64,000 nucleotides of DNA. Origin: Thermococcus bergensis (GTDB lineage: Archaea > Methanobacteriota_B > Thermococci > Thermococcales > Thermococcaceae). The position numbers and the translations under genes are program-made. A model generated the notes under the pieces. It was given only the letters and a program-made list of their open reading frames with translations, ran no database searches and was not told the DNA's origin. The stretch covers positions 1 through 64,000 of the forward strand of contig NZ_JABFNK010000004.1 in the NCBI RefSeq assembly GCF_020386975.1, written 5' to 3'. This document shows positions 1 to 64,000 of the stretch, one piece after another (within the stretch, counting starts at the first letter, position 1; each line of letters begins with the position of its first letter).

Positions 1-144
1 CAAGCCTCTGAGCTATTTTGGAGTTCTCGGGATCAAGGATTATAACGAGGTCGAACCATTCGTCACTTAGGTCCCTGCTCCGCAAACGGGGCATCTTTCT
101 TCGCTGGTTATGTAGTGGCAGTGTCTGCAGGCCTTTTCGCTCAT
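1..144 (-). pseudogene. rpoE2: RNA polymerase subunit E'' / Spt4 homologue, partial and frameshifted
   Basis: The minus strand starts with MSEKACRHCHYITSE and a CxxC..CPVC zinc ribbon typical of archaeal RpoE''/Spt4, the small partner of Spt5 in transcription elongation. The ATG (142-144) overlaps the TGA of rpoE' as ATGA, so the two are translationally coupled. After CPVCG the frame hits TAA near 71. One added base there restores SRDLSDEWFDLVIILDP up to the window edge. The gene is about 60 residues in relatives, so its end lies outside the window. Spt4 is highly conserved, so I infer a one-base sequence error rather than a true loss, but the sequence as given is broken. Confidence 0.8.
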
Positions 145-711
145 TCTCCCTCACCACTCTCGGCCTTTCTCTTTTCTTTTTGTATCCACTCAAACTTGCC
201 CAGCCCTGGCTGTCTCATGGTAAGGCCTATCTTGTTCTCCCTGATTATCTTGCTCTTTTCACTGACGGCTATTATCCTAGCCCTCACAGCATCACCAAGC
301 TTCAGGATGTAGCCCTTCTCCTTTCCAACAAATTGGGCGTTTTTTCTCGTCAAAGACAACGTAATCATCCATAAGCTGGGAGATGTGAACCAGACCATCC
401 ATTGGGCCAATTCTTATGAAAGCACCGTATGGGACAACGTCGATAACCTCACCCTCAACAACCTCGTGCATCTCGGGCTTCCACACAAGTACGTCAAAGA
501 CTGCCTCGTGATAGGTGGCTCCGTCCCCAGGGATTATTACTCCGTCACTAATTTCATGAACATCAAGAATTGCCAGAATGACGCCTTCATCTTTATCGTA
601 AATTCCTTCATAAGCCTCTCGCAGAACAATCTTAGCAGCTTCTTTTGGATCCATTGTAAACATTCTCGGGGGGATTCTCACAACGTCCTTGACTCGAATA
701 AGCTTGTACAT
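141..711 (-). pseudogene. rpoE1: RNA polymerase subunit E' (Rpo7/RpoE1), one-base frameshift
   Basis: Starts MYKLIRVKDVVRIPPRMF and contains an S1 RNA-binding domain (GEVIDVVPYGAFIRIGPMDG, about residues 83-102). This is the Rpo7 subunit that forms the RNA polymerase stalk with Rpo4. The frame breaks after VVFDEKK (around 345) at a run of six A on the coding strand (340-345). Reading five A restores NAQFVGKEKGYILKLGD, then RENKIGLTMRQPGLGKFEW to the stop at 141. The product would be about 190 aa, the family's usual length. It sits 31 bp downstream of ppa and overlaps rpoE''. An essential subunit with a homopolymer indel suggests a sequencing error. Confidence 0.85.
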
Positions 712-742
712 TCTCTTACCTCCAAAATTTTAAAAGAGAAGA

Positions 743-1273
743 TCACTTCTTGAATTTCTCCTTGTAGAGCTCTATTGCCCTGAGGATTTCCTGCTTTGCC
801 CTCTCTGCGTTTTCCCAGCCCTCTACAATGATCTCCTTTCCTTGGAGCTCCTTGTAGCGCTTGAAGAAGTGTGCTATCTCATCAAGGAAAGCCTTTGGAA
901 CATCATCTATGTCCTTCCAGTCGTTGAAGTAGGGATCCTCAACTGGTACTGCTAGTACCTTGTAGTCCTTGTCTCCGCTGTCTACCATCTTGAAGAGGCC
1001 TATTGGTCTCGCCTCAATGAGAACTCCCGGGTAAGTTGGTTCCCTCATGATGACCATGATGTCAAATGGGTCGTCGTCATCGTACCATGTTTGTGGAATG
1101 ATTCCGTAGTCAACCGGGTAGTAGAATGGGCTGTAAAGGACTCTATCGAGCTTTATAAGGCCGGTCTTTTTGTCAAGCTCGTACTTGTTTCTGCTTCCCT
1201 TTGGGATTTCTATTAGGGCGTAAACAACTTCCGGTACTTCCGGTCCGGGCTCCAAATCGTGGAATGGATTCAT
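743..1273 (-). CDS. ppa: Inorganic pyrophosphatase, soluble family I
   Basis: 176 residues beginning [20 protein letters not shown]. The family I signature with clustered metal-binding aspartates ([11 protein letters not shown], about residues 65-75) is intact, as is the second acidic loop DSGDKDYK. The enzyme hydrolyses pyrophosphate released by biosynthesis, including sugar-nucleotide formation. An in-frame GTG nine bases upstream lies inside the GAGGTGATTGAG ribosome site, so the ATG at 1271-1273 is preferred. It is first in a minus-strand unit with rpoE' and rpoE''. Product length and sequence match Thermococcales homologues as I know them. Confidence 0.95.
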
Positions 1274-1305
1274 CTCAATCACCTCTTTGGTTTTCAGAAG
1301 ATTTA

Positions 1306-1313
1306 GTTATAAA
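1306..1313 (-). promoter_or_regulatory. TATA box of the ppa-rpoE operon
   Basis: On the minus strand GGTTAGG-TTTATAAC reads as a BRE/TATA pair about 37 bases before the ppa ATG, which fits an archaeal promoter with a leader of roughly 10 bases carrying GAGGTG. Confidence 0.6.
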
Positions 1314-1462
1314 CCTAACCCAAAAGTTAACTTCTGCTCTTAGCTCTTAAGGTTGGTTTTTAAAGTTGTCGCTTAATTCGTTGAAAGATTCTATTTGTAA
1401 AGTTTTTTTGTTTATCGTTACACTGTTTATCACGAAGTCAACACAAAGTTGGTACCCTACTA

Positions 1463-1473
1463 GTGGTAATCAA
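1463..1473 (+). promoter_or_regulatory. Operator-like repeat GTGGTAATCAA, site 1
   Basis: GTGGTAATCAA lies just upstream of the TATA box and recurs exactly at 1522-1532. With GTTGGTACC at 1448-1456 it forms an imperfect inverted repeat. The same arrangement is kept in the second block (3145-3155). Regulator binding is inferred only from the repetition and its placement. Confidence 0.35.
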
Positions 1474-1490
1474 CATTCTAAAGAAAAACC

Positions 1491-1498
1491 TTTTATAG
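1491..1498 (+). promoter_or_regulatory. TATA box of the small cassette
   Basis: AAAAACC-TTTTATAG lies about 37 bases before the ATG at 1532, the usual archaeal distance for a short leader. The GGTGG ribosome site sits at 1521-1525. Confidence 0.55.
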
Positions 1499-1521
1499 TA
1501 GTTTTTAAATTATAACTGCCG

Positions 1522-1532
1522 GTGGTAATCAA
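1522..1532 (+). promoter_or_regulatory. Operator-like repeat GTGGTAATCAA, site 2, over the ribosome site
   Basis: Second exact copy of the 11-mer, overlapping the ribosome site and first base of the start codon. In the duplicate block the corresponding position has drifted to GGTTGTAGCCAA, so this site is specific to the peptide gene. Confidence 0.35.
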
Positions 1533-1840
1533 TGTGGAGGAAAGCTTTAGCGTTGGGAATGGTGTTAATGGCTTTGGGAGTTGTTTTTGGAGGAGTAGTG
1601 GAAGATAGTAATGCTGGAATAATCTATGGAGCTTACAGATGGCACAAAACGGGAGATGGAAAGGAAGTCCTTTATGGACTAACAGCTGGCCTCTTAGGCG
1701 GTTCATTTGTAGCTGGAGGCCAAATGGAAATGGCAGGAATAAAAATTGCAACTGAAGGGATAGTTAGTGTTGCTCTTAGAGTTGGTGCAGAATCACTAGC
1801 AAGGTGGTGCCCTTATATTGCACTAGGAATAGCTCTTTAA
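1532..1840 (+). CDS. Small hydrophobic secreted peptide, bacteriocin/archaeocin-like (unproven)
   Basis: 102 residues that I do not recognise as a named family. The start MWRKALALGMVLMALGVVFGG looks like a signal or leader sequence, with a possible AxA-type cleavage near residue 28 (DSNA-GIIYGA). The remainder is rich in Gly/Ala with a long amphipathic or hydrophobic stretch (GLTAGLLGGSFVAGG, then VSVALRVGAESLARW) and a single Cys near the end. This composition resembles precursors of circular or pore-forming bacteriocins. A SpoIIM/DUF95 protein, a family regularly found in circular-bacteriocin loci, follows two genes later. The start is set by GGTGG and the TATA box at 1491. The function is inference; an ordinary small membrane protein is the alternative. 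Confidence 0.5.
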   Translation: MWRKALALGMVLMALGVVFGGVVEDSNAGIIYGAYRWHKTGDGKEVLYGLTAGLLGGSFVAGGQMEMAGIKIATEGIVSVALRVGAESLARWCPYIALGIAL

Positions 1841-1843
1841 TTC

Positions 1844-2389
1844 GTTGCAAACAAAACCAAGGAGGAACCCACAATGAATTTTTACATAATAATAGGGAAA
1901 TATAAATTGACGAGAAGAGATTTTGGACTAGGCATAGTTATTGGTATGCTTATCACTTTAATAATCCTCTTTTGTCAATTTGTTGGGCTTATAGACAAGC
2001 CACTAATCAGTTCGCCAGAGGACTTTCTAGTGTCTTTAATAGCATTTGCACTGTCTACGATAGTACTTGTTGGTATGCTTGAAAATATCCGACAAACAAA
2101 GAGTGAATTACAAAAAGTTACAAACAAAACCAAGGAGGAACCCGAAACAGGTTCCTACATAAAAATAGGGAAATATAAGGTGACAGGAATAGATCCTGGA
2201 CTAGGCATGGCTATTGGTATGTTTATCAGCGTAATAATCCTCTTTTGTCAATTTGTTGGGCTTATAGACAAGCCACTAATCAGTTCACTAAGGGACTTCC
2301 TAGTGTCTTCAATAGCATTTGCACTGCTTACGATAGTTATTCTTGAAATTACCCGAAAATTATCCGACAAACAAAAGATTGAATTACAA
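1844..2389 (+). repeat. 273-bp in-frame tandem duplication
   Basis: Two adjacent 273-bp units start at 1844 and 2117. Each opens with GTT-(G/A)-CAAACAAAACCAAGGAGGAA and contains the same stretch coding for LFCQFVGLIDKPLIS. In unit 1 the AAGGAGGAA is the ribosome site before ATG 1874. In unit 2 the same bases are translated as KTKEEP. 273 is a multiple of three, so the duplication made one fused gene. Confidence 0.9.
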
Positions 2390-2395
2390 AAATAG
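1874..2395 (+). CDS. Internally duplicated four-helix membrane protein, unknown function
   Basis: 173 residues in two homologous halves (about 1-86 and 92-173). Each half has a short GKYK start followed by two membrane helices (GIVIGMLITLIILFCQFVGL and FLVSLIAFALSTIVL in the first half). The halves are joined by a lysine/glutamate linker encoded by a former ribosome site. The linker and C-terminus (KLSDKQKIELQK) are charged. It lies 33 bp after the peptide gene and 27 bp before the SpoIIM gene, so co-transcription is likely. I do not recognise the family. In the bacteriocin-like reading it would suit an immunity or accessory role, but that is speculation. Confidence 0.7.
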   Translation: MNFYIIIGKYKLTRRDFGLGIVIGMLITLIILFCQFVGLIDKPLISSPEDFLVSLIAFALSTIVLVGMLENIRQTKSELQKVTNKTKEEPETGSYIKIGKYKVTGIDPGLGMAIGMFISVIILFCQFVGLIDKPLISSLRDFLVSSIAFALLTIVILEITRKLSDKQKIELQK

Positions 2396-2422
2396 GTTTA
2401 TCATTGCAAGGGAGGGCTAAAA

Positions 2423-2974
2423 TTGAAAGATAACACCAAACCTCTTTTACTTTCGTTCTTACTATTTTTTATTGGGCTTTTTCTTGGAGTAACTCTTTCA
2501 ATTCATTATGAAGTTCACGAAAATGTTAATATTGCCCCATTTTTAGAAAGAGAGTTAAATGAAGGAAAACTGAGTTTTTCTTATATCTTCAAGAACAATC
2601 TCAAGGTATCTCTTCTCCTTTCTTTTGGTGGTGCTTTGACATTTGGTGGGTTAACTTTCTTAAACCTTGTTTTTAATGGCATGAACTTAGGAGTATTGTT
2701 CTATGAGGCATTAGCTTCAAACGATATTGGAATATTCTTACTTCTCATCCTTCCTCATGGCATTTTCGAGATTCCAGGTTTAATTATAGCTGGGTCTGCA
2801 GGCTTTAAAATTCCCTACGAATTGTTAAAATTTGCCCTTGGTAAAAAAGAAGAAATAATTAGCGAAGAAGATGCTAAAGAGTTCTTCAAACTTGTGGTGA
2901 TATCGATAGTCCTAATACTCATTGCAGCCATAATAGAAAGCAAAATAACACTAAAACTGGCCGAAAAACTGTAA
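2423..2974 (+). CDS. SpoIIM/DUF95-family integral membrane protein
   Basis: 183 residues with about five membrane helices. The middle carries features of the stage II sporulation protein M/DUF95 family: SFGGALTFGGLTFLNLVFNG, then LLLILPHGIFEIPGLIIAG with the characteristic HG-xxE(I)P motif around residues 111-118. Archaeal members are common and their role is not settled. In bacteria a DUF95 protein is a standard component of circular-bacteriocin gene clusters, where it is needed for maturation or export. The TTG start follows a strong GGGAGGG site. It is last in the three-gene unit beginning at 1532. Confidence 0.8.
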   Translation: MKDNTKPLLLSFLLFFIGLFLGVTLSIHYEVHENVNIAPFLERELNEGKLSFSYIFKNNLKVSLLLSFGGALTFGGLTFLNLVFNGMNLGVLFYEALASNDIGIFLLLILPHGIFEIPGLIIAGSAGFKIPYELLKFALGKKEEIISEEDAKEFFKLVVISIVLILIAAIIESKITLKLAEKL

Positions 2975-3037
2975 TAATCACGCAATAGAAGGATAGCAGT
3001 GAGATAACCGATTCAAAAATTTGTATCTGTTTTTTTA

Positions 3038-3216
3038 GTTTTTAAAATAGTCACTTAATTTGTTGAAAGATTCTATTTGTAAAGTTTTTCTGTTCATCAT
3101 TGTATTGCTTATCACAAAGCCAACACAAAGTTGGTACTCTACCAGTGGTAATCAACATTTTAAAGAAAAACCTTTTATTGTAGTTTTCAAATTATAACTG
3201 TTGGTTGTAGCCAACG
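3038..3216 (+). repeat. Direct repeat, copy 2 (promoter block before the micro-ORFs)
   Basis: Counterpart of 1356-1531, with TATA-like CCTTTTATTG at 3171-3180 and the GTGGTAATCAA element at 3145-3155. An IS982-type element inserted at its 3' edge now separates it from the micro-ORFs at 4175 and 4324. Joining the two flanks gives CCAACGTGAGGG followed by GGGGGAATAAAATG. Confidence 0.8.
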
Positions 3217-3221
3217 TGAGG

Positions 3222-4153
3222 ACCCTAGTTCCCATTAGATCGTTAGGGTTATAAGTACTTAAGTTTTTTGGTTGATTGGTGGTTGTATTGAGTTTTCAGA
3301 GGAAAATCCTGATCATAAAATCCGAAATCTACCCGATAATCAGCAAACACTACCCGAAAAACACTCACAGGGAAATAATCAGCCTCTACGACCTGATAAC
3401 CTTCGCAATACTAGCACACTTGCACTTTAACGGAGTTTACAAGCACGCTTACAGAGTCCTAATCGAAGAAATGAAACTGTTCCCCAAAATCAGGTACAAC
3501 AAACTAACAGAACGCTTGAACAGGCACGAAAAACTCCTACTCCTAGCACAGGAAGAATTATTCAAAAAACACGCCAGAGAATACGTTAGAATACTGGACT
3601 CAAAGCCCATTCAGACCAAGGAGTTGGCCAGAAAAAACAGGAAGGATAAGGAGGGTTCTTCAGAAGTCATCTCTGAAAAGCCCGCAGTTGGGTTTGTTCC
3701 CTCTAAAAAAAGTTTTACTATGGGTACAAGCTGACCTGTTACTCTGATGGAAATTTGCTGGCTTTACTGTCTGTTGATCCGGCGAATAAGCATGATGTGA
3801 GTGTTGTCCGGGAAAAGTTCTGGGTGATTGTTGAGGAGTTTTCCGGCTGTTTTCTGTTTTTGGATAAGGGGTATGTTAGCAGGGAACTCGAGGAGGAGTT
3901 TTTGAGGTTTGGCGTTGTTTACACGCCAGTAAAGCGGGGGAATCAGATTAGTAATCTGGAGGAGAAGAAGTTTTACAAGTACTTGTCTGACTTTCGCAGG
4001 AGGATTGAGACTTTGTTTTCGAAGTTTTCTGAGTTTCTTCTGAGGCCGAGCAGGAGTGTTAGTTTGAGGGGGTTAGCTGTCAGGATTTTAGGGGCGATTC
4101 TGGCCGTGAATCTGGACAGATTATACAACTTCACAGGTGGTGGGAACTAGGGT
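3222..4153 (+). mobile_element. IS982-type insertion sequence, copy A
   Basis: 932 bp with inverted ends ACCCTAGTTCCCA and TGGGAACTAGGGT. Flanks share only TGAGG (3217-3221 and 4154-4158), shorter than the 7-8 bp duplications of the other copies, so this copy may be older or its flank altered. The left end resembles that of copy F (GTTAGGGTTATAAGTACTTAAG) rather than copies B-E. It separates the duplicated promoter block from the micro-ORFs. Confidence 0.9.
3288..4150 (+). CDS. IS982-type transposase, two frames joined at an A7 run (copy A)
   Basis: Frame 1 (to 3734) ends VPSKKSFTMGTS. Frame 2 supplies YYGYKLTCYSDGNLLALLSVDPANKHD and LDKGYVSRELEEEF. They join by a -1 shift at AAAAAAAG (A7 at 3705-3711), giving about 287 residues. 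DDE-type acidic residues are visible in RILDSKPIQT and FLFLDKGY, with a late glutamate in the RRRIETLFSKFSEF region, matching the IS982 layout. Unlike the other copies its start is TTG in place of ATG. Without slippage only a non-catalytic N-terminal half is made. Confidence 0.8.
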
Positions 4154-4174
4154 TGAGGGTCCTGGGGGAATAAA

Positions 4175-4276
4175 ATGACAAAGGATAAAGATAGACCATT
4201 GCAAGATGATTGGTTCATAGATGCAATAACGATTCTGCTATTTGCATTTGGTCTACTAATTGTCCTATTGTGGTAG
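4175..4276 (+). CDS. 33-aa micro-protein with one membrane helix, paralogue 1
   Basis: MTKDKDRPLQDDW, then ITILLFAFGLLIVLLW and a stop: a charged N-terminus followed by a single membrane helix. A GGGGG ribosome site lies eight bases upstream. The next micro-ORF has the same start and helix (MTKDKDKPLRDD, ITILLIAFTLLIAL), and such paired conservation supports a real coding sequence. It was probably expressed from the promoter block at 3038-3216 before the IS landed between them. Function unknown; a small immunity-type or regulatory membrane peptide is possible. Confidence 0.6.
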   Translation: MTKDKDRPLQDDWFIDAITILLFAFGLLIVLLW

Positions 4277-4323
4277 TTGTTATAGTACTATAGTTCCGAA
4301 TGACATCTTGGAGGGAAAATAAA

Positions 4324-4443
4324 ATGACAAAGGACAAAGATAAACCATTGCGGGATGATTGTGACAAAGAGGAAATTGACTGGATAACAATTCTGCTAAT
4401 TGCATTTACTCTACTAATTGCCTTAAGTACCTTTTACTGCTAG
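4324..4443 (+). CDS. 39-aa micro-protein with one membrane helix, paralogue 2
   Basis: Paralogue of the preceding micro-ORF: MTKDKDKPLRDD, an acidic insert CDKEEIDW, then ITILLIAFTLLIALSTFYC. A GGAGGG site precedes the ATG by eight bases. The pair is separated by 47 bp and probably co-transcribed. The charged N-terminus is conserved while the linker differs, as expected for selected coding sequence. No named family recognised. Confidence 0.6.
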   Translation: MTKDKDKPLRDDCDKEEIDWITILLIAFTLLIALSTFYC

Positions 4444-4557
4444 CTGCACTAGTAAATTACCATGGTGAGCTCTGAACGTTCCATTTATTTCATTCCTCTA
4501 CTTTTGTTTTCCTTTTTGGTTTAATTCTTGAGCTATTATTAGTATAAGGTAGATTCA

Positions 4558-5511
4558 CTACTCTTTGCCCAATAACTCCCTAACAGTTTTTTCCACGGCT
4601 TGGTAACTATTCATCTTTGGCTTCCAGCCCTTTGCTTTGGCCTTCTCAATGCTAAGAAGCATGATCTTAACGTCTCCCTTCCAGCCCCTTCCCCCATCGA
4701 CACCGCCGGTAAAGTAGAACTCAGGACTTAGGCCCATCTCCCTACTTACTATCTCTGCTATCTCCTTTACAGTTATCCAGTCCTCGTTGCCTATGTTGTA
4801 AACGTCATAGATCTTGGCCTCCTTGAGGAATTCGTTGAAGAGATATACCATTGCATCAACCGTATCACTGACGTGGAGGTAGCTCTTTCTCTGCGTCCCA
4901 TCCCCCAGAATCTCCAGCCTTTCTGGGTTCTTCTTTAGTTTGTTTATGAAATCATAAATTACACCATGGTTTGATCTCTTGCCGATGATGTTGGCCAACC
5001 TGAAGGTTATGGCTTTCATGTCAAAGGTGTGCGCATAACCAGAAATCAAAGCTTCGGCCGCTAACTTTGCTCCACCATAAACGCTTATCGGCTCTAGAGG
5101 GCCATAATCTTCTGGAGTCGGGAGTTTTTGAGCTTCTCCATAAACGGTTGAAGATGACGTGAATGCAAGGATTTTAACTCCTTCCTTTCTCATGGCTTCG
5201 AGGAGGTTATAAGTTATGAGGACGTTAGTCTCATAGAGGAGCTCGGGGCTTTGGGCGCCGATCCTTACCTCGGGATTTGCAGCAAGATGAAAAACGGCCT
5301 CTACCTCTTTTACTGCTTTTTCACAAGCTTCTCCCCTTCTCATGTCTCCTCGAATAAATTCAAAGCGTTCATGATCAATCCACCTTTTGAGATTTTCCAA
5401 ATTTCCTGCACTTAAATCATCGAGAACTCTAACTTCATGGCCCTCTTCCATAAGTCTATCAACAAGATGGGAGCCTATGAATCCTGCACCGCCAGTAACC
5501 AAAATTTTCAT
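4558..5511 (-). CDS. NAD-dependent nucleotide-sugar epimerase/dehydratase (GalE-like SDR)
   Basis: 317 residues of the extended short-chain dehydrogenase fold. It has a Rossmann motif TGGAGFIGSH (residues 6-15), a TSSSTVYG substrate loop (about 118-125) and a catalytic Tyr145-Lys149 in SVYGGAK. Such enzymes interconvert UDP-glucose/galactose or their N-acetyl or uronic derivatives; the exact substrate cannot be read here. It is transcribed divergently from a sugar-nucleotidyltransferase gene, with a GGTGGT ribosome site before the ATG. It opens the glycan island and probably supplies a hexose donor. Confidence 0.85.
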   Translation of the reverse strand: MKILVTGGAGFIGSHLVDRLMEEGHEVRVLDDLSAGNLENLKRWIDHERFEFIRGDMRRGEACEKAVKEVEAVFHLAANPEVRIGAQSPELLYETNVLITYNLLEAMRKEGVKILAFTSSSTVYGEAQKLPTPEDYGPLEPISVYGGAKLAAEALISGYAHTFDMKAITFRLANIIGKRSNHGVIYDFINKLKKNPERLEILGDGTQRKSYLHVSDTVDAMVYLFNEFLKEAKIYDVYNIGNEDWITVKEIAEIVSREMGLSPEFYFTGGVDGGRGWKGDVKIMLLSIEKAKAKGWKPKMNSYQAVEKTVRELLGKE

Positions 5512-5542
5512 TGCTAACCACCAACTTAATTATTACAAAGGA

Positions 5543-5552
5543 TTTATATATG
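5543..5552. promoter_or_regulatory. Shared divergent TATA region
   Basis: TTTATATATG lies in the 79-bp gap between the epimerase and nucleotidyltransferase genes. It reads as a TATA box on both strands and sits about 35-45 bases from each start codon. Confidence 0.5.
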
Positions 5553-5590
5553 TTTTTAGAGTAATTTTAACACTGCTTGGAGGGAGAGAG

Positions 5591-6586
5591 ATGAAAGTTC
5601 TCATAATGGCCGGTGGTTATGCTACTCGTTTGTGGCCTATAACAAAGGAAAAGCCCAAACCCCTGCTGCCAGTGGGAGACAAGTATATAATCGATTACAT
5701 TCTCGAAAAGGTTAAGGAGCTAGATTTAGAGGTTTATGTATCCACCAACAAGTTCTTTGAGAAATACTTCAAGGAGTGGGCCGAGAAGAATGGTGTGGAG
5801 CTCATTGTTGAGGACACCCTAAGTGAAGAGGAAAAACTTGGAACCATCGGGGCGATTAAATACGCTATATCGAAACTTGGGATTGATGATTACCTTATAG
5901 TTGCTGGTGACAACCTGTTTTCCTTCTCGCTTAAGGAGTTTCTAAGGCACTATAATGGGAAGCCGTTGATAGCGGTTTACGACGTCGGTGATTTCGAGCT
6001 GGCGAAAAGGTATGGTGTTGTTGTGGTTGAAGGTGATAGGGTTATTGACTTTCAGGAAAAACCCCTGCAGCCGAAATCAACACTCGTGAGCACGGGTGTG
6101 TATGCCCTCCCTAAGGAAGTAGTTGCGAAAGTCGATGAATACCTTGCAGAGGGCAACAGGGACTCACCGGGCTACTTCATAGAGTGGCTTCTCAAGAAGG
6201 GTGTTGAGATTCAGGCCTATAAATTCGATGATTACTGGTATGATATTGGTTCGGCCGATAGCTATTTGGAAGCTATGAAAACATTACTTAAGGAGAGCCA
6301 AATTGAAGAGGTTCAAATAAGCCCCTACTCCAAGATAATATCCCCTGTGGTCATAAAGAAGGGCACAAAAATCCTCGGGAGGTCGATAATTGGGCCATAT
6401 GCCTATATTGGAGAGAACTGCCTGATAGAGAATTCCGATGTTAGCGATTCTATAATCTTTGGAGACACAATCATCAGGGGTTCCACTATATGGCGTTCCA
6501 TAATAGATGAGAAGTGCGAGATAAGGAATCTCGAGCTTAAGAAAAGCCTCGTTGGTGGTCATGCAAAGATCCAGAGGGGGGATTAG
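5591..6586 (+). CDS. Sugar-phosphate nucleotidyltransferase with C-terminal left-handed beta-helix
   Basis: 331 residues. The N-terminal nucleotidyltransferase domain has MAGGYATRLWPITKEKPKPL (residues 6-25) and metal-binding AGDNLF. The C-terminal third holds hexapeptide-like repeats (IGPYAYIGENCLIEN). It activates a sugar-1-phosphate with NTP, like glucose-1-phosphate uridylyl/thymidylyltransferases or mannose-1-phosphate guanylyltransferases. The GYATRL variant of GxGTRL is unusual. The ATG at 5591 has GGAGGGAGAG directly upstream, so a longer upstream reading frame is not used. Donor specificity is undetermined. Confidence 0.85.
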   Translation: MKVLIMAGGYATRLWPITKEKPKPLLPVGDKYIIDYILEKVKELDLEVYVSTNKFFEKYFKEWAEKNGVELIVEDTLSEEEKLGTIGAIKYAISKLGIDDYLIVAGDNLFSFSLKEFLRHYNGKPLIAVYDVGDFELAKRYGVVVVEGDRVIDFQEKPLQPKSTLVSTGVYALPKEVVAKVDEYLAEGNRDSPGYFIEWLLKKGVEIQAYKFDDYWYDIGSADSYLEAMKTLLKESQIEEVQISPYSKIISPVVIKKGTKILGRSIIGPYAYIGENCLIENSDVSDSIIFGDTIIRGSTIWRSIIDEKCEIRNLELKKSLVGGHAKIQRGD

Positions 6587-7321
6587 GTTTTTGTGGGACT
6601 CCATGCATATTTTACAAGATAACCAAATTTCTTTGCCTTTATAACTTCCCAAAGTTCATTACGTAGAGAACTTATCAAGTCAAGAATTAATCATAGCTTC
6701 ATCAGGGCGGATCTGAGTATCGGTTATATCCTATGTCTCTTATAATTAGGTATTATTACGGAAACTTTCGTGGAGAGTATGTCTTTTGTACACCTCCAAA
6801 ATTCTGGTAGCTATATTTTCCCATGTGAACTGCTCAGCATACTTTCTTATCTTTTCTCTATCCCATTCTTTCTCTAAGGCAATTAAAATTTTTTCTGCCA
6901 ACTCTTTTGGATTTGCTGGCTCGCAAAGTAACCCATAGTCTTCAGAGATTATTATCTCGGGCACACCACCAACCTTAGTCCCAACAAAAGGCAAACCAAC
7001 ACCCAAAGCTTCAAACATAACCGTAGGATTCCCCTCACTCAAACTCGACAAAACAAACAAATCAGCAGCATTCATCCAATACTTAAGTTGTTCGTCCGGG
7101 ATGGAACCGAGCAATTTGACATATTCTTGAAGACCAAGTTTATTGATTTGCTTTTGAAGTTTGTCCCTGAGAGGGCCATTACCCCCTATATAACAGGCAA
7201 CATCGTTTCTCTCCCTGACAACTAATGACATTGCATCAATGAGATACTGAAAACCTTTCCTCTCGATTAGATTGCCGAGACCAAACACCATCTTATTGCT
7301 AGAAGGAAATCTTAAGATACC

Positions 7322-8184
7322 CTAGTTCCCACCACCTGTGAAGTTGTATAATCTGTCCAGATTCACGGCCAGAATCGCCCCTAAAATCCTGACAGCTAAC
7401 CCCCTCAAACTAACACTCCTGCTCGGCCTCAGAAGAAACTCAGAAAACTTCGAAAACAAAGTCTCAATCCTCCTGCGAAAGTCAGACAAGTACTTGTAAA
7501 ACTTCTTCTCCTCCAGATTACTAACCTGATTCTCCCGCTTCACCGGCGTGTAAACAACGCCAAACTTCAGGAATTCCTCCTGAAGTTCTCTACTAACGTA
7601 ACCCTTATCCAAAAACAGAAAACAGCCAGAAAACTCCTCAACAATCACCCAGAACTTTTCCCTGACAACACTCACATCATGCTTATTCGCCGGATCAACG
7701 GACAGCAAAGCCAGCAAATTTCCATCAGAGTAACAGGTCAGCTTGTACCCATAGTAAAACTTTTTTTAGAGGGAACAAACCCAACTGCGGGCTTTTCAGA
7801 GATGACTTCTGAAGAACCCTCCTTATCCTTCCTGTTTTTTCTGGCCAACTCCTTGGTCTGAATGGGCTTTGAGTCCAGTATTCTAACGTATTCTCTGGCG
7901 TGTTTTTTGAATAATTCTTCCTGCGCTAGGAGCAGGAGTTTTTCGTGCCTGTTCAAGCGTTCTGTTAGTTTGTTGTACCTGATTTTGGGGAACAGCTTCA
8001 TTTCTTCGATTAGGACTCTGTAAGCGTGCTTGTAAACTCCGTTAAAGTGCAAGTGTGCTAGTATTGCGAAGGTTATTAGGTCGTAGAGGCTGATTATTTC
8101 CCTGTGAGTGTTTTTCGGGTAGTGTTTGCTGATTATCGGATAGATTTCGGATTTTATGATCAGGATTTCCTGCTGAAAGTTCAT
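7322..8184 (-). CDS. IS982-type transposase (copy B)
   Basis: 287 aa when read through the A7 run (7761-7767 as T7 on the plus strand). The start is ATG after GGTGGTTGTT. Translation matches copy D in both halves (RELQEEFLKF, KRENQVSN). The transposase gene is intact because the IS6 element lies between the transposase start and the IS end, in the promoter-side terminus, and may block its expression. Confidence 0.8.
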
Positions 8185-8242
8185 AACAACCACCAATCAA
8201 CCAAAAGACTTAAGTGCTTATAACTCTAACGATCTAATGGGA

Positions 8243-9021
8243 GACACTGTCAGGATAAGCAGTGGGACGTTAGGTTTAAGTTTCTGATACCTCTTCAGAA
8301 AAGGGGAGAGAAATGAGGACTGAAACCATTATTTACTTACTGGTTTCAGTCTTAAAAACCTTTCGCCGGAACAAAATCCCAGCAAAAAAGAAAACCAGGG
8401 CAATAAACCTGTACCTGCACGGACTAAGTTACAGACAGGTAGGAACAATCCTCGAAATCAGCCACACAACAGTCTGGGAAACAGTCCAAAAATTCGCGAA
8501 AGCAGTTTACCAGCCGAAAATCCTCGCAGTCAAAAAACAGAGAAACTTCATCGCAATTGACGAGACAGTGATAAAGATCAACGGCCAGAAGAGATTTCTC
8601 TGGGCTGCAATCGACGTTGAGAGCAAAGAAATCCTAGCAGTATGGATTACAAGCGTTAGGAACTGGTGGATTGCCAGGGACTTCATTCTAGTTGTTTTGA
8701 AATCCTGCGAGGGACAGCCAATTTTCCTGGTTGACAAAGGGCCGTGGTATAAATCAGCGTTTAAATCTCTCGGGCTGGATTATCTGCATGTGACTTTCGG
8801 GCCGAGGAACTGTGTTGAGCGCTGGTTTAGGACTGTTAAAGAGAGAACAAAGCGTTTCTGGAATAACTTCAGGGCTAGAGACTGGAGGAGGGTTCACAGG
8901 TTTGTTTTTCTGTTTTCATTCTGGTATAATTTTGTTAGAATTCATTCTCGGTTTGGTGGACCGCCTGGTGATGTGACTGAATGGCTTCAGGAGGTGATAC
9001 CCCAGTTATCCTGACAGTATC
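8243..9021 (+). mobile_element. IS6-type insertion sequence, copy 1 (inside IS982 copy B)
   Basis: 779 bp with inverted ends GA(C/T)ACTGTCAGGATAA, flanked by the 8-bp duplication TAATGGGA (8235-8242, 9022-9029), the duplication size usual for IS6. Confidence 0.95.
8313..9014 (+). CDS. IS6-family DDE transposase (copy 1)
   Basis: 233 residues. An N-terminal helix-turn-helix (LHGLSYRQVGTILEISHTTV, about residues 40-59) is followed by a DDE catalytic core: the first Asp in FIAIDETVIKING, the second in FLVDKGPWYKSA, and Glu in CVERWFRTVKERTKRF. The W-FRTVK context after the Glu is typical of IS6. The frame is full and identical to the copy at 56945, so it is probably active. IS6 transposition is replicative and yields cointegrates. 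Confidence 0.92.
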   Translation: MRTETIIYLLVSVLKTFRRNKIPAKKKTRAINLYLHGLSYRQVGTILEISHTTVWETVQKFAKAVYQPKILAVKKQRNFIAIDETVIKINGQKRFLWAAIDVESKEILAVWITSVRNWWIARDFILVVLKSCEGQPIFLVDKGPWYKSAFKSLGLDYLHVTFGPRNCVERWFRTVKERTKRFWNNFRARDWRRVHRFVFLFSFWYNFVRIHSRFGGPPGDVTEWLQEVIPQLS

Positions 9022-9633
9022 TAATGGGAACTAGGGTTTAAGATTGTTCTTGCTTCTTCCTTATTCATAAATGGCAACCTTTTTGGATCAAAACCATTGG
9101 GGACGTAGAACACATTATGATTGAACTCCTTAAGGAGAGGAATGTCTTTTTGATTAACCCTTATCAACGCATCAGCATTTTTCCATGTCCAATATATTTT
9201 TTCATTTTCTGACTTATATTCTTTCAAAAACCAATCCCTATTTTCGTGTATGGTTATTATAGACGGTAATCCATATTCTTTTCCCAACTTTACAGCGGCG
9301 TATCCACTTGGCCAAGTAAAATGAGCATGAATTAAATCGAACTCTGGCCTCTCACGTTTGATGACTTTCAAGGTAGCTTTAAAGAAGTTGTCTCCGAGTC
9401 TCATTCTAAAAAACGATACTGGAGCATGAAGAAATCTTGGATAATACACTTTGACATTCTCGTAAGAGTAATCCTTCAAATTTCGTTGATAGCCCATGGG
9501 TTGGGGAGATATAACTGTTATCTCCTCAAAATATTTCCGTAATTCATCAACTTGCCCTTTAACGAAAGAGCCCCCATAAAACGAGCCATCTTTGTTAGGA
9601 AACAAATTTGTTAAAATAAGAAGTTTCTTGGCC

Positions 9634-10728
9634 TTAAACATGGTTTTTCACCACCTTGGAATATACACTCAAAATAATTTGCTCGACAAAATTCCAAGTA
9701 TACTTCTTTAAGTATATTTTATGCCCCTTATGCCCTGATTTTTTTAAATATTTTGGATTCAGTAACAAAAAGGATAACATCTTTTCGACGTCTTTCTCAT
9801 CGTATTTCACGGCCCATCCTATTTTCATGGTTTCAACGAGCTCAGCTAATGCTGTTCCATGAGATACGAGTATAGGGGTTTTAACACTAGCTGCTTCGAA
9901 AATTTTGTTAGGTATGCTCAGCCTATTGTTTTCAAATTGAGGATCATACATTGCAAATGTTATATCTGCCTTAGAGAGTTCCTTCAATACCTCTTTATGT
10001 GGGATAAACCCAAGATAATCATGATTTAATTGCTTTTTCAATTCTTGTTCAATTTTCTCCCAACCTTTCCCGGCCACTCTATACTTGATCCCCAATTTTT
10101 TGGATATCTTTGCCATCTCAAGGAGGAATCTATGCCCGGAGATAACTCCTCCATAAAAAACAGTAAACATTTTTGATCTGGACTCTTTCTCATATGGAAT
10201 TGGCGGTACAGTGTTTAAAACAGTGTAAACGTTTTTATTTCTTCTAAATATTATCTCACTTACCCTATGACTGGCTGTTAATATAACATCCGCATTTTTT
10301 TGGAAAAATGCATCTATTACTCCTACAACATTTGAAGAAAAAATTGGAGAAGCCTCTTTGACTAAGCTTTCATACAAATCATGTACATCATAAACCCACT
10401 TGGTGCCTCTGAGCTTTTTAGAAATAAGGCCTAGCACAGCAGTATCAAAATCATGAGTATGGATCACATCAGGTTTTAGCATGGAAATAACCCTAAATGC
10501 ATTAAAATAAAATAAAGGAAGCTTTACAGCCATTGATGGACCGTACTTGGCTCTAGGACCAACGCGAATAACCTTAAATCCTTCGACGTTTTCTTCTTTA
10601 GGATATTTTCCTTCCCTATCCCAAGCAACTATAATAACCTCATGGCCGGCTTTAGTTAGGCTCTTAGCTTCTTTGTATACTCTCGGATCTGGTTTGAATG
10701 GGTTTGTAACGACCATTACTATCCTCAT
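9634..10728 (-). CDS. GT4-family glycosyltransferase
   Basis: 364 residues, GT-B fold. The N-terminus MRIVMVVTNPFKPDPRVYKE with VIHTHDFDTAVLG binds acceptor; the C-terminal half has a diverged donor site (SIPNKIFEAASVKTPILVSH). The ATG at 10726-10728 is chosen over an upstream in-frame start because GGTGAT lies just before it. The 3' end overlaps the next glycosyltransferase by 8 bp and the upstream GT2 gene ends 4 bp away, so the three form one unit. The sugar transferred cannot be predicted. Confidence 0.85.
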   Translation of the reverse strand: MRIVMVVTNPFKPDPRVYKEAKSLTKAGHEVIIVAWDREGKYPKEENVEGFKVIRVGPRAKYGPSMAVKLPLFYFNAFRVISMLKPDVIHTHDFDTAVLGLISKKLRGTKWVYDVHDLYESLVKEASPIFSSNVVGVIDAFFQKNADVILTASHRVSEIIFRRNKNVYTVLNTVPPIPYEKESRSKMFTVFYGGVISGHRFLLEMAKISKKLGIKYRVAGKGWEKIEQELKKQLNHDYLGFIPHKEVLKELSKADITFAMYDPQFENNRLSIPNKIFEAASVKTPILVSHGTALAELVETMKIGWAVKYDEKDVEKMLSFLLLNPKYLKKSGHKGHKIYLKKYTWNFVEQIILSVYSKVVKNHV

Positions 10729-10732
10729 TCTA

Positions 10733-11707
10733 TCACCTAAAAGCCCTCTTCCCAAACAATAATCCTGCTACAAATCCAAGGCTTATTAAGTTATGGAAGA
10801 TCCACATTACCGGAGGAAGGGCAAGAGCATCAGCGTTTTTAGTTCTTCGCCATAGCCTGAAACCTTCGCCAAGGAGCAAAAGCCAGTAAAGAACAAATGG
10901 CCATGCCAAGGCTTTCCACAAAGGGAGCAATATCTCAAATCCCAAAAAACCTAGAGGGAACAGCCATAGTGGAGAAAAGTAGCCTTTTCGTATTGCCATA
11001 CTTTTAACTGCGCCATAGTTAAAACTCTGCTTTAAGAATCCTTTCCACGTTGAACGAGCAAAGTAATAGCTCACAATACCAGGATTAAAAAATAGTTTGT
11101 AGCCTCTTTTGTTTATCCTAAGATTGAATTCGAAATCATTCCCTATTATCATATCTTCGTCAAAGCCTCCGATTTCTTCAGCGATTTTCTTATCGTAGAG
11201 TGCAAAAGCAACTGTTTTGGCAAAATGTGGGTTTTCTTCATACCAAAAAGTACTTGCACCAGAAAGAGGTGAGGAGTATATTAAGGCGACAAACTTGGCC
11301 AACCGAGTCTCATAGAGTTTGATTATTTTACCTCCGACACCGGCAAGTTTCGGCTCTTTTACCTTAATTTCAAAAAATGTCTCAACACTTTTTCTTAAAA
11401 AATCCCTTTCGGGGTAAGCGTGAGCACCAAAGATAATGAAGAAGTCTCCTCTCGCCTCTCGGATCCCCATGTTAAAGGCGTAAACCTGTCTCCTCTTCGG
11501 ATTTTTTCGGTATTTCACAAGTTCTGGATATTTACGCTCAAAATCTTTCACAATCTCCGCGGTTTTGTCTGTGCTCATTCCATCGTACACGAGAATTTCA
11601 TAACGATCCTTTGGATAGTCCTGATTAACCCATTCCTCAAGACATTTGCCAATGTATTTTTCCTCGTTGTAAGCAGGGATTATAACAGAGACAAATGGAA
11701 GTTCCAT
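10733..11707 (-). CDS. GT2-family glycosyltransferase with C-terminal membrane helices
   Basis: 324 residues. The GT-A domain has VSVIIPAYNEEKYIGKCLEE, a YDGMSTDKT donor loop and GGFDEDMIIGNDFEFNLR in place of the usual ED-x-D box. Three hydrophobic segments at the C-terminus (LWLFPLGFLGFEILLPLW onward) anchor it to the membrane, as in polyprenyl-linked glycan enzymes. The ATG (11705-11707) follows GGGTGA, better than the upstream GTG. First gene of the three-gene glycosyltransferase unit. Confidence 0.85.
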   Translation of the reverse strand: MELPFVSVIIPAYNEEKYIGKCLEEWVNQDYPKDRYEILVYDGMSTDKTAEIVKDFERKYPELVKYRKNPKRRQVYAFNMGIREARGDFFIIFGAHAYPERDFLRKSVETFFEIKVKEPKLAGVGGKIIKLYETRLAKFVALIYSSPLSGASTFWYEENPHFAKTVAFALYDKKIAEEIGGFDEDMIIGNDFEFNLRINKRGYKLFFNPGIVSYYFARSTWKGFLKQSFNYGAVKSMAIRKGYFSPLWLFPLGFLGFEILLPLWKALAWPFVLYWLLLLGEGFRLWRRTKNADALALPPVMWIFHNLISLGFVAGLLFGKRAFR

Positions 11708-11742
11708 TTTTTCACCCGATACTTTTTTAATCACTGCCTTAC

Positions 11743-11754
11743 TTTTTATAAATT
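11743..11754 (-). promoter_or_regulatory. TATA box of the glycosyltransferase unit
   Basis: Minus-strand AATTTATAAAAAG lies about 40 bases before the GT2 start. On the plus strand it reads TTTTTATAAATT before the acetyltransferase remnant. Confidence 0.5.
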
Positions 11755-11764
11755 GGTGTCTTCA

Positions 11765-11898
11765 ATGACTCAAAAGTATTTTGTTCATCCTTTGGCTGTT
11801 GTTGAAGAGGATGTTGAAATCGGAGAGGGAACCAGAATATCACATCGACATGGGAGTTGAAATAGGCAACAACGTAAAAATCCAGAACGGAGTCTCCC
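11765..11898 (+). pseudogene. Remnant of a WbpD-type acetyltransferase gene
   Basis: Repeats the first part of the acetyltransferase gene at 15778: GTCTTCAATG(A/G)CTCAAAAGTA and onward are almost identical. About 65-70 bp are missing after GAGAGGGAACC(A/C)GAATAT, and homology resumes at CATCGAC(A/G)TGGGAGTTG and ends near 11898. The frame stops soon after the deletion. This is a recombination scar in the same orientation as the full gene 4 kb downstream. Confidence 0.85.
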
Positions 11899-12082
11899 TC
11901 ACAAGAGAAATTGCTGTTTGTCGGGAGAAAAACCCTTGAAGGTTAATGCTTTAATTTCAGATACCTTGGTGAGTATCTTTATGAACGGCATTGTTTGGAC
12001 AGTGATTTTTAATCTTTGGAGGATATTACCTAAATTTTAGAAAGAGGATTAGATTTTTATACTCTCCTTCTATTAGGTTTTG

Positions 12083-13336
12083 ATGACTATGAAGGAGAGC
12101 TTAAAATTAAGGCTGATCAAAAACGCAGGCTGGCTTTTCAGTGCTGAGGTCGTTTCAAAACTCTTGGGTTATGGTGTGATAGTTATTTTAAGCAGAACGC
12201 TCGGTCCGGAAGGGCTGGGGCAGTACTCGTTCATATTTTATTATGTAAGCCTCCTTGGAATATTCGCAGATTTTGGTGTTAACTATTATCTTATGCGAGA
12301 AGTTGCTAGAGATAAGAAAAAGCTCAACGAGTTACTTCCGGACGTTCTCGGCTTTAAAATAATTCTGGCGATTTTTAATTTCTTGGTTATTGTTGGGATA
12401 ACTTTCTTCCTCCCGAAGCCTGATTGGATGAAGGCCCTTATTATTTTGGTTGGAGCTGAGGCGATGCTTACGTGGATTTCATGGGTTTTTGTGAATATTA
12501 CATATGCTCACGAGGTAACTAAATATGAAGCCATTGCGAGAGCTGTTGAACGGTTTTGGGCATTTTTTGTTGGAGGAATGGTTCTCTACGCATACAAATC
12601 ACTCTCGCCTTTTATCATAGCACTTTTAGTGGGCCACACCATAAGAGAACTCCTAAGGGTAAAATGGGGGGCCCAGTTTGTTGGCGAACTTAAAATCCGT
12701 TTCAAGCCCGAGATTTGGAAAAGCCTTCTGAAGAAATCCTACCCATTCTGGCTAATTGGATTATTTACCTTAATCTACTATCGCACAGACATGGTAATGC
12801 TAAGCCTTCTTAGGGGAGACTACGAGACGGGAATTTATAGAGCTGCATATACACTGATAGAAGTCTCCCTCTTTATTCCGGGTATTGTCGTCTCAACTGC
12901 GATGCCATCAATGGCGAGACTTTGGAAGGAGGATAGGGAAACTCTCAATGTCTTATTCAAAAAGAGTTTTCAGATGCTCGTTCTTCTGGGAGTTGGAGGT
13001 TTAACTGGCTATTACATTTTTGCTAGACTTGGAATTTTGATAGTTTTTGGTCAAGAATTTCTTCCAAGTGTCCCCATTTTGAGAATTTTGGCGTTTTCAG
13101 TTCCCTCCATGTTCCTGAATTCCCTTTTTGGGAGTTATATGAACGCCACTGGGAGGGAACTTACTTTTACAAAGATAACTGGCTTCACAGCACTTTTTAA
13201 CGTTGTTCTTAATTATTTCCTAATACTGCAGTATGGACCAGAAGGAGCCGCGATAGCAACTGTAGTAAGTCAAGGGATAGTGAGTGTTTTAAGTTATTGT
13301 AACTTGCACAACTCTTGCCGAAAAAATGAATACTAA
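12083..13336 (+). CDS. Wzx/RfbX-type polysaccharide flippase
   Basis: 417 residues with about 12 hydrophobic segments and the N-terminal signature of the polysaccharide-synthesis MATE-like superfamily (NAGWLFSAEVVSKLLGYGVI, then SRTLGPEGLGQYSF). These proteins flip lipid-linked oligosaccharides across the membrane. The last helix runs into a short tail CNLHNSCRKNEY, shorter than many relatives, so the C-terminus may be clipped. A TATA-like ATTTTTATAC precedes the gene by about 30 bases; the ribosome site is weak. It lies between two copies of the acetyltransferase 5' end. Confidence 0.85.
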   Translation: MTMKESLKLRLIKNAGWLFSAEVVSKLLGYGVIVILSRTLGPEGLGQYSFIFYYVSLLGIFADFGVNYYLMREVARDKKKLNELLPDVLGFKIILAIFNFLVIVGITFFLPKPDWMKALIILVGAEAMLTWISWVFVNITYAHEVTKYEAIARAVERFWAFFVGGMVLYAYKSLSPFIIALLVGHTIRELLRVKWGAQFVGELKIRFKPEIWKSLLKKSYPFWLIGLFTLIYYRTDMVMLSLLRGDYETGIYRAAYTLIEVSLFIPGIVVSTAMPSMARLWKEDRETLNVLFKKSFQMLVLLGVGGLTGYYIFARLGILIVFGQEFLPSVPILRILAFSVPSMFLNSLFGSYMNATGRELTFTKITGFTALFNVVLNYFLILQYGPEGAAIATVVSQGIVSVLSYCNLHNSCRKNEY

Positions 13337-13669
13337 TAGTAATTCCTACTAGGAGTCTCAAAGGCGAATATAAGGAGATATGTTGAAAAAGATTGTCCAT
13401 CAGTTTTACTCACATTAAAATCATTTCGTAAATGGCTTGTATGTTCTGTCATATGAGCAAATCATAAACCTGTTTTATTTGCTTTCTAATAGAGAACATC
13501 TTTTAGTTATTTTGTGTCTGGGATGTGTTTATAGAAGTGGTTAGGCGTCACATTGAAGCCCAAAGCTTGTTAGAACGGAAAGGTGTTTTCAGGAAAGGGC
13601 AAAGATAAATTTTTATTTGTTTTTCACTCTATCTATAACTCCTTTCAAAAATGAAAGTCATTCTTTATT
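13337..13669. other. Intergenic stretch, no recognisable gene
   Basis: About 330 AT-rich bases between convergent genes. The only point of note is a short open frame ending at 13608 (EVVRRHIEAQSLLERKGVF) that could be the tail of a lost gene. I see no start codon with a ribosome site, RNA gene or IS end. Confidence 0.4.
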
Positions 13670-13754
13670 TTAATGTTCCCCGATTGCTTCTTTTAGGGCT
13701 CTCTTAATGAAATATTCCTTCCTTATTTTCTCGCCTAAGAATAAGGCATTTTTT

Positions 13755-14686
13755 ACCCTAGTTCCCATTAGATCGTTAGAGTTATAAGCACTTAAGTCTT
13801 TTGGTTGATTGGTGGTTGTTATGAACTTTCAGCAGGAAATCCTGATCATAAAATCCGAAATCTATCCGATAATCAGCAAACACTACCCGAAAAACACTCG
13901 CAGGGAAGTAATCAGCCTCTACGACCTGATAACCTTCGCAATACTAGCCCACCTGCACTTCGGAGGAGTTTACAAGCACGCTTACAGAGTCCTAATCGAA
14001 GAAATGAAGCTGTTCCCAAAAATCAGGTACAACAAACTAACAGAACGCTTGAACAGGCACGAAAAACTCCTGCTCCTAGCGCAGGAAGAATTATTCAAAA
14101 AACACGCCAGAGAATACGTTAGAATACTGGACTCAAAGCCCATTCAGACCAAGGAGTTGGCCAGAAAAAACAGGAAGGAGAAGAAGGGTTCTTCAGAAAT
14201 CATCTCTGAAAAGCCCGCAGTTGGGTTTGTTCCCTCTAAAAAAAGTTTTACTATGGGTACAAGCTGACCTGTTACTCTGATGGGAACCTGTTGGCTTTGC
14301 TGTCCGTTGATCCGGCAAACAAGCATGATGTGAGTGTTGTCAGGGAAAAGTTCTGGGTGATTGTTGAGGAGTTTTCTGGCTGTTTTCTGTTTTTGGATAA
14401 GGGTTACGTTAGTAGAGAACTTCAGGAGGAATTCCTGAAGTTTGGCGTTGTTTACACGCCGGTGAAGCGGGAGAATCAGGTTAGTAATCTGGAGGAGAAG
14501 AAGTTTTACAAGTACTTGTCTGACTTTCGCAGGAGGATTGAGACTTTGTTTTCGAAGTTTTCTGAGTTTCTTCTGAAGCCGAGCAGGAGTGTTAGTTTGA
14601 GGGGGTTGGTTGTCAGGATTTTAGGGGCGATTCTGGCCGTGAATCTGGACAGATTATACAACTTCACAGATGGTGGGAACTAGGGT
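13755..14686 (+). mobile_element. IS982-type insertion sequence, copy C
   Basis: 932 bp, ACCCTAG/CTAGGGT ends, perfect 7-bp duplication ATTTTTT (13748-13754, 14687-14693). Confidence 0.95.
13821..14683 (+). CDS. IS982-type transposase (copy C)
   Basis: 287 aa via the A7 run at 14238-14244. It shares with copy E the variant residues NTRREV, HFGGVYK and KEKKGSSEI, and alone has LLKPSRS and RGLVV, so C and E form one sub-lineage. All acidic residues seen in copy B are kept. Confidence 0.8.
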
Positions 14687-15777
14687 ATTTTTTCTCATCT
14701 CTAAATATTTATCTTCATCAATGTTTGATGCTTTGTATAACAATTTTTCAAAATTATCTGCAACAATACCCACCTTATATTTTTTTACCAATTCGGCAGG
14801 CCATTGAGCATGCTTATCTACTAACACAGGCAACCCAGCTATCATATAGCTTGAAAACTTTGCAGAGGAACTTAACCTAAAGTAATGCGATAGAGTTGAG
14901 GAATACCACAATATTCCAAAATCACTATTACTTAATGTTTGATAAAGTTTATCAGTACTAAGTATTCCCAAGTAGTTTATGTGTGACATTCCTTTCAACC
15001 ATTCTCCATTTGGTCCAATAAAATTGAGACGAACATTAGGTGGCACTCTGTGTAAGGCACTTTCCAAACCTTCTATCCTATTTTTGGAAAGATTTCCTAC
15101 ATAAACCAAGCTTCTAACTTCTCCAAGGCTCTTTTCAATAGGCGGTACAAAATCTACCCCCATATCTAATATCTCAAAATGAACAAATTTACTTTTTGGA
15201 AGCCTGTACCTATCACGGAGGACGTCTTCCATTGCCTTATTGAAAACAAGAATTTTATCAGCCGTTTCAAATAATTTCTCCTCGATTAAATAATCCAACG
15301 CGCTTATATTTCTTCGCCTATCCTGTCCGGTTTGTCTGATTTGCTCAATTGGAAGATCATAAACATATATTATAAAAGAATTAAACCTTTTCGAAATTAT
15401 TTCCATTAAGTCTTCTAAAATACTCTTATAAATGCGAGAAAATTTTGTAATACCCATCCAAAAACCTGGGGGATACGGAAAGAGGAGATGTTCTCCCCTT
15501 AATTTCAATAAAACAATGTTTTTAAGCATTTTGTTAGTATCCTTTGTAAAAGTATATTTGTTAGGAAGATAAAGGCAATAGGGCTTGAAACCAAGCTCTG
15601 TAGGAAACTTCGCAATATTTCTAAGAGTTTGACGCGTAGCCAAACTCCACCCCTCAAGTGAATACGGAATTAAAGTGATCTTGTCTTTCATATGCAACAC
15701 CTGTTTTTGAAAGTATAACGTCACCTATTCCAACAAAGCTTTTATAATCCAGGGCTTAATACTTTGTGGTGTCTTCA

Positions 15778-16383
15778 ATGGCTCAAAAGTATTTCGTTCA
15801 TCCTTTGGCTGTTGTTGAAGAGGATGTTGAAATCGGAGAGGGAACCCGAATATGGCATTTCGCTCACATAAGAAAAGGAGCCAAAATAGGTAAAAACTGC
15901 AACATAGGAAAAGACGTTTACATCGACGTGGGAGTTGAAATAGGCAACAACGTAAAAATCCAAAACGGAGTAAGTGTTTACCATGGTGTCAAGGTTGAGG
16001 ATGACGTCTTTCTCGGCCCACACATGACCTTCACCAACGACCTTTATCCCAGGGCCTTCAATAAGGACTGGGAAGTTGTGCCAACTTTAGTCAAGAAGGG
16101 AGCAAGCATAGGGGCTCACGCAACGATAGTTTGCGGAGTGACAATTGGAGAATACGCAATGGTAGGTGCTGGGGCCGTTGTTACCAAAGATGTGCCTCCT
16201 TTTGGATTGGTTTTTGGAAATCCAGCTCGCTTAAGGGGCTTTGTCTGCTATTGCGGCAGGCCCCTCAAGGAGAAAATTGGCGAAAGTGAAGAACACGTAA
16301 TCTTTAAGTGCTCCCACTGTGGAAAGGAAGTCAAAATCAGAAAAGAAGACTATGAAAGATATCTAAGGGAAAAAGATTTGTGA
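15778..16383 (+). CDS. WbpD-like UDP-sugar N-acetyltransferase (left-handed beta-helix)
   Basis: 201 residues. Hexapeptide repeats run from [20 protein letters not shown] through [20 protein letters not shown] to [20 protein letters not shown]. The family transfers acetyl from acetyl-CoA to the 3-amino group of a UDP-2-acetamido-3-amino-uronic acid. The C-terminal 45 residues hold CYCG and CSHCG pairs, a small zinc-ribbon-like extension. The ATG 15778 after GGTGTCTTCA is preferred to the upstream GTG; the same start is conserved in the remnant at 11765. First of three genes with WbpE- and WbpB-like partners, 10 and 23 bp apart. Confidence 0.88.
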
Positions 16384-16393
16384 GGTGCTTTAA

Positions 16394-17491
16394 ATGATCC
16401 CAATTGCTAAACCTTTGATTGGAGAAGAAGAAATAAATGCCGTTGTTGAGGTTTTGAAAAGCGGAATGCTTGCCCACGGAAAAGAAGTTGAAGCTTTTGA
16501 GAAGGAGTTCGCCCAATACTTGGGGGCAAAACACGCTGTTGCAGTTACCAATGGCACTGCGGCTTTGGATGTAGCATTAAAAGCCCTAAAAATCGGCCCT
16601 GGAGATGAGGTTATCACAACACCCTTCACATTTATAGCCTCGGCAAACGCGATTCTATTCCAAGGAGCAAAGCCCGTTTTTGCCGATATAGACCCAAAAA
16701 CATTCAATCTTGACCCAAACGATGTTCTTGAAAAGATTAATGACAAAACAAAAGCCATAGTTGTTGTCCATCTTTATGGCCAGCCTGCGGATATGAAGGC
16801 CTTTAGGGAAATAGCAGAAGACTACAAACTTTATCTCATCGAAGATTGTGCCCAAGCCCACGGTGCTGAGTTTGAGAGCCAAAAGGTTGGAACCTTTGGC
16901 GATATAGCAGCGTTCAGCTTCTATCCTACAAAGAACATGACAACTGGCGAAGGGGGCATGGTTGTTACAAACAATGATGAGCTAGCAAAGAGGGCCGATC
17001 TAATAAGAAACCACGGCCAGGCGGAGAAGTATTTGCATGTGGAACTCGGCTACAATCTAAGGATGACCAACATAGCCGCGGCAATTGGAAGGGTTCAACT
17101 CAAAAAGCTTGATGAGTGGAATGAGAAGAGGATTGAAAATGCAAGTCTTTTGAGCGAAGGGATAAGTAAAATCGAGGGATTAACTCCTCCATACGTTGAT
17201 CCTCGCGTAAAACACGTCTTCCACCAGTACGTGATTAGAGTTGAAGAAGAGTTTCCGCTAAATAGAGATGAACTCATGACAAAATTGAGAGAAAAAGGCA
17301 TCGGAACTGCGGTGCATTATCCAATTCCCGTTCATCAACAGCCCCTTTACCAGAAACTTGGCTATCCGAAGGATATTTGTCCAAATGCCATTGAGGCCTC
17401 TAAGAGAGTGCTGAGTTTACCAGTGCACCCGGCCGTTGGCAAAGAGGACATAGATTATATAATAAGCGCACTCAAAGAGCTTTCTTCTTGA
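16394..17491 (+). CDS. DegT/DnrJ/EryC1 sugar aminotransferase (WbpE-like)
   Basis: 365 residues, fold-type I PLP enzyme. Schiff-base Lys180 lies in FSFYPTKNMTTGEGG, cofactor phosphate contacts in TNGTAALD (52-59) and the PLP-nitrogen aspartate in IEDCAQAHGA (around 151). Such enzymes aminate a keto sugar nucleotide using glutamate. Flanked by an N-acetyltransferase and a Gfo/Idh/MocA dehydrogenase, the best fit is the WbpE step making a 3-amino sugar from the 3-keto product. The ATG lies 10 bp after the upstream stop with GAGGTGC before it. Confidence 0.9.
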   Translation: MIPIAKPLIGEEEINAVVEVLKSGMLAHGKEVEAFEKEFAQYLGAKHAVAVTNGTAALDVALKALKIGPGDEVITTPFTFIASANAILFQGAKPVFADIDPKTFNLDPNDVLEKINDKTKAIVVVHLYGQPADMKAFREIAEDYKLYLIEDCAQAHGAEFESQKVGTFGDIAAFSFYPTKNMTTGEGGMVVTNNDELAKRADLIRNHGQAEKYLHVELGYNLRMTNIAAAIGRVQLKKLDEWNEKRIENASLLSEGISKIEGLTPPYVDPRVKHVFHQYVIRVEEEFPLNRDELMTKLREKGIGTAVHYPIPVHQQPLYQKLGYPKDICPNAIEASKRVLSLPVHPAVGKEDIDYIISALKELSS

Positions 17492-17514
17492 ATAGTTTAT
17501 GGAAGGTGCTCAAG

Positions 17515-18465
17515 ATGCTTCGAGTTGGTGTGGTTGGCGTTGGGAACATGGGCTTTCATCATGCGAGGATTTATTCAGAATTAGCGAAAGAGGGGAAGGT
17601 TGAACTCGTCGGTGTTGCAGATGCTAATTTTGAGCGAGCAAAAGAAATCGCTTCCAAATTTAATACAAAGGCTTTTAGCGATTACAAGGGGCTTATAGGG
17701 AGAGTTGATGCCGTTAGCATTGCAGTTCCAACTTCTCTCCACAGGCAAGTTGCTTTGGACTTTATTGAAAACGGTGTCAGTGTTTTAGTGGAGAAGCCCA
17801 TTGCGGAGAGCATTGAGAGTGCTCAAGAGATAATAAGGGCGGCAAGGAAGAATAATGTCACCCTAATGGTTGGGCACGTGGAGAGGTTTAACCCGGCTGT
17901 TCTGAAGTTGAAAGAGGTTTTGGATGAGAATTTAATTGGACAAATCGTTACTCTCACTGCCAAGCGCGTTGGGCCTTTGCCTCCACAAATCAAAGATGTT
18001 GGGGTGATAATAGATTTGGCCGTTCACGATATTGATGTCATGAGCTTTTTACTTGGTAGAAGTGTGAGGAAAGTTTACGCTAAGGCTGGAAGTGTAAAGA
18101 ACTCTTTGGGGCTTGATGATTATGGAATACTAATGCTTGATTTCGAAATTGTCACTGGAATAGTGGAGACTAATAGACTTACTCCCCATAAGGTTAGAAC
18201 CCTCACCGTAGTTGGGACTGAGGGCATAGCAGAATTGGATTACATAACCCAAAAGCTCGTATTATACGATCATGAATGGGTTAGAGAGGCGAAAGTGCAG
18301 TTTAAAGAGCCCCTAAGAAATGAACTTGAACATTTTGTTGAGTGTGTTAAAAAGAAAAAGAAACCATTGGTAAGTGGGGAAGAAGGACTCCATGCTCTGA
18401 TGGTTGCTATAAAAGCTTTAGAGAGTGCTAATAAGAATGAACCAGTAGAATTGACAGGGATATAA
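17515..18465 (+). CDS. Gfo/Idh/MocA-family sugar-nucleotide 3-dehydrogenase (WbpB-like)
   Basis: 316 residues. N-terminal Rossmann motif VGVVGVGNMGFHHARI, the EKP motif of the family (VLVEKPIAES) and a conserved catalytic His/Asp segment DLAVHDIDVMSFLLG (about residues 163-177). It probably oxidises the 3-OH of a UDP-N-acetyl-glucosaminuronic acid before transamination. The ATG at 17515 with AAGGTGCTCAAG upstream is preferred over a TTG at 17488. Third gene of the WbpD-E-B-like unit. Confidence 0.88.
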   Translation: MLRVGVVGVGNMGFHHARIYSELAKEGKVELVGVADANFERAKEIASKFNTKAFSDYKGLIGRVDAVSIAVPTSLHRQVALDFIENGVSVLVEKPIAESIESAQEIIRAARKNNVTLMVGHVERFNPAVLKLKEVLDENLIGQIVTLTAKRVGPLPPQIKDVGVIIDLAVHDIDVMSFLLGRSVRKVYAKAGSVKNSLGLDDYGILMLDFEIVTGIVETNRLTPHKVRTLTVVGTEGIAELDYITQKLVLYDHEWVREAKVQFKEPLRNELEHFVECVKKKKKPLVSGEEGLHALMVAIKALESANKNEPVELTGI

Positions 18466-18499
18466 CGGGACTGGAAGACTGTGACTGTTGCTCAGCAAT

Positions 18500-18905
18500 A
18501 AAGCGAAAAAAGGTACGGATTATATAATAAAAGCTGTTAACGAGTTAAAAAATGAAGGCTATAGAGTTAATTGATATTAATAGAAAATATGCCACATAAA
18601 AAAGTAATGAATACTATAAAAATTCAGACATTGTTATTGATCAGTTATTAATCGGTTGGTATGGGATGGTTAGCATTGAAGGTATGGCGCTTGGTAAGCC
18701 AGTGTGTATATATTCGTGATGACTTGGAATCATATATGCCATTTAATCCAATAATTAATACTTCACCTGAAAATATTACTGAAAATCTAAGGATACTGAT
18801 AGAAGATGAAAGATTACGAAGGGAGTTAGTAAAAAAGGAAGGAAATATGTTGAACAAATACATGATGCAGATAAGGTTAGTAGAAGAGTTATAAACTTTT
18901 ACTAT
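18500..18905 (+). pseudogene. Decayed C-terminal part of a GT-B glycosyltransferase
   Basis: Reading across frames gives GTDYIIKAVNELKNEGYRV, PHKKVMN, NSDIVIDQLLIGWYGMVSIE, GMALGKPV, IRDDLESYMPFNPIINTS and KYVEQIHDADKVSRRVINF, the classic C-terminal donor-binding half. There are stops near 18573 and at least two frameshifts (near 18710 and 18838). No N-terminal half is present. It follows the dehydrogenase gene directly. Confidence 0.75.
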
Positions 18906-18920
18906 TAGGTGAAACATTCT

Positions 18921-18980
18921 TTTAAATGGTCTATCTACGTCATGAGTTAGACACAACGCAAATTTGTAATCTCTCATCAT
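18921..18980 (-). pseudogene. 5' stub of a polysaccharide-deacetylase-like gene
   Basis: [20 protein letters not shown] matches the conserved start (F-x-LTHDVD) of polysaccharide deacetylases seen in archaeal glycan loci. It is cut at about 18921 where the opposite-strand glycosyltransferase remnant ends. Its ATG overlaps the wecB stop, as in an operon. Confidence 0.55.
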
Positions 18981-19359
18981 TTAAGCACCTCCACAATTTT
19001 TTCCGAAGCTCTCCCATCGCCAAACTTGTAGGTGTAAGTTTCTCCCGATGGTTCAAATTCTCTAACAGCTCTAAGTATTTTCTCTTTATCTGCCCCAACA
19101 AGGGTTTTTCTTTAATTAAAACTTCCTCGATTCTCTTAAGCATCTCTCCAGTCTGATAACCATGGCTTCCAGAACCAACCCCAAGGTTGTAATCTGGCTC
19201 TGGGATATTCAATTGTTCAAAAAATATTCTATTCATCTCATAATCATAATGCTGGCCAGTATGGATTACAACTTCTTCAAAATACTTTCTTAATTCTCTC
19301 GAAACCGGAGCCATTTTAATGAATTGTGGGCGAGCACCTACAATAGTAGCGATTTTCAT
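18977..19359 (-). pseudogene. wecB: UDP-N-acetylglucosamine 2-epimerase, internal deletion
   Basis: N-terminal 88 residues are perfect ([55 protein letters not shown]). Immediately after KEKP the sequence jumps, out of frame, to the family's C-terminal end ([16 protein letters not shown], then [14 protein letters not shown] and a stop at 18977). Roughly 230 middle residues with the catalytic Glu/His are missing. It would have made UDP-ManNAc or the 2-epimer of the diacetamido uronate, beside a WecC-type gene. It cannot be functional. Confidence 0.85.
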
Positions 19360-19505
19360 AATAATTCCCTCAGATTTTCATAAATCTTTAAAAACTCCCC
19401 TTCTTGCGATTTCCACAGAAAATTTTTTGCTAAAAGAACTAGGATTACTTTTGAAGATTTTTCGCTATTTTTGGAGAGATCTAAAGGCAATGTCACACCA
19501 GTCAC
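19356..19505 (-). pseudogene. C-terminal tail of an unidentified gene upstream of wecB
   Basis: A 49-codon frame (VTGVTLPLDLSKNSEKSSK onward to KIYENLREL) ends TTATGA, overlapping the wecB ATG as in a coupled operon. There is no initiation context at its 5' end, so it is probably the stump of a larger gene removed by recombination. The family is not recognised. Confidence 0.4.
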
Positions 19506-19557
19506 CTCTTATTCTTAGTAACATTGATTCTGTAAAAGTTAATTTCCATTTGCCTCT

Positions 19558-20736
19558 TTAAACTCGATTTATTTTCAGTTCAAACGCATCAAAAATAACA
19601 TCAGCTTCCTCGGGATCGATCCATTTCAGCCCCAACTTTTCTATTTCTTCTTTACTGAACATTTCATCGTAAACAAAGACATTCAAACCTTTTTCCATCA
19701 AAAGCTTCGCCAGTGCAAGGTTTCTACTGTGATACAACTCCTTGACTCCTTTTCTGAATGTTATCCCTTTAATACAGATCTTTACCTCGCTCAAAGGCTT
19801 CTTGACTTTCATACATTCGAGGATTATCTTCTCGGCCCAATAATTTATCATTTCATCGTTGAGATGTCTCGCAGTTCTAAGAATCTCAGCATAGCTAAAC
19901 TTTCCTCTTTTTTCCATCTCTTTTATCAAAAACCATGGATATACTGGAATGCAATGTCCACCAACACCCGTAGATGGCAAATGAATGTGGCAGTATTCGT
20001 GGTTAGCGTACGTTCTTGCTTCATAAAAGTCAACACCCAGCTCGTTCGCAATCTTGAAAAGCTCATTTGCAAGAGCAATGTTTACATCCCTGTAGCAACC
20101 TTCAATAATCTTTATGAATTCCGCAAGCTTAGCACTTGAAACCAGATGCAAGTTTGGTATGAACTTTGAGTAAAGCTCGTAAGCTTTCTTTCCACTTTCC
20201 TCATCAACGCCACCGATCACCTTTGGGAACTCCCTAAGCCTTGAAATTGCATAACCGGTCATAACTCTTTCTGGAGAATAGGCAAGATAAAAGTCCCCGA
20301 GCTTTAGGCCACTTTCCTCCTCAAGCCATCTTCTTACAAGGTTCTCTGTGGTTCCTGGGGGCACTGTTGTCTCCAAAACAACAAGATCTCCTTTTTTTAG
20401 AATTTGGCCAATTTTTCTAAAAGCTGATTCAAGAATTCTAAAATCTGGATTTTTATTTTCATCGATGTAAAGGGGGATAATCACTATATAGGCTGAGCAA
20501 TCCTTTGCATCGTTATAATCCGTTGTAGCCTTGATTCTTTTTCCACCGTATTTTTTTATTAACTCATCGAGTTGTGGCTCCTCTGGAATTGGATTTATGC
20601 CGTTATTGATCATCTCACATTTTCTCTCATCAGTATCTACTCCAATCACTTCAAATCCAGAGTCAGCTACTACAGCAGCCAATGGCAAGCCAGCTTTACC
20701 CAACCCAACTACGGCTATTTTTATTTCTTCCGTCAT
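19558..20736 (-). CDS. UDP-sugar 6-dehydrogenase, WecC/WbpA type (1)
   Basis: 392 residues. NAD-binding GLGKAGLPLAAVVADSGF (about residues 10-27), a TTVPPGTTE segment, and the central EFIKIIEGCYRDVNIALANE helix typical of UDP-GlcNAc/ManNAc dehydrogenases. In the usual catalytic loop the sequence is GVGGHCIPVYPWFL with the catalytic Cys (about residue 253). It converts the C6 alcohol to a carboxylate in two NAD-linked steps. The ATG at 20736 with GGTGAGTTTC is chosen over an upstream in-frame codon. A second WecC-type gene lies at 34818. Confidence 0.88.
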   Translation of the reverse strand: MTEEIKIAVVGLGKAGLPLAAVVADSGFEVIGVDTDERKCEMINNGINPIPEEPQLDELIKKYGGKRIKATTDYNDAKDCSAYIVIIPLYIDENKNPDFRILESAFRKIGQILKKGDLVVLETTVPPGTTENLVRRWLEEESGLKLGDFYLAYSPERVMTGYAISRLREFPKVIGGVDEESGKKAYELYSKFIPNLHLVSSAKLAEFIKIIEGCYRDVNIALANELFKIANELGVDFYEARTYANHEYCHIHLPSTGVGGHCIPVYPWFLIKEMEKRGKFSYAEILRTARHLNDEMINYWAEKIILECMKVKKPLSEVKICIKGITFRKGVKELYHSRNLALAKLLMEKGLNVFVYDEMFSKEEIEKLGLKWIDPEEADVIFDAFELKINRV

Positions 20737-20853
20737 GAAACTCACCAATATCAGTTTTATGTTCCTTATTGTGTCTGGGGATAGCACCTTGAGTTGTCAA
20801 CACAATTCATTAAAGATTTTAATTTATTAACATTTCCCTCAGTAATCCTTTCT

Positions 20854-21048
20854 TCACTTCCTTCTAAATATCCCCCTATCAACGGTCTTCTTGCCCACAG
20901 CGTAGGTGTACCTTATAACCGTTCCATTGACTTCTTTGGAAAGTTTAAACTCTTCCATCCCCCTCACATCATACCAATTTTCGAAGACCTTGGTTCCAGT
21001 AGCCATAGCCGCTGCAATCACCATTCCAAGGGTGAGATAAGGTACGAC
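20854..21048 (-). pseudogene. Stray 3' end of an aglB/STT3 gene fused to an unrelated membrane segment
   Basis: Encodes GTKVFENWYDVRGMEEF, then LSKEVNGTVIRYTYAVGKK and DRGIFRRK before a stop, nearly the same as the C-terminus of AglB at 39718-39860, including shared sequence beyond the stop. Upstream of GTKVF the frame continues into LTLGMVIAAAMAT, which is not AglB, so the fragment is chimeric. Same strand as aglB; about 19 kb away. Confidence 0.85.
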
Positions 21049-21053
21049 CTAGC

Positions 21054-21473
21054 ACGGTTGACAAAGCCACGCTCAGTGAATACCTTACAATCTTCCTGGG
21101 AACGGTGTTGGTTGTCAGCACTGTTCTGAGCCTCGTATTAAGGCCAGGGTGGGCTTATGTCTACCTTTTGAGCTTTATGGTTGGTTTAACTGTTCGGTTC
21201 ACCTCTATCGGTGCACGCGTTATCGTCAGCTTTACCCTTTTAAATCTCGCAAAGATTGATCCTAAGGAAGTTGCTGGTGGAACGATGGCCTACGACCTTG
21301 CTTTAACTGGGTTGAGTTTTGCCAATTACGCAGGGGTAGGAATCGTGGATTACAATCTTGCTGGGGCCTTAATCCTAGGAACTGTTCCAGGAGTTTATAT
21401 AGAAACACGCGCCAACTCAAGGATCAACAAGGATGTCCTGAAAAGTAATCAACATCATGATTCTGGTTATTGA
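21054..21473 (+). pseudogene. C-terminal half of a TauE/SafE-family permease
   Basis: The frame reads TVDKATLSEYLTIFLGTVL, FMVGLTVRFTSIGARVIVSF, KIDPKEVAGGTMAYDLALTG and AGALILGTVPGVYIETRANS, the second repeat of sulfite-exporter/TauE permeases. A stop (TGA) cuts the frame just upstream and the N-terminal half is absent. The remaining helices could not form a transporter. Confidence 0.65.
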
Positions 21474-21681
21474 GGGGGTTTAATACTTGTTAAGCGAATA
21501 TGTTAATAGTTTTGGCAATATGTAGTAAAGGGTAAAGGTATTTAAGAAAACAGAACACATAAAAAAGAAGAGACCAAAAAGTACAACTACCAGAACTAAG
21601 AATCTTTAGAATTGAAAAATTTAAGTTCCTTGGTGATGTGAACTTAATAATCACCAAATTGAATATAATCAAGTGAGTCCA

Positions 21682-21897
21682 ATGAGTGAGGCGAGTCAAA
21701 CACTGCAGAGGATCGTAAGGGGAGCAGGGATTGTTTTTGTGGGAATAGTTATTTCAATGTTCTTTGGCTTTTTGATTAGAGTTATAATTGCAAGGTATTT
21801 TTCTGTTGAAGAGTATGGAGTACTTAATTTTGTGTTAATCGTTCTGAGTATTACCTTAGTTTTGAATAACTCTAGGTTTTTTACAATTACATTCTGA
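21682..21897 (+). pseudogene. 5' fragment of a Wzx-type flippase
   Basis: MSEASQTLQRIVRGAGIVFV, followed by GFLIRVIIARYFSVEEYGVL, is the start of a polysaccharide flippase. The frame stops after 71 residues (NNSRFFTITF). A complete flippase would be 400-500 residues. A short open frame (FLGDVNLIITKLNIIK) ends eight bases before this ATG. Confidence 0.7.
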
Positions 21898-21951
21898 GTA
21901 CTGGAAAAAGAGTTTCTAGATTTGGGAATAATTGGGAAAGCATTTGGTGAA

Positions 21952-21964
21952 AGTTTTTAAATAC
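21952..21964 (+). promoter_or_regulatory. TATA region of the second flippase
   Basis: GTTTTTAAATACC, about 40 bases before ATG 21999, followed by a GGGAGGTCAG ribosome site. Confidence 0.5.
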
Positions 21965-22440
21965 CATTCCTAAGTGAAGTTTAAGGGAGGTCAGAAAAAT
22001 GCTTGAGCTTCTAAAACAGGAGTTCAGAAACTTCAAAAGCCCACTTTACAAGAACTCCATATACATCTCTCTGGCATCTTTAACTAGTGCTGTTGCAGGT
22101 TTTCTCTTCTGGGCCATCGCTGCAAGGCTTTATCCTGCAGAAGATGTGGGAGTTGCGAGCGCCATCGTTTCGGCTCTTAACCTAACGTTCCAACTCTCAA
22201 TGTTAGGCATGAACTTTGCGATAATAAGATTTTACCCCGAATATAAGGAGAAAGCAGTAAGTAGTGCCCTCCTAGTAACGGGCGTAGCAAGTGTAGTCCT
22301 CTCGATCGCCTATGGATTACTTTTTCTTCTGAAAGCCTCGCCCTTTAGGGCGGGGATGCAGTAAACTACCCAACAGCCCTCAAACAGGAAAGCGAAAAGC
22401 ATTTAAGCAATAATGCAGACCATACATTAAGGGGTTCACA

Positions 22441-22875
22441 ATGAAACCCGAATCACCAAGAATCAAAAGAACAAGACACGCAAAACACTTCATAACCTAC
22501 CATTTCGTCTGGATACCAAAATACCGGAGAGACATTCTCACCGGAAAAGTCGTCGAGAGACTCAAAGAAATGTTCAAAGAATACTCGGAAGAAATCGGGT
22601 GCGAGGTTATTGCCCTCGAAGTAATGCCCGACCACGTTCACGTCTTCCTTCAGGCAAAGCCCAACCTCTCGCCAGCCCAAATAGTGAACCACTTGAAAGG
22701 CAAAACCGCCAGAAAACTCCTCCAAGAGTTTCCAGAACTGAGGAGCAAGACGACACACGGTAGGTTATGGTCTCGCTCCTATTTCGTCGCCTCAGTCGGC
22801 TACATAACGGACGAGATTGTGAAGCACTACGTTGAAACCCAATGGGAGCGTGAGTTGAAACGAAGAGGAGCGTAA
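22441..22875 (+). CDS. tnpA: Y1 HUH transposase TnpA (IS200/IS605)
   Basis: 144 residues. The HUH motif is in EVMPDHVHVFLQA (around residues 60-72) and the catalytic Tyr is probably in the helix following SRSYFVASVGYITDE (about residues 110-125). The N-terminal HAKHFITYHFVWIPKYRRDI is typical. It cuts and rejoins single-stranded DNA at the hairpin ends. The ATG lies about 105 bp from the left end. Confidence 0.9.
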   Translation: MKPESPRIKRTRHAKHFITYHFVWIPKYRRDILTGKVVERLKEMFKEYSEEIGCEVIALEVMPDHVHVFLQAKPNLSPAQIVNHLKGKTARKLLQEFPELRSKTTHGRLWSRSYFVASVGYITDEIVKHYVETQWERELKRRGA

Positions 22876-24170
22876 CGCTCAAACTCCAGCCCTCAAAAGA
22901 AACCGAGAGAATTCTCTTCGAGTTAGCTGACATTGGGGCTAAAGTTTGGAACCAGATAAACTACCTTCGCAGGCAGGAATTCTTCGAGGGTAAACCAGTG
23001 GACTTCAACAGGACGGAGAAAATCGTCTATGAAGAATTCAAAAAGGAAATCGGCTCCGCAACAGTCCAGCAAATTTGCAGGAAGAATGCTGAAAGCTGGA
23101 GGAGCTTCTTCTCACTCTTAAGGAATAAGCGGAACGGAGAACTGCCCGAGTGGTTGAAGCCGAAGCCACCGAACTACTTGAAAGACGATGGGAAAAGAAA
23201 ACCTTTAATCGTACTCAGGAACGACCAATACAAGATTGAGGGCAACAGGTTAATTCTCAAAGGCCTCGGCAAGTTCAAACGCCTCGAAGTCCAGTTTAAG
23301 GGGAAAATACACCTCAAAGGCAAACAAGGAAGGCTGGAAATAACCTACGATACCGTTAAGCGGAAATGGTATGCCCACATCAGCATTACCGTCGAGGAGA
23401 AACTAATTGGAGGCGAGTGGATTGAAGTTCCAAGGAAACCATTGGGCGACCTTTCAGCGGGAATTGATTTGGGAGTGAACAATCTAATGGCGGTCTACGT
23501 TGAGAACGGTGAAAGCTTCCTCGTGAACGGCAGGCCATTAAAATCAATAGCCTTTTACTGGCGGAAGAGGATTGCGGATTATCAGTCAAAACTTAACAGG
23601 TCGGGAGCGAAGAGAAGTAGAAAACTCAAAAGAATGCACGGGAAGGCTAAACTTCAAGCAAAGCATTACATCAACACGGCAGTAAGACAGACCGTTGAAA
23701 AGCTCTACCACCTCGGAGTTTCGAGGATTGTTGTAGGTTACCCGAAGGGGATTGCCAGAAACTCTGAGAAAGGCAAGAGGCAGAACTTCCTCCTCTCCCA
23801 CGTCTGGCGGTTCAATACTGTGATTCAAAGGCTCAAGGAAGTGGCTGAGGAATATGGCATCGTTGTTCAGGTTGTTAATGAGGCTTTCACCTCAAAAACC
23901 TGCCCCGTTTGCGGGAAGCCCCACGAGGGGGCCCGCTTTGTTCGTGGTTTGTTTAAGTGTCCCGCGACGGGGCTTGACTTTAACGCGGATTTGATTGGTG
24001 CTTTCAACATTTTAAAGAAGGCTGTGGAAAAGATAACCCCGAATCTGGGCGGCCTTTATGCTCAGAGGAGGGGTAACGGGGGGAAGACCCTCCCCGAGGG
24101 GTCGAAGACCCGCTTTAACTTGGGTCTAAATGAAACCCCTCAAACCTCCCTGCCAATGGCGAGGGGTTAA
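22861..24170 (+). CDS. tnpB: TnpB-like RNA-guided nuclease, divergent (IS605)
   Basis: The frame opens within the end of tnpA (RSVTLKLQPSKETERILFEL is TnpB N-terminal sequence) but has no ATG, GTG or TTG before GTG 22998, so its natural start is unclear. Domain order: wHTH/REC-like N-terminus; RuvC-I SAGIDLGVNNLMAVY (Asp); RuvC-II region RIVVGYPKGIARNS, where the usual Glu is replaced by Gly; a zinc-finger region CPVCG...FKCPATG, in which the fourth Cys is Thr; RuvC-III DFNADLIGAFNI (Asp). TnpB normally uses a guide RNA from the element's 3' end. Loss of the canonical Glu makes cleavage activity uncertain. Confidence 0.8.
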
Positions 24171-24181
24171 CTCGTTGGAAC

Positions 24182-24201
24182 CCTCGCCCTTCAGGGCGGG
24201 G
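24182..24201 (+). repeat. Right-end hairpin of the IS605 element
   Basis: CCTCGCCCTTCAGGGCGGGG folds as CGCCCT-TC-AGGGCG. It differs in one base from the left-end copy at 22336-22355. It lies downstream of tnpB, where the guide RNA (omega RNA) 3' scaffold would end. Confidence 0.75.
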
Positions 24202-25097
24202 AGGAGGTCAGTTATGCTTAATTCGGAGTCATTTAAGGAGTTTGGGTGGGATTTTCTGGGACTTTTTGTGCTGTTTTCAGTTATCGGAACGTTTTATAAC
24301 GTCTTATCCACATATGCAATAGCCCGGAGGCAAGCCGAGCATGCTTTTTTGCAGAACCTTCTATTCGCAGGGAGGTTTGTATTTCTGGTGTTTTTAACCT
24401 CGCTGGGAGTACTTGGCATAATCTCATCCTTTGGGTTAGGGCTTATTCTCGCCGTGGGATACGCCGTTGTTATGGTGGGTATCCCGACGATAAAGATAGA
24501 TAGGGAGTTCATCAGGGAGGCCTTTAACTTTTCAGTGGGCAATTACTTGGCCAACATAGCGAATATCGCTCCCAACTACCTCATGCCGACACTGGTCTTG
24601 AACATGTTGGGAAAAGAGGAAGCGGCTTACTTTTACATGGCGTTTTCAATAGGAAACCTCATCTTGTTTGTGCCAAACGCGATAAACACTTCCTTCTTCG
24701 TTGAGGGAAGCCATGGGCTTAAAAACATGAGAAGGACTCTAAAGAAGGCAATAACTTTCAGTTATGCATACTTGATTGCTGCTATCATTGGAGTGTGGAG
24801 TTTTGGAGGTTATGTTTTAAGGTTCTTTGGTGAGGGATACGTTGGAGGGCTGCCTTTGTTGAGGCTTATGGCTTTCGGGGGGTTCCTTGTTGTGCTCGTG
24901 AACTTTGCCCTAACGGTGCTGAACATCCAAAAGAAGGTGAAGGATATAGTGGCAATAAATACGCTAAAAGCCGTGTTATTCTTGGGGCTGAGTTATTTAC
25001 TGGTGCCGAAGATGGGAATTATGGGAGTAGGCTTGGGCTGGATTGGAGCTTATTTAGGGGTTATCGGAGCTTTAGGAGTGATTATTAGAAAAGAAGT

Positions 25098-25165
25098 TTA
25101 AAAGTTTCCCTGCAGTCTTTTCCCATGAGAACCTCTTGTTAACCGCTTTCTTTATCCTCAACGTT
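25098..25165 (-). pseudogene. C-terminal stump of a glycosyltransferase
   Basis: The minus strand reads RIKKAVNKRFSWEKTAGKLL, the usual last helix of GT4 enzymes (FSWEK-A), ending inside the flippase 3' end. The rest of the 228-bp gap before 25330 shows no other gene. Confidence 0.5.
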
Positions 25166-25329
25166 CAAAAAAACTCTTGACCCTCCAAAAACTATTGGAA
25201 GGCCATGGGAATCTTTTTTAAGTACTCTTTCTTCAGAATCTTCAGTAACCTGCGACCAAGAATGGATATAACTCGTATGCCCAAAACTTTTAAGTTATGT
25301 AAGTTGTAATGAAGACGTGGTGTAGCAAT

Positions 25330-26388
25330 ATGAAAGCCCTGATTTTGTCTGGCGGTCATGGTACAAGGTTGAGGCCTTTAACTTACTCACAACAGAAGCA
25401 ACTCATACCAGTTGCTAATAAGCCAGTCCTCTTCTACGCTATTGAGGACGTTATCGAAGCAGGAATTCACGACATTGGGATAATAATTGGGCCAAACAAG
25501 GAGCAGGTTATTGAAACTGTGAAAAGTGTCGACTGGGATGCCAATATTGAGTTCATCTATCAAGGCGAGCCAAAGGGATTAGCTCATGCTATACTTGTGG
25601 CGAGAGATTATCTTGGCGACGATGATTTCGTTATGTACTTGGGTGATAACATCCTTAGAGAGGGAATTATTGAACACTTAAGACACTTTAAAGAGGGCAA
25701 CTTCGATGCGAGCATTCTTCTCTGTGAAGTTCCAAACCCCCAACAGTTTGGTGTTGCCGAGTTGAGCGAGGACAGAAAGACTATTAAACGTCTGGTCGAG
25801 AAGCCCAAAATCCCTCCGAGCAATTTGGCTTTAGTGGGGATTTACTTCTTTAAGCCTATCATCCATGAAGCCGTGAAGCACTTGAAGCCCTCTTGGCGTG
25901 ATGAGCTTGAGATTACGGACGCTATCCAATGGCTAATTGACCACGGCTATAGAGTCGGCTGGACAAAGGTCACCGGTTGGTGGAAGGACACCGGAAAGCC
26001 CGAAGATATTTTGGACGCAAATAGGTTAATATTAGACGATATAGAGACAAACATTAAAGTGGAAACCAAAGCAAGGATACACGGAAGGGTAATAATTGAG
26101 GACGGATCTCAGATTGACGAAAATACTGTCATTAAGGGCCCAGTTGTAATTGGTAAAAACGTCGTGATAAAGAACTCTTACATTGGCCCATACACGAGCA
26201 TTGGAGACAACGTTGTTATTGAGAACACCGAGATTGAAGATTCTATAATCTTGCCGGAGAGCGAGATCAGAAACGCGGGTAGAATAGTTGAAAGCCTGAT
26301 TGGAAGAAGAGTGAAAATTCTAAAAGGAAACAACCATCCGTTTGGAAGGAAACTTGTCGTTGGCGACAACTCCCAGATAATCCTCTGA
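25330..26388 (+). CDS. rmlA: Glucose-1-phosphate thymidylyltransferase, long form
   Basis: 352 residues. MKALILSGGHGTRLRPLTYS holds the GxGTRLRP nucleotide-binding signature. Metal-binding D is in YLGDNILREG (about residue 105), the substrate-binding EKP in RLVEKPKIPPS, and GWWKDTGKPED follows. A C-terminal beta-helix (about 250-352, IGKNVVIKNSYIGPYTSIGD) makes it the long archaeal type. It makes dTDP-glucose from dTTP and glucose-1-phosphate, the first step to dTDP-rhamnose. Starts the rmlABCD operon; a TATA-like CTTTTAAG lies about 40 bases upstream. Confidence 0.93.
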   Translation: MKALILSGGHGTRLRPLTYSQQKQLIPVANKPVLFYAIEDVIEAGIHDIGIIIGPNKEQVIETVKSVDWDANIEFIYQGEPKGLAHAILVARDYLGDDDFVMYLGDNILREGIIEHLRHFKEGNFDASILLCEVPNPQQFGVAELSEDRKTIKRLVEKPKIPPSNLALVGIYFFKPIIHEAVKHLKPSWRDELEITDAIQWLIDHGYRVGWTKVTGWWKDTGKPEDILDANRLILDDIETNIKVETKARIHGRVIIEDGSQIDENTVIKGPVVIGKNVVIKNSYIGPYTSIGDNVVIENTEIEDSIILPESEIRNAGRIVESLIGRRVKILKGNNHPFGRKLVVGDNSQIIL

Positions 26389-26397
26389 GGTGGAAAC

Positions 26398-27399
26398 ATG
26401 AGACTTTTGGTAACTGGTGGTGCAGGGTTTATAGGGAGCAACTTCATTCGCTATATTTTAGAGAAGCACAAGGACTGGGAAGTAATAAATCTCGACAAAC
26501 TTAGTTATGGGTCAAATCTTGCTAATCTGAAAGACATTGAAAATGACCCCCGCTACACCTTCGTTAAGGGAGATATAACTGACTTTGAACTTGTAAAGGA
26601 GTTCGTCAAAAAGGTAGATGCCATTGTTAACTTCGCAGCCGAGAGTCATGTAGACAGGAGCATCTCCAGCCCGGAACACTTTCTAAACAGTAATGTGATA
26701 GGAGTCTACACGATTCTTGAAGCTATTAGGAAAGAAAACCCAAAAGTTAGGCTTGTCCACGTAAGCACTGACGAAGTTTATGGGGATATAATGAAAGGCT
26801 CTTTTAGAGAGGATGACGCATTGAGACCCTCCTCCCCCTACTCAGCAAGTAAAGCAGCCGGTGACATGCTTGTCCTCGGCTGGGCCAGAACTTATGACCT
26901 TAAAGCCTCCATAACGAGATGTACAAACAACTACGGCCCCTATCAGTTTCCTGAAAAACTCATCCCTAAGACAATAATAAGGGCCAGTATGGGGCTCAAG
27001 ATACCGATCTATGGAAGTGGACAGAACATTAGGGACTGGATTTACGTTGAAGATCACGTGAGAGCTGTTGAGGCAGTTCTACTCAAGGGTGAGCCGAGAG
27101 AGATATACAATATTTCGGCCGGGGAAGAGAAGACCAATCTTGAAGTGGTGAAGATGATATTAAAGCTCATGGGAAAGGACGAGGAGTTGATAGAGTTCGT
27201 TGAAGATAGGCCTGGTCACGATTTAAGGTACTCTCTCGACTCTTGGAAGATAACGAGAGACTTGAAGTGGCGTCCAAAGGTCAGCTTTGAAGAAGGAATT
27301 AAGAAGACTGTTAAGTGGTATTTGAACAACGAGTGGTGGTGGAGGCCTCTAGTTGATGAGAGAATCCTTCATCCGACGCCGTGGAAGCTGAGGTGGTAG
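26398..27399 (+). CDS. rmlB: dTDP-glucose 4,6-dehydratase
   Basis: 333 residues. Rossmann GGAGFIGSNFIRY (7-19). The active-site segment STDEVYGD gives the Asp-Glu pair of the dehydratase (around 121-128), and the Tyr-Lys pair is in SPYSASKAAGD. NNYGPYQFPEKLIP is the family hallmark. It removes water and oxidises C4 to form dTDP-4-keto-6-deoxyglucose. Begins 9 bp after rmlA with GAGGTGGAAAC before the ATG. Confidence 0.95.
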   Translation: MRLLVTGGAGFIGSNFIRYILEKHKDWEVINLDKLSYGSNLANLKDIENDPRYTFVKGDITDFELVKEFVKKVDAIVNFAAESHVDRSISSPEHFLNSNVIGVYTILEAIRKENPKVRLVHVSTDEVYGDIMKGSFREDDALRPSSPYSASKAAGDMLVLGWARTYDLKASITRCTNNYGPYQFPEKLIPKTIIRASMGLKIPIYGSGQNIRDWIYVEDHVRAVEAVLLKGEPREIYNISAGEEKTNLEVVKMILKLMGKDEELIEFVEDRPGHDLRYSLDSWKITRDLKWRPKVSFEEGIKKTVKWYLNNEWWWRPLVDERILHPTPWKLRW

Positions 27400-27446
27400 T
27401 GGGCTAGACAAAAGTGTGGTCTGAAGCTTTTAAGGGGGTGATAACA

Positions 27447-28004
27447 GTGCCGTTCGAGTTTAAAAGACTGGAAATCCCAGATGTGATTTTAATTAAGCCT
27501 AAAATCTTCGAGGACGAAAGAGGCTTCTTCATGGAGACGTACAAGAAGGAAGACTTTGAAAAGGTGGGCATAAAAGGGGAGTTCATCCAAGATAACCACT
27601 CAAAGTCTAAGTATGGGGTCCTCAGGGGATTGCACTTCCAGAGAGAGCCTTATGCCCAGGCGAAGATCGTGAGATGCATTAGAGGAGTAATCTATGACGT
27701 TGCCGTGGATTTGAGAAAAGACTCTCCGACTTTTGGAAAATGGGTCGGCGTTATCCTCTCAGAACACAACAAGTGGCAGCTCTACATTCCGAGAGGCTTT
27801 GCCCACGGCTTTGTGGTGTTAAGCGACATTGCTGAAGTCGTTTATAAGGTTGACAATATTTATGCTCCCAATCATGAGGGAGGTATAATATGGAATGATC
27901 CAGATATAAGCATAGAGTGGCCAATTGATGATCCAATAATCTCGGAGAAGGACATGAAGTGGCCGACGCTGAAGGAGGCGATAAAAAGGGAATGGGTCTT
28001 TTGA
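27447..28004 (+). CDS. rmlC: dTDP-4-dehydrorhamnose 3,5-epimerase
   Basis: 185 residues of the RmlC cupin fold: DERGFFMETYKKEDF, then DNHSKSKYGVLRGLHFQ with the catalytic His, VYDVAVDLRKDSPTFGKW-type core, and YIPRGFAHGFVVLSD. It epimerises C3 and C5 of the keto sugar. The GTG at 27447 with AAGGGGGTGATAACA upstream gives the usual family length; a longer frame starts upstream without a ribosome site. Spaced 47 bp from rmlB and 9 bp from rmlD. Confidence 0.93.
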   Translation: MPFEFKRLEIPDVILIKPKIFEDERGFFMETYKKEDFEKVGIKGEFIQDNHSKSKYGVLRGLHFQREPYAQAKIVRCIRGVIYDVAVDLRKDSPTFGKWVGVILSEHNKWQLYIPRGFAHGFVVLSDIAEVVYKVDNIYAPNHEGGIIWNDPDISIEWPIDDPIISEKDMKWPTLKEAIKREWVF

Positions 28005-28013
28005 GGTGATTCC

Positions 28014-28868
28014 ATGAGAGTAGCTATAATCGGGGCGAACGGACAGCTAGGAAGTGATCTAGTCGAAGTGTTTGGGAAAGATTCTTCTTTTGAAGTGATA
28101 CCTTTAACTCATGCCGACCTTGACGTTACTGTTCCCGAAACTTTGGAGATTTTGAAAGAGCTCAAGCCAGATGTGATCATCAACACCGCAGCCTATGTTA
28201 GAGTTGATGACGCTGAACTTTACCCCGAAAAGGCATTCCAAGTTAATGCAATTGGGGCTCTTAACGTTGCAAGGGTCGCCAGCGAAATAGATGCAGTTAA
28301 TGTTTACATCAGCACGGATTATGTTTTTGATGGAACCAAAGGAGAGCCCTACACAGAGGAGGATATTCCAAACCCACTTAATGTTTATGGTCTGAGCAAG
28401 TACGCCGGCGAGATCTTCACTAGGAACTACTCCAAAAGATACTATATTATCAGGGTAGCGAGCTTGTATGGAAAGGCCGGTGCGAGAGGAAAAGGCGGTA
28501 ACTTCGTCGAGTTCATGATTCAAAAAGCTAAGAACAAAGAAGAACTCAGGGTTGTTGATGACATGTTCATGAGCCCGACTTATACAAAAGACGTTGCAAG
28601 GACTTTGAAGAAGTTTTTGGAACTAATGCCGGGGTTTGGAGTCTACCACATGGTGAATGAAGGTTTCTGCTCTTGGTATGAGTTTACTAAGGCGATATTT
28701 GAAATTCTGGGCTGGGAAGTTGACGTTAAACCAATAAAGTCTGAAGAGCTTAAGAGACTCGCAAAAAGGCCTCAATTTTCGGCTCTGAAGAACGAGAAGT
28801 TGAGGAGGCTTAATCTGAAGATGAGGTCATGGAAAGAAGCATTGGTAGATTATTTGAAGGGAAGTTAA
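28014..28868 (+). CDS. rmlD: dTDP-4-dehydrorhamnose reductase
   Basis: 284 residues. The NAD(P)-binding motif is IGANGQLGSDLVEVF; INTAAYVRVDDAE and STDYVFDG are RmlD hallmarks; catalytic Tyr-Lys in NVYGLSKYAGE. It reduces the C4 ketone to give dTDP-L-rhamnose. ATG preceded by GAGGTGATTCC. Last gene of the unit; the next gene is convergent. Confidence 0.95.
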   Translation: MRVAIIGANGQLGSDLVEVFGKDSSFEVIPLTHADLDVTVPETLEILKELKPDVIINTAAYVRVDDAELYPEKAFQVNAIGALNVARVASEIDAVNVYISTDYVFDGTKGEPYTEEDIPNPLNVYGLSKYAGEIFTRNYSKRYYIIRVASLYGKAGARGKGGNFVEFMIQKAKNKEELRVVDDMFMSPTYTKDVARTLKKFLELMPGFGVYHMVNEGFCSWYEFTKAIFEILGWEVDVKPIKSEELKRLAKRPQFSALKNEKLRRLNLKMRSWKEALVDYLKGS

Positions 28869-28960
28869 AGATATTGAACATCAGATGAACTTATTAATGG
28901 AGGTATTTCCTCAAAAAGATGCCAGATTTAAACACCATACGCTACATATATCTTATTTCA

Positions 28961-31072
28961 TCATTCTGATAAAGTGGAAACAAAGTACGTCCATGTATTA
29001 TCATTGGCATATACTTTTTCAAATTCAAACAGTTGGCTCCAAAGTTTAGTACTTCTTAAAGATAAAAATTCATGTCTCTGAATACCACCTATATCATAAT
29101 AGAACGACTCAACTTCTCCAGTTTTCACGCTCTCTCGACCTAAAAAAACGTATGATTTTTGGAGAGATACTTCTACATCTCGTCCAAACGATTTTCTTTC
29201 AACTCCTAGCCCCAAAAACAATGGGAACTTGAAATTTCCTAGGTAAACTACTGTCTCGGAGGTTCTATGATTTTGAATCCACTTAGCACAAAGAACCTCT
29301 TGAGTACTCCACCTCGGACTATGCACTGGATCCAGCCATAGTGCTGGTTGAGGATCATTGGTGATTTCAACCATAAAGCCTGAATTAAAAAGAAAATACA
29401 CCGATATGAATACTGCCAAAGCTTTCAGCATGTAGTTGTTCGCATGGGCATAATGGGAGAAATAATTAACAAATTTTTGAAATATATTATTCAACACAGT
29501 TATAAATCCTATGATAAAGTATGGGGCCAGGAAAAACAACGTAATTTGATAGAGTCTAGTAGCATTCAACCGGTTTGCAAAAAATGGTACAACTAAACCT
29601 GCAACATCATAACCAAAAAATACTAAAGAAAGCATATAAAACTCTAGGCTTTTAACTTTGCCTTTGATTACCTCTAAACTTGTTACCAAAATACCCAAAG
29701 TGATCATTCCTTGGGCCAATACATTTATCCATTTTGCGAGTTCCCTAGCAAGCGTAGTCTCCTCTACAATTAGTGCAAGCCCCTGGGAGTACCTAACATC
29801 GAATATTTCTTCAAGCATGAACCAAGTAGATCGTCCGATCCAGACAAGATTTTTAAATTGAAAGCCACCTCCTATGCCTTGATACCATAAAATGGTAACC
29901 ACCCAAAATATTGCGACAAAATATCTTGTTATTACTTTATTTTTTTCTGGAATTTTGAATAAATACGTTAAGATATACGAGATTAGTAAGGCAAACATAG
30001 ATAAGTATGCTGTCCCATAGTGAGAAACAATCAGAGATACACCAAAAGCTAGTAGAAAAACTAGATTTATTCGCTTGGTAACAATTGCATAGATTATCAG
30101 AGCAAGGTAAATCTCGGCTATCATTTGTCTTGCGAGTGCCATCATCTCCGTAAAAAACGTAAAAAGAAAAATGAAAAATAAAACTGACAGCTCTGCCCAG
30201 ACTTTTTCTTTTAAAAGATATTCATAAGCTTTTAAGAGTATTAGTGGGACGAGAGAGAAAAGGAGCGGGTAAACAATTTTAAGAATTGAAATTAGGGAAG
30301 TATTCAAAATCAGGGAATAAATAGGAGCCAAGACATTAACACTCGCGACAGTATTAAATGCGTTAAATATCGATATCTCCCAAATCCCATTTAAAAGAAC
30401 AAGTTTGGCATAATAATACTCACCACTTATATCATATCCCCAGATATAATTCCAAGACATCCCAAAAACCGTTGACCACATGAGAGATACTGCAATAGAC
30501 CATATTGCGAAAACTCTATTAAAGTTCTTCACCTGAATAAAGATCAACGGAGTAAGTGATATGATCAAATAAAGGACCAATAATCCTTTTTTGTCGTCAC
30601 AAAAACTGAACCAATAGGCGCTTAAGAGGGAAAGAAGTGGTAAGAGTAAGAAAAACAAATCCCACTTTGTTATCCTGATTTTTTTTAGTTTAGTTTTCTC
30701 GGTTAATTGTACTCGCGCCCGCGTCTGCTGAATGAACAAAAGCACTACTATGAATATATTAAATGTAATTAAGATTGGCGCGAGTGTAATCGGTTTCTCA
30801 ATACCCAAAAGAGGATATATAAAGTTCGCAAAAATCCCCATGAACATTACAAGAGAAATACTCAAAGCAACGCTGAAAAACACGTTCTCTGAGAAACTCT
30901 CCAGCCTTGGGTTAGAGATTCTTAAAAGGAGATACCCAGGCAGAAATGTCAGGGCGACTAACCCGAAGACCTGCCGGAATAGAGGGATATGAACACCTAA
31001 GTGGTCTGCTATTATTGCTGAATTTAACCCCAGCAAAACTGAAATTGTGATTACAAATGACTTCCTGTCCAT
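28961..31072 (-). CDS. Large polytopic membrane protein (DUF2206-like)
   Basis: 703 residues with roughly 14-16 membrane helices and a C-terminal soluble part of about 110 residues. The N-terminus (VFGLVALTFLPGYLLLRISN) resembles the DUF1616 region of the protein at 51570. The loop YDISGEYYYAKLV and an acidic residue in a first large loop recall GT-C enzymes that use lipid-linked sugars. Similar large proteins occur in archaeal glycan loci and are annotated only as predicted membrane proteins. A role in polymerising or transferring glycan is inference. Transcribed toward rmlD. Confidence 0.65.
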   Translation of the reverse strand: MDRKSFVITISVLLGLNSAIIADHLGVHIPLFRQVFGLVALTFLPGYLLLRISNPRLESFSENVFFSVALSISLVMFMGIFANFIYPLLGIEKPITLAPILITFNIFIVVLLFIQQTRARVQLTEKTKLKKIRITKWDLFFLLLPLLSLLSAYWFSFCDDKKGLLVLYLIISLTPLIFIQVKNFNRVFAIWSIAVSLMWSTVFGMSWNYIWGYDISGEYYYAKLVLLNGIWEISIFNAFNTVASVNVLAPIYSLILNTSLISILKIVYPLLFSLVPLILLKAYEYLLKEKVWAELSVLFFIFLFTFFTEMMALARQMIAEIYLALIIYAIVTKRINLVFLLAFGVSLIVSHYGTAYLSMFALLISYILTYLFKIPEKNKVITRYFVAIFWVVTILWYQGIGGGFQFKNLVWIGRSTWFMLEEIFDVRYSQGLALIVEETTLARELAKWINVLAQGMITLGILVTSLEVIKGKVKSLEFYMLSLVFFGYDVAGLVVPFFANRLNATRLYQITLFFLAPYFIIGFITVLNNIFQKFVNYFSHYAHANNYMLKALAVFISVYFLFNSGFMVEITNDPQPALWLDPVHSPRWSTQEVLCAKWIQNHRTSETVVYLGNFKFPLFLGLGVERKSFGRDVEVSLQKSYVFLGRESVKTGEVESFYYDIGGIQRHEFLSLRSTKLWSQLFEFEKVYANDNTWTYFVSTLSE

Positions 31073-31142
31073 TTTACATCACCTGCGGTATTATCGAAAA
31101 GCCTTTTAATATTTTCTGTATAGATGCTAGATAGGGATAGTA

Positions 31143-32186
31143 ATGGATGCTCCAAGAGTCTCGATAATAATCCTCAACTGGAATGGTTGGAAAGACACGA
31201 TAGAGTGTTTAGAGTCGCTTTATCGCATTGATTACCCAAATTACGATGTTATTGTTGTTGATAATGGTTCTCATGATGATTCCATTCAAAAGATTAAAGA
31301 ATATGCCAAGGGGAAGATTGAAGTTAATTCAAAATTCTTCAAATATAATCCCAATAATAAACCCATCAAGGTTTTTGAGGTTAACGAAAATGAAGCCAAG
31401 CGAGGAAAGTTTAATAGACCTTTATATGAAAAGTTTGACGTTGATAGAAGAATGATTCTGATTAAAAACAAGAAAAATTATGGCTTTACCGGCGGTAATA
31501 ACATCGGAATGAAATTCGCTTTAAGTGTTTTAAATCCTGATTACGTGTTGCTTTTGAATAACGATACAGTTGTTGAAAAGGATTTCTTAAAAAAACTTGT
31601 TAAAGTTGCCGAGAGTGACGAAAAAATTGGGATTGTAGGACCGAAGATATACTATTATGATTATAATGGAAAAAGCAATGTGATAGACTTTGCAGGGGCC
31701 TATTTAATTCTTTGGAGATGTGGAGAAAAAAGGCATTGTTTTCGAAAAGTTGACAAAGGCCAGTGTGATAAAATTCTAGAAGTTGATAAAGTCGAAGGTT
31801 CTTGCATGTTAATAAAGAGTGAGATTACAACCAACGTCGGACTTTTTGACGAAAAATTTTTTGCCTATTGGGAAGAAACAGATTTATGCGTTAGAGCAAA
31901 AAAAGAAGGATACAAATTAGTTTATGTTCCAAAAGCAAAAATTTGGCACAAAATAGCATCTTCGAGTGGAGGGGTATTAAGTGTATTTTACGTTTATCAT
32001 ATGACGAGAAATAGATTTTGGTTCTTAATAAAAAACTTTCCTCAACTCCTCAAGATGCATCTTCTTTATGTTGTTCTTTGGGAGCTATGGCTTAAGTTTG
32101 GAGTCTTTGTTGTTTATCATAAGAAGCCAAAAATGTTCTTTGTATATCTAAAAGGCCTACTTGATGGACTAAGTCTGAAAAGCTGA
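31143..32186 (+). CDS. GT2-family glycosyltransferase (rhamnosyltransferase-like)
   Basis: 347 residues. VSIIILNWNGWKDTIECLES, a donor aspartate in VIVVDNGSHDDS, LLLNNDTVVEKDFL (DxD-like) and ETDLCVRAKKEGYKL (ED-type base) identify a GT2 enzyme of the WcaE/RfbF group. An insert of about 40 residues rich in Lys/Asn (KFFKYNPNNKPIK) interrupts the first part of the domain. The C-terminal hydrophobic segment may associate with the membrane. Proximity to rmlABCD makes rhamnose a plausible donor sugar. Divergent from the large membrane protein gene. Confidence 0.85.
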   Translation: MDAPRVSIIILNWNGWKDTIECLESLYRIDYPNYDVIVVDNGSHDDSIQKIKEYAKGKIEVNSKFFKYNPNNKPIKVFEVNENEAKRGKFNRPLYEKFDVDRRMILIKNKKNYGFTGGNNIGMKFALSVLNPDYVLLLNNDTVVEKDFLKKLVKVAESDEKIGIVGPKIYYYDYNGKSNVIDFAGAYLILWRCGEKRHCFRKVDKGQCDKILEVDKVEGSCMLIKSEITTNVGLFDEKFFAYWEETDLCVRAKKEGYKLVYVPKAKIWHKIASSSGGVLSVFYVYHMTRNRFWFLIKNFPQLLKMHLLYVVLWELWLKFGVFVVYHKKPKMFFVYLKGLLDGLSLKS

Positions 32187-32212
32187 TTAGATTTGGGATT
32201 AAAATTATAATG

Positions 32213-33319
32213 TTACACTTTAACATATTTCTTTTCAAAAAGTTTTCCTGCATTATATCCTAATTTTCTTCTCATTTTTGGGTTTTCTATTAAATACTCG
32301 ATGGCTTTTATGAACTTTTCATTTACATCCTCTACAATTATTGCATGCTTACCGTTTACCAAATCTAATCCTTCAGCACCCTTTTTAGTAGTTACTATAG
32401 GCAGACCCACAGCCATGTAATCAAGCATCTTAAGCTTAACACCGGCTCCTCGCCTTAGAGGAACAATTGCAATATCACATGACAACAAAAATTCGTACAA
32501 ATCATCAACAAAACCAATAGACTTAAAATTCCCCTCAATAAAATTTGGGGCACTACTTCCAAAAACAACAAATTGAGCATATTTAATGTTTTTTGAAATG
32601 TACTTCCGAATTAATTCCATCCCTTCTCTGTTGGGAATGTAGTTATACATTCCATGGAACACAATAAGAAAGTTGCCAACCTTTTTATCTTTTTTATTTA
32701 ATTTGATTTTATCTTGAGCAAAATAGTACTCTCTTGAAATCCTTGGAGGAACTACAACAACTTTTTCAGGGGGGACTTTGTACAATCTCACGAATTTCTT
32801 TTTATCTTCGTGAGATATTGCAACAATTTGATCAAATTTTGTTGCGAAAAATTCAAGCAAAAACGCGATCAATTTCAATAAAGGTAAAACGGGTCTTTCC
32901 TTATAAGTTACGCTTTCTGTAAAATAGCGCTCTTTTTCTACATTATGTGCGATGTAGATGGACTTTGCACCTATGATCTTAGATATAAAATAAGTACTGA
33001 TAGTTCCAAGTACGCCATTTAATAATATTTTGATTTGAACAGATTTATTATTCTTTTTTATTAACTTCATTAATTTAGAGAGTTTCAGTAAATAATCCAA
33101 ATTAAGCCCTAGTAAAAGAGACCCTACCCCTCCAAACACGGAGAATTCATATCCACCATCGCAGTGTATATTGAGAGGGCTTCCTTTCGGATGCAATAGG
33201 TATAAGGTCTCATAACTGTTCTTTATGCTTGTCAACACTCGCCTAGTATACTCTCCTGCTCCACTTTTCGGGGAGATGCGAAACGGGCTAATTATTATAG
33301 CAACTTTTTGTGCTTTCAT
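32213..33319 (-). CDS. GT4-family glycosyltransferase
   Basis: 368 residues. The N-terminal half holds SPKSGAGEYTRRVLTSI and KSIYIAHNVEKERYF. The C-terminal half has IVFHGMYNYIPNREGMELIR, CDIAIVPLRRGAGVKLKMLD and YMAVGLPIVTTKKGAEGLD, the donor-binding features of a GlcA/Man-type GT4 enzyme. Very AT- and lysine-rich compared with neighbouring genes, which suggests separate acquisition. The ATG overlaps an ATATG after AGGAGGTATAAGC. Confidence 0.85.
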   Translation of the reverse strand: MKAQKVAIIISPFRISPKSGAGEYTRRVLTSIKNSYETLYLLHPKGSPLNIHCDGGYEFSVFGGVGSLLLGLNLDYLLKLSKLMKLIKKNNKSVQIKILLNGVLGTISTYFISKIIGAKSIYIAHNVEKERYFTESVTYKERPVLPLLKLIAFLLEFFATKFDQIVAISHEDKKKFVRLYKVPPEKVVVVPPRISREYYFAQDKIKLNKKDKKVGNFLIVFHGMYNYIPNREGMELIRKYISKNIKYAQFVVFGSSAPNFIEGNFKSIGFVDDLYEFLLSCDIAIVPLRRGAGVKLKMLDYMAVGLPIVTTKKGAEGLDLVNGKHAIIVEDVNEKFIKAIEYLIENPKMRRKLGYNAGKLFEKKYVKV

Positions 33320-33446
33320 ATGCTTATACCTCCTGGCGAAATCTTTTAAGTGTTACTTTTATGTAATTTGGTAATATTGCCTATTTATAAGGGTAATTGT
33401 AAGGATTTCTAACAGCTTTTTCACTTTCTTTATTATTTTATGTTTA

Positions 33447-33749
33447 TTAAGCACTTCCTAAAAACTCTCTCATACTCCCTCGTAACTTTCTCCCATCTGG
33501 TACAAAATAAAAAATTGATAAAACGTTCACATTTACATTTTCTGGTTTGTTTTTTAGATCAACTAAGTTTCTTTTTGAGTACATCTCAACATGTCTAAAA
33601 TACGGGAAGGGAAGAAATCTCGCTAATTCAGAGAGGTAATTATGATGAATAAAAACTTCCACATTGGATATATGCTTAGCTATGGCTTCTGTTAGATCTT
33701 TTACAAAGAATTTATAAAATGGAGCAATCGCAAGGACTTTCAACACCAT
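33447..33749 (-). pseudogene. 5' fragment of a glycosyltransferase
   Basis: 100 residues: MVLKVLAIAPFYKFFVKDLT, VFIHHNYLSELARFLPFPYF, then a stop after MREFLGSA. It looks like the first quarter of a GT-B enzyme of about 390 residues. No continuation is seen on either strand downstream. A good GGAGGG ribosome site remains, so a short product could be made. Confidence 0.65.
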
Positions 33750-33799
33750 TTAACTTCCCTCCACCCTTTATCTATCTGATGTTATCAATTGGAATAGAC

Positions 33800-34837
33800 T
33801 CAACCCTCTACCATCGCTTTTATCATTTGAACCACTTGTCTCTTAACTTTCTTCGCTTTTTCGAGCTCTCCTTTCCGCCTTTTCCCCCAGTTCTCGATAA
33901 CATATTCGAGGATCTCTCCCGGGTCTCTTGAATGGAGTACCTTCCCTCTCTCAACTAAGTCCCTGTCTACACTGAGCAATCTCGCTCCGGGGAAAAATGA
34001 GACTGCGGGCACCCCCATGACAGCGGCTTCCCTCGCCATCGTTCCGGAGCCGGTGAGGGTAGCCTTCGAGTGGTATATAAGCTCCAGTCCATTGAGTGCC
34101 ATGGGAGGAATGAACACGTTGTCGAAGCCGTTTGCTAACGCTCTCTCTTCTCCGTTTCTTGGAAGGTAGACGACATTTATGCCCTCCTTGCTAAAAAGCC
34201 TTAGGAGTTCCGGCACCAGAGATCTCTCGTGCAGGACGTACAGAGACGTTAATGATTCCGGCCTCAAAACAATGTACTCCTCAAAGGGAATTCCACTATC
34301 ATCAACAAAGCTGGGGCGAGGATTGAAGTCTGCAGTGTATATATGCTCCTTATACCCTGGATAAGTGGTAACCTTATCTCCGAAATGACTCCTGAAGGTA
34401 TCTTCTGCAACTTCGGGGACAAGAACAACGTCCGCCAACTTCTTTAGCGTCGACTCAATCCTTTGAAAGAGGGGCCTTTTTCCAATGAACTTGAGCTCGT
34501 TGTCGAGCATGAGGACTATTCTTGTGCCTTTGAGTTTTCCTGCTGGAAGAGGCATGGCGTTCTCGAAGCTTAAGAGCAACCGCGCTTTCGGGGCCTTGTA
34601 GAGTAGTCTAACCGTTCTCCAAGCAAAAGAAAAAGACTTTGCAACGGGGTTGTATTGGTCAGATCCAAAAACTTCACCATTAAGCCCATACATTTTGATT
34701 AACTGGGCGGTTTCACCACGGTTGAACCCAGTAACATATATGGAGTACTCTCCAAACTCTCTGATTATTGTGGCAATTACATGGACCTGAGGAGTGTTAG
34801 CAACATCAGCCCATATGTCATATATTATTTTTCCCAT
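33800..34837 (-). CDS. DUF354-family protein (UDP-GlcNAc 2-epimerase-like fold)
   Basis: 345 residues from MGKIIYDIWADVANTPQVH. DUF354 proteins share the GT-B fold of UDP-GlcNAc 2-epimerases; visible landmarks are FGSDQYNPVAKS, FIPPMALNGLELIYHSKATL and TGSGTMAREAAVMGVPAVSF. They occur in archaeal glycan loci next to UDP-sugar dehydrogenases and may be epimerases or transferases. The start at 34837 is chosen because GGTGCTCGGAG precedes it. It overlaps the WecC gene by 20 bp, so the two are coupled. It might substitute for the broken wecB, but that is inference. Confidence 0.78.
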   Translation of the reverse strand: MGKIIYDIWADVANTPQVHVIATIIREFGEYSIYVTGFNRGETAQLIKMYGLNGEVFGSDQYNPVAKSFSFAWRTVRLLYKAPKARLLLSFENAMPLPAGKLKGTRIVLMLDNELKFIGKRPLFQRIESTLKKLADVVLVPEVAEDTFRSHFGDKVTTYPGYKEHIYTADFNPRPSFVDDSGIPFEEYIVLRPESLTSLYVLHERSLVPELLRLFSKEGINVVYLPRNGEERALANGFDNVFIPPMALNGLELIYHSKATLTGSGTMAREAAVMGVPAVSFFPGARLLSVDRDLVERGKVLHSRDPGEILEYVIENWGKRRKGELEKAKKVKRQVVQMIKAMVEG

Positions 34838-36074
34838 CTCCGAGCACCCTAACTCTAAATCCTGCCTTCTTCCATTTTTCGTGATCGAGTATGTTCCTAG
34901 CATCAAACACGCACCTATTCCTCATGAACTTTCCGATTTCATTTGGGTCAAGGAACTTGAAGACATCGTGGTCAGTTATCACGACTATGCAATCACTATT
35001 CTTTACTGCATCTTCCAGACTTAATATTGGATATTCAAAGTCTTTCACGATTGGGTCATAGACTTTGATATTAAACCCTTCGTTCTCTGCTAATTTAATG
35101 AATCTCAAAGCTGGCGTTTCTCTGGCGTCATCGACATTCCCCTTATATGCTACACCAAAGACCGTAATGGTGGGGTTCTTGATGCCGTTTAACATCTCTC
35201 TAACCTTACGGAGAGTATAGTTGGGCATAGTGTCATTTACGTGTCTTGCAAGCGCTATTATCTTGCCCTCGGATGAGTCTTGAATAACGAACCATGGGTC
35301 AATAGCTATGCAGTGCCCGCCCACACCAGGCCCAGGCTTGTGGAAGTTTACCCTTGGGTGCTTGTTTGCCAATTCTATGGCTTCCCAGATGTTGATGCCG
35401 TACTCCTCGGCGATCTTAGCAAGTTCGTTGACAAGTGCTATATTTACGTCACGGTAAGTGTTCTCGATGAGCTTTACGAATTCTGCAGTAGTGGCATCCG
35501 TTAGGTATATCTCACCCTTAACGAAGGAAGAATATAGTTCCTTGGCACGTTGTGCTGACTCGGGGGTTATGCCCCCTATGATCCTGTCGTTATGAACCAT
35601 TTCGTGGATTGTTTTTCCGGGGATCGCACGTTCGGGGCAGTGAACGAGATAAAAGTCTATCCCTGCTTTTAGTCCACTCTTCTCAAGTATCGGAATTAGG
35701 AGCCGTTCGGTTGTCTTGGGTGGAACCGTTGACTCCAGAATCACTAAATTATCCTTTCTTAGATGTGACCATATCATTTCCGCCGCTGATTTAACGTATT
35801 TCAGGTCAGCCGCTTTTGTGTGAAAGTCGAGGGGAGTGGGAACTGCTATTAAAAAGACGTCTGACTCCTCGACTTCAGTACTCACTCTAAAATTGTTCTT
35901 GGCCTTTTCAAAGAGCTCTTCAAGACCCGGTTCCTGAAACGGGAGTTTTCCCGAGTTTAGTAGCTCAACTTTTCTTTTGTCAATGTCCACTCCAACGACT
36001 TCATGCCCACTAGCTGCAAACAGGAGCGCAGTCGGCAAGCCTATGTATCCGAGACCAAGGACTGAGATCTTCAT
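34818..36074 (-). CDS. UDP-sugar 6-dehydrogenase, WecC type (2)
   Basis: 418 residues. MKISVLGLGYIGLPTALLFA carries the GxGYxGLP NAD motif. STVPPKTTERL, EFVKLIENTYRDVNIALVNE and GPGVGGHCIAIDPWFVIQ with the catalytic Cys match UDP-N-acetyl-D-mannosaminuronate dehydrogenases. The C-terminal TVFGVAYKGNVDDARETPAL segment binds the UDP-sugar. ATG 36074 follows GAGGGAAATAAA. It diverges clearly in sequence from the enzyme at 19558, so the two probably act on different UDP-HexNAc epimers. Coupled to the DUF354 gene. Confidence 0.92.
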   Translation of the reverse strand: MKISVLGLGYIGLPTALLFAASGHEVVGVDIDKRKVELLNSGKLPFQEPGLEELFEKAKNNFRVSTEVEESDVFLIAVPTPLDFHTKAADLKYVKSAAEMIWSHLRKDNLVILESTVPPKTTERLLIPILEKSGLKAGIDFYLVHCPERAIPGKTIHEMVHNDRIIGGITPESAQRAKELYSSFVKGEIYLTDATTAEFVKLIENTYRDVNIALVNELAKIAEEYGINIWEAIELANKHPRVNFHKPGPGVGGHCIAIDPWFVIQDSSEGKIIALARHVNDTMPNYTLRKVREMLNGIKNPTITVFGVAYKGNVDDARETPALRFIKLAENEGFNIKVYDPIVKDFEYPILSLEDAVKNSDCIVVITDHDVFKFLDPNEIGKFMRNRCVFDARNILDHEKWKKAGFRVRVLGDGKNNI

Positions 36075-36107
36075 TTTATTTCCCTCTTTCACATTTTTAA
36101 CTCCTTT

Positions 36108-36989
36108 TTAATCACTCCTCACAATCTTTGCCAACACGTTTAGCATCAACCCAGCAATGAACAACTGAATTCCAATAATCACAAAAATCCCTGCGCCTAT
36201 AGCTTGAGTTAAATAAACATTTCCCCCCCTGTAATACGGCTCCAAAGCTAAATACCCTAAAATTCCAGCAACAATAAACGATATCATGCTCAAGCTTCCA
36301 AACAACAGTAAAGGTCTCTTATAGCCTATAAAGCTCAAAATGCTTGCTAAAACACTAAGGCCGTGAGAAACAGGGTTTTTCTTGTGTTTCTTTGGCACAT
36401 CATAGCGAACACTTATTGGGACCTCCGTAATTTTGAGTCCTTCTTCTCGGGCCTTCACTATCATATCAGTCTCCACCGAGTAATCGGTGCTATTTAAATT
36501 TAGCTTCTCCAAAGCTTTTCTGTTTATAGCTCTGAAACCGCTTTGAGAATCTACGTCAACACCTGCTACAGCTTTAGTGCTCTTATTCAACACCCACAAT
36601 CCAAACCTTCTATAAACTGGAATTTTCTTTTTACTCTCGTTTAAGTACCTCGAACCTATAACTAAGTCTGCCTCACCTTTAATTGTAGGCTCGAGGAGAA
36701 GGGGTATTTCATCGGGGTTGTGCTGGCCGTCGGCATCTAAAGTTACTACAAAATCGTATCCCATGCTAAGGGCATATTCAAAACCCGTCTTAAGGGCCTG
36801 CCCCTTGCCTACGTTTCTCTCGTGTCGTATTACAATAGCTCCCGCTTCCTTGGCTATTTCAGAAGTTCTATCAGAAGAACCATCATCAACTACCAGAACA
36901 TCACCATACTTTTTAGCTAAAGCTACAACCGAACCAATAGTTAGTTCCTCATTGTATGCGGGAATCACTATTAGGGTTCTGTTATCCAT
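36108..36989 (-). CDS. Polyprenyl-phosphate glycosyltransferase, DPM1/AglD-like, with membrane tail
   Basis: 293 residues. The GT2 catalytic domain includes LIVIPAYNEELTIGSVVALA, DDGSSDRTSEIAKE and VTLDADGQHNPDEIPLLL (DxD); DSQSGFRAINRKAL is typical of dolichyl-phosphate sugar synthases. Two helices at the C-terminus (LLFGSLSMISFIVAGILGYL and GIFVIIGIQLFIAGLMLN) anchor it. It probably loads a hexose onto dolichyl phosphate for N-glycan assembly. First in a unit with wecC2 (33 bp apart) and DUF354. Confidence 0.88.
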   Translation of the reverse strand: MDNRTLIVIPAYNEELTIGSVVALAKKYGDVLVVDDGSSDRTSEIAKEAGAIVIRHERNVGKGQALKTGFEYALSMGYDFVVTLDADGQHNPDEIPLLLEPTIKGEADLVIGSRYLNESKKKIPVYRRFGLWVLNKSTKAVAGVDVDSQSGFRAINRKALEKLNLNSTDYSVETDMIVKAREEGLKITEVPISVRYDVPKKHKKNPVSHGLSVLASILSFIGYKRPLLLFGSLSMISFIVAGILGYLALEPYYRGGNVYLTQAIGAGIFVIIGIQLFIAGLMLNVLAKIVRSD

Positions 36990-37212
36990 TGGGATCCACC
37001 ATTTTCGTTTTTCTTTGGGAGTAGTATCATAAACTCCGAGGGATCAAGCTTTTTTTATTTTATTCATCTAAAGGGCGTGTTGACACTGTCAGGATAAGCA
37101 GTGGGACGTTAGGTTTAAGTTTCTGATACCTCTTCAGAAAAGGGGAGAGAAATGAGGACTGAAACCATTATTTACTTACTGGTTTCAGTCTTAAAAACCT
37201 TTCGCCGGAACA

Positions 37213-38081
37213 GGGCGTGTTTAGTTTCACCCCCTGTTATTTAAACAGTATTTGACTCTGAGGAGGATTTTCAGACCATAACACATTACCCCAAGCAGGA
37301 TTCGGGTTACAGTAGTCTTTTTCAGAAAACAGGGGATCCTACTGCCAAACCACGTTGTAAACGCACCCCAGAACCCCTCATGAGGATTCCTATGCCTGTA
37401 CTCTTCTTCAGAAAACACTCTGTCTCTCTTCTTACTACCAAAACCACCTGGAGCGTTCTTAGTTTTCTTAACAATCGGCCGATAACCCTTTTCCACCACA
37501 GTGTTCAGAACTTTCTTTGAATCATAAGCCCCATCAGCATAAAAATTCCCAGAACCCCCCGGCAGGAGTTCAATCAGCTCGTTCTCAGAAGTTGTGATCT
37601 TCACAGCAACCGGATACAGTAAACCCGGCAGGATTCTCGTTATTGCCTGAACTTCTATCCTGCCCTTTTTTTATTTGTAATAATGGTTGAGTCTGCTTGA
37701 GTGCTGGCGTAGGGTAATTTCTGGAGTTTTTTCAGGAGGTGGTTTGTCAGTTCTTCGAGGTTCAGCTTTTTCTCCCAGTTGTGGAGGGTTGAGTAGTGAA
37801 TGTTTGCTCCGAAGAATTTTCTGCCGTAGTGCTGGGCGTCTCTGAGAGGTAGGTTGTAGTATTGTTTAAAGAGGAGTATTGCCAGTATTGTTTTTACTGG
37901 AAATTTTTTGGATTTTGGCAGGTTCTTCAGCTTTCCTTCTGATTCGAAGTCTGCTAAAACGTCAAGAATTGCGAATGCCACGCTTTCAGGGTCTTTGAGT
38001 CTGTGATCCCATCTGGGGATCACGACAACCACCCGAAAGAATTCAGCAAAAACCCTAATAAAGGTTACTATAAACACGCCC
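37213..38081 (-). mobile_element. 869-bp IS4/IS5-superfamily-like element, inner copy of the nest
   Basis: Inserted in reverse orientation inside the IS6 transposase gene with 10-bp duplication CGCCGGAACA (37203-37212, 38082-38091). Confidence 0.93.
37227..38023 (-). CDS. DDE transposase in two frames joined at an A7 run (inner copy)
   Basis: 265 residues when frame 1 (from a GTG coding IPRWDHRLKDPESVAF) passes by a -1 shift through A7-GGG (T7 at 37666-37672) into frame 2 (GRIEVQAITRILPGLLYPVA). Catalytic Asp in STQADSTII, second Asp in FYADGAYDSKKV, Glu likely in RNPHEGFWGAF. The domain order is that of IS4/IS5-superfamily enzymes; the 10-bp target duplication is longer than for most IS5 members, so I leave the family open. 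Confidence 0.75.
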
Positions 38082-38797
38082 CGCCGGAACAAAATCCCAG
38101 CAAAAAAGAAAACCAGGGCAATAAACCTGTACCTGCACGGACTAAGTTACAGACAGGTAGGAACAATCCTCGAAATCAGCCACACAACAGTCTGGGAAAC
38201 AGTCCAAAAATTCGCGAAAGCAGTTTACCAGCCGAAAATCCTCGCAGTCAAAAAACAGAGAAACTTCATCGCAATTGACGAGACAGTGATAAAGATCAAC
38301 GGCCAGAAGAGATTTCTCTGGGCTGCAATCGACGTTGAGAGCAAAGAAATCCTAGCAGTATGGATTACAAGCGTTAGGAACTGGTGGATTGCCAGGGACT
38401 TCATTCTAGTTGTTTTGAAATCCTGCGAGGGACAGCCAATTTTCCTGGTTGACAAAGGGCCGTGGTATAAATCAGCGTTTAAATCTCTCGGGCTGGATTA
38501 TCTGCATGTGACTTTCGGGCCGAGGAACTGTGTTGAGCGCTGGTTTAGGACTGTTAAAGAGAGAACAAAGCGTTTCTGGAATAACTTCAGGGCTAGAGAC
38601 TGGAGGAGGGTTCACAGGTTTGTTTTTCTGTTTTCATTCTGGTATAATTTTGTTAGAATTCATTCTCGGTTTGGTGGACCGCCTGGTGATGTGACTGAAT
38701 GGCTTCAGGAGGTGATACCCCAGTTATCCTGACAGTATCGGGCGTGTTTATAGTAACCTTTATTAGGGTTTTTGCTGAATTCTTTCAGGTGGTTGTC

Positions 38798-39594
38798 GTG
38801 ATCCCCAGATGGGATCACAGACTCAAAGACCCTGAAAGCGTGGCATTCGCAATTCTTGACGTTTTAGCAGACTTCGAATCAGAAGGAAAGCTGAAGAACC
38901 TGCCAAAATCCAAAAAATTTCCAGTAAAAACAATACTGGCAATACTCCTCTTTAAACAATACTACAACCTACCCCTCAGAGACGCCCAGCACTACGGCAG
39001 AAAATTCTTCGGAGCAAACATTCACTACTCAACCCTCCACAACTGGGAGAAAAAGCTGAACCTCGAAGAACTGACAAACCACCTCCTGAAAAAACTCCAG
39101 AAATTACCCTACGCCAGCACTCAAGCAGACTCAACCATTATTACAAATAAAAAAAGGGTAGGATAGAAGTTCAGGCAATAACGAGAATCCTGCCGGGTTT
39201 ACTGTATCCGGTTGCTGTGAAGATCACAACTTCTGAGAACGAGCTGATTGAACTCCTGCCGGGGGGTTCTGGGAATTTTTATGCTGATGGGGCTTATGAT
39301 TCAAAGAAAGTTCTGAACACTGTGGTGGAAAAGGGTTATCGGCCGATTGTTAAGAAAACTAAGAACGCTCCAGGTGGTTTTGGTAGTAAGAAGAGAGACA
39401 GAGTGTTTTCTGAAGAAGAGTACAGGCATAGGAATCCTCATGAGGGGTTCTGGGGTGCGTTTACAACGTGGTTTGGCAGTAGGATCCCCTGTTTTCTGAA
39501 AAAGACTACTGTAACCCGAATCCTGCTTGGGGTAATGTGTTATGGTCTGAAAATCCTCCTCAGAGTCAAATACTGTTTAAATAACAGGGGGTGA
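38798..39594 (+). CDS. DDE transposase in two frames (outer copy)
   Basis: As the inner copy, with A7 at 39149-39155 and one difference (KKRVG for KKRAG) just after the slip site, plus FFQVVV for FFRVVV before the start. The frame is intact although the element's left tip has been separated by IS6. Confidence 0.75.
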
Positions 39595-39717
39595 AACTAA
39601 ACACGCCCTTCATCTAAACGGCCTCCAGGTCAATTTATTGGAGTTTTCCTGTTTTGAGTCCTCCAATATGTGGTCTAATTTTGTAATTTATTAACATTTC
39701 GCTAAGTATTTTCTTCT

Positions 39718-42015
39718 TCACTTCCTTCTAACTATCCCCCTATCAACGATTTTCTTGCCCACGGCGTAGGCGTACCGTATAACCGTTCCATTGACCTCTT
39801 TGGGAAGCTCAAACTCTTCCATGCCCTTCACGTCATACCACTTTTCGAAGACCTTGGTTCCATTGTCCAAGTATCCCCATATCCCTAACCCGGTTCCGGT
39901 TGCGTTCTCAAAGTGGAAGATTACCTTGCCATTTGTATTCTCCACTCTAACGTTAGGATGCTTAAGCTTCAGGATTTTTATTAAGCCACCATCGGAGTAG
40001 ACAAGCTCGTATGGTTCTTCAGGCTTTATGAAAAGCTTCGCCAAGGTTGTAGTAAAAGCTTCTTCATTCATGAATATCGCGTACCCATAATTGAGGTTTA
40101 TGTAAAGGTAGGTATTTGTGTTTGAGGCCGAAAGCTCTGGCTTTATTACCTTCCCCTGATACTCAACGTAAAGTTCCTTCGGTGCTATTACTTGCCCATT
40201 AAGACCCACTACCACATTCCAAATCTCCCCGGGCTTAGCTATTATCCTATAATCGCCCCTCTGGAAAACCAAAGCTCCAACCTTGGAAGTAAGCGGCAAA
40301 ACAATGAGGCCATAATTCTCGGTTATATTGTACTTTGAGTGCATCTTTGCGGTCTCAACTATGGCTCCAAACTTGATGAAATCGTAATAACTTACAACAA
40401 CGTAATCAACACCCAAGCTCATGGCCCAATTCTCATCACGCTTACCGAGATAGTAGAGTGCTACACTGGGGTTTGCACCCCCCTGGGCTACTGGACTTCT
40501 TCTTCCATAGTAAGTTACCCAGTGCCCGTAGTCCCACCAAGCCAAAACGATGTCATTCTGGTTGGAGTTTTCTCTAAGCCATGTTAAAGCATTCTCCCAG
40601 TGTTCGTTCATATACGGCCTTAGGGAATACGTCTCTTTCAGGGAGAACCCGGTGTTAACCGTGGGAAGAAGGAAGAGTAACCCAACACCCAAGGCGGAGG
40701 CTTTCCTTCCGTCCACGCGGGGCCTTAGAGTCTCGTAAAGTTCAACGACTCCGAGCCCGGCCATGAGTGCCACTGCCATTGACCCAATAAATAGGAACCT
40801 TGTCCATGTCTTTATCATGTAGAGGCTTGGGAATATTAAACCCAAAAACAGAAAATCTGGAAGCTTGGCCCTTTTTGGAACGAACCTAAGGAAAAAAAGC
40901 GGGGCTAAGAAAAGGCTTATTGAGAACGAATTCCATAGATCGCTAAAACTTGAAGGTCGAGTTTCCTGAATTGGTACCTCTTTGAAAATCCCGAACCCGG
41001 TAGAGAGGTCTTTTAATGCCTCGAAGCGGCGGAAAAGTAGGAGTGTTCCTAAGAAAGCCAATCCAATTAGAACTCCAACTCTTGTTTTTCTATCTTTGAC
41101 GAATCTTTCAAGGATGAAAAGTAAGACTATGAAAGCTACACTTAGTGGGACTAAGTACTTAACGTGAACTAAGAGGTATGCGTCTTTTATCGTGCCAAAC
41201 TCCAGTAAAAGTTTTTCAGCAACCCTCTTACCCATCTGGTTATAACCAAGCATCCCGTATCCAAATTTTTCTCCGAGTGTGTTGGCTATAAGTGCTCCAA
41301 GGACTGTTGAAATTGTCAAAGCTAAGGCGTCAAACAAGTTTTTTTTCTTGTCTAGGATGAAAGCCCCAACGGCAAGGAAAACTGCATTTGTCAACAAGAA
41401 TACAAATATCGGATAATACGCTTGCCAGAAAACTGAAGCAAGACCACTAGCAAAGGCCGGGATTAGATAAAAGACAAGCCTCTTATATCTCCACGCCCTT
41501 CTGGTCTTGCTTAGAGCCAGAGAAACCCCAAACAAAGCCACCGAATACCAGAAGAGCATGTAGTTGTCTCCCCTGTAGTAGTTGGCCATCGATCTGAAGA
41601 CATGACCAAAGCTTATTGCAAGGAAGAGGGAGGCAAAAAAAGCCTTCTTCTCATCGTAGAGCTTCAGCAAAGTTAAGTAGAAGAAAACTATGGTTAAAAC
41701 ACCAAATATAACCGGAGTTACCCTGAAAGCGTTGTAAAGAGAAACCCCAAAAACACTCAAAATCTTGTAAAGATAGGCAGGAGTCATCCAGAGACCGAGG
41801 GGATGAAAGGTACTAATCTGAAAGCCCCAAGGGCCCCCGGCAATTGTGAAAAAGTTAAACCACTCTCCAGTTTTCAAAGCCTCCTCGATATAAGCTAAAT
41901 GAAAATAAGGATCATAGCCGAGCATATATTTGTGCCTCAGGGGAATTAACCTCAGAATGAGCGCAATCACAGTCAATATAGGCAAAGCTAATTTAGGCTT
42001 AAAAATATCTTTCAT
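39718..42015 (-). CDS. aglB: Archaeal oligosaccharyltransferase AglB (STT3 family)
   Basis: 765 residues. N-terminal GT-C membrane part with RLIPLRHKYMLGYDPYFHL (first-loop Asp in a D-x-Y/H context), about 11-13 helices to residue 450, then a soluble C-terminal domain. The hallmark WWDYG is in VLAWWDYGHWVTYYGRR (around residue 490). It moves a lipid-linked glycan to Asn in N-x-S/T sites on the extracellular side. The ATG 42015 with GGTGAGCGTT is preferred to an upstream TTG. It overlaps the preceding small membrane protein gene by 17 bp, tying it to the MoxR/DUF58 operon. Its last 47 codons are duplicated at 20854. Confidence 0.93.
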   Translation of the reverse strand: MKDIFKPKLALPILTVIALILRLIPLRHKYMLGYDPYFHLAYIEEALKTGEWFNFFTIAGGPWGFQISTFHPLGLWMTPAYLYKILSVFGVSLYNAFRVTPVIFGVLTIVFFYLTLLKLYDEKKAFFASLFLAISFGHVFRSMANYYRGDNYMLFWYSVALFGVSLALSKTRRAWRYKRLVFYLIPAFASGLASVFWQAYYPIFVFLLTNAVFLAVGAFILDKKKNLFDALALTISTVLGALIANTLGEKFGYGMLGYNQMGKRVAEKLLLEFGTIKDAYLLVHVKYLVPLSVAFIVLLFILERFVKDRKTRVGVLIGLAFLGTLLLFRRFEALKDLSTGFGIFKEVPIQETRPSSFSDLWNSFSISLFLAPLFFLRFVPKRAKLPDFLFLGLIFPSLYMIKTWTRFLFIGSMAVALMAGLGVVELYETLRPRVDGRKASALGVGLLFLLPTVNTGFSLKETYSLRPYMNEHWENALTWLRENSNQNDIVLAWWDYGHWVTYYGRRSPVAQGGANPSVALYYLGKRDENWAMSLGVDYVVVSYYDFIKFGAIVETAKMHSKYNITENYGLIVLPLTSKVGALVFQRGDYRIIAKPGEIWNVVVGLNGQVIAPKELYVEYQGKVIKPELSASNTNTYLYINLNYGYAIFMNEEAFTTTLAKLFIKPEEPYELVYSDGGLIKILKLKHPNVRVENTNGKVIFHFENATGTGLGIWGYLDNGTKVFEKWYDVKGMEEFELPKEVNGTVIRYAYAVGKKIVDRGIVRRK

Positions 42016-42508
42016 AACGCTCACCAAACTTATATTTCTCCTTCCTCACCTTAAACATTTCTACCCCTTTGACTTCTTTCCTTAAATTCAGCAAGACAAA
42101 AATAACGGCCAACCCGGCCACGAGGGAAGTTTGGTTTTCGATTGTATAAAGATATTCGTATCTAAGCTTTAAAATTGCCATTAACACTAAAATCGCCAAA
42201 ACAAAAAGACCAACCTTAACATCAATAAAATCCTTAATCTCGGGCTTTTCGAACTTATACGCTCCCACCAAGACCTCCTTAAGAATCATAAGAGAAGGTA
42301 GGACCCCGAGCAAAATAGCTTTAACTGCCTCAAAAGAAAGAAAGTCCTCCACAAAGACTTCGTTCATTAACAAAAGAGCATAGAAGAAGTAAGCAATAAG
42401 CCCAAAATCTTTACTCTTTCTTGCTAACAAATACACTAACGGTATCAGTACAATGGCTTTTGCACCTAAAATCAAACCTCCTATTACTGCTATTATTCCC
42501 CAGATCAT
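41999..42508 (-). CDS. Membrane protein of unknown function, five to six helices
   Basis: 169 residues: IIAVIGGLILGAKAIVLIPL, GLIAYFFYALLLMNEVFV, GLFVLAILVLMAILKL and TSLVAGLAVIFVLLNL are membrane helices; the C-terminal 30 residues are basic (FKVRKEKYKFGERYERYF). It starts within the last codons of the DUF58 gene (4-bp ATGA overlap) and overlaps aglB, so it is translationally coupled to both. No named family recognised. Confidence 0.75.
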   Translation of the reverse strand: MIWGIIAVIGGLILGAKAIVLIPLVYLLARKSKDFGLIAYFFYALLLMNEVFVEDFLSFEAVKAILLGVLPSLMILKEVLVGAYKFEKPEIKDFIDVKVGLFVLAILVLMAILKLRYEYLYTIENQTSLVAGLAVIFVLLNLRKEVKGVEMFKVRKEKYKFGERYERYF

Positions 42509-43128
42509 CTCAGCTCCCTCACGATATCCTTCAGATAATCACTTGGGCCCAAGTCTATTGTTGGGACAAGAGTATTGAACTTCCTAACCGTTTTTTCTCT
42601 CTCTAAATACTTCTCATACAAAAATTTCAGCGTTTCCCCATTTATATCCTCGGTATAGAAGAGTATTGGATTCGGAGACAGTATTACGGCTTTGTGTTTC
42701 TTCTTCAGCATGAGCATTAGCCTGTAAAGCAGTGGTGTGTGGCCCATTAGATCAGTGATAATAATTAGATATGAGGGCTCCTTGATGCTAAGTAAAGCCT
42801 CACTAAGCCCACTCCTCTTTCTCGGAAAGAGTTTCCCCATGAATTTCCTTCCCTTCTCGCTGAACCTTAAAATAACATTGCTCCTTAAACTTATCAGGCC
42901 CTTTTCAGGCTTGAACTTCACCGCGGCCCTGATTCTATTTAGCTGCTCCCTTCCCCTTGAGGGCTTAACGATTTTGACTCCCCCATCATCGTAGATAACA
43001 AGACCCACCCGATAATTCTTCTTTAAGAGTATCGTTGCCAGATGGAGAAGTAGAGTTGATGCATAGTCTATCTTCGCCCTCCTCAGCCCCTTCCTCATTT
43101 CCTTGGTTGCATCTAAGACCAGATAAAT

Positions 43129-44060
43129 ACCCTAGTTCCCATTAGATCGTTAGAGTTATAAGCACTTAAGTCTTTTGGTTGATTGGTGGTTGTTATGAAC
43201 TTTCAGCAGGAAATCCTGATCATAAAATCCGAAATCTATCCGATAATCAGCAAACACTACCCGAAAAACACTCACAGGGAAATAATCAGCCTCTACGACC
43301 TAATAACCTTCGCAATACTAGCACACTTGCACTTTAACGGAGTTTACAAGCACGCTTACAGAGTCCTAATCGAAGAAATGAAGCTGTTCCCCAAAATCAG
43401 GTACAACAAACTAACAGAACGCTTGAACAGGCACGAAAAACTCCTGCTCCTAGCGCAGGAAGAATTATTCAAAAAACACGCCAGAGAATACGTTAGAATA
43501 CTGGACTCAAAGCCCATTCAGACCAAGGAGTTGGCCAGAAAAAACAGGAAGGATAAGGAGGGTTCTTCAGAAGTCATCTCTGAAAAGCCCGCAGTTGGGT
43601 TTGTTCCCTCTAAAAAAAGTTTTACTATGGGTACAAGCTGACCTGTTACTCTGATGGAAATTTGCTGGCTTTGCTGTCCGTTGATCCGGCGAATAAGCAT
43701 GATGTGAGTGTTGTCAGGGAAAAGTTCTGGGTGATTGTTGAGGAGTTTTCTGGCTGTTTTCTGTTTTTGGATAAGGGTTACGTTAGTAGAGAACTTCAGG
43801 AGGAATTCCTGAAGTTTGGCGTTGTTTACACGCCGGTGAAGCGGGAGAATCAGGTTAGTAATCTGGAGGAGAAGAAGTTTTACAAGTACTTGTCTGACTT
43901 TCGCAGGAGGATTGAGACTTTGTTTTCGAAGTTTTCTGAGTTTCTTCTGAGGCCGAGCAGGAGTGTTAGTTTGAGGGGGTTAGCTGTCAGGATTTTAGGG
44001 GCGATTCTGGCCGTGAATCTGGACAGATTATACAACTTCACAGGTGGTGGGAACTAGGGT
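43129..44060 (+). mobile_element. IS982-type insertion sequence, copy D
   Basis: 932 bp, 7-bp duplication GATAAAT (43122-43128, 44061-44067). Confidence 0.95.
43195..44057 (+). CDS. IS982-type transposase (copy D)
   Basis: 287 aa via A7 at 43612-43618; the protein matches copy B in both halves. Complete ends and frame make it a likely active source copy. Confidence 0.8.
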
Positions 44061-44726
44061 GATAAATGTCTCCCTCCCATTCCTTCATGAACTCTCTAAC
44101 TATAAGCTCTCCCAAACGAGAGGAGGCCTTCCAGTCTATTCTCCTTAAATCATCTCCTGGCAAATACTCCCTAAGGCCTTTGAGTTCAAGTGTCTCCAAT
44201 CCGAGAAAAACACTCCTCTTGTAAATCTCGCCAATCTTTAAGTTATAATCCTCTTTGGCCGCTTCCCTTATCGACTCAACGGAAGGCATCACATCAAGCT
44301 TGTACCTACCAATCTCCAGCTCTTCAAAGTAGAGCTCCTTCAAATCATAAATCTCTATCTTGAGAGGAATCTCATACTCTCCTTTTTTCTCGGGAACAAG
44401 AAAGAAATCAATAAACATCTCCTCCCCCGATTTAAGTATGTAAGTCCCACCGTTGACAATTCTTACGTTTGGGATAATATCATCCTTTACCCTAATCTTC
44501 ACGTCACTTCCAAGGTTTTTGACCTTTAAAATGACCTTGGATTTTTTCATTTCCTCAGCCTTTGCGGGAAACTCAACGTCCACTTTTACCTCTGGATTAA
44601 ACTTATTTCTGGTTTTTAGCGTATACAAAGCTAATCCTAAGCCAAATAAAGCACTAAAAGCATTTGAAGAGAGGTATCCATGTGCAAAGCCAAGGCCTGA
44701 AAGTGTCCATAACAAGTCCTCTCTTT

Positions 44727-45656
44727 TCATACTGGCACCTCTACCTCATCGAGAATCTCCCTTATGACGTCCTCGCTCTTAACTCCTTCAATTTCATAGT
44801 CGGCCCTAACGATGAGCCTGTGCGCTAATACATAAGGGGCCATTTCCTTTATGTCGTCGGGTATCACGTAATCTCTCCCTCTGAGGAAAGCCAAGGCTTT
44901 CGAAGCATAAAGGAGATGCTCAGCAGCTCTTGGAGAGGCTCCAACCAAAAGTCTGTTGTCTTTTCTGGTTTTGGTGATTATTTCATATAGGTATTTCAGA
45001 ACCTCTTCACTAGTTGTGACCCTTCTAACCTGAGCCATTAAATTCAAGATCTGAGTTGGGGTGAATACCTGCTTTACTTCCCTAAACTCCCCCTTGTCTT
45101 TTCTAAGCAGCATTTCAAGTTCTTCCTCTTTATCGGGATAGCCCATCTCTATCCTCATCATAAATCTATCAACTTGGGCTTCTGGTAGGGTATAAACTCC
45201 TTCGTACTCCAATGGGTTTTTGGTTGCTATCAAGAGGAAGGGCTTCGGAAGAGGAAGGGTTCTTCCCTCTATTGTGACTTGACCCTCCTGCATTGCCTCA
45301 AGAAGAGCGGACTGTGTTTTTGGCTGAGCTCTGTTGATCTCATCCGCTACAACAACGTTAGCAAATATGGGCCCCTTCTTTATCTTGAATTCGCTAGTTC
45401 TTTGATCGTAGTAAACGGTTCCCACTATATCGGCGGGCAATAGATCAGGCGTTAGCTGAATTCTCGAAAATTCCAAACCGATGGCATGCGCAAAGCTCTT
45501 TGCTATTGTCGTTTTTGCAACTCCCGGCACACCCTCGAGGATCACATGTCCTTGGGCCAATAATGCAACCGCCAAAAGTTCTATAACATCATCTTTTCCA
45601 ACAACGGCATTGTGAATTTCAGCTTTGAGTTTTTCAAGGAATTCTTTACCATTCAT
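44727..45656 (-). CDS. moxR: MoxR-family AAA+ ATPase
   Basis: 309 residues. Walker A EGVPGVAKTTIAKSF (about 41-55), Walker B with VVVADEINRAQPKTQSALLE (about 107-126), sensor 1 in LIATKNPLEYEGVY and an arginine-rich AQVDRFMMRIEMGYP. MoxR proteins are chaperone-like ATPases that work with DUF58/VWA partners to mature or assemble other proteins. ATG 45656 follows GGGTGGTTAAA. It overlaps DUF58 by 4 bp and begins just as the DUF4350 gene ends. Its immediate partner is disrupted by IS982 copy D. Confidence 0.95.
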   Translation of the reverse strand: MNGKEFLEKLKAEIHNAVVGKDDVIELLAVALLAQGHVILEGVPGVAKTTIAKSFAHAIGLEFSRIQLTPDLLPADIVGTVYYDQRTSEFKIKKGPIFANVVVADEINRAQPKTQSALLEAMQEGQVTIEGRTLPLPKPFLLIATKNPLEYEGVYTLPEAQVDRFMMRIEMGYPDKEEELEMLLRKDKGEFREVKQVFTPTQILNLMAQVRRVTTSEEVLKYLYEIITKTRKDNRLLVGASPRAAEHLLYASKALAFLRGRDYVIPDDIKEMAPYVLAHRLIVRADYEIEGVKSEDVIREILDEVEVPV

Positions 45657-45657
45657 T

Positions 45658-46668
45658 TTAACCACCCAGCTTTTTTCCGGTGTTTATTTCCATTATTATC
45701 TTCCTAAGAACCTTTTCATCATAACCCTCTTTCTTTAACTCCTCTATCACATCATCCAAACTTTTTTCTTTTTCCTTAAAGATTTTGCCTAGCAGCACAT
45801 TTACAACCCTGCTTATTCCCTCTAAGATCAGGCCACTCTCAACGAGTATAGCCAGAATTGCCACTCCCAAAATCACATAAAAGACTTTCATCTTGTCCAA
45901 GCTTCTTTTAATAACCACCGTTCCAACGGCGTAGGGATTGAAGTTGGAGTGATGGGCCTCATCGATATAAATCGTATCTGCTTTTATGTAGTTCACAAAG
46001 TTCCTTATGAAGGGCTCGTTCTTCTCGAACATGTCGTTTATGAAAACACTTGGATCCGAAAACAGGATTATCTTTCCGTTTCCATACTCAAGTTCGCTCA
46101 TTATGGGGAGTTGCCTCTGGTTGTTTCCTATGACCGTCACTTTGCTCGTGTAAATTGAACCTTCGGCCCCAGCTATTACGGATGGGACGTTGAGTATCAA
46201 CTTATCCACTCCAACACTTAGCCTTGGATCCAAGATCCTCACGAGCTCTGGGAAGTTGTAGTTCTTTGAATAGAAGACATCAATGGGAACGAGACCGGTA
46301 AACCTGGCCGTTAAGTTTAGACCACTCAAAATGTCATTTCCGGTTCCAAAGTCATCTATTAGGACGAGAGTCCCCCCATTCTCCAGAAACTTCTTGATCT
46401 CATCAATCTCAAGGGAGGAATATCTCAAATCGGGCCCAAGGATCAAGAGAACGCCTTCTCTCTCACCAAGACCAAAGGAGTTATAGGAGGTTATTATGGG
46501 GATTATACTAGCTTCCTCATAGAGGAGCCTTCCAAAGTTTGAGGCCCCGTTCCATTTTGCATTGAAAACGCTGAAGTCTGTATTGGTATAGAACACGGGT
46601 ATGTTTAAAGGCATCACGAGAAGAAAGATACCGAATGCCATAAGAATAACATAGGCAGCTCTCTTCAT
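45658..46668 (-). CDS. DUF4350-type membrane-anchored protein of the MoxR operon
   Basis: 336 residues with one N-terminal helix (YVILMAFGIFLLVMPLNI), an extracellular GATase-like domain (GGTLVLIDDFGTGNDILSGL, then GNGKIILFSDPSVFINDMFE) and a second helix near residue 270 (MKVFYVILGVAILAILVE). The C-terminus is charged. The fold and gene position match DUF4350 proteins in MoxR/DUF58/DUF4129 operons, whose client is unknown. ATGA overlap with the upstream gene. Confidence 0.75.
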   Translation of the reverse strand: MKRAAYVILMAFGIFLLVMPLNIPVFYTNTDFSVFNAKWNGASNFGRLLYEEASIIPIITSYNSFGLGEREGVLLILGPDLRYSSLEIDEIKKFLENGGTLVLIDDFGTGNDILSGLNLTARFTGLVPIDVFYSKNYNFPELVRILDPRLSVGVDKLILNVPSVIAGAEGSIYTSKVTVIGNNQRQLPIMSELEYGNGKIILFSDPSVFINDMFEKNEPFIRNFVNYIKADTIYIDEAHHSNFNPYAVGTVVIKRSLDKMKVFYVILGVAILAILVESGLILEGISRVVNVLLGKIFKEKEKSLDDVIEELKKEGYDEKVLRKIIMEINTGKKLGG

Positions 46669-47768
46669 AACTCCTCCCTCACTATAAATGATGCTATAAA
46701 ACTAGCAACGTTTCTAAGGAATTCAAGGACATCTTGCCTTCTTAAGGGTCTTTTGCCGTAAACGTGTTTCTCATGGATGCGTGTAATCCTTTCAAAGTAG
46801 TAGGAAAAGTTCTCTCCCCTTAACCTGCTGATAAGCTCTCTTGGAGTGATACTTGGCTTGAGGTTGTAATACTTGAGCAGCTTTTGGTATACGTCTCTAT
46901 ACATCTCTCTGAGGGACATTATTTTTCTTCTCTTTTCTAGTTCTTCCATCTTTTCGATCTTTTCAAGCTCTTCAAGGGCTTTCATAAGTTTTACGAACTC
47001 TTCATCGCTTATGCCAGTTCTTCTTCTTATGTACGCCTTTCTTGCTAGGTATCCAATGCCGCCCAAGAGAATCAGAATCAAGGCAAAGAGAAGGAACTCC
47101 ATTATGGAAAACTCAACCACTTCAATGCTTATAACATTCGACTTTGCTTCATCGTAGTACTGATTCCCAGGGAAATAAGCGTAAATCTCATGTTGGCCGG
47201 TGTTGTTAAAACCAAGTTCAACTTCAAAATTCTTGGATGCTTGGAAGGATTTGTAGAGTGTACCATCAACGTACATCTCTATCGGAACTTCCCCATTAAC
47301 TCCCGTTATCTCACCAATTATCTTTACAGTTTCTCCTTCTTTGATCTGATCTCTATCGGCCTTTATGGTTATTCTAACAGGATATTTGAGGAATACAAGA
47401 TCAAGGGATGCTTTGCTTTTAGCATAAATCTCGTTACCGGGATATGTAACTTTCACTATTTTTCTTCCACTCTCACTACTCGTAACGTTGAATGAAAAAT
47501 CTCCATCAGGGGAGGTTATTAACCCGAATCTCTTGCCATCAACCTCTCCAAATACTTCTTCTCCTTTTAGGGGCCTTCCATAATAATCCCTTAGAGTACC
47601 ACTCACCCTTATGCTCTCGTTGATATATGCACTTCCCTTAGAAGAGAGAATTATTCTCGTGGGAATCTTCACCACGTTAATTACAAGGACGTTTGATTTC
47701 TCAACATTTCCGTCCTTCACTCCAGTTGCAAAAACCTCATACTTACCAACCGTGTCAAAGGAATACAC

Positions 47769-48700
47769 ACCCTAGTTCCCACCATCTGTGAAGTTGTATA
47801 ATCTGTCCAGATTCACGGCCAGAATCGCCCCTAAAATCCTGACAGCTAACCCCCTCAAACTAACACTCCTGCTCGGCCTCAGAAGAAACTCAGAAAACTT
47901 CGAAAACAAAGTCTCAATCCTCCTGCGAAAGTCAGACAAGTACTTGTAAAACTTCTTCTCCTCCAGATTACTAACCTGATTCTCCCGCTTCACCGGCGTG
48001 TAAACAACGCCAAACCTCAGAAATTCCTCCTGAAGTTCTCTACTAACGTAACCCTTATCCAAAAACAGAAAACAGCCAGAAAACTCCTCAACAATCACCC
48101 AGAACTTTTCCCTGACAACACTCACATCATGCTTATTCGCCGGATCAACAGACAGTAAAGCCAGCAAATTTCCATCAGAGTAACAGGTCAGCTTGTACCC
48201 ATAGTAAAACTTTTTTTAGAGGGAACAAACCCAACTGCGGGCTTTTCAGAGATGATTTCTGAAGAACCCTTCTTCTCCTTCCTGTTTTTTCTGGCCAACT
48301 CCTTGGTCTGAATGGGCTTTGAGTCCAGTATTCTAACGTATTCTCTGGCGTGTTTTTTGAATAATTCTTCCTGCGCTAGGAGCAGGAGTTTTTCGTGCCT
48401 GTTCAAGCGTTCTGTTAGTTTGTTGTACCTGATTTTTGGGAACAGCTTCATTTCTTCGATTAGGACTCTGTAAGCGTGCTTGTAAACTCCTCCGAAGTGC
48501 AGGTGGGCTAGTATTGCGAAGGTTATCAGGTCGTAGAGGCTGATTACTTCCCTGCGAGTGTTTTTCGGGTAGTGTTTGCTGATTATCGGATAGATTTCGG
48601 ATTTTATGATCAGGATTTCCTGCTGAAAGTTCATAACAACCACCAATCAACCAAAAGACTTAAGTGCTTATAACTCTAACGATCTAATGGGAACTAGGGT
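47769..48700 (-). mobile_element. IS982-type insertion sequence, copy E
   Basis: 932 bp, 8-bp duplication GAATACAC (47761-47768, 48701-48708). The 8-bp size is confirmed by restoration of the host frame. Confidence 0.95.
47772..48634 (-). CDS. IS982-type transposase (copy E)
   Basis: 287 aa via T7 at 48211-48217. Belongs with copy C (NTRREV, HFGGVYK, FTDGGN) but has RELQEEFLRF. Confidence 0.8.
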
Positions 48701-50095
48701 GAATACACATAAGAAAATCTACCATCTTTAGCCCTCAAAACTATGGTTTGGTTTTCGATATGGAGGTAAACAGTATCAAAGCCCGAAGCATAGCCGTAAA
48801 AGGTAACATTATCATAGACAAAGGGGTTGAGGTTTGAGGCATAAAGGATCAATAAATCGGGAGGCAATATGTTGTAGGCGTTCAAAACCTTCTCATAGGC
48901 AAAGTACATTCTCTTGATTTTCTCCAACTTCTCTCTAAGGGAGGATGTATCGAGAGTTAAAATGATGTTGTCTTCATCAATGAACTCAAAGGTATCAATC
49001 ACATCAAGGACTCTCTCAGCACTCGAAATCCCCTTTCCCATCATTTCTAACCCTTGGCTTGCATTAACGTAGGCATACCAGTCGTTTGTCCCTTTAACGA
49101 CTTCTATGTTATCCAAGAAGAGCTTCTGGCCAAGAGCTATATCCCTTAAACCCACGCTAAGCTCTAGAAAAGGGGGTAGATAATTTTCAACCTTTGACTC
49201 TATTCCAAAGGACTTATAGAACTCTATCTCATCTCTAGTTGTGTTTAGTTTCGTTTCAACATTAATAGCGTAGTAAAGGCTCTCGTTATCCTCGGCAATT
49301 ATCTTATCAAGGGCCATCTCAGAGTAAAGAAGGATAACTCTAAAATAGATATAAATCCCCTTATCGTTCTCATAGGCGGTCTCATATTCAAAATGCCTTT
49401 CCATGGCTAATCCAAAACCGCTGAAGACCAAAAGTGTGATAATGATTAAAGCTACACTGTTCTTCATTTTCCCTCAAACTTAAAAGACAATGACAAACAT
49501 TTTAAAGTTAATGGTTTTAAAGTAAAAGGGGTAAAACCATGAGGGCAGAAAAGATAGCAAGCGCTCTTTTAGCAGGCATTGGGGCTTTTTTGTTGATCTA
49601 TGGGGCAATAAGTTCCAATCAGACCCAGATTAATTTGGGCTTTGCCGGGCTGTTTCTAGGCTTTGTAGTCTTTACATTCAAATCTAAGGATTACGTTAAA
49701 AGAGAAGCCCTTGACAACTTAATACTTCCCTACATCGAGACCCTTCGGCGCATGGTAAGGGATTTGGGCCTTGAAGGTAACGCTCTCTACATACCTCCCT
49801 ATGAAAACATGCCTGAGGGAGGAAATTTCATCCCCCTACATGAAGATTTTGATCTTGACCTTGGAAGGATGGATGAGGAGACGGTTTTTTTTGACCAATG
49901 TGGCTAATGAGAGGCAGATGGGACTTTTAATAAGGCCAACAGGAGTTGATCTTGTTAAAAAGTTTGAGGAATATTCTGAAAGCTCACTTGATGGAAGCGG
50001 CCCTTCAACAGTTGAGAGCGTTGCATCTTCTGTTTTGAGGGCCTTTGATCTTGCCAAAGGAGTCCATATAGAGGAAAATGAAAAAGAATTTAGGA

Positions 50096-51027
50096 ACCCT
50101 AGTTCCCACCACCTGTGAAGTTGTATAATCTGTCCAGATTCACGGCCAGAATCGCCCCTAAAATCCTGACAGCTAACCCCCTCAAACTAACACTCCTGCT
50201 CGGCCTCAGAAGAAACTCAGAAAACTTCGAAAACAAAGTCTCAATCCTCCTGCGAAAGTCAGACAAGTACTTGTAAAACTTCTTCTCCTCCAGATTACTA
50301 ATCTGATTCCCCCGCTTTACTGGCGTGTAAACAACGCCAAACCTCAGAAATTCCTCCTCGAGCCCCCTGCTAACATACCCCTTATCCAAAAACAGAAAAC
50401 AGCCGGAAAACTCCTCAACAATCACCCAGAACTTTTCCCGGACAACACTCACATCATGCTTATTCGCCGGATCAACAGACAGTAAAGCCAGCAAATTTCC
50501 ATCAGAGTAACAGGTCAGCTTGTACCCATAGTAAAACTTTTTTTAGAGGGAACAAACCCAACTGCGGGCTTTTCAGAGATGACTTCTGAAGAACCCTCCT
50601 TATCCTTCCTGTTTTTTCTGGCCAACTCCTTGGTCTGAATGGGCTTTGAGTCCAGTATTCTAACGTATTCTCTGGCGTGTTTTTTGAATAATTCTTCCTG
50701 TGCTAGGAGTAGGAGTTTTTCGTGCCTGTTCAAGCGTTCTGTTAGTTTGTTGTACCTGATTTTGGGGAACAGTTTCATTTCTTCGATTAGGACTCTGTAA
50801 GCGTGCTTGTAAACTCCGTTAAAGTGCAAGTGTGCTAGTATTGCGAAGGTTATTAGGTCGTAGAGGCTGATTATTTCCCTGTGAGTGTTTTTCGGGTAGT
50901 GTTTGCTGATTATCGGATAGATTTCGGATTTTATGATCAGGATTTCCTGCTGAAAGTTCATAACAACCACCAATCAACCAAAAAACTTAAGTACTTATAA
51001 CCCTAACGATCTAATGGGAACTAGGGT
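50096..51027 (-). mobile_element. IS982-type insertion sequence, copy F
   Basis: 932 bp, 7-bp duplication TTTAGGA (50089-50095, 51028-51034). Outer ends resemble copy A. Confidence 0.95.
50099..50961 (-). CDS. IS982-type transposase (copy F)
   Basis: 287 aa via T7 at 50538-50544. The N-terminal half matches copies B/D, the C-terminal half matches copy A (RGLEEEFLRF, KRGNQISN), a mosaic that suggests gene conversion between copies. Confidence 0.8.
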
Positions 51028-51227
51028 TTTAGGATTATCGTAAAGCCAACGAACATGGAGATATGCAGGGCTAGCATAGAAAGTTGCAACCAAACGGCCT
51101 GTCCGGTGTGCTCATCAGTTCTCTTGGCTCTTGCAAAAGGCACAGGTGAAGTTTTGGAAAGTGAGAACTTTACAATAACGGAGTACGGAATTGAAATAAA
51201 AGCCAAAAAGCTCGGGGGAGTTAGGGA

Positions 51228-51470
51228 ATGGATGTAGAGGACTATATTCTGCTTTTCCTCTCCATATGGGTCCTCATTTCCGCATTGGTGACGGGGAGTA
51301 TTGATGTATTTCTCACCTTAACCCTTATAGGTCTCCTCATAACCCTCGAAGTTGGGAGTCTCTTCTTAAGCAAAGAACAGAAAGAAAGCCTAAAGCCCCT
51401 GGTCGAGCTTCTACTCGTAATATTTGCCATAATAGTGATGAAAAAGGTCTACGAGGTTTTGAGTGGTTAA
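51228..51470 (+). CDS. Small membrane protein, two to three helices
   Basis: 80 residues: YILLFLSIWVLISALVTGSI, FLTLTLIGLLITLEVGSLFL and LVELLLVIFAIIVMKKVYE are hydrophobic. Its ATG overlaps the last codons of the gene at 49539, so it is translationally coupled to it. The break in the upstream gene may reduce its expression. No family recognised. Confidence 0.7.
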   Translation: MDVEDYILLFLSIWVLISALVTGSIDVFLTLTLIGLLITLEVGSLFLSKEQKESLKPLVELLLVIFAIIVMKKVYEVLSG

Positions 51471-51569
51471 AACACATGTTTTTACCTGTTCAATTTTGAC
51501 AAAGTAAGGCTAAGCTTATCGAGGGAAAACTATTTTAAAGGCCCCAAGTCCTTTAGTATTGGTGGTTAA

Positions 51570-52556
51570 ATGAGCTGGAAAGATTACTGGGATTTGATAA
51601 CGATCATCGTGCTTTCACTTGTTCTCGACGTTATTATCGCTTTCTATCCCGAAAGCTTGCTTAGAAAAGCCCTTGGTTTAGCCTTTGTGCTCTTCTTTCC
51701 AGGCTATGTTTTCATAACGGCCCTTTTCCCCGAGAAAAAAGAGCTCGACAACATTGAAAGATTGGCCTTAAGCTTTGGCCTGAGCATTGCAATTGTGCCC
51801 CTCATAGGTTTGCTCCTAAACTACACCCCCTGGGGAATAAGGTTAATTCCTATCCTCGTGAGCTTAACAATCTTCAACGTAATCTTTGCCCTTGTAGCAA
51901 TATACAGAAGAGCTAATGCCATTAACCCCTGGATTCCAAGGATAAGCATTGAGAAAATAAAGGAAGAGCTCGAGTGGGAACAGTCAAGCAGGCTAGACAA
52001 GGCTTTGACGGTGATTCTTGTAATAGCTATAATCACCTCCATTGGCACCCTTGCCTATGTTGTAACACATCCCAGGGCCGGAGAAAAGTTCACAGAGTTC
52101 TACATTCTTGGCCCAGAGGGAAAAGCCGACGATTATCCCACGGAGCTCTTTGTCGGAGAGAACGGTACCGTCATTCTGGGAATAGCAAACCACGAGTACC
52201 AGAACGTTACCTACCACGTCGAGATATGGCTTGTGAATTTAACCTACGACTTCGAAACTAACAGAACCATTATACATAATATGTACCTTATGGATTATTT
52301 CAACGTCACTTTACCCCACAAGCCCGTTAGCCTTGAGGGCAACTGGACGCCGCAGTGGGAGATGAACTACACATTCAACATTGATAAGCCCGGAAAGTGG
52401 CAGCTCTGGTTCTTGCTCTTTAAGGACGAGAGACCCCCACTTCCAGAGCCGATAAATGGAGACTACGCCCAAACAAGCGCCACTCAGAGAATTCTTGACG
52501 CAATTGAGGGAAAAATACAGTCCTTGAAGCTCAACATTGAGGTTAGGGAGATTTAA
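51570..52556 (+). CDS. DUF1616-family membrane protein
   Basis: 328 residues. Four N-terminal helices include ALGLAFVLFFPGYVFITALF and IERLALSFGLSIAIVPLIGL, the DUF1616 signature. A fifth helix (LTVILVIAIITSIGTLAYVV) is followed by an extracellular beta-rich domain (FTEFYILGPEGKADDYPTEL; NGTVILGIANHEYQNVTYHV) with several N-x-S/T sequons that AglB could glycosylate. Such proteins often sit near glycan genes; their role is unknown. ATG after GGTGGTTAA. Confidence 0.82.
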   Translation: MSWKDYWDLITIIVLSLVLDVIIAFYPESLLRKALGLAFVLFFPGYVFITALFPEKKELDNIERLALSFGLSIAIVPLIGLLLNYTPWGIRLIPILVSLTIFNVIFALVAIYRRANAINPWIPRISIEKIKEELEWEQSSRLDKALTVILVIAIITSIGTLAYVVTHPRAGEKFTEFYILGPEGKADDYPTELFVGENGTVILGIANHEYQNVTYHVEIWLVNLTYDFETNRTIIHNMYLMDYFNVTLPHKPVSLEGNWTPQWEMNYTFNIDKPGKWQLWFLLFKDERPPLPEPINGDYAQTSATQRILDAIEGKIQSLKLNIEVREI

Positions 52557-52742
52557 TCTTTTGTATCTAATTGTTTATGTCTTCATATTTCTCAGATCCT
52601 CCCACTGATCTCTCCCTGCCCTGAAGGGTAGGGCTTTCGAAAGAAACTAGATTCTCTGTCAATGAAACCCACTATACTCACCTGCTGAGGTATTCATCAA
52701 GTGAATACAGGAGTTACATGCGACTTCAAAATATTGAGGATA
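52557..52742. other. Intergenic stretch with a possible IS200/IS605 end remnant
   Basis: Contains CCTGCCCTGAAGGGTAGGGCT (52617-52637), a hairpin similar in layout to the ends of the IS605 element at 22332 (GCCCTxxAGGGC). No transposase or second end is nearby. Nothing else recognised. Confidence 0.3.
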
Positions 52743-52752
52743 TGCGTATACA

Positions 52753-53621
52753 GGGCGTGTTTAGTTTCACCCCCTGTTATTTAAACAGTATTTGACTCTG
52801 AGGAGGATTTTCAGACCATAACACATTACCCCAAGCAGGATTCGGGTTACAGTAGTCTTTTTCAGAAAACAGGGGATCCTACTGCCAAACCACGTTGTAA
52901 ACGCACCCCAGAACCCCTCATGAGGATTCCTATGCCTGTACTCTTCTTCAGAAAACACTCTGTCTCTCTTCTTACTACCAAAACCACCTGGAGCGTTCTT
53001 AGTTTTCTTAACAATCGGCCGATAACCCTTTTCCACCACAGTGTTCAGAACTTTCTTTGAATCATAAGCCCCATCAGCATAAAAATTCCCAGAACCCCCC
53101 GGCAGGAGTTCAATCAGCTCGTTCTCAGAAGTTGTGATCTTCACAGCAACCGGATACAGTAAACCCGGCAGGATTCTCGTTATTGCCTGAACTTCTATCC
53201 TGCCCTTTTTTTATTTGTAATAATGGTTGAGTCTGCTTGAGTGCTGGCGTAGGGTAATTTCTGGAGTTTTTTCAGGAGGTGGTTTGTCAGTTCTTCGAGG
53301 TTCAGCTTTTTCTCCCAGTTGTGGAGGGTTGAGTAGTGAATGTTTGCTCCGAAGAATTTTCTGCCGTAGTGCTGGGCGTCTCTGAGAGGTAGGTTGTAGT
53401 ATTGTTTAAAGAGGAGTATTGCCAGTATTGTTTTTACTGGAAATTTTTTGGATTTTGGCAGGTTCTTCAGCTTTCCTTCTGATTCGAAGTCTGCTAAAAC
53501 GTCAAGAATTGCGAATGCCACGCTTTCAGGGTCTTTGAGTCTGTGATCCCATCTGGGGATCACGACAACCACCCGAAAGAATTCAGCAAAAACCCTAATA
53601 AAGGTTACTATAAACACGCCC
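52753..53621 (-). mobile_element. 869-bp IS4/IS5-superfamily-like element, copy 3
   Basis: 10-bp duplication TGCGTATACA (52743-52752, 53622-53631). Lies 56 bp upstream of the vapB start and in inverse orientation to copy 4. Confidence 0.95.
52767..53563 (-). CDS. DDE transposase in two frames (copy 3)
   Basis: 265 aa through T7 at 53206-53212; protein identical to the inner copy at 37227. Confidence 0.75.
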
Positions 53622-53635
53622 TGCGTATACAAAAC

Positions 53636-53645
53636 ACTTATATAT
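53636..53645 (+). promoter_or_regulatory. TATA box of vapBC
   Basis: ACTTATATATCTG about 38 bases before the vapB ATG, only a few bases from the inserted IS end. The insertion leaves the core TATA but removes native sequence further upstream. Confidence 0.5.
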
Positions 53646-53677
53646 CTGTATTACAAATATGCTTGTAGGTGAATTAC

Positions 53678-53908
53678 ATGGGAAACGTTGTTAGTATTCG
53701 TGTTCCACCAGAAATCAAGCGTGAAATGGATAAGCTAAAGGGCGAGATTAACTGGAGTGAGGAAATAAGGAGGTTCATAAAGAAGAAGATAGAGGAACAT
53801 AAAAAGAGAAAAGCTCTCCAAGAGGTTATAGATTACATCCAAGCCTTGCCTGAAGCACCAAAGGGAACAGCACAAAAGTTAGTGAGGGAGGACCGTGATA
53901 GTCATTGA
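53678..53908 (+). CDS. vapB: VapB-type antitoxin, ribbon-helix-helix
   Basis: 76 residues. NVVSIRVPPEIKREMDKLKG is a ribbon-helix-helix start that binds the operator; the C-terminal half (KRKALQEVIDYIQALPEAPK) would wrap the toxin. ATG 53678 has TAGGTGAATTAC before it. The stop overlaps the vapC GTG by 14 bp, the usual coupling of antitoxin and toxin. It is intact while its toxin is broken. Confidence 0.88.
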   Translation: MGNVVSIRVPPEIKREMDKLKGEINWSEEIRRFIKKKIEEHKKRKALQEVIDYIQALPEAPKGTAQKLVREDRDSH

Positions 53909-53941
53909 CTCCTCAGTTTTTTCAAAGTTTTTGTTAAAGGA

Positions 53942-54810
53942 GGGCGTGTTTATAGTAACCTTTATTAGGGTTTTTGCTGAATTCTTTCGGGTGGTTGTCG
54001 TGATCCCCAGATGGGATCACAGACTCAAAGACCCTGAAAGCGTGGCATTCGCAATTCTTGACGTTTTAGCAGACTTCGAATCAGAAGGAAAGCTGAAGAA
54101 CCTGCCAAAATCCAAAAAATTTCCAGTAAAAACAATACTGGCAATACTCCTCTTTAAACAATACTACAACCTACCTCTCAGAGACGCCCAGCACTACGGC
54201 AGAAAATTCTTCGGAGCAAACATTCACTACTCAACCCTCCACAACTGGGAGAAAAAGCTGAACCTCGAAGAACTGACAAACCACCTCCTGAAAAAACTCC
54301 AGAAATTACCCTACGCCAGCACTCAAGCAGACTCAACCATTATTACAAATAAAAAAAGGGCAGGATAGAAGTTCAGGCAATAACGAGAATCCTGCCGGGT
54401 TTACTGTATCCGGTTGCTGTGAAGATCACAACTTCTGAGAACGAGCTGATTGAACTCCTGCCGGGGGGTTCTGGGAATTTTTATGCTGATGGGGCTTATG
54501 ATTCAAAGAAAGTTCTGAACACTGTGGTGGAAAAGGGTTATCGGCCGATTGTTAAGAAAACTAAGAACGCTCCAGGTGGTTTTGGTAGTAAGAAGAGAGA
54601 CAGAGTGTTTTCTGAAGAAGAGTACAGGCATAGGAATCCTCATGAGGGGTTCTGGGGTGCGTTTACAACGTGGTTTGGCAGTAGGATCCCCTGTTTTCTG
54701 AAAAAGACTACTGTAACCCGAATCCTGCTTGGGGTAATGTGTTATGGTCTGAAAATCCTCCTCAGAGTCAAATACTGTTTAAATAACAGGGGGTGAAACT
54801 AAACACGCCC
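53942..54810 (+). mobile_element. 869-bp IS4/IS5-superfamily-like element, copy 4
   Basis: 10-bp duplication TGTTAAAGGA (53932-53941, 54811-54820), inside vapC. Confidence 0.95.
54000..54796 (+). CDS. DDE transposase in two frames (copy 4)
   Basis: 265 aa through A7 at 54351-54357; protein identical to copy 3. The GTG at 54000 follows GGGTGGTTGTC. Confidence 0.75.
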
Positions 54811-55406
54811 TGTTAAAGGAGGAAGGGTGGAAAAAAGTGATCCCCTACCTAGATCCAAGCTTAGAGCCACATGCCGTAGACATGTTACTCATTGAGACAA
54901 CAAATGCTGTGTGGAAATACATGAAAAAGTACAAGGTAATAACGAGAGAGCAAGCCATGGGACTTTACAAACAGATGACAAAACTCATAGAGGAGAAAAT
55001 TATAACTCTGGAGCCGGGGAAGAAATATTTGCAAGAGGCTTTGAAAATTGCTATGGATTATGACATTTCCATTTATGACAGCCTGTTTTTGGCACAGGCT
55101 AGAAATCTAAAAGCCGAGCTGATTACAAGCGATAAAAGACAAAGAGAAGTAGCTAAAAAAATCGGACTGAACGCAATTTACATAGAATAAAGCCCACGAG
55201 AGAAAAAAGCGGGCTAGCCCCACACTGCTTATTGATATGATTATGATCTATGGAAGTTGAGCGAATTGATAGCCAGCGTTTATGCTTGCCTTTTGAAGTA
55301 TCTTTTTAGTTCGGTAGTTCTTAAAACTATATTGGGTAACATTAAAACGAAAATATTTTAAGCATATTTTACTTGAACAGATTGTAAAAATCTTTGGGTG
55401 AGAACC

Positions 55407-56003
55407 ATGAAAAGAGAACTGTCTCTCATATTTGTGGGCCTTTTAATCGGTGCAATGGGACTCAAGATAGGGATGGCAATTTTCAGCGACATAAGTCTTT
55501 CGGAAAAGAACGAGATTTCCACTGGAGAATTTGACGTTAGAATAAGCAAGACGGGAACCAGTTTTTACAACGACTTAAAACTTTTTGACTTCGACGATTT
55601 AAAACCCGGAGATGAAGTAAAAGCTGAGTTCTACATAAAAAACAGCGGAGACTTCAACATCTCAAGGATAATATTAATCCCAAGCGTTCAGGACTTAGAA
55701 AGCGGAGACCTCACAGATGCAGAAGCAAAGATAGACACAACTCCAGATGTAGGCGAGCTCAGCAAAAACCTCATAATTGAGTGGATAGTTGTAACGGTGA
55801 AAAATCAGACCTATACGCTAAGCGATTACTCAGGAAAAACTCTATTTGATTTAAACAATCAATCAATATCCCTACTTACCTCCCCTCTCGCACCATCGGA
55901 AACGCTCAAAGTTTCAATGTTCTTCCTCGTAAACCCTGATGCAGGTAATGAAATTCAAAAAGACCTATGCTTGGTTTCCCTTCAAATTTACGCGGAGCAG
56001 TGA
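55407..56003 (+). CDS. Camelysin/TasA-like secreted protein
   Basis: 198 residues. The signal-like start MKRELSLIFVGLLIGAMGLK is followed by AIFSDISLSEKNEISTGEFD, the pattern of SipW-processed TasA/camelysin proteins (a short turn after the signal, then F-x-D and an 'F-ag' region). The body is beta-rich: LKPGDEVKAEFYIKNSGDFN and APSETLKVSMFFLVNP. In bacteria these proteins form extracellular fibres; archaeal relatives may do the same on the cell surface. Several N-x-S/T sequons occur. ATG 55407 after GGGTGAGAACC. Confidence 0.65.
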   Translation: MKRELSLIFVGLLIGAMGLKIGMAIFSDISLSEKNEISTGEFDVRISKTGTSFYNDLKLFDFDDLKPGDEVKAEFYIKNSGDFNISRIILIPSVQDLESGDLTDAEAKIDTTPDVGELSKNLIIEWIVVTVKNQTYTLSDYSGKTLFDLNNQSISLLTSPLAPSETLKVSMFFLVNPDAGNEIQKDLCLVSLQIYAEQ

Positions 56004-56043
56004 ATTTTTAAATTCTCCCTTCCTTTCTTTTGTGGTGCTGGTT

Positions 56044-56862
56044 ATGATTGGAATCATCTTTGACATGGACGGAGTGATTTACAGGGGAAAAGAACCCATT
56101 GAAGGGGCTAAAGAAGTCATTGAGTTCTTAAAAGAGAATGGAATTCCCTTTGTTTTCCTCACAAACAATTCCACCAGAAATGCAAGAATGTACAAAGAAA
56201 AGCTCCAAAAGATGGGGATTGACGTTGAGGAAGAGCAGATAGTAACCTCTGGCTATGCAACCGCTAGGTATCTGGCAAAGAACTTTGAGAAAGGCAACGT
56301 TTTTGTAATCGGCGGGGAAGGGCTTGTGGAAGAGATAAAATCAATAGGCTGGCCCGTAATAAGCGTTGAAAATGCAAAGGAACGGTGGAGAGAGGTAAAA
56401 TACGTTGTGGTCGGTCTTGACCCAAAGCTTACCTATGAAAAGCTCAAATACGGCTGTTTGGCCATAAGAAATGGTGCGCTCTTTATAGGGACTAACCCCG
56501 ACACAACTTACCCAAGTGAAGAGGGTATTCTGCCCGGGGCCGGCTCGATAATTGCCGCTCTAAAAGTCGCAACAGAGAAAGAGCCCCTCATTATAGGGAA
56601 ACCAAATAAACCTGTATTTGAGGTCGTGAAGGAAAAGCTCAATGCTGATGAAATCTGGGTGGTTGGAGATAGGCTTGACACGGACATAGCTTTTGCAAAG
56701 AGGATAAACGCCAAGGCGATAATGGTGCTTACCGGAGTTAACACACTTAAAGACATTGAAAAGAGCGAAATAAAACCAGATGTGGTTATGCCAAGCATAA
56801 AAGAGCTCATAAAATACCTTGAAGCCTACTTAGAACAGCAAGGCCAAAAAGTGAGTGAATAA
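56044..56862 (+). CDS. HAD-superfamily phosphatase, NagD/p-nitrophenylphosphatase type
   Basis: 272 residues. Nucleophile Asp in FDMDGVIYRG (residues 6-15), motif II LTNNSTRN, cap domain type C2, motif III Lys in IIGKPNKPVFEVV and motif IV VVGDRLDTDIAFAKRI. It dephosphorylates small phosphate esters; the substrate in the cell is unknown. ATG 56044 with GGTGCTGGTT upstream; an in-frame extension back into the previous gene is not plausible. Confidence 0.9.
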   Translation: MIGIIFDMDGVIYRGKEPIEGAKEVIEFLKENGIPFVFLTNNSTRNARMYKEKLQKMGIDVEEEQIVTSGYATARYLAKNFEKGNVFVIGGEGLVEEIKSIGWPVISVENAKERWREVKYVVVGLDPKLTYEKLKYGCLAIRNGALFIGTNPDTTYPSEEGILPGAGSIIAALKVATEKEPLIIGKPNKPVFEVVKEKLNADEIWVVGDRLDTDIAFAKRINAKAIMVLTGVNTLKDIEKSEIKPDVVMPSIKELIKYLEAYLEQQGQKVSE

Positions 56863-56874
56863 CATAGCTCAAAG

Positions 56875-57653
56875 GACACTGTCAGGATAAGCAGTGGGAC
56901 GTTAGGTTTAAGTTTCTGATACCTCTTCAGAAAAGGGGAGAGAAATGAGGACTGAAACCATTATTTACTTACTGGTTTCAGTCTTAAAAACCTTTCGCCG
57001 GAACAAAATCCCAGCAAAAAAGAAAACCAGGGCAATAAACCTGTACCTGCACGGACTAAGTTACAGACAGGTAGGAACAATCCTCGAAATCAGCCACACA
57101 ACAGTCTGGGAAACAGTCCAAAAATTCGCGAAAGCAGTTTACCAGCCGAAAATCCTCGCAGTCAAAAAACAGAGAAACTTCATCGCAATTGACGAGACAG
57201 TGATAAAGATCAACGGCCAGAAGAGATTTCTCTGGGCTGCAATCGACGTTGAGAGCAAAGAAATCCTAGCAGTATGGATTACAAGCGTTAGGAACTGGTG
57301 GATTGCCAGGGACTTCATTCTAGTTGTTTTGAAATCCTGCGAGGGACAGCCAATTTTCCTGGTTGACAAAGGGCCGTGGTATAAATCAGCGTTTAAATCT
57401 CTCGGGCTGGATTATCTGCATGTGACTTTCGGGCCGAGGAACTGTGTTGAGCGCTGGTTTAGGACTGTTAAAGAGAGAACAAAGCGTTTCTGGAATAACT
57501 TCAGGGCTAGAGACTGGAGGAGGGTTCACAGGTTTGTTTTTCTGTTTTCATTCTGGTATAATTTTGTTAGAATTCATTCTCGGTTTGGTGGACCGCCTGG
57601 TGATGTGACTGAATGGCTTCAGGAGGTGATACCCCAGTTATCCTGACAGTATC
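56875..57653 (+). mobile_element. IS6-type insertion sequence, copy 3
   Basis: 779 bp with 8-bp duplication GCTCAAAG (56867-56874, 57654-57661), between the phosphatase gene and the tRNA promoter. Confidence 0.95.
56945..57646 (+). CDS. IS6-family DDE transposase (copy 3)
   Basis: 233 residues, same translation as copy 1, all catalytic residues present. Faces the tRNA genes. Confidence 0.92.
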   Translation: MRTETIIYLLVSVLKTFRRNKIPAKKKTRAINLYLHGLSYRQVGTILEISHTTVWETVQKFAKAVYQPKILAVKKQRNFIAIDETVIKINGQKRFLWAAIDVESKEILAVWITSVRNWWIARDFILVVLKSCEGQPIFLVDKGPWYKSAFKSLGLDYLHVTFGPRNCVERWFRTVKERTKRFWNNFRARDWRRVHRFVFLFSFWYNFVRIHSRFGGPPGDVTEWLQEVIPQLS

Positions 57654-57670
57654 GCTCAAAGAATCGAAAG

Positions 57671-57679
57671 ATTTATAAA
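57671..57679 (+). promoter_or_regulatory. TATA box of the tRNA pair
   Basis: TTTATAAAT about 30 bases before tRNA-Glu, as for stable RNA genes of Thermococcales. The IS6 copy ends 17 bp upstream, so the core promoter is intact. Confidence 0.6.
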
Positions 57680-57704
57680 TTCATTTTGAGTTATCAACAT
57701 CGAC

Positions 57705-57782
57705 GCCCCGGTGGTGTAGCCCGGTCAATCATGCGGGACTCTCGATCCCGCGACCCGGGTTCAAATCCCGGCCGGGGCACCA
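57705..57782 (+). tRNA. tRNA-Glu (CUC)
   Basis: Acceptor GCCCCGG pairs with CCGGGGC. The anticodon stem CGGGA/TCCCG encloses loop CTCTCGA, anticodon CTC. The T arm has CCGGGTTCAAATCCCGG. Discriminator A and encoded CCA. Confidence 0.93.
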
Positions 57783-57792
57783 GAATTCTTAT

Positions 57793-57870
57793 GGGCCCGT
57801 GGCTCAGCCTGGTCAGAGCGCCCGCCTGATAAGCGGGAGGTCCGGGGTTCGAAGCCCCGCGGGCCCACCA
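57793..57870 (+). tRNA. tRNA-Ile (GAU)
   Basis: Acceptor GGGCCCG pairs with CGGGCCC. The anticodon stem CCCGC/GCGGG encloses loop CTGATAA, anticodon GAT. The T arm has GGGGTTCGAAGCCCC. Discriminator A and encoded CCA. Ten bases after tRNA-Glu, so probably one transcript. Confidence 0.93.
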
Positions 57871-57914
57871 AAAAATGCTCTTCTACGAGAGCGCTACTTC
57901 TTCAGTGAGGGATT

Positions 57915-59885
57915 ATGCACATCAAAAGTTACATTGCAAAGCTCATTGAACTTGTAGAGCTTGAGCGAGAGGCTGAGATAGAGGCAATGCGCGAAGAGAT
58001 GCGCAGGCTTAGAGGTTACGAGAGGGAAAAACTTGGAAGGGCTATTCTAAACCTCAATGGAAAAATAATTGGCGAAGAATTCGGCTTTAAGCTTGTCAAG
58101 TATGGAAGAAAAGAGCCATTTAAAACAGAGATAAGCGTTGGGGATCTGGTTTTAATCAGCCGAGGAAATCCTCTAATGAGTGACCTTGTTGGAACCGTTG
58201 TTGAAAAGGGGAGCAGGTTTATTGTTGTTGCCCTGGAATCAGTTCCCTCATGGGCTCTGAGGAACGTTAGGATAGACCTCTACGCAAACGATGTAACCTT
58301 TAGAAGGCAGATAGAGAACCTAAAAAACCTCAGCGAAAGTGGCATTAAAGCCCTGAAGTTCGCCCTAAACCAGGAAAAACCCATGAAGAGCACTCCTCAG
58401 GAGTTTGAACCCTTCGATAAAAACCTCAACCACACCCAGAGAAAAGCTATAAGCTATGCTCTAGGAAGTGAAGACTTCTTCCTAATCCACGGACCCTTTG
58501 GCACCGGAAAGACAAGGACACTCGTTGAGCTTGTTCTCCAGGAAGTTAAGAGAGGAAGTAAAGTCCTTGTAACAGCGGAGAGCAACGTCGCAGTTGACAA
58601 CCTCGTGGAGAGGCTTTGGGGGAAGGTTAAGCTCGTTCGATTAGGCCACCCTTCGAGAGTCTCAAAGCACCTGAAGGAATCAACCCTTGCGTTTCAGGTC
58701 GAAAGCCACGAAAGGTACAGAAGGGTCAGAGAGCTTAGAAATAAGGCCGAGAGGCTTGCCATGATGAGGGACCAATACAAAAAACCTACGCCAAGCCTTA
58801 GAAGAGGGCTAACCAACAAGCAGATTTTAAAGCTGGCCGAGAAGGGCAGAGGCGCAAGGGGAGTCCCCGCAAAGGACGTCAAGGAGATGGCACAGTGGAT
58901 AGCGCTAAACGAAGAGGTGCAGAAGCTCTACAAGTTTGTCGAAAAGATAGAGGAAGAGATAATCAGAGAAATAATCGATAAGGCAGATGTAATCCTGAGC
59001 ACGAACTCTTCTGCAGCCCTTGAGTTCATAAAAGATGTTGAATTTGATGTTGCGGTAATAGATGAAGCATCCCAAGCGACGATTCCGAGTGTTTTAATTC
59101 CAATCGCAAAAGCCAAGCGCTTTGTTTTGGCTGGAGACCACAAACAGCTACCCCCGACGATCCTAAGTGAAGAGGCAAAAGAACTTAGCGAGACGCTTTT
59201 TGAAAAGCTCATCCAGCTCTATCCAGAGAAAGCGAAGATGCTTGAAATACAGTACAGGATGAACGAGAAGCTCATGGAGTTTCCGAGCAGAGAGTTCTAC
59301 GAAGGAAAGATAAAAGCGGACGAAAGTGTGAAAAATATAACCCTAGCTGATTTAAAGGTTAGGGAACCGTTTTTCGGAGAGCCATGGGATTCAATTCTGA
59401 AAAGAGAGGAGCCGCTCGTTTTTGTCGATACTGCGGAGAGAAGGGACAAGTGGGAGAGGCAGAGAAAGGGTTCCACCTCAAGAGAAAACCCCCTCGAAGC
59501 CCTTCTGGTTAAAGAGATAGTGGAGAGGCTCTTGAGGATGGGGGTTAAAGAAGAGTTGATAGGGATAATCACCCCCTATGATGATCAGGTTGATCTGATA
59601 CAATCGCTAGTAGGGGAAGAGGTTGAAGTTCACACGGTAGATGGCTACCAGGGAAGGGAGAAAGAAGTTATAGTATTGTCTTTTGTGAGGTCGAATAAGG
59701 AGGGCGAACTGGGGTTTTTAACTGATCTGAGAAGGCTTAACGTTGCTCTAACAAGGGCAAAGAGAAAGCTGATTGCTATTGGGGACAGCGAAACCCTAAG
59801 TACCCATCCCACGTACAAGCGCTTTTTGGAGTTCGTGAAAAGGCATGGAAGGTACATAAGGCTCGGGAATGCAGAGATACATTAA
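57915..59885 (+). CDS. Superfamily 1 helicase, Upf1/IGHMBP2-like
   Basis: 656 residues. Walker A GPFGTGKTRTLVEL (around 193-206); an N-terminal beta-barrel (SVGDLVLISRGNPLMSDLVG); motif Ia TAESNVAVDNLVERL; motif II VIDEASQATIPS (about 385); motif III LAGDHKQLPPTI; motif IV/V in VHTVDGYQGREKEVIVLSFV; motif VI LRRLNVALTRAKRKL. These are hallmarks of the Upf1-like family of 5'-3' RNA/DNA helicases. Length and domain order are complete. It follows the tRNAs by 44 bp; no operon partner. The cellular substrate is undetermined. Confidence 0.92.
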   Translation: MHIKSYIAKLIELVELEREAEIEAMREEMRRLRGYEREKLGRAILNLNGKIIGEEFGFKLVKYGRKEPFKTEISVGDLVLISRGNPLMSDLVGTVVEKGSRFIVVALESVPSWALRNVRIDLYANDVTFRRQIENLKNLSESGIKALKFALNQEKPMKSTPQEFEPFDKNLNHTQRKAISYALGSEDFFLIHGPFGTGKTRTLVELVLQEVKRGSKVLVTAESNVAVDNLVERLWGKVKLVRLGHPSRVSKHLKESTLAFQVESHERYRRVRELRNKAERLAMMRDQYKKPTPSLRRGLTNKQILKLAEKGRGARGVPAKDVKEMAQWIALNEEVQKLYKFVEKIEEEIIREIIDKADVILSTNSSAALEFIKDVEFDVAVIDEASQATIPSVLIPIAKAKRFVLAGDHKQLPPTILSEEAKELSETLFEKLIQLYPEKAKMLEIQYRMNEKLMEFPSREFYEGKIKADESVKNITLADLKVREPFFGEPWDSILKREEPLVFVDTAERRDKWERQRKGSTSRENPLEALLVKEIVERLLRMGVKEELIGIITPYDDQVDLIQSLVGEEVEVHTVDGYQGREKEVIVLSFVRSNKEGELGFLTDLRRLNVALTRAKRKLIAIGDSETLSTHPTYKRFLEFVKRHGRYIRLGNAEIH

Positions 59886-59950
59886 TTTTTCCTCCTTATT
59901 TGTGGAAGAACTGAGAATGGGCTGTTTCGTAAATAGTTAAGATCGTAAGG

Positions 59951-59960
59951 TTTAAATATT
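59951..59960 (+). promoter_or_regulatory. TATA box of the IS607 genes
   Basis: TTTAAATATT about 40 bases before the recombinase ATG at 59994, which has GGTGGAG upstream. Confidence 0.45.
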
Positions 59961-59993
59961 TTTGAGTCATGCTTTGTTTTGGTGGAGTCCAGT

Positions 59994-60602
59994 ATGAAGT
60001 TCTATCGGACAGGGAAAGCCTCAGAACTCTTGGGCATCAGCAAGCCAACGCTCCTAAGAAAAATCAAAACAGGCGAGATAAAAGCCTACAAAATAGGCAG
60101 AGAATACCGCATTCCAGAAAGCGAAATAAAGAGACTTCTTGAGGGTAAAGTTCCAGATAAAGTAGTCATTTACGCCAGAGTCTCTAGCAGAGACCAAAAA
60201 GAAGACCTTGAACGACAGGTTGAATACCTCAAAAACTATTGCTCAACCAAAGGTTACAAAGTGGCTAAAATCCTCACCGACATCTCATCAGGCTTAAACG
60301 AGAACAGGAGAAGCCTAAAACAACTCTTCAAACTCGTGGAAAGTGGAGAAGCAACCAAAGTCGTGATAACTTACAGGGACAGACTCACCCGCTTTGGCTT
60401 CAAATACCTCGAACAATACTTCAACTCTCACGGTGTCGAAATTGAAGTAATCTTTGATAATGAAGAGAAAACGCCGGAAAAAGAATTAGTTGAAGACTTA
60501 TTAGCCATAGTAACCTCTTTCGCTGGAAAGCTTTACGGAGCTCGTTCCCACAAGAAAAAACGTCTTGTTGAGGCTGTAAAGAATGCCCTCAGAGACGATT
60601 AA
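59994..60602 (+). CDS. tnpA: IS607 serine recombinase TnpA with MerR-type N-terminus
   Basis: 202 residues. MKFYRTGKASELLGISKPTL is a MerR-like helix-turn-helix (KIGREYRIPESEIKRLLEG completes it). The catalytic domain begins VVIYARVSSRDQKEDLERQV with nucleophile Ser in the RVSS motif (around residues 63-66), followed by VITYRDRLTRFGFKYLEQYF. The DNA-binding domain preceding the catalytic domain is diagnostic of IS607. It performs site-specific insertion at short cores. Confidence 0.92.
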   Translation: MKFYRTGKASELLGISKPTLLRKIKTGEIKAYKIGREYRIPESEIKRLLEGKVPDKVVIYARVSSRDQKEDLERQVEYLKNYCSTKGYKVAKILTDISSGLNENRRSLKQLFKLVESGEATKVVITYRDRLTRFGFKYLEQYFNSHGVEIEVIFDNEEKTPEKELVEDLLAIVTSFAGKLYGARSHKKKRLVEAVKNALRDD

Positions 60603-62001
60603 GCTAACCGCCAAGTTCAAGCTCAAAAACTCACCAGAAGAGTTAAACGACCTCTTCTCCACTTATCGGGGGATTGTGAACTTTCTAATTTCGTATGCAT
60701 ACGAAAACAACGTTACAAGCTTCTATAGGCTCAAAAAGGAAACCTACAAAAACCTCCGCGAAGAGCATTCAGAACTACCAAGCCACTACCACTACACGGC
60801 CACCCAAATGGCAACAATGATTTACAAGAGCTACCGCAAGAGGAGAAAGAAAGGCAAAGCCAATGGTAAGCCCGTTTTTAAGAAGGAAGTCATAATGCTC
60901 GACGATCATCTCTTTAAACTCGACCTTGAAAAAAGAATAGTAAAACTCTCCACTCCAAAAGGAAGGGTTAGGCTGGAGTTTTATCCAGCCAAATATCACG
61001 AGAAGTTTAAGGATTGGAAAATCGGCCAAGCTTGGTTGGTGAGGACTCAAAAGGGTGTCTTCATTAACGTAGTCCTCTCCAGAGAGGTCGAAGTGAGAGA
61101 GCCTGAAACCTTTGCCGGCGTGGACTTGAACGAGAACAACGTAACCTTATCTCTCCCAAACGATGAATTCGTCCAGATTATCACCCACGAGAAGGAGATT
61201 AGGACTGGCTACTTCGTAAAGCGGAGGAAAATCCAGAAAAAACTTAGGGCTGGAAAGAAGAGGGGAGAGCTTCTCGAAAAGTATGGGAAAAGGGAGAGGA
61301 ACAGACTGGATGACCTTTATCACAAATTGGCTAACAAAATTGTTGAATTAGCTGAAAAATACAGTGGCATTGCTCTGGAGGATTTAACGGAAATCAGGGA
61401 TTCGATAAGGTATTCGGCTGAGATGAATGGTCGTCTTCACCGTTGGAGTTTTAGAAAACTCCAGAGCATAATCGAATACAAGGCTAAGTTGAAGGGAATA
61501 AAAGTTGTTTTCGTTAATCCTGCTTTCACTTCCTCCCTGTGCCCGGTATGTGGGGGGAAATTAAGCCCGAATGGGTATAGGGTTTTAAAATGCGAGTGTG
61601 GTTTTGAGGCTGATAGGGATGTTGTTGGGAGTTGGAATATTCGTTTGAAAGCCTTGAAGATGGGGGGAGTCTCCGTTCCCCCCGAAAGCCAGCCAATGAA
61701 GACGGGAGGCTGGAAGGTCAGCCGTGCTGATGTTTACGAACTTTACAAATTACGGCTGACCAGAACGGACACAAATGAAAGACCTATTATGCTGAAAAGC
61801 GGAACCACCGCCAAAAGGCTCAGTGAAGAGGCTATGGCAAAGTTCAGGAAGGAATCAATTTGCGACGCTACAAATCCCCCAGCCAGGCTCCCCAAAACGA
61901 ACCCCGCAGAGTTCACTAAATTTGCAGTCGCTAAAGCACTCCCCTGTTCTTTTGGAGAACTCATCCTTCCTATGAGAGAAGTTGATGAAACGCTTATGTA
62001 A
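60583..62001 (+). CDS. tnpB: TnpB RNA-guided nuclease (IS607), with read-out into the neighbouring gene
   Basis: The TnpB core is complete: RuvC-I FAGVDLNENNVTLSLP (Asp), RuvC-II GIALEDLTEIRDSI (Glu), CPVCGGKLSPNGYRVLKCEC zinc finger with all Cys, RuvC-III EADRDVVGSWNIRLKA (Asp). The open frame has no stop at the element end and continues about 86 codons antisense through the MFS gene, ending ALPCSFGELILPMREVDETL. That tail is simply the complement of membrane helices. Native TnpB probably ends near SRADVYELYKL. All catalytic residues are present, in contrast to the IS605 TnpB. Confidence 0.88.
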   Translation: MPSETIKLTAKFKLKNSPEELNDLFSTYRGIVNFLISYAYENNVTSFYRLKKETYKNLREEHSELPSHYHYTATQMATMIYKSYRKRRKKGKANGKPVFKKEVIMLDDHLFKLDLEKRIVKLSTPKGRVRLEFYPAKYHEKFKDWKIGQAWLVRTQKGVFINVVLSREVEVREPETFAGVDLNENNVTLSLPNDEFVQIITHEKEIRTGYFVKRRKIQKKLRAGKKRGELLEKYGKRERNRLDDLYHKLANKIVELAEKYSGIALEDLTEIRDSIRYSAEMNGRLHRWSFRKLQSIIEYKAKLKGIKVVFVNPAFTSSLCPVCGGKLSPNGYRVLKCECGFEADRDVVGSWNIRLKALKMGGVSVPPESQPMKTGGWKVSRADVYELYKLRLTRTDTNERPIMLKSGTTAKRLSEEAMAKFRKESICDATNPPARLPKTNPAEFTKFAVAKALPCSFGELILPMREVDETLM

Positions 62002-63038
62002 GACCAAGAGTAGCCCCAGAGGACGTAGCTTCCAGCGGCTGAGATGAGCAAAGCATAAGGAACGTTAAAGGGGAGCAGCAATAAGAGGATCCCAAGGCTT
62101 CTAAAGAAGTACCCCTGAGTTAGTGCCAAAGCAGGGTTCTTGGACTTAAGCTTTGTCCCTACCCTCTGATAGAGCATTGCCGAAATTGAGGAATTTAGTA
62201 TGGCAAACCCGAAGACTTCTTGACTTGTAACCCCGTTCTTTATCAAAAACACCGGGAGCTGGGTAGAGTACATACCCGAGGATACCCAGAAAAAGAGCGA
62301 AGACAGATAAAAGCCGCTGAGCTTCGGAGAAACTTTCAATTTTGTGGGCAAATGGATGATAAAGTTCGGAAGATAACGACCCTTCTGAATAACCTGGGTC
62401 ACAAGGGGCTTTATGTTGGCCCTATGGAGATAAACCGGAGCTTCTCTGATCGTTTTCAAAGCTATAACAAACCCCGGAACGTTTACTACAGCAAAGAGAA
62501 GGAAGAGTTGCTTAAAACTTAAAAATCTAATGAGCGTGAAGCCTACTAAAAGCCCCACAACCCACGCCCAGCCACCGATTTTGTTGAACTTCCCTACAGC
62601 CTCGTCCCATCTTGTCTTTCTCACGTTTCTAAAGAGGAGAACAATTGGTATCGAAACAGTGGAAGCTAGGAAAAATAAATAAACCGCGTTGATTAATAGA
62701 AGATCCCAAAAGCTCTCTGCAAACGCCAGCAGGCTTAGAAAGACGGAGGTGCTCAAGAGACCCATTAAGATAAAGACCTTCCTTCTAAGGGTTTTATCAC
62801 TCAACTTGCCCCAGAATATCGTCCCTACAGTGGAAGCAAGTGTTGATAATGCGTTTAATAATCCCACCTCTCCTGCCCCAGCGCCGAGATGCATAGCATA
62901 GAGGGGAACGACTTGAGAAGAGCCACCTGTGGCTATCTTAAAGGGCACGAAGGCATAAAACCACCTAGGCATTTGGGTGTTCTGGGCTATTAGGGATGCC
63001 TTTCTTGCCTGCATGCTTGTGGCTACTTTTTTCTTCAT
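61743..63038 (-). CDS. Major facilitator superfamily transporter
   Basis: 431 residues and 12 membrane helices. WGKLSDKTLRRKVFILMGL is the loop 2-3 motif (G-x-L-(S/A)D-x-x-x-RR). PLYAMHLGAGAGEVGLLNAL marks helix 2 and ISVSSTSLIGRMSSPKEQGS the C-half signature. The start ATG 63038 with GGTGAGGAAG is chosen over one 13 codons upstream. Its last residues (SVLVSRNL) abut the IS607 element, but the last helix is complete, so the transporter is probably intact. The substrate is unknown. Confidence 0.88.
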   Translation of the reverse strand: MKKKVATSMQARKASLIAQNTQMPRWFYAFVPFKIATGGSSQVVPLYAMHLGAGAGEVGLLNALSTLASTVGTIFWGKLSDKTLRRKVFILMGLLSTSVFLSLLAFAESFWDLLLINAVYLFFLASTVSIPIVLLFRNVRKTRWDEAVGKFNKIGGWAWVVGLLVGFTLIRFLSFKQLFLLFAVVNVPGFVIALKTIREAPVYLHRANIKPLVTQVIQKGRYLPNFIIHLPTKLKVSPKLSGFYLSSLFFWVSSGMYSTQLPVFLIKNGVTSQEVFGFAILNSSISAMLYQRVGTKLKSKNPALALTQGYFFRSLGILLLLLPFNVPYALLISAAGSYVLWGYSWSYISVSSTSLIGRMSSPKEQGSALATANLVNSAGFVLGSLAGGFVASQIDSFLNFAIASSLSLLAVVPLFSIIGLSFVSVLVSRNL

Positions 63039-63147
63039 CTTCCTCACCTTGCTACTCTCCCGCCGAAAGAAGATCACTTTATAAATTTTTGGGAAGCAAA
63101 AAGTACTCTAATGTTCAGAAAAGAGCGATAAAGGGAAGAGAAAAATG

Positions 63148-64000
63148 CTACCAGCCGTGAACAAACTTCAAGGCTTCATCCCCAACTTTGCCCTCTTCAA
63201 CATCCGTTATCGCCCTTTCAAGCTTATCAAGGCCCTCATCGAGGGTCTCTTTCTCAATCGTTAGCGGAGGCTGTATTCTCAGGACGTTCCCCTGCAGGAA
63301 GGCAACGATTAATCCGAGTTCATAAGCCCTCCAAACGACCTTCTTAGCTTCGTCATATGCCCTCTCCTTGGTCTCTCTGTCCTTAACCAAATCAACGCCT
63401 ATCATAAGTCCCTTCCCTTTCACATCGCCAATTAGCTCATACTCCTCTTTCATCTTTTCCAGTCGTTTCATAGCATAGCTTCCAAGCTTTTCTGCCCTCT
63501 TCAAGAGATCTTTTTCTTCGATCTCCTCAATGACGGCAAGAGCCGCCCTGCTCGCTACGGGATTTCCGATTAAGGTAAAAGCGTGCCCTAGAGGGGGAAG
63601 AGAATCCATGATCTCAGCCCTTCCAATTACGGCACTTATTGGCAAGCCACCACCAAGGGGCTTCGCTACGGTTATTATGTCCGGCTTAACTCCAAAATGT
63701 TCTATGGCAAACCATTTCCCAGTTCTCCCAAGACCGCTCTGAACTTCATCTACAGCTAAAAGAATCCCATGCTCATCGAGGATTCTTTTGACCCTCTTGA
63801 AGTAATCCTCGGGAGGTACGACCATCCCGGCATCGCCTTGAATCGGTTCGGCAAACAAAGCGGCAACACCATCTGCATAAACTTCTCCCTCAAACTTCGC
63901 CTTGATATACTCGACGCACTCCATTTTACACGAGTTTCTTTCTTTTCCAAAGGGACATCTGTAGCAGTCCGGATATGGGATATAGTGAACATCACTGAGC
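63148..64000 (-). CDS. Class-III PLP aminotransferase/amino-acid racemase, partial
   Basis: C-terminal part, open to the window edge (from [20 protein letters not shown]). It has [40 protein letters not shown] with the PLP-nitrogen Asp, [18 protein letters not shown] with the Schiff-base Lys and [20 protein letters not shown]. These fit the ornithine/4-aminobutyrate aminotransferase group, which in Thermococcales also includes broad amino-acid racemases; the two cannot be told apart here. The DCYRCPFG...SC cysteine cluster in the N-terminal half is typical of the archaeal subgroup. Confidence 0.88.

Follow-up and report, generated by a model that had tools for sequence, protein, structure and literature searches.

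The window analysed here is a 64,000-nucleotide stretch of the Thermococcus bergensis genome, and close to its beginning three genes follow one another on the forward strand. They are preceded by a presumed promoter/leader region (1353-1541), which extends into the first codons of the first gene and of which an 86% identical copy lies at 3035-3222. The first gene (1532-1840) encodes a precursor-like peptide of 102 amino acids, with a conserved leader, MWRKALALGMVLMALGVVFGG, and a variable hydrophobic core that includes YRWHKTGD. The second (1874-2395), which we call the double gene, encodes a protein of 173 amino acids with two homologous halves and four hydrophobic segments, a putative fused immunity protein, and the third (2423-2974) encodes a SpoIIM/DUF95 membrane protein (PF01944, E 7e-32). 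Nothing in Rfam reached the gathering threshold in 1200-4600.

The double gene is built on a tandem repeat. Tandem Repeats Finder reports a single array for the whole 64-kb window, at 1844-2392, with a period of 273, 84% matches and a score of 797, and a repeat comparison aligns 1844-2072 with 2117-2345 at 85% without gaps. Unit 1 (1844-2116) consists of 30 nt of upstream sequence, including the presumed ribosome-binding site of the double gene, AAGGAGGAA (1859-1867), and then, from the ATG at 1874, of 81 codons without a stop; unit 2 (2117-2392) is translated throughout, its copied upstream region included. Because 273 nt are 91 codons, one 173-aa protein results from a single ORF that spans both units, and its halves are 66% identical at the protein level. 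The copy of AAGGAGGAA in unit 2 (2132-2140) is in frame and codes for KEE within the inter-half linker VTNKTKEEP. The initial annotation had described just this arrangement, namely a tandem duplication of a 273-bp unit that carries the ribosome site, the second site read as linker and a single gene for two homologous halves, and in all of this it is borne out.

It had also supposed that the stop codon of the first unit must have been lost, which the junctions speak against. Unit 1 begins 3 nt past the stop of the precursor gene and ends on the sense codon AAA; unit 2 ends at the same codon, and TAG follows. Loss of a stop is not required, because the final codon of the duplicated block is a sense codon, the one directly before the stop; judging from these edges, a breakpoint just before the stop would have fused the two copies at once. 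At the exact tandem join, no shared base that would indicate microhomology was seen. Might the second ribosome site, copied intact as it is, still be functional and yield a short protein of one unit in addition to the double one? Such internal initiation, raised in the initial annotation, is highly improbable, because the unit 2 equivalent of the unit 1 start codon (2147-2149) now reads ACA and, whichever frame is considered, a GTG 39 nt downstream of the site is the nearest ATG, GTG or TTG, none lying within 38 nt. Around the start codon, ACAATGAATTTT of unit 1 (1871-1882) differs from unit 2 at 8 of 12 positions.

Two contigs of the assembly include this locus. Positions 1-6299 of the window coincide at 99.3% with the final 6.3 kb of contig C3 (L007 741-7034), and the 45 differing columns comprise 2 substitutions and 43 gaps, many of them in homopolymers; what had been entertained as a paralogue, a second copy on C3 at 96%, was rejected as being this overlapping contig end. 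Both versions carry both tandem units, and within 1844-2392 they show zero substitutions and one indel. This indel, at 2351, changes how the final ~15 residues of unit 2 are read, so that the C-terminal tail of that unit is uncertain, the doubling itself not being in doubt. Some of the indels, such as the one at 1809, break genes on C3 that are intact in the window, and the two contigs are not independent evidence, since they may share reads. An assembly artefact as the source of the tandem units would fit with a locus assembled at two contig ends and with the many indels between the versions; however, the units differ at about 16% of their bases and the contigs agree over the repeat except for that one indel, and we find an artefact hardly credible. 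An RPB7-like gene (292-711) is shortened in the window and longer on C3.

Relatives of the unit are few. In a search set of one genome per species, the 173-aa query has matches in 4 of 101 genomes, its own counted; a unit profile of five rows matches 4 of the 94 genomes of the order and the same four among 115 of the phylum, and a wider profile of 16 rows reaches 10 of the 94, eight of these ten having supplied rows to the model. The initial annotation had proposed looking for single-unit homologues in other Thermococcales, and these are found: one in a congener (G006), where it sits at the same locus (L009 3841-4092), flanked by precursor and SpoIIM, and one in another genus (G015, L010 4133-4519). 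A single-unit paralogue also occurs in the T. bergensis genome itself, on contig C5 (L008 4063-4308). Since single units exist in these three places, the doubling is the derived state, and the pattern that had been named as the mark of an ancient duplication, two diverged halves in every homologue, is not the one seen. The double gene of the window has so far been seen in the T. bergensis genome alone. Two further relatives sit in decayed operons in which SpoIIM is broken: in G002 (L011 3774-4336) the precursor is matched only at the end of its core and the start of the unit runs into the remains of SpoIIM, and in G001 (L067) a unit-family ORF is present and the precursor profile has no match. 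In G006, SpoIIM (L009 4102-4670) is split into two overlapping ORFs, by a frameshift or a sequencing error. A contig search returned a single locus, JdFR-02, whose contig is apparently C3 of G015; no relative was found among viral contigs, and the double protein had no match over the cut-off in Pfam or NCBIfam, the best being DUF6773 with 19 bits of the 27 needed.

How old is the duplication? Between the halves, over codons 11-76, NG86 gives dN 0.176 and dS 0.175, and YN00 gives 0.205 and 0.115; over all 91 codons the NG86 values are 0.230 and 0.185. Bootstrapping of the NG86 values yields a median dN/dS of 1.0 (0.41-2.8) and a dS of 0.07-0.35. Against G006, NG86 dS is 0.54 for ipp, 1.27 for the precursor and 3.7 for unit 2, and is saturated, with no value, for unit 1, galE and the SpoIIM part. 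Because the half-to-half dS of 0.175 is below the 0.54 of ipp, the duplication looks younger than the split from G006, unless gene conversion kept the halves alike. The event was called recent in the initial annotation, and it is so relative to that split; as an absolute term the word sits less well with 16-19% divergence and a dN/dS of about 1. The latter ratio is compatible with relaxed constraint. Polarised with three outgroup units, the 31 amino-acid differences (among them those in the uncertain tail and at two positions that precede the start codon of unit 1) divide into 17 derived in unit 2, 6 derived in unit 1 and 8 ambiguous. The longest identical run between the halves is 55 nt within the 229-nt ungapped part, above what shuffles give (p 0.0013), and the central stretch IILFCQFVGLIDKPLISS is identical in both. 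Gene conversion could have produced this run, but protein constraint may suffice to account for it, since the single units, too, have this stretch among their best conserved parts.

The protein itself is predicted to be a membrane protein. The double form has four hydrophobic segments, two per unit, and a pI of 9.2, and each unit taken singly has a pI of about 9. Counts of K+R against D+E are 4:1 in the N-terminal tail, 8:6 in the linker, 5:2 in the C-terminal tail, and 1:3 and 2:2 in the two short loops. In the AlphaFold model of the double protein (mean pLDDT 74, pTM 0.49, 14 sequences), a linker of low order connects two pairs of helices, and we infer from the model and the charges that each unit is probably a helical hairpin whose two termini lie on the cytoplasmic side. 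Because both ends of the hairpin would be cytoplasmic, an end-to-end fusion would leave both halves correctly oriented.

A precursor profile built from three peptides matches 18 of the 94 genomes, and in this family the first ~22 residues are strongly conserved and the core is variable. The AlphaFold model of the window precursor (pLDDT 51) is too poor to use. PF01944 matches are found in 90 of the 94 genomes, so SpoIIM is not diagnostic alone; at least two such matches occur in 18 of 18 genomes with the precursor profile versus 2 of 76 others (G001 and G045), in a count that may include fragments and in which one of the three matches of G000 is the doubly assembled locus. Sixteen related stretches from 15 genomes (L051-L066), chosen by precursor matches, show, among the loci listed, precursors, then small membrane genes, then SpoIIM, several accompanied by a divergent ABC permease and ATPase; an ABC permease and an ATPase are also encoded next to the C5 paralogue. 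One stretch (L054, in G004, 3640-12502) holds five ORFs with a common leader and different cores, one of them short, each with a SpoIIM-matching ORF at most 1.2 kb downstream.

The protein in the slot between precursor and SpoIIM varies with the core class of the precursor, and SpoIIM and the leader are constant, among the loci listed. We drew up, after inspection of the loci, a class of precursors with a YxWxKT core and, counting precursors with SpoIIM within 1.2 kb, asked how often the unit family lies between the two. As scripted, it does so for 6 of 7 YxWxKT-class precursors versus 2 of 21 others (p 4.8e-4). Two corrections were then made: L052 is positive when read from an inner ATG, because the ORF start first used lay too far upstream, and L053 2824 was removed, being a leader fragment of a gene already counted. 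With these, the unit family is found for 7 of 7 YxWxKT-class precursors versus 1 of 20 of the remaining precursors that SpoIIM follows, among which a few, e.g. L054 6904 and L059 7470, are short or broken; the Fisher p of 9e-6 is nominal only, because the class is post hoc and shared ancestry is uncorrected. Against an immunity role, 7 of 14 unit-family ORFs, L052 being corrected, have no YxWxKT-class precursor before them (two each in L008, L059 and L060, and one in L053).

The gene order recalls that of circular bacteriocin clusters such as those of AS-48, leucocyclicin Q and circularin A, in which, as here, a leadered precursor, a small cationic two-helix protein and SpoIIM/DUF95 stand in a row; the ABC permease and ATPase of some related Thermococcales loci add to the likeness. 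In an excerpt of PMC13289728, SpoIIM is class-defining for circular bacteriocins, and models of these peptides are present in both Pfam and NCBIfam; a passage of PMC8534725 gives the minimum cluster as precursor, DUF95 and ATP-binding genes, the ATP-binding (ABC) protein being required. As described in part of PMC6131525, the immunity proteins are small, cationic and hydrophobic, and PMC7132975 gives them two to three membrane helices. Set against this description, the window has the PF01944 gene at 2423-2974 and, per unit, a small, cationic, hydrophobic protein with two hydrophobic segments; it differs in that two units, and thus four segments, are joined per chain, in that neither the double protein nor the precursor matches a family over the cut-off (for the precursor, none in Pfam or NCBIfam at E up to 1, hence none of the circular-bacteriocin models), in its archaeal host and in that no ABC gene was seen by eye beside the operon in the ORF list of window positions 1-8000. 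Nine readings of related precursors likewise had no match over the cut-off, and no circular-bacteriocin family was listed for them. The window operon is not classed as a circular bacteriocin cluster, though it is built like one. In the open-licence literature we found no paper linking a circular bacteriocin with SpoIIM in Thermococcales, none linking one with archaea and Pyrococcus, and none linking an archaeocin with SpoIIM. The islands in Thermococcales may already have been described by Makarova et al. 2019 (mBio), where an earlier mention of them is most to be expected. That paper is cited in PMC8416519, and a passage of PMC6393860 calls duplicated genes typical of conflict systems, with regard to one archaeal bacteriocin-like island.

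What, then, might the double protein do? We lean, with rather modest confidence, towards the reading that the middle gene of a peptide operon was doubled in frame and fused, and that its product is a putative immunity protein against the operon's own peptide; from the association with core class and the features of the protein, the unit would be a cognate immunity protein. On this proposal, the three genes, for precursor, two-helix protein and SpoIIM, form an operon for a secreted antimicrobial-type peptide, and the middle one was duplicated in tandem and in frame. As the sequence shows, the copied block reaches from just past the precursor stop to the final sense codon of the small gene, so that copy 1 lacks a stop and the copied ribosome site is now part of the linker. 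The putative immunity protein would protect a producing cell against the peptide that it makes itself, and the doubling might provide a higher dose or join two binding sites in one chain. After the duplication, the halves diverged under little net constraint, unit 2 more so, with IILFCQFVGLIDKPLISS remaining identical.

The same duplication and fusion could have befallen a gene of another kind, and the double protein could, instead of conferring immunity, work with SpoIIM to export or mature the peptide. Its position between precursor and SpoIIM would suit such a role, as would the occurrence of other small proteins in the slot beside other precursors, among the loci listed, and the AS-48 cluster, as described in part of PMC7132975, has a further putative membrane protein among the six genes that production requires. 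However, a slot protein that tracks the core class beside a constant leader and SpoIIM better suits a core-specific partner, and unit-family members are also found away from a YxWxKT-class precursor, so that we consider an export partner rather unlikely, if the most serious of the alternatives. It is more improbable that the locus is decaying and that the doubling is a neutral by-product without present function. The dN/dS near 1 between the halves, the insertion element that adjoins the operon, the decayed relative in G002 and the split SpoIIM reading in G006 all lend themselves to decay, but in the window all three reading frames, those of the precursor, the double gene and SpoIIM, are open, and the central 55 nt are unchanged between the halves. 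The locus draws attention to antimicrobial-type islands of Thermococcales that are linked to SpoIIM and contain a candidate family of immunity proteins. It is also a polarised example of an in-frame tandem duplication that turned a ribosome site into coding sequence.

The window may not hold the only fusion of this kind. When 37 hydrophobic ORFs from 20 sources, each 90-220 aa long and on the same strand as SpoIIM, were compared half with half, two had clearly matching halves: the window ORF (BLASTP of first half against second, E 7.5e-32) and an ORF in G029 (L060 5254-5616; 40% identity over 48 aa, E 9e-7), the next having E 0.006. The G029 protein belongs to the same unit family, its first half scoring 17.2 bits against a profile built without L060 (1000 shuffles gave at most 10.2), and like the window protein it has two halves per chain; its halves, however, are more diverged, and no YxWxKT-class precursor was found in the L060 stretch. 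Because alignment gaps place it with another subgroup, it would be a separate, older fusion. Doubling without fusion is also seen, with 13 unfused paralogue pairs of small genes inside one stretch in 6 of 20 sources. A speculative and quite unlikely extension is that units of this archaeal peptide family have repeatedly been doubled and fused, in the window and separately in G029, into four-helix putative immunity proteins with two recognition faces, the ribosome site of the window locus being recast as linker and its unit 2 diverging towards a second peptide. Were this true, the window locus would be a snapshot of broadened immunity arising.

At three of the loci listed (L061 2692-3240, L051 2653-3196 and L064 4165-4707), the C-terminus of the small membrane protein beside the precursor resembles, by eye, the precursor core (KYHEYMELYRQALEKEDEKKARIYKSYAEEYS versus KYHHYMGLYRQALLNGDITKAEYYKSLADEYKS), a likeness that could possibly be mimicry by an immunity partner.

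Downstream of SpoIIM, also on the forward strand, the second copy of the operon upstream region (3035-3222) ends at an insertion element with approximate bounds 3223-4153, which is 96% identical to copies at 7319-8242 and on C5, and we take this upstream copy to be the start of a lost second operon. Beyond the element lie ORFs of 33 aa (4175-4276), with one hydrophobic stretch, and 39 aa (4324-4443), which form a second tandem pair, 78% alike in DNA and unfused. Positions 3035-4443 of the window are apparently the remains of that second operon.
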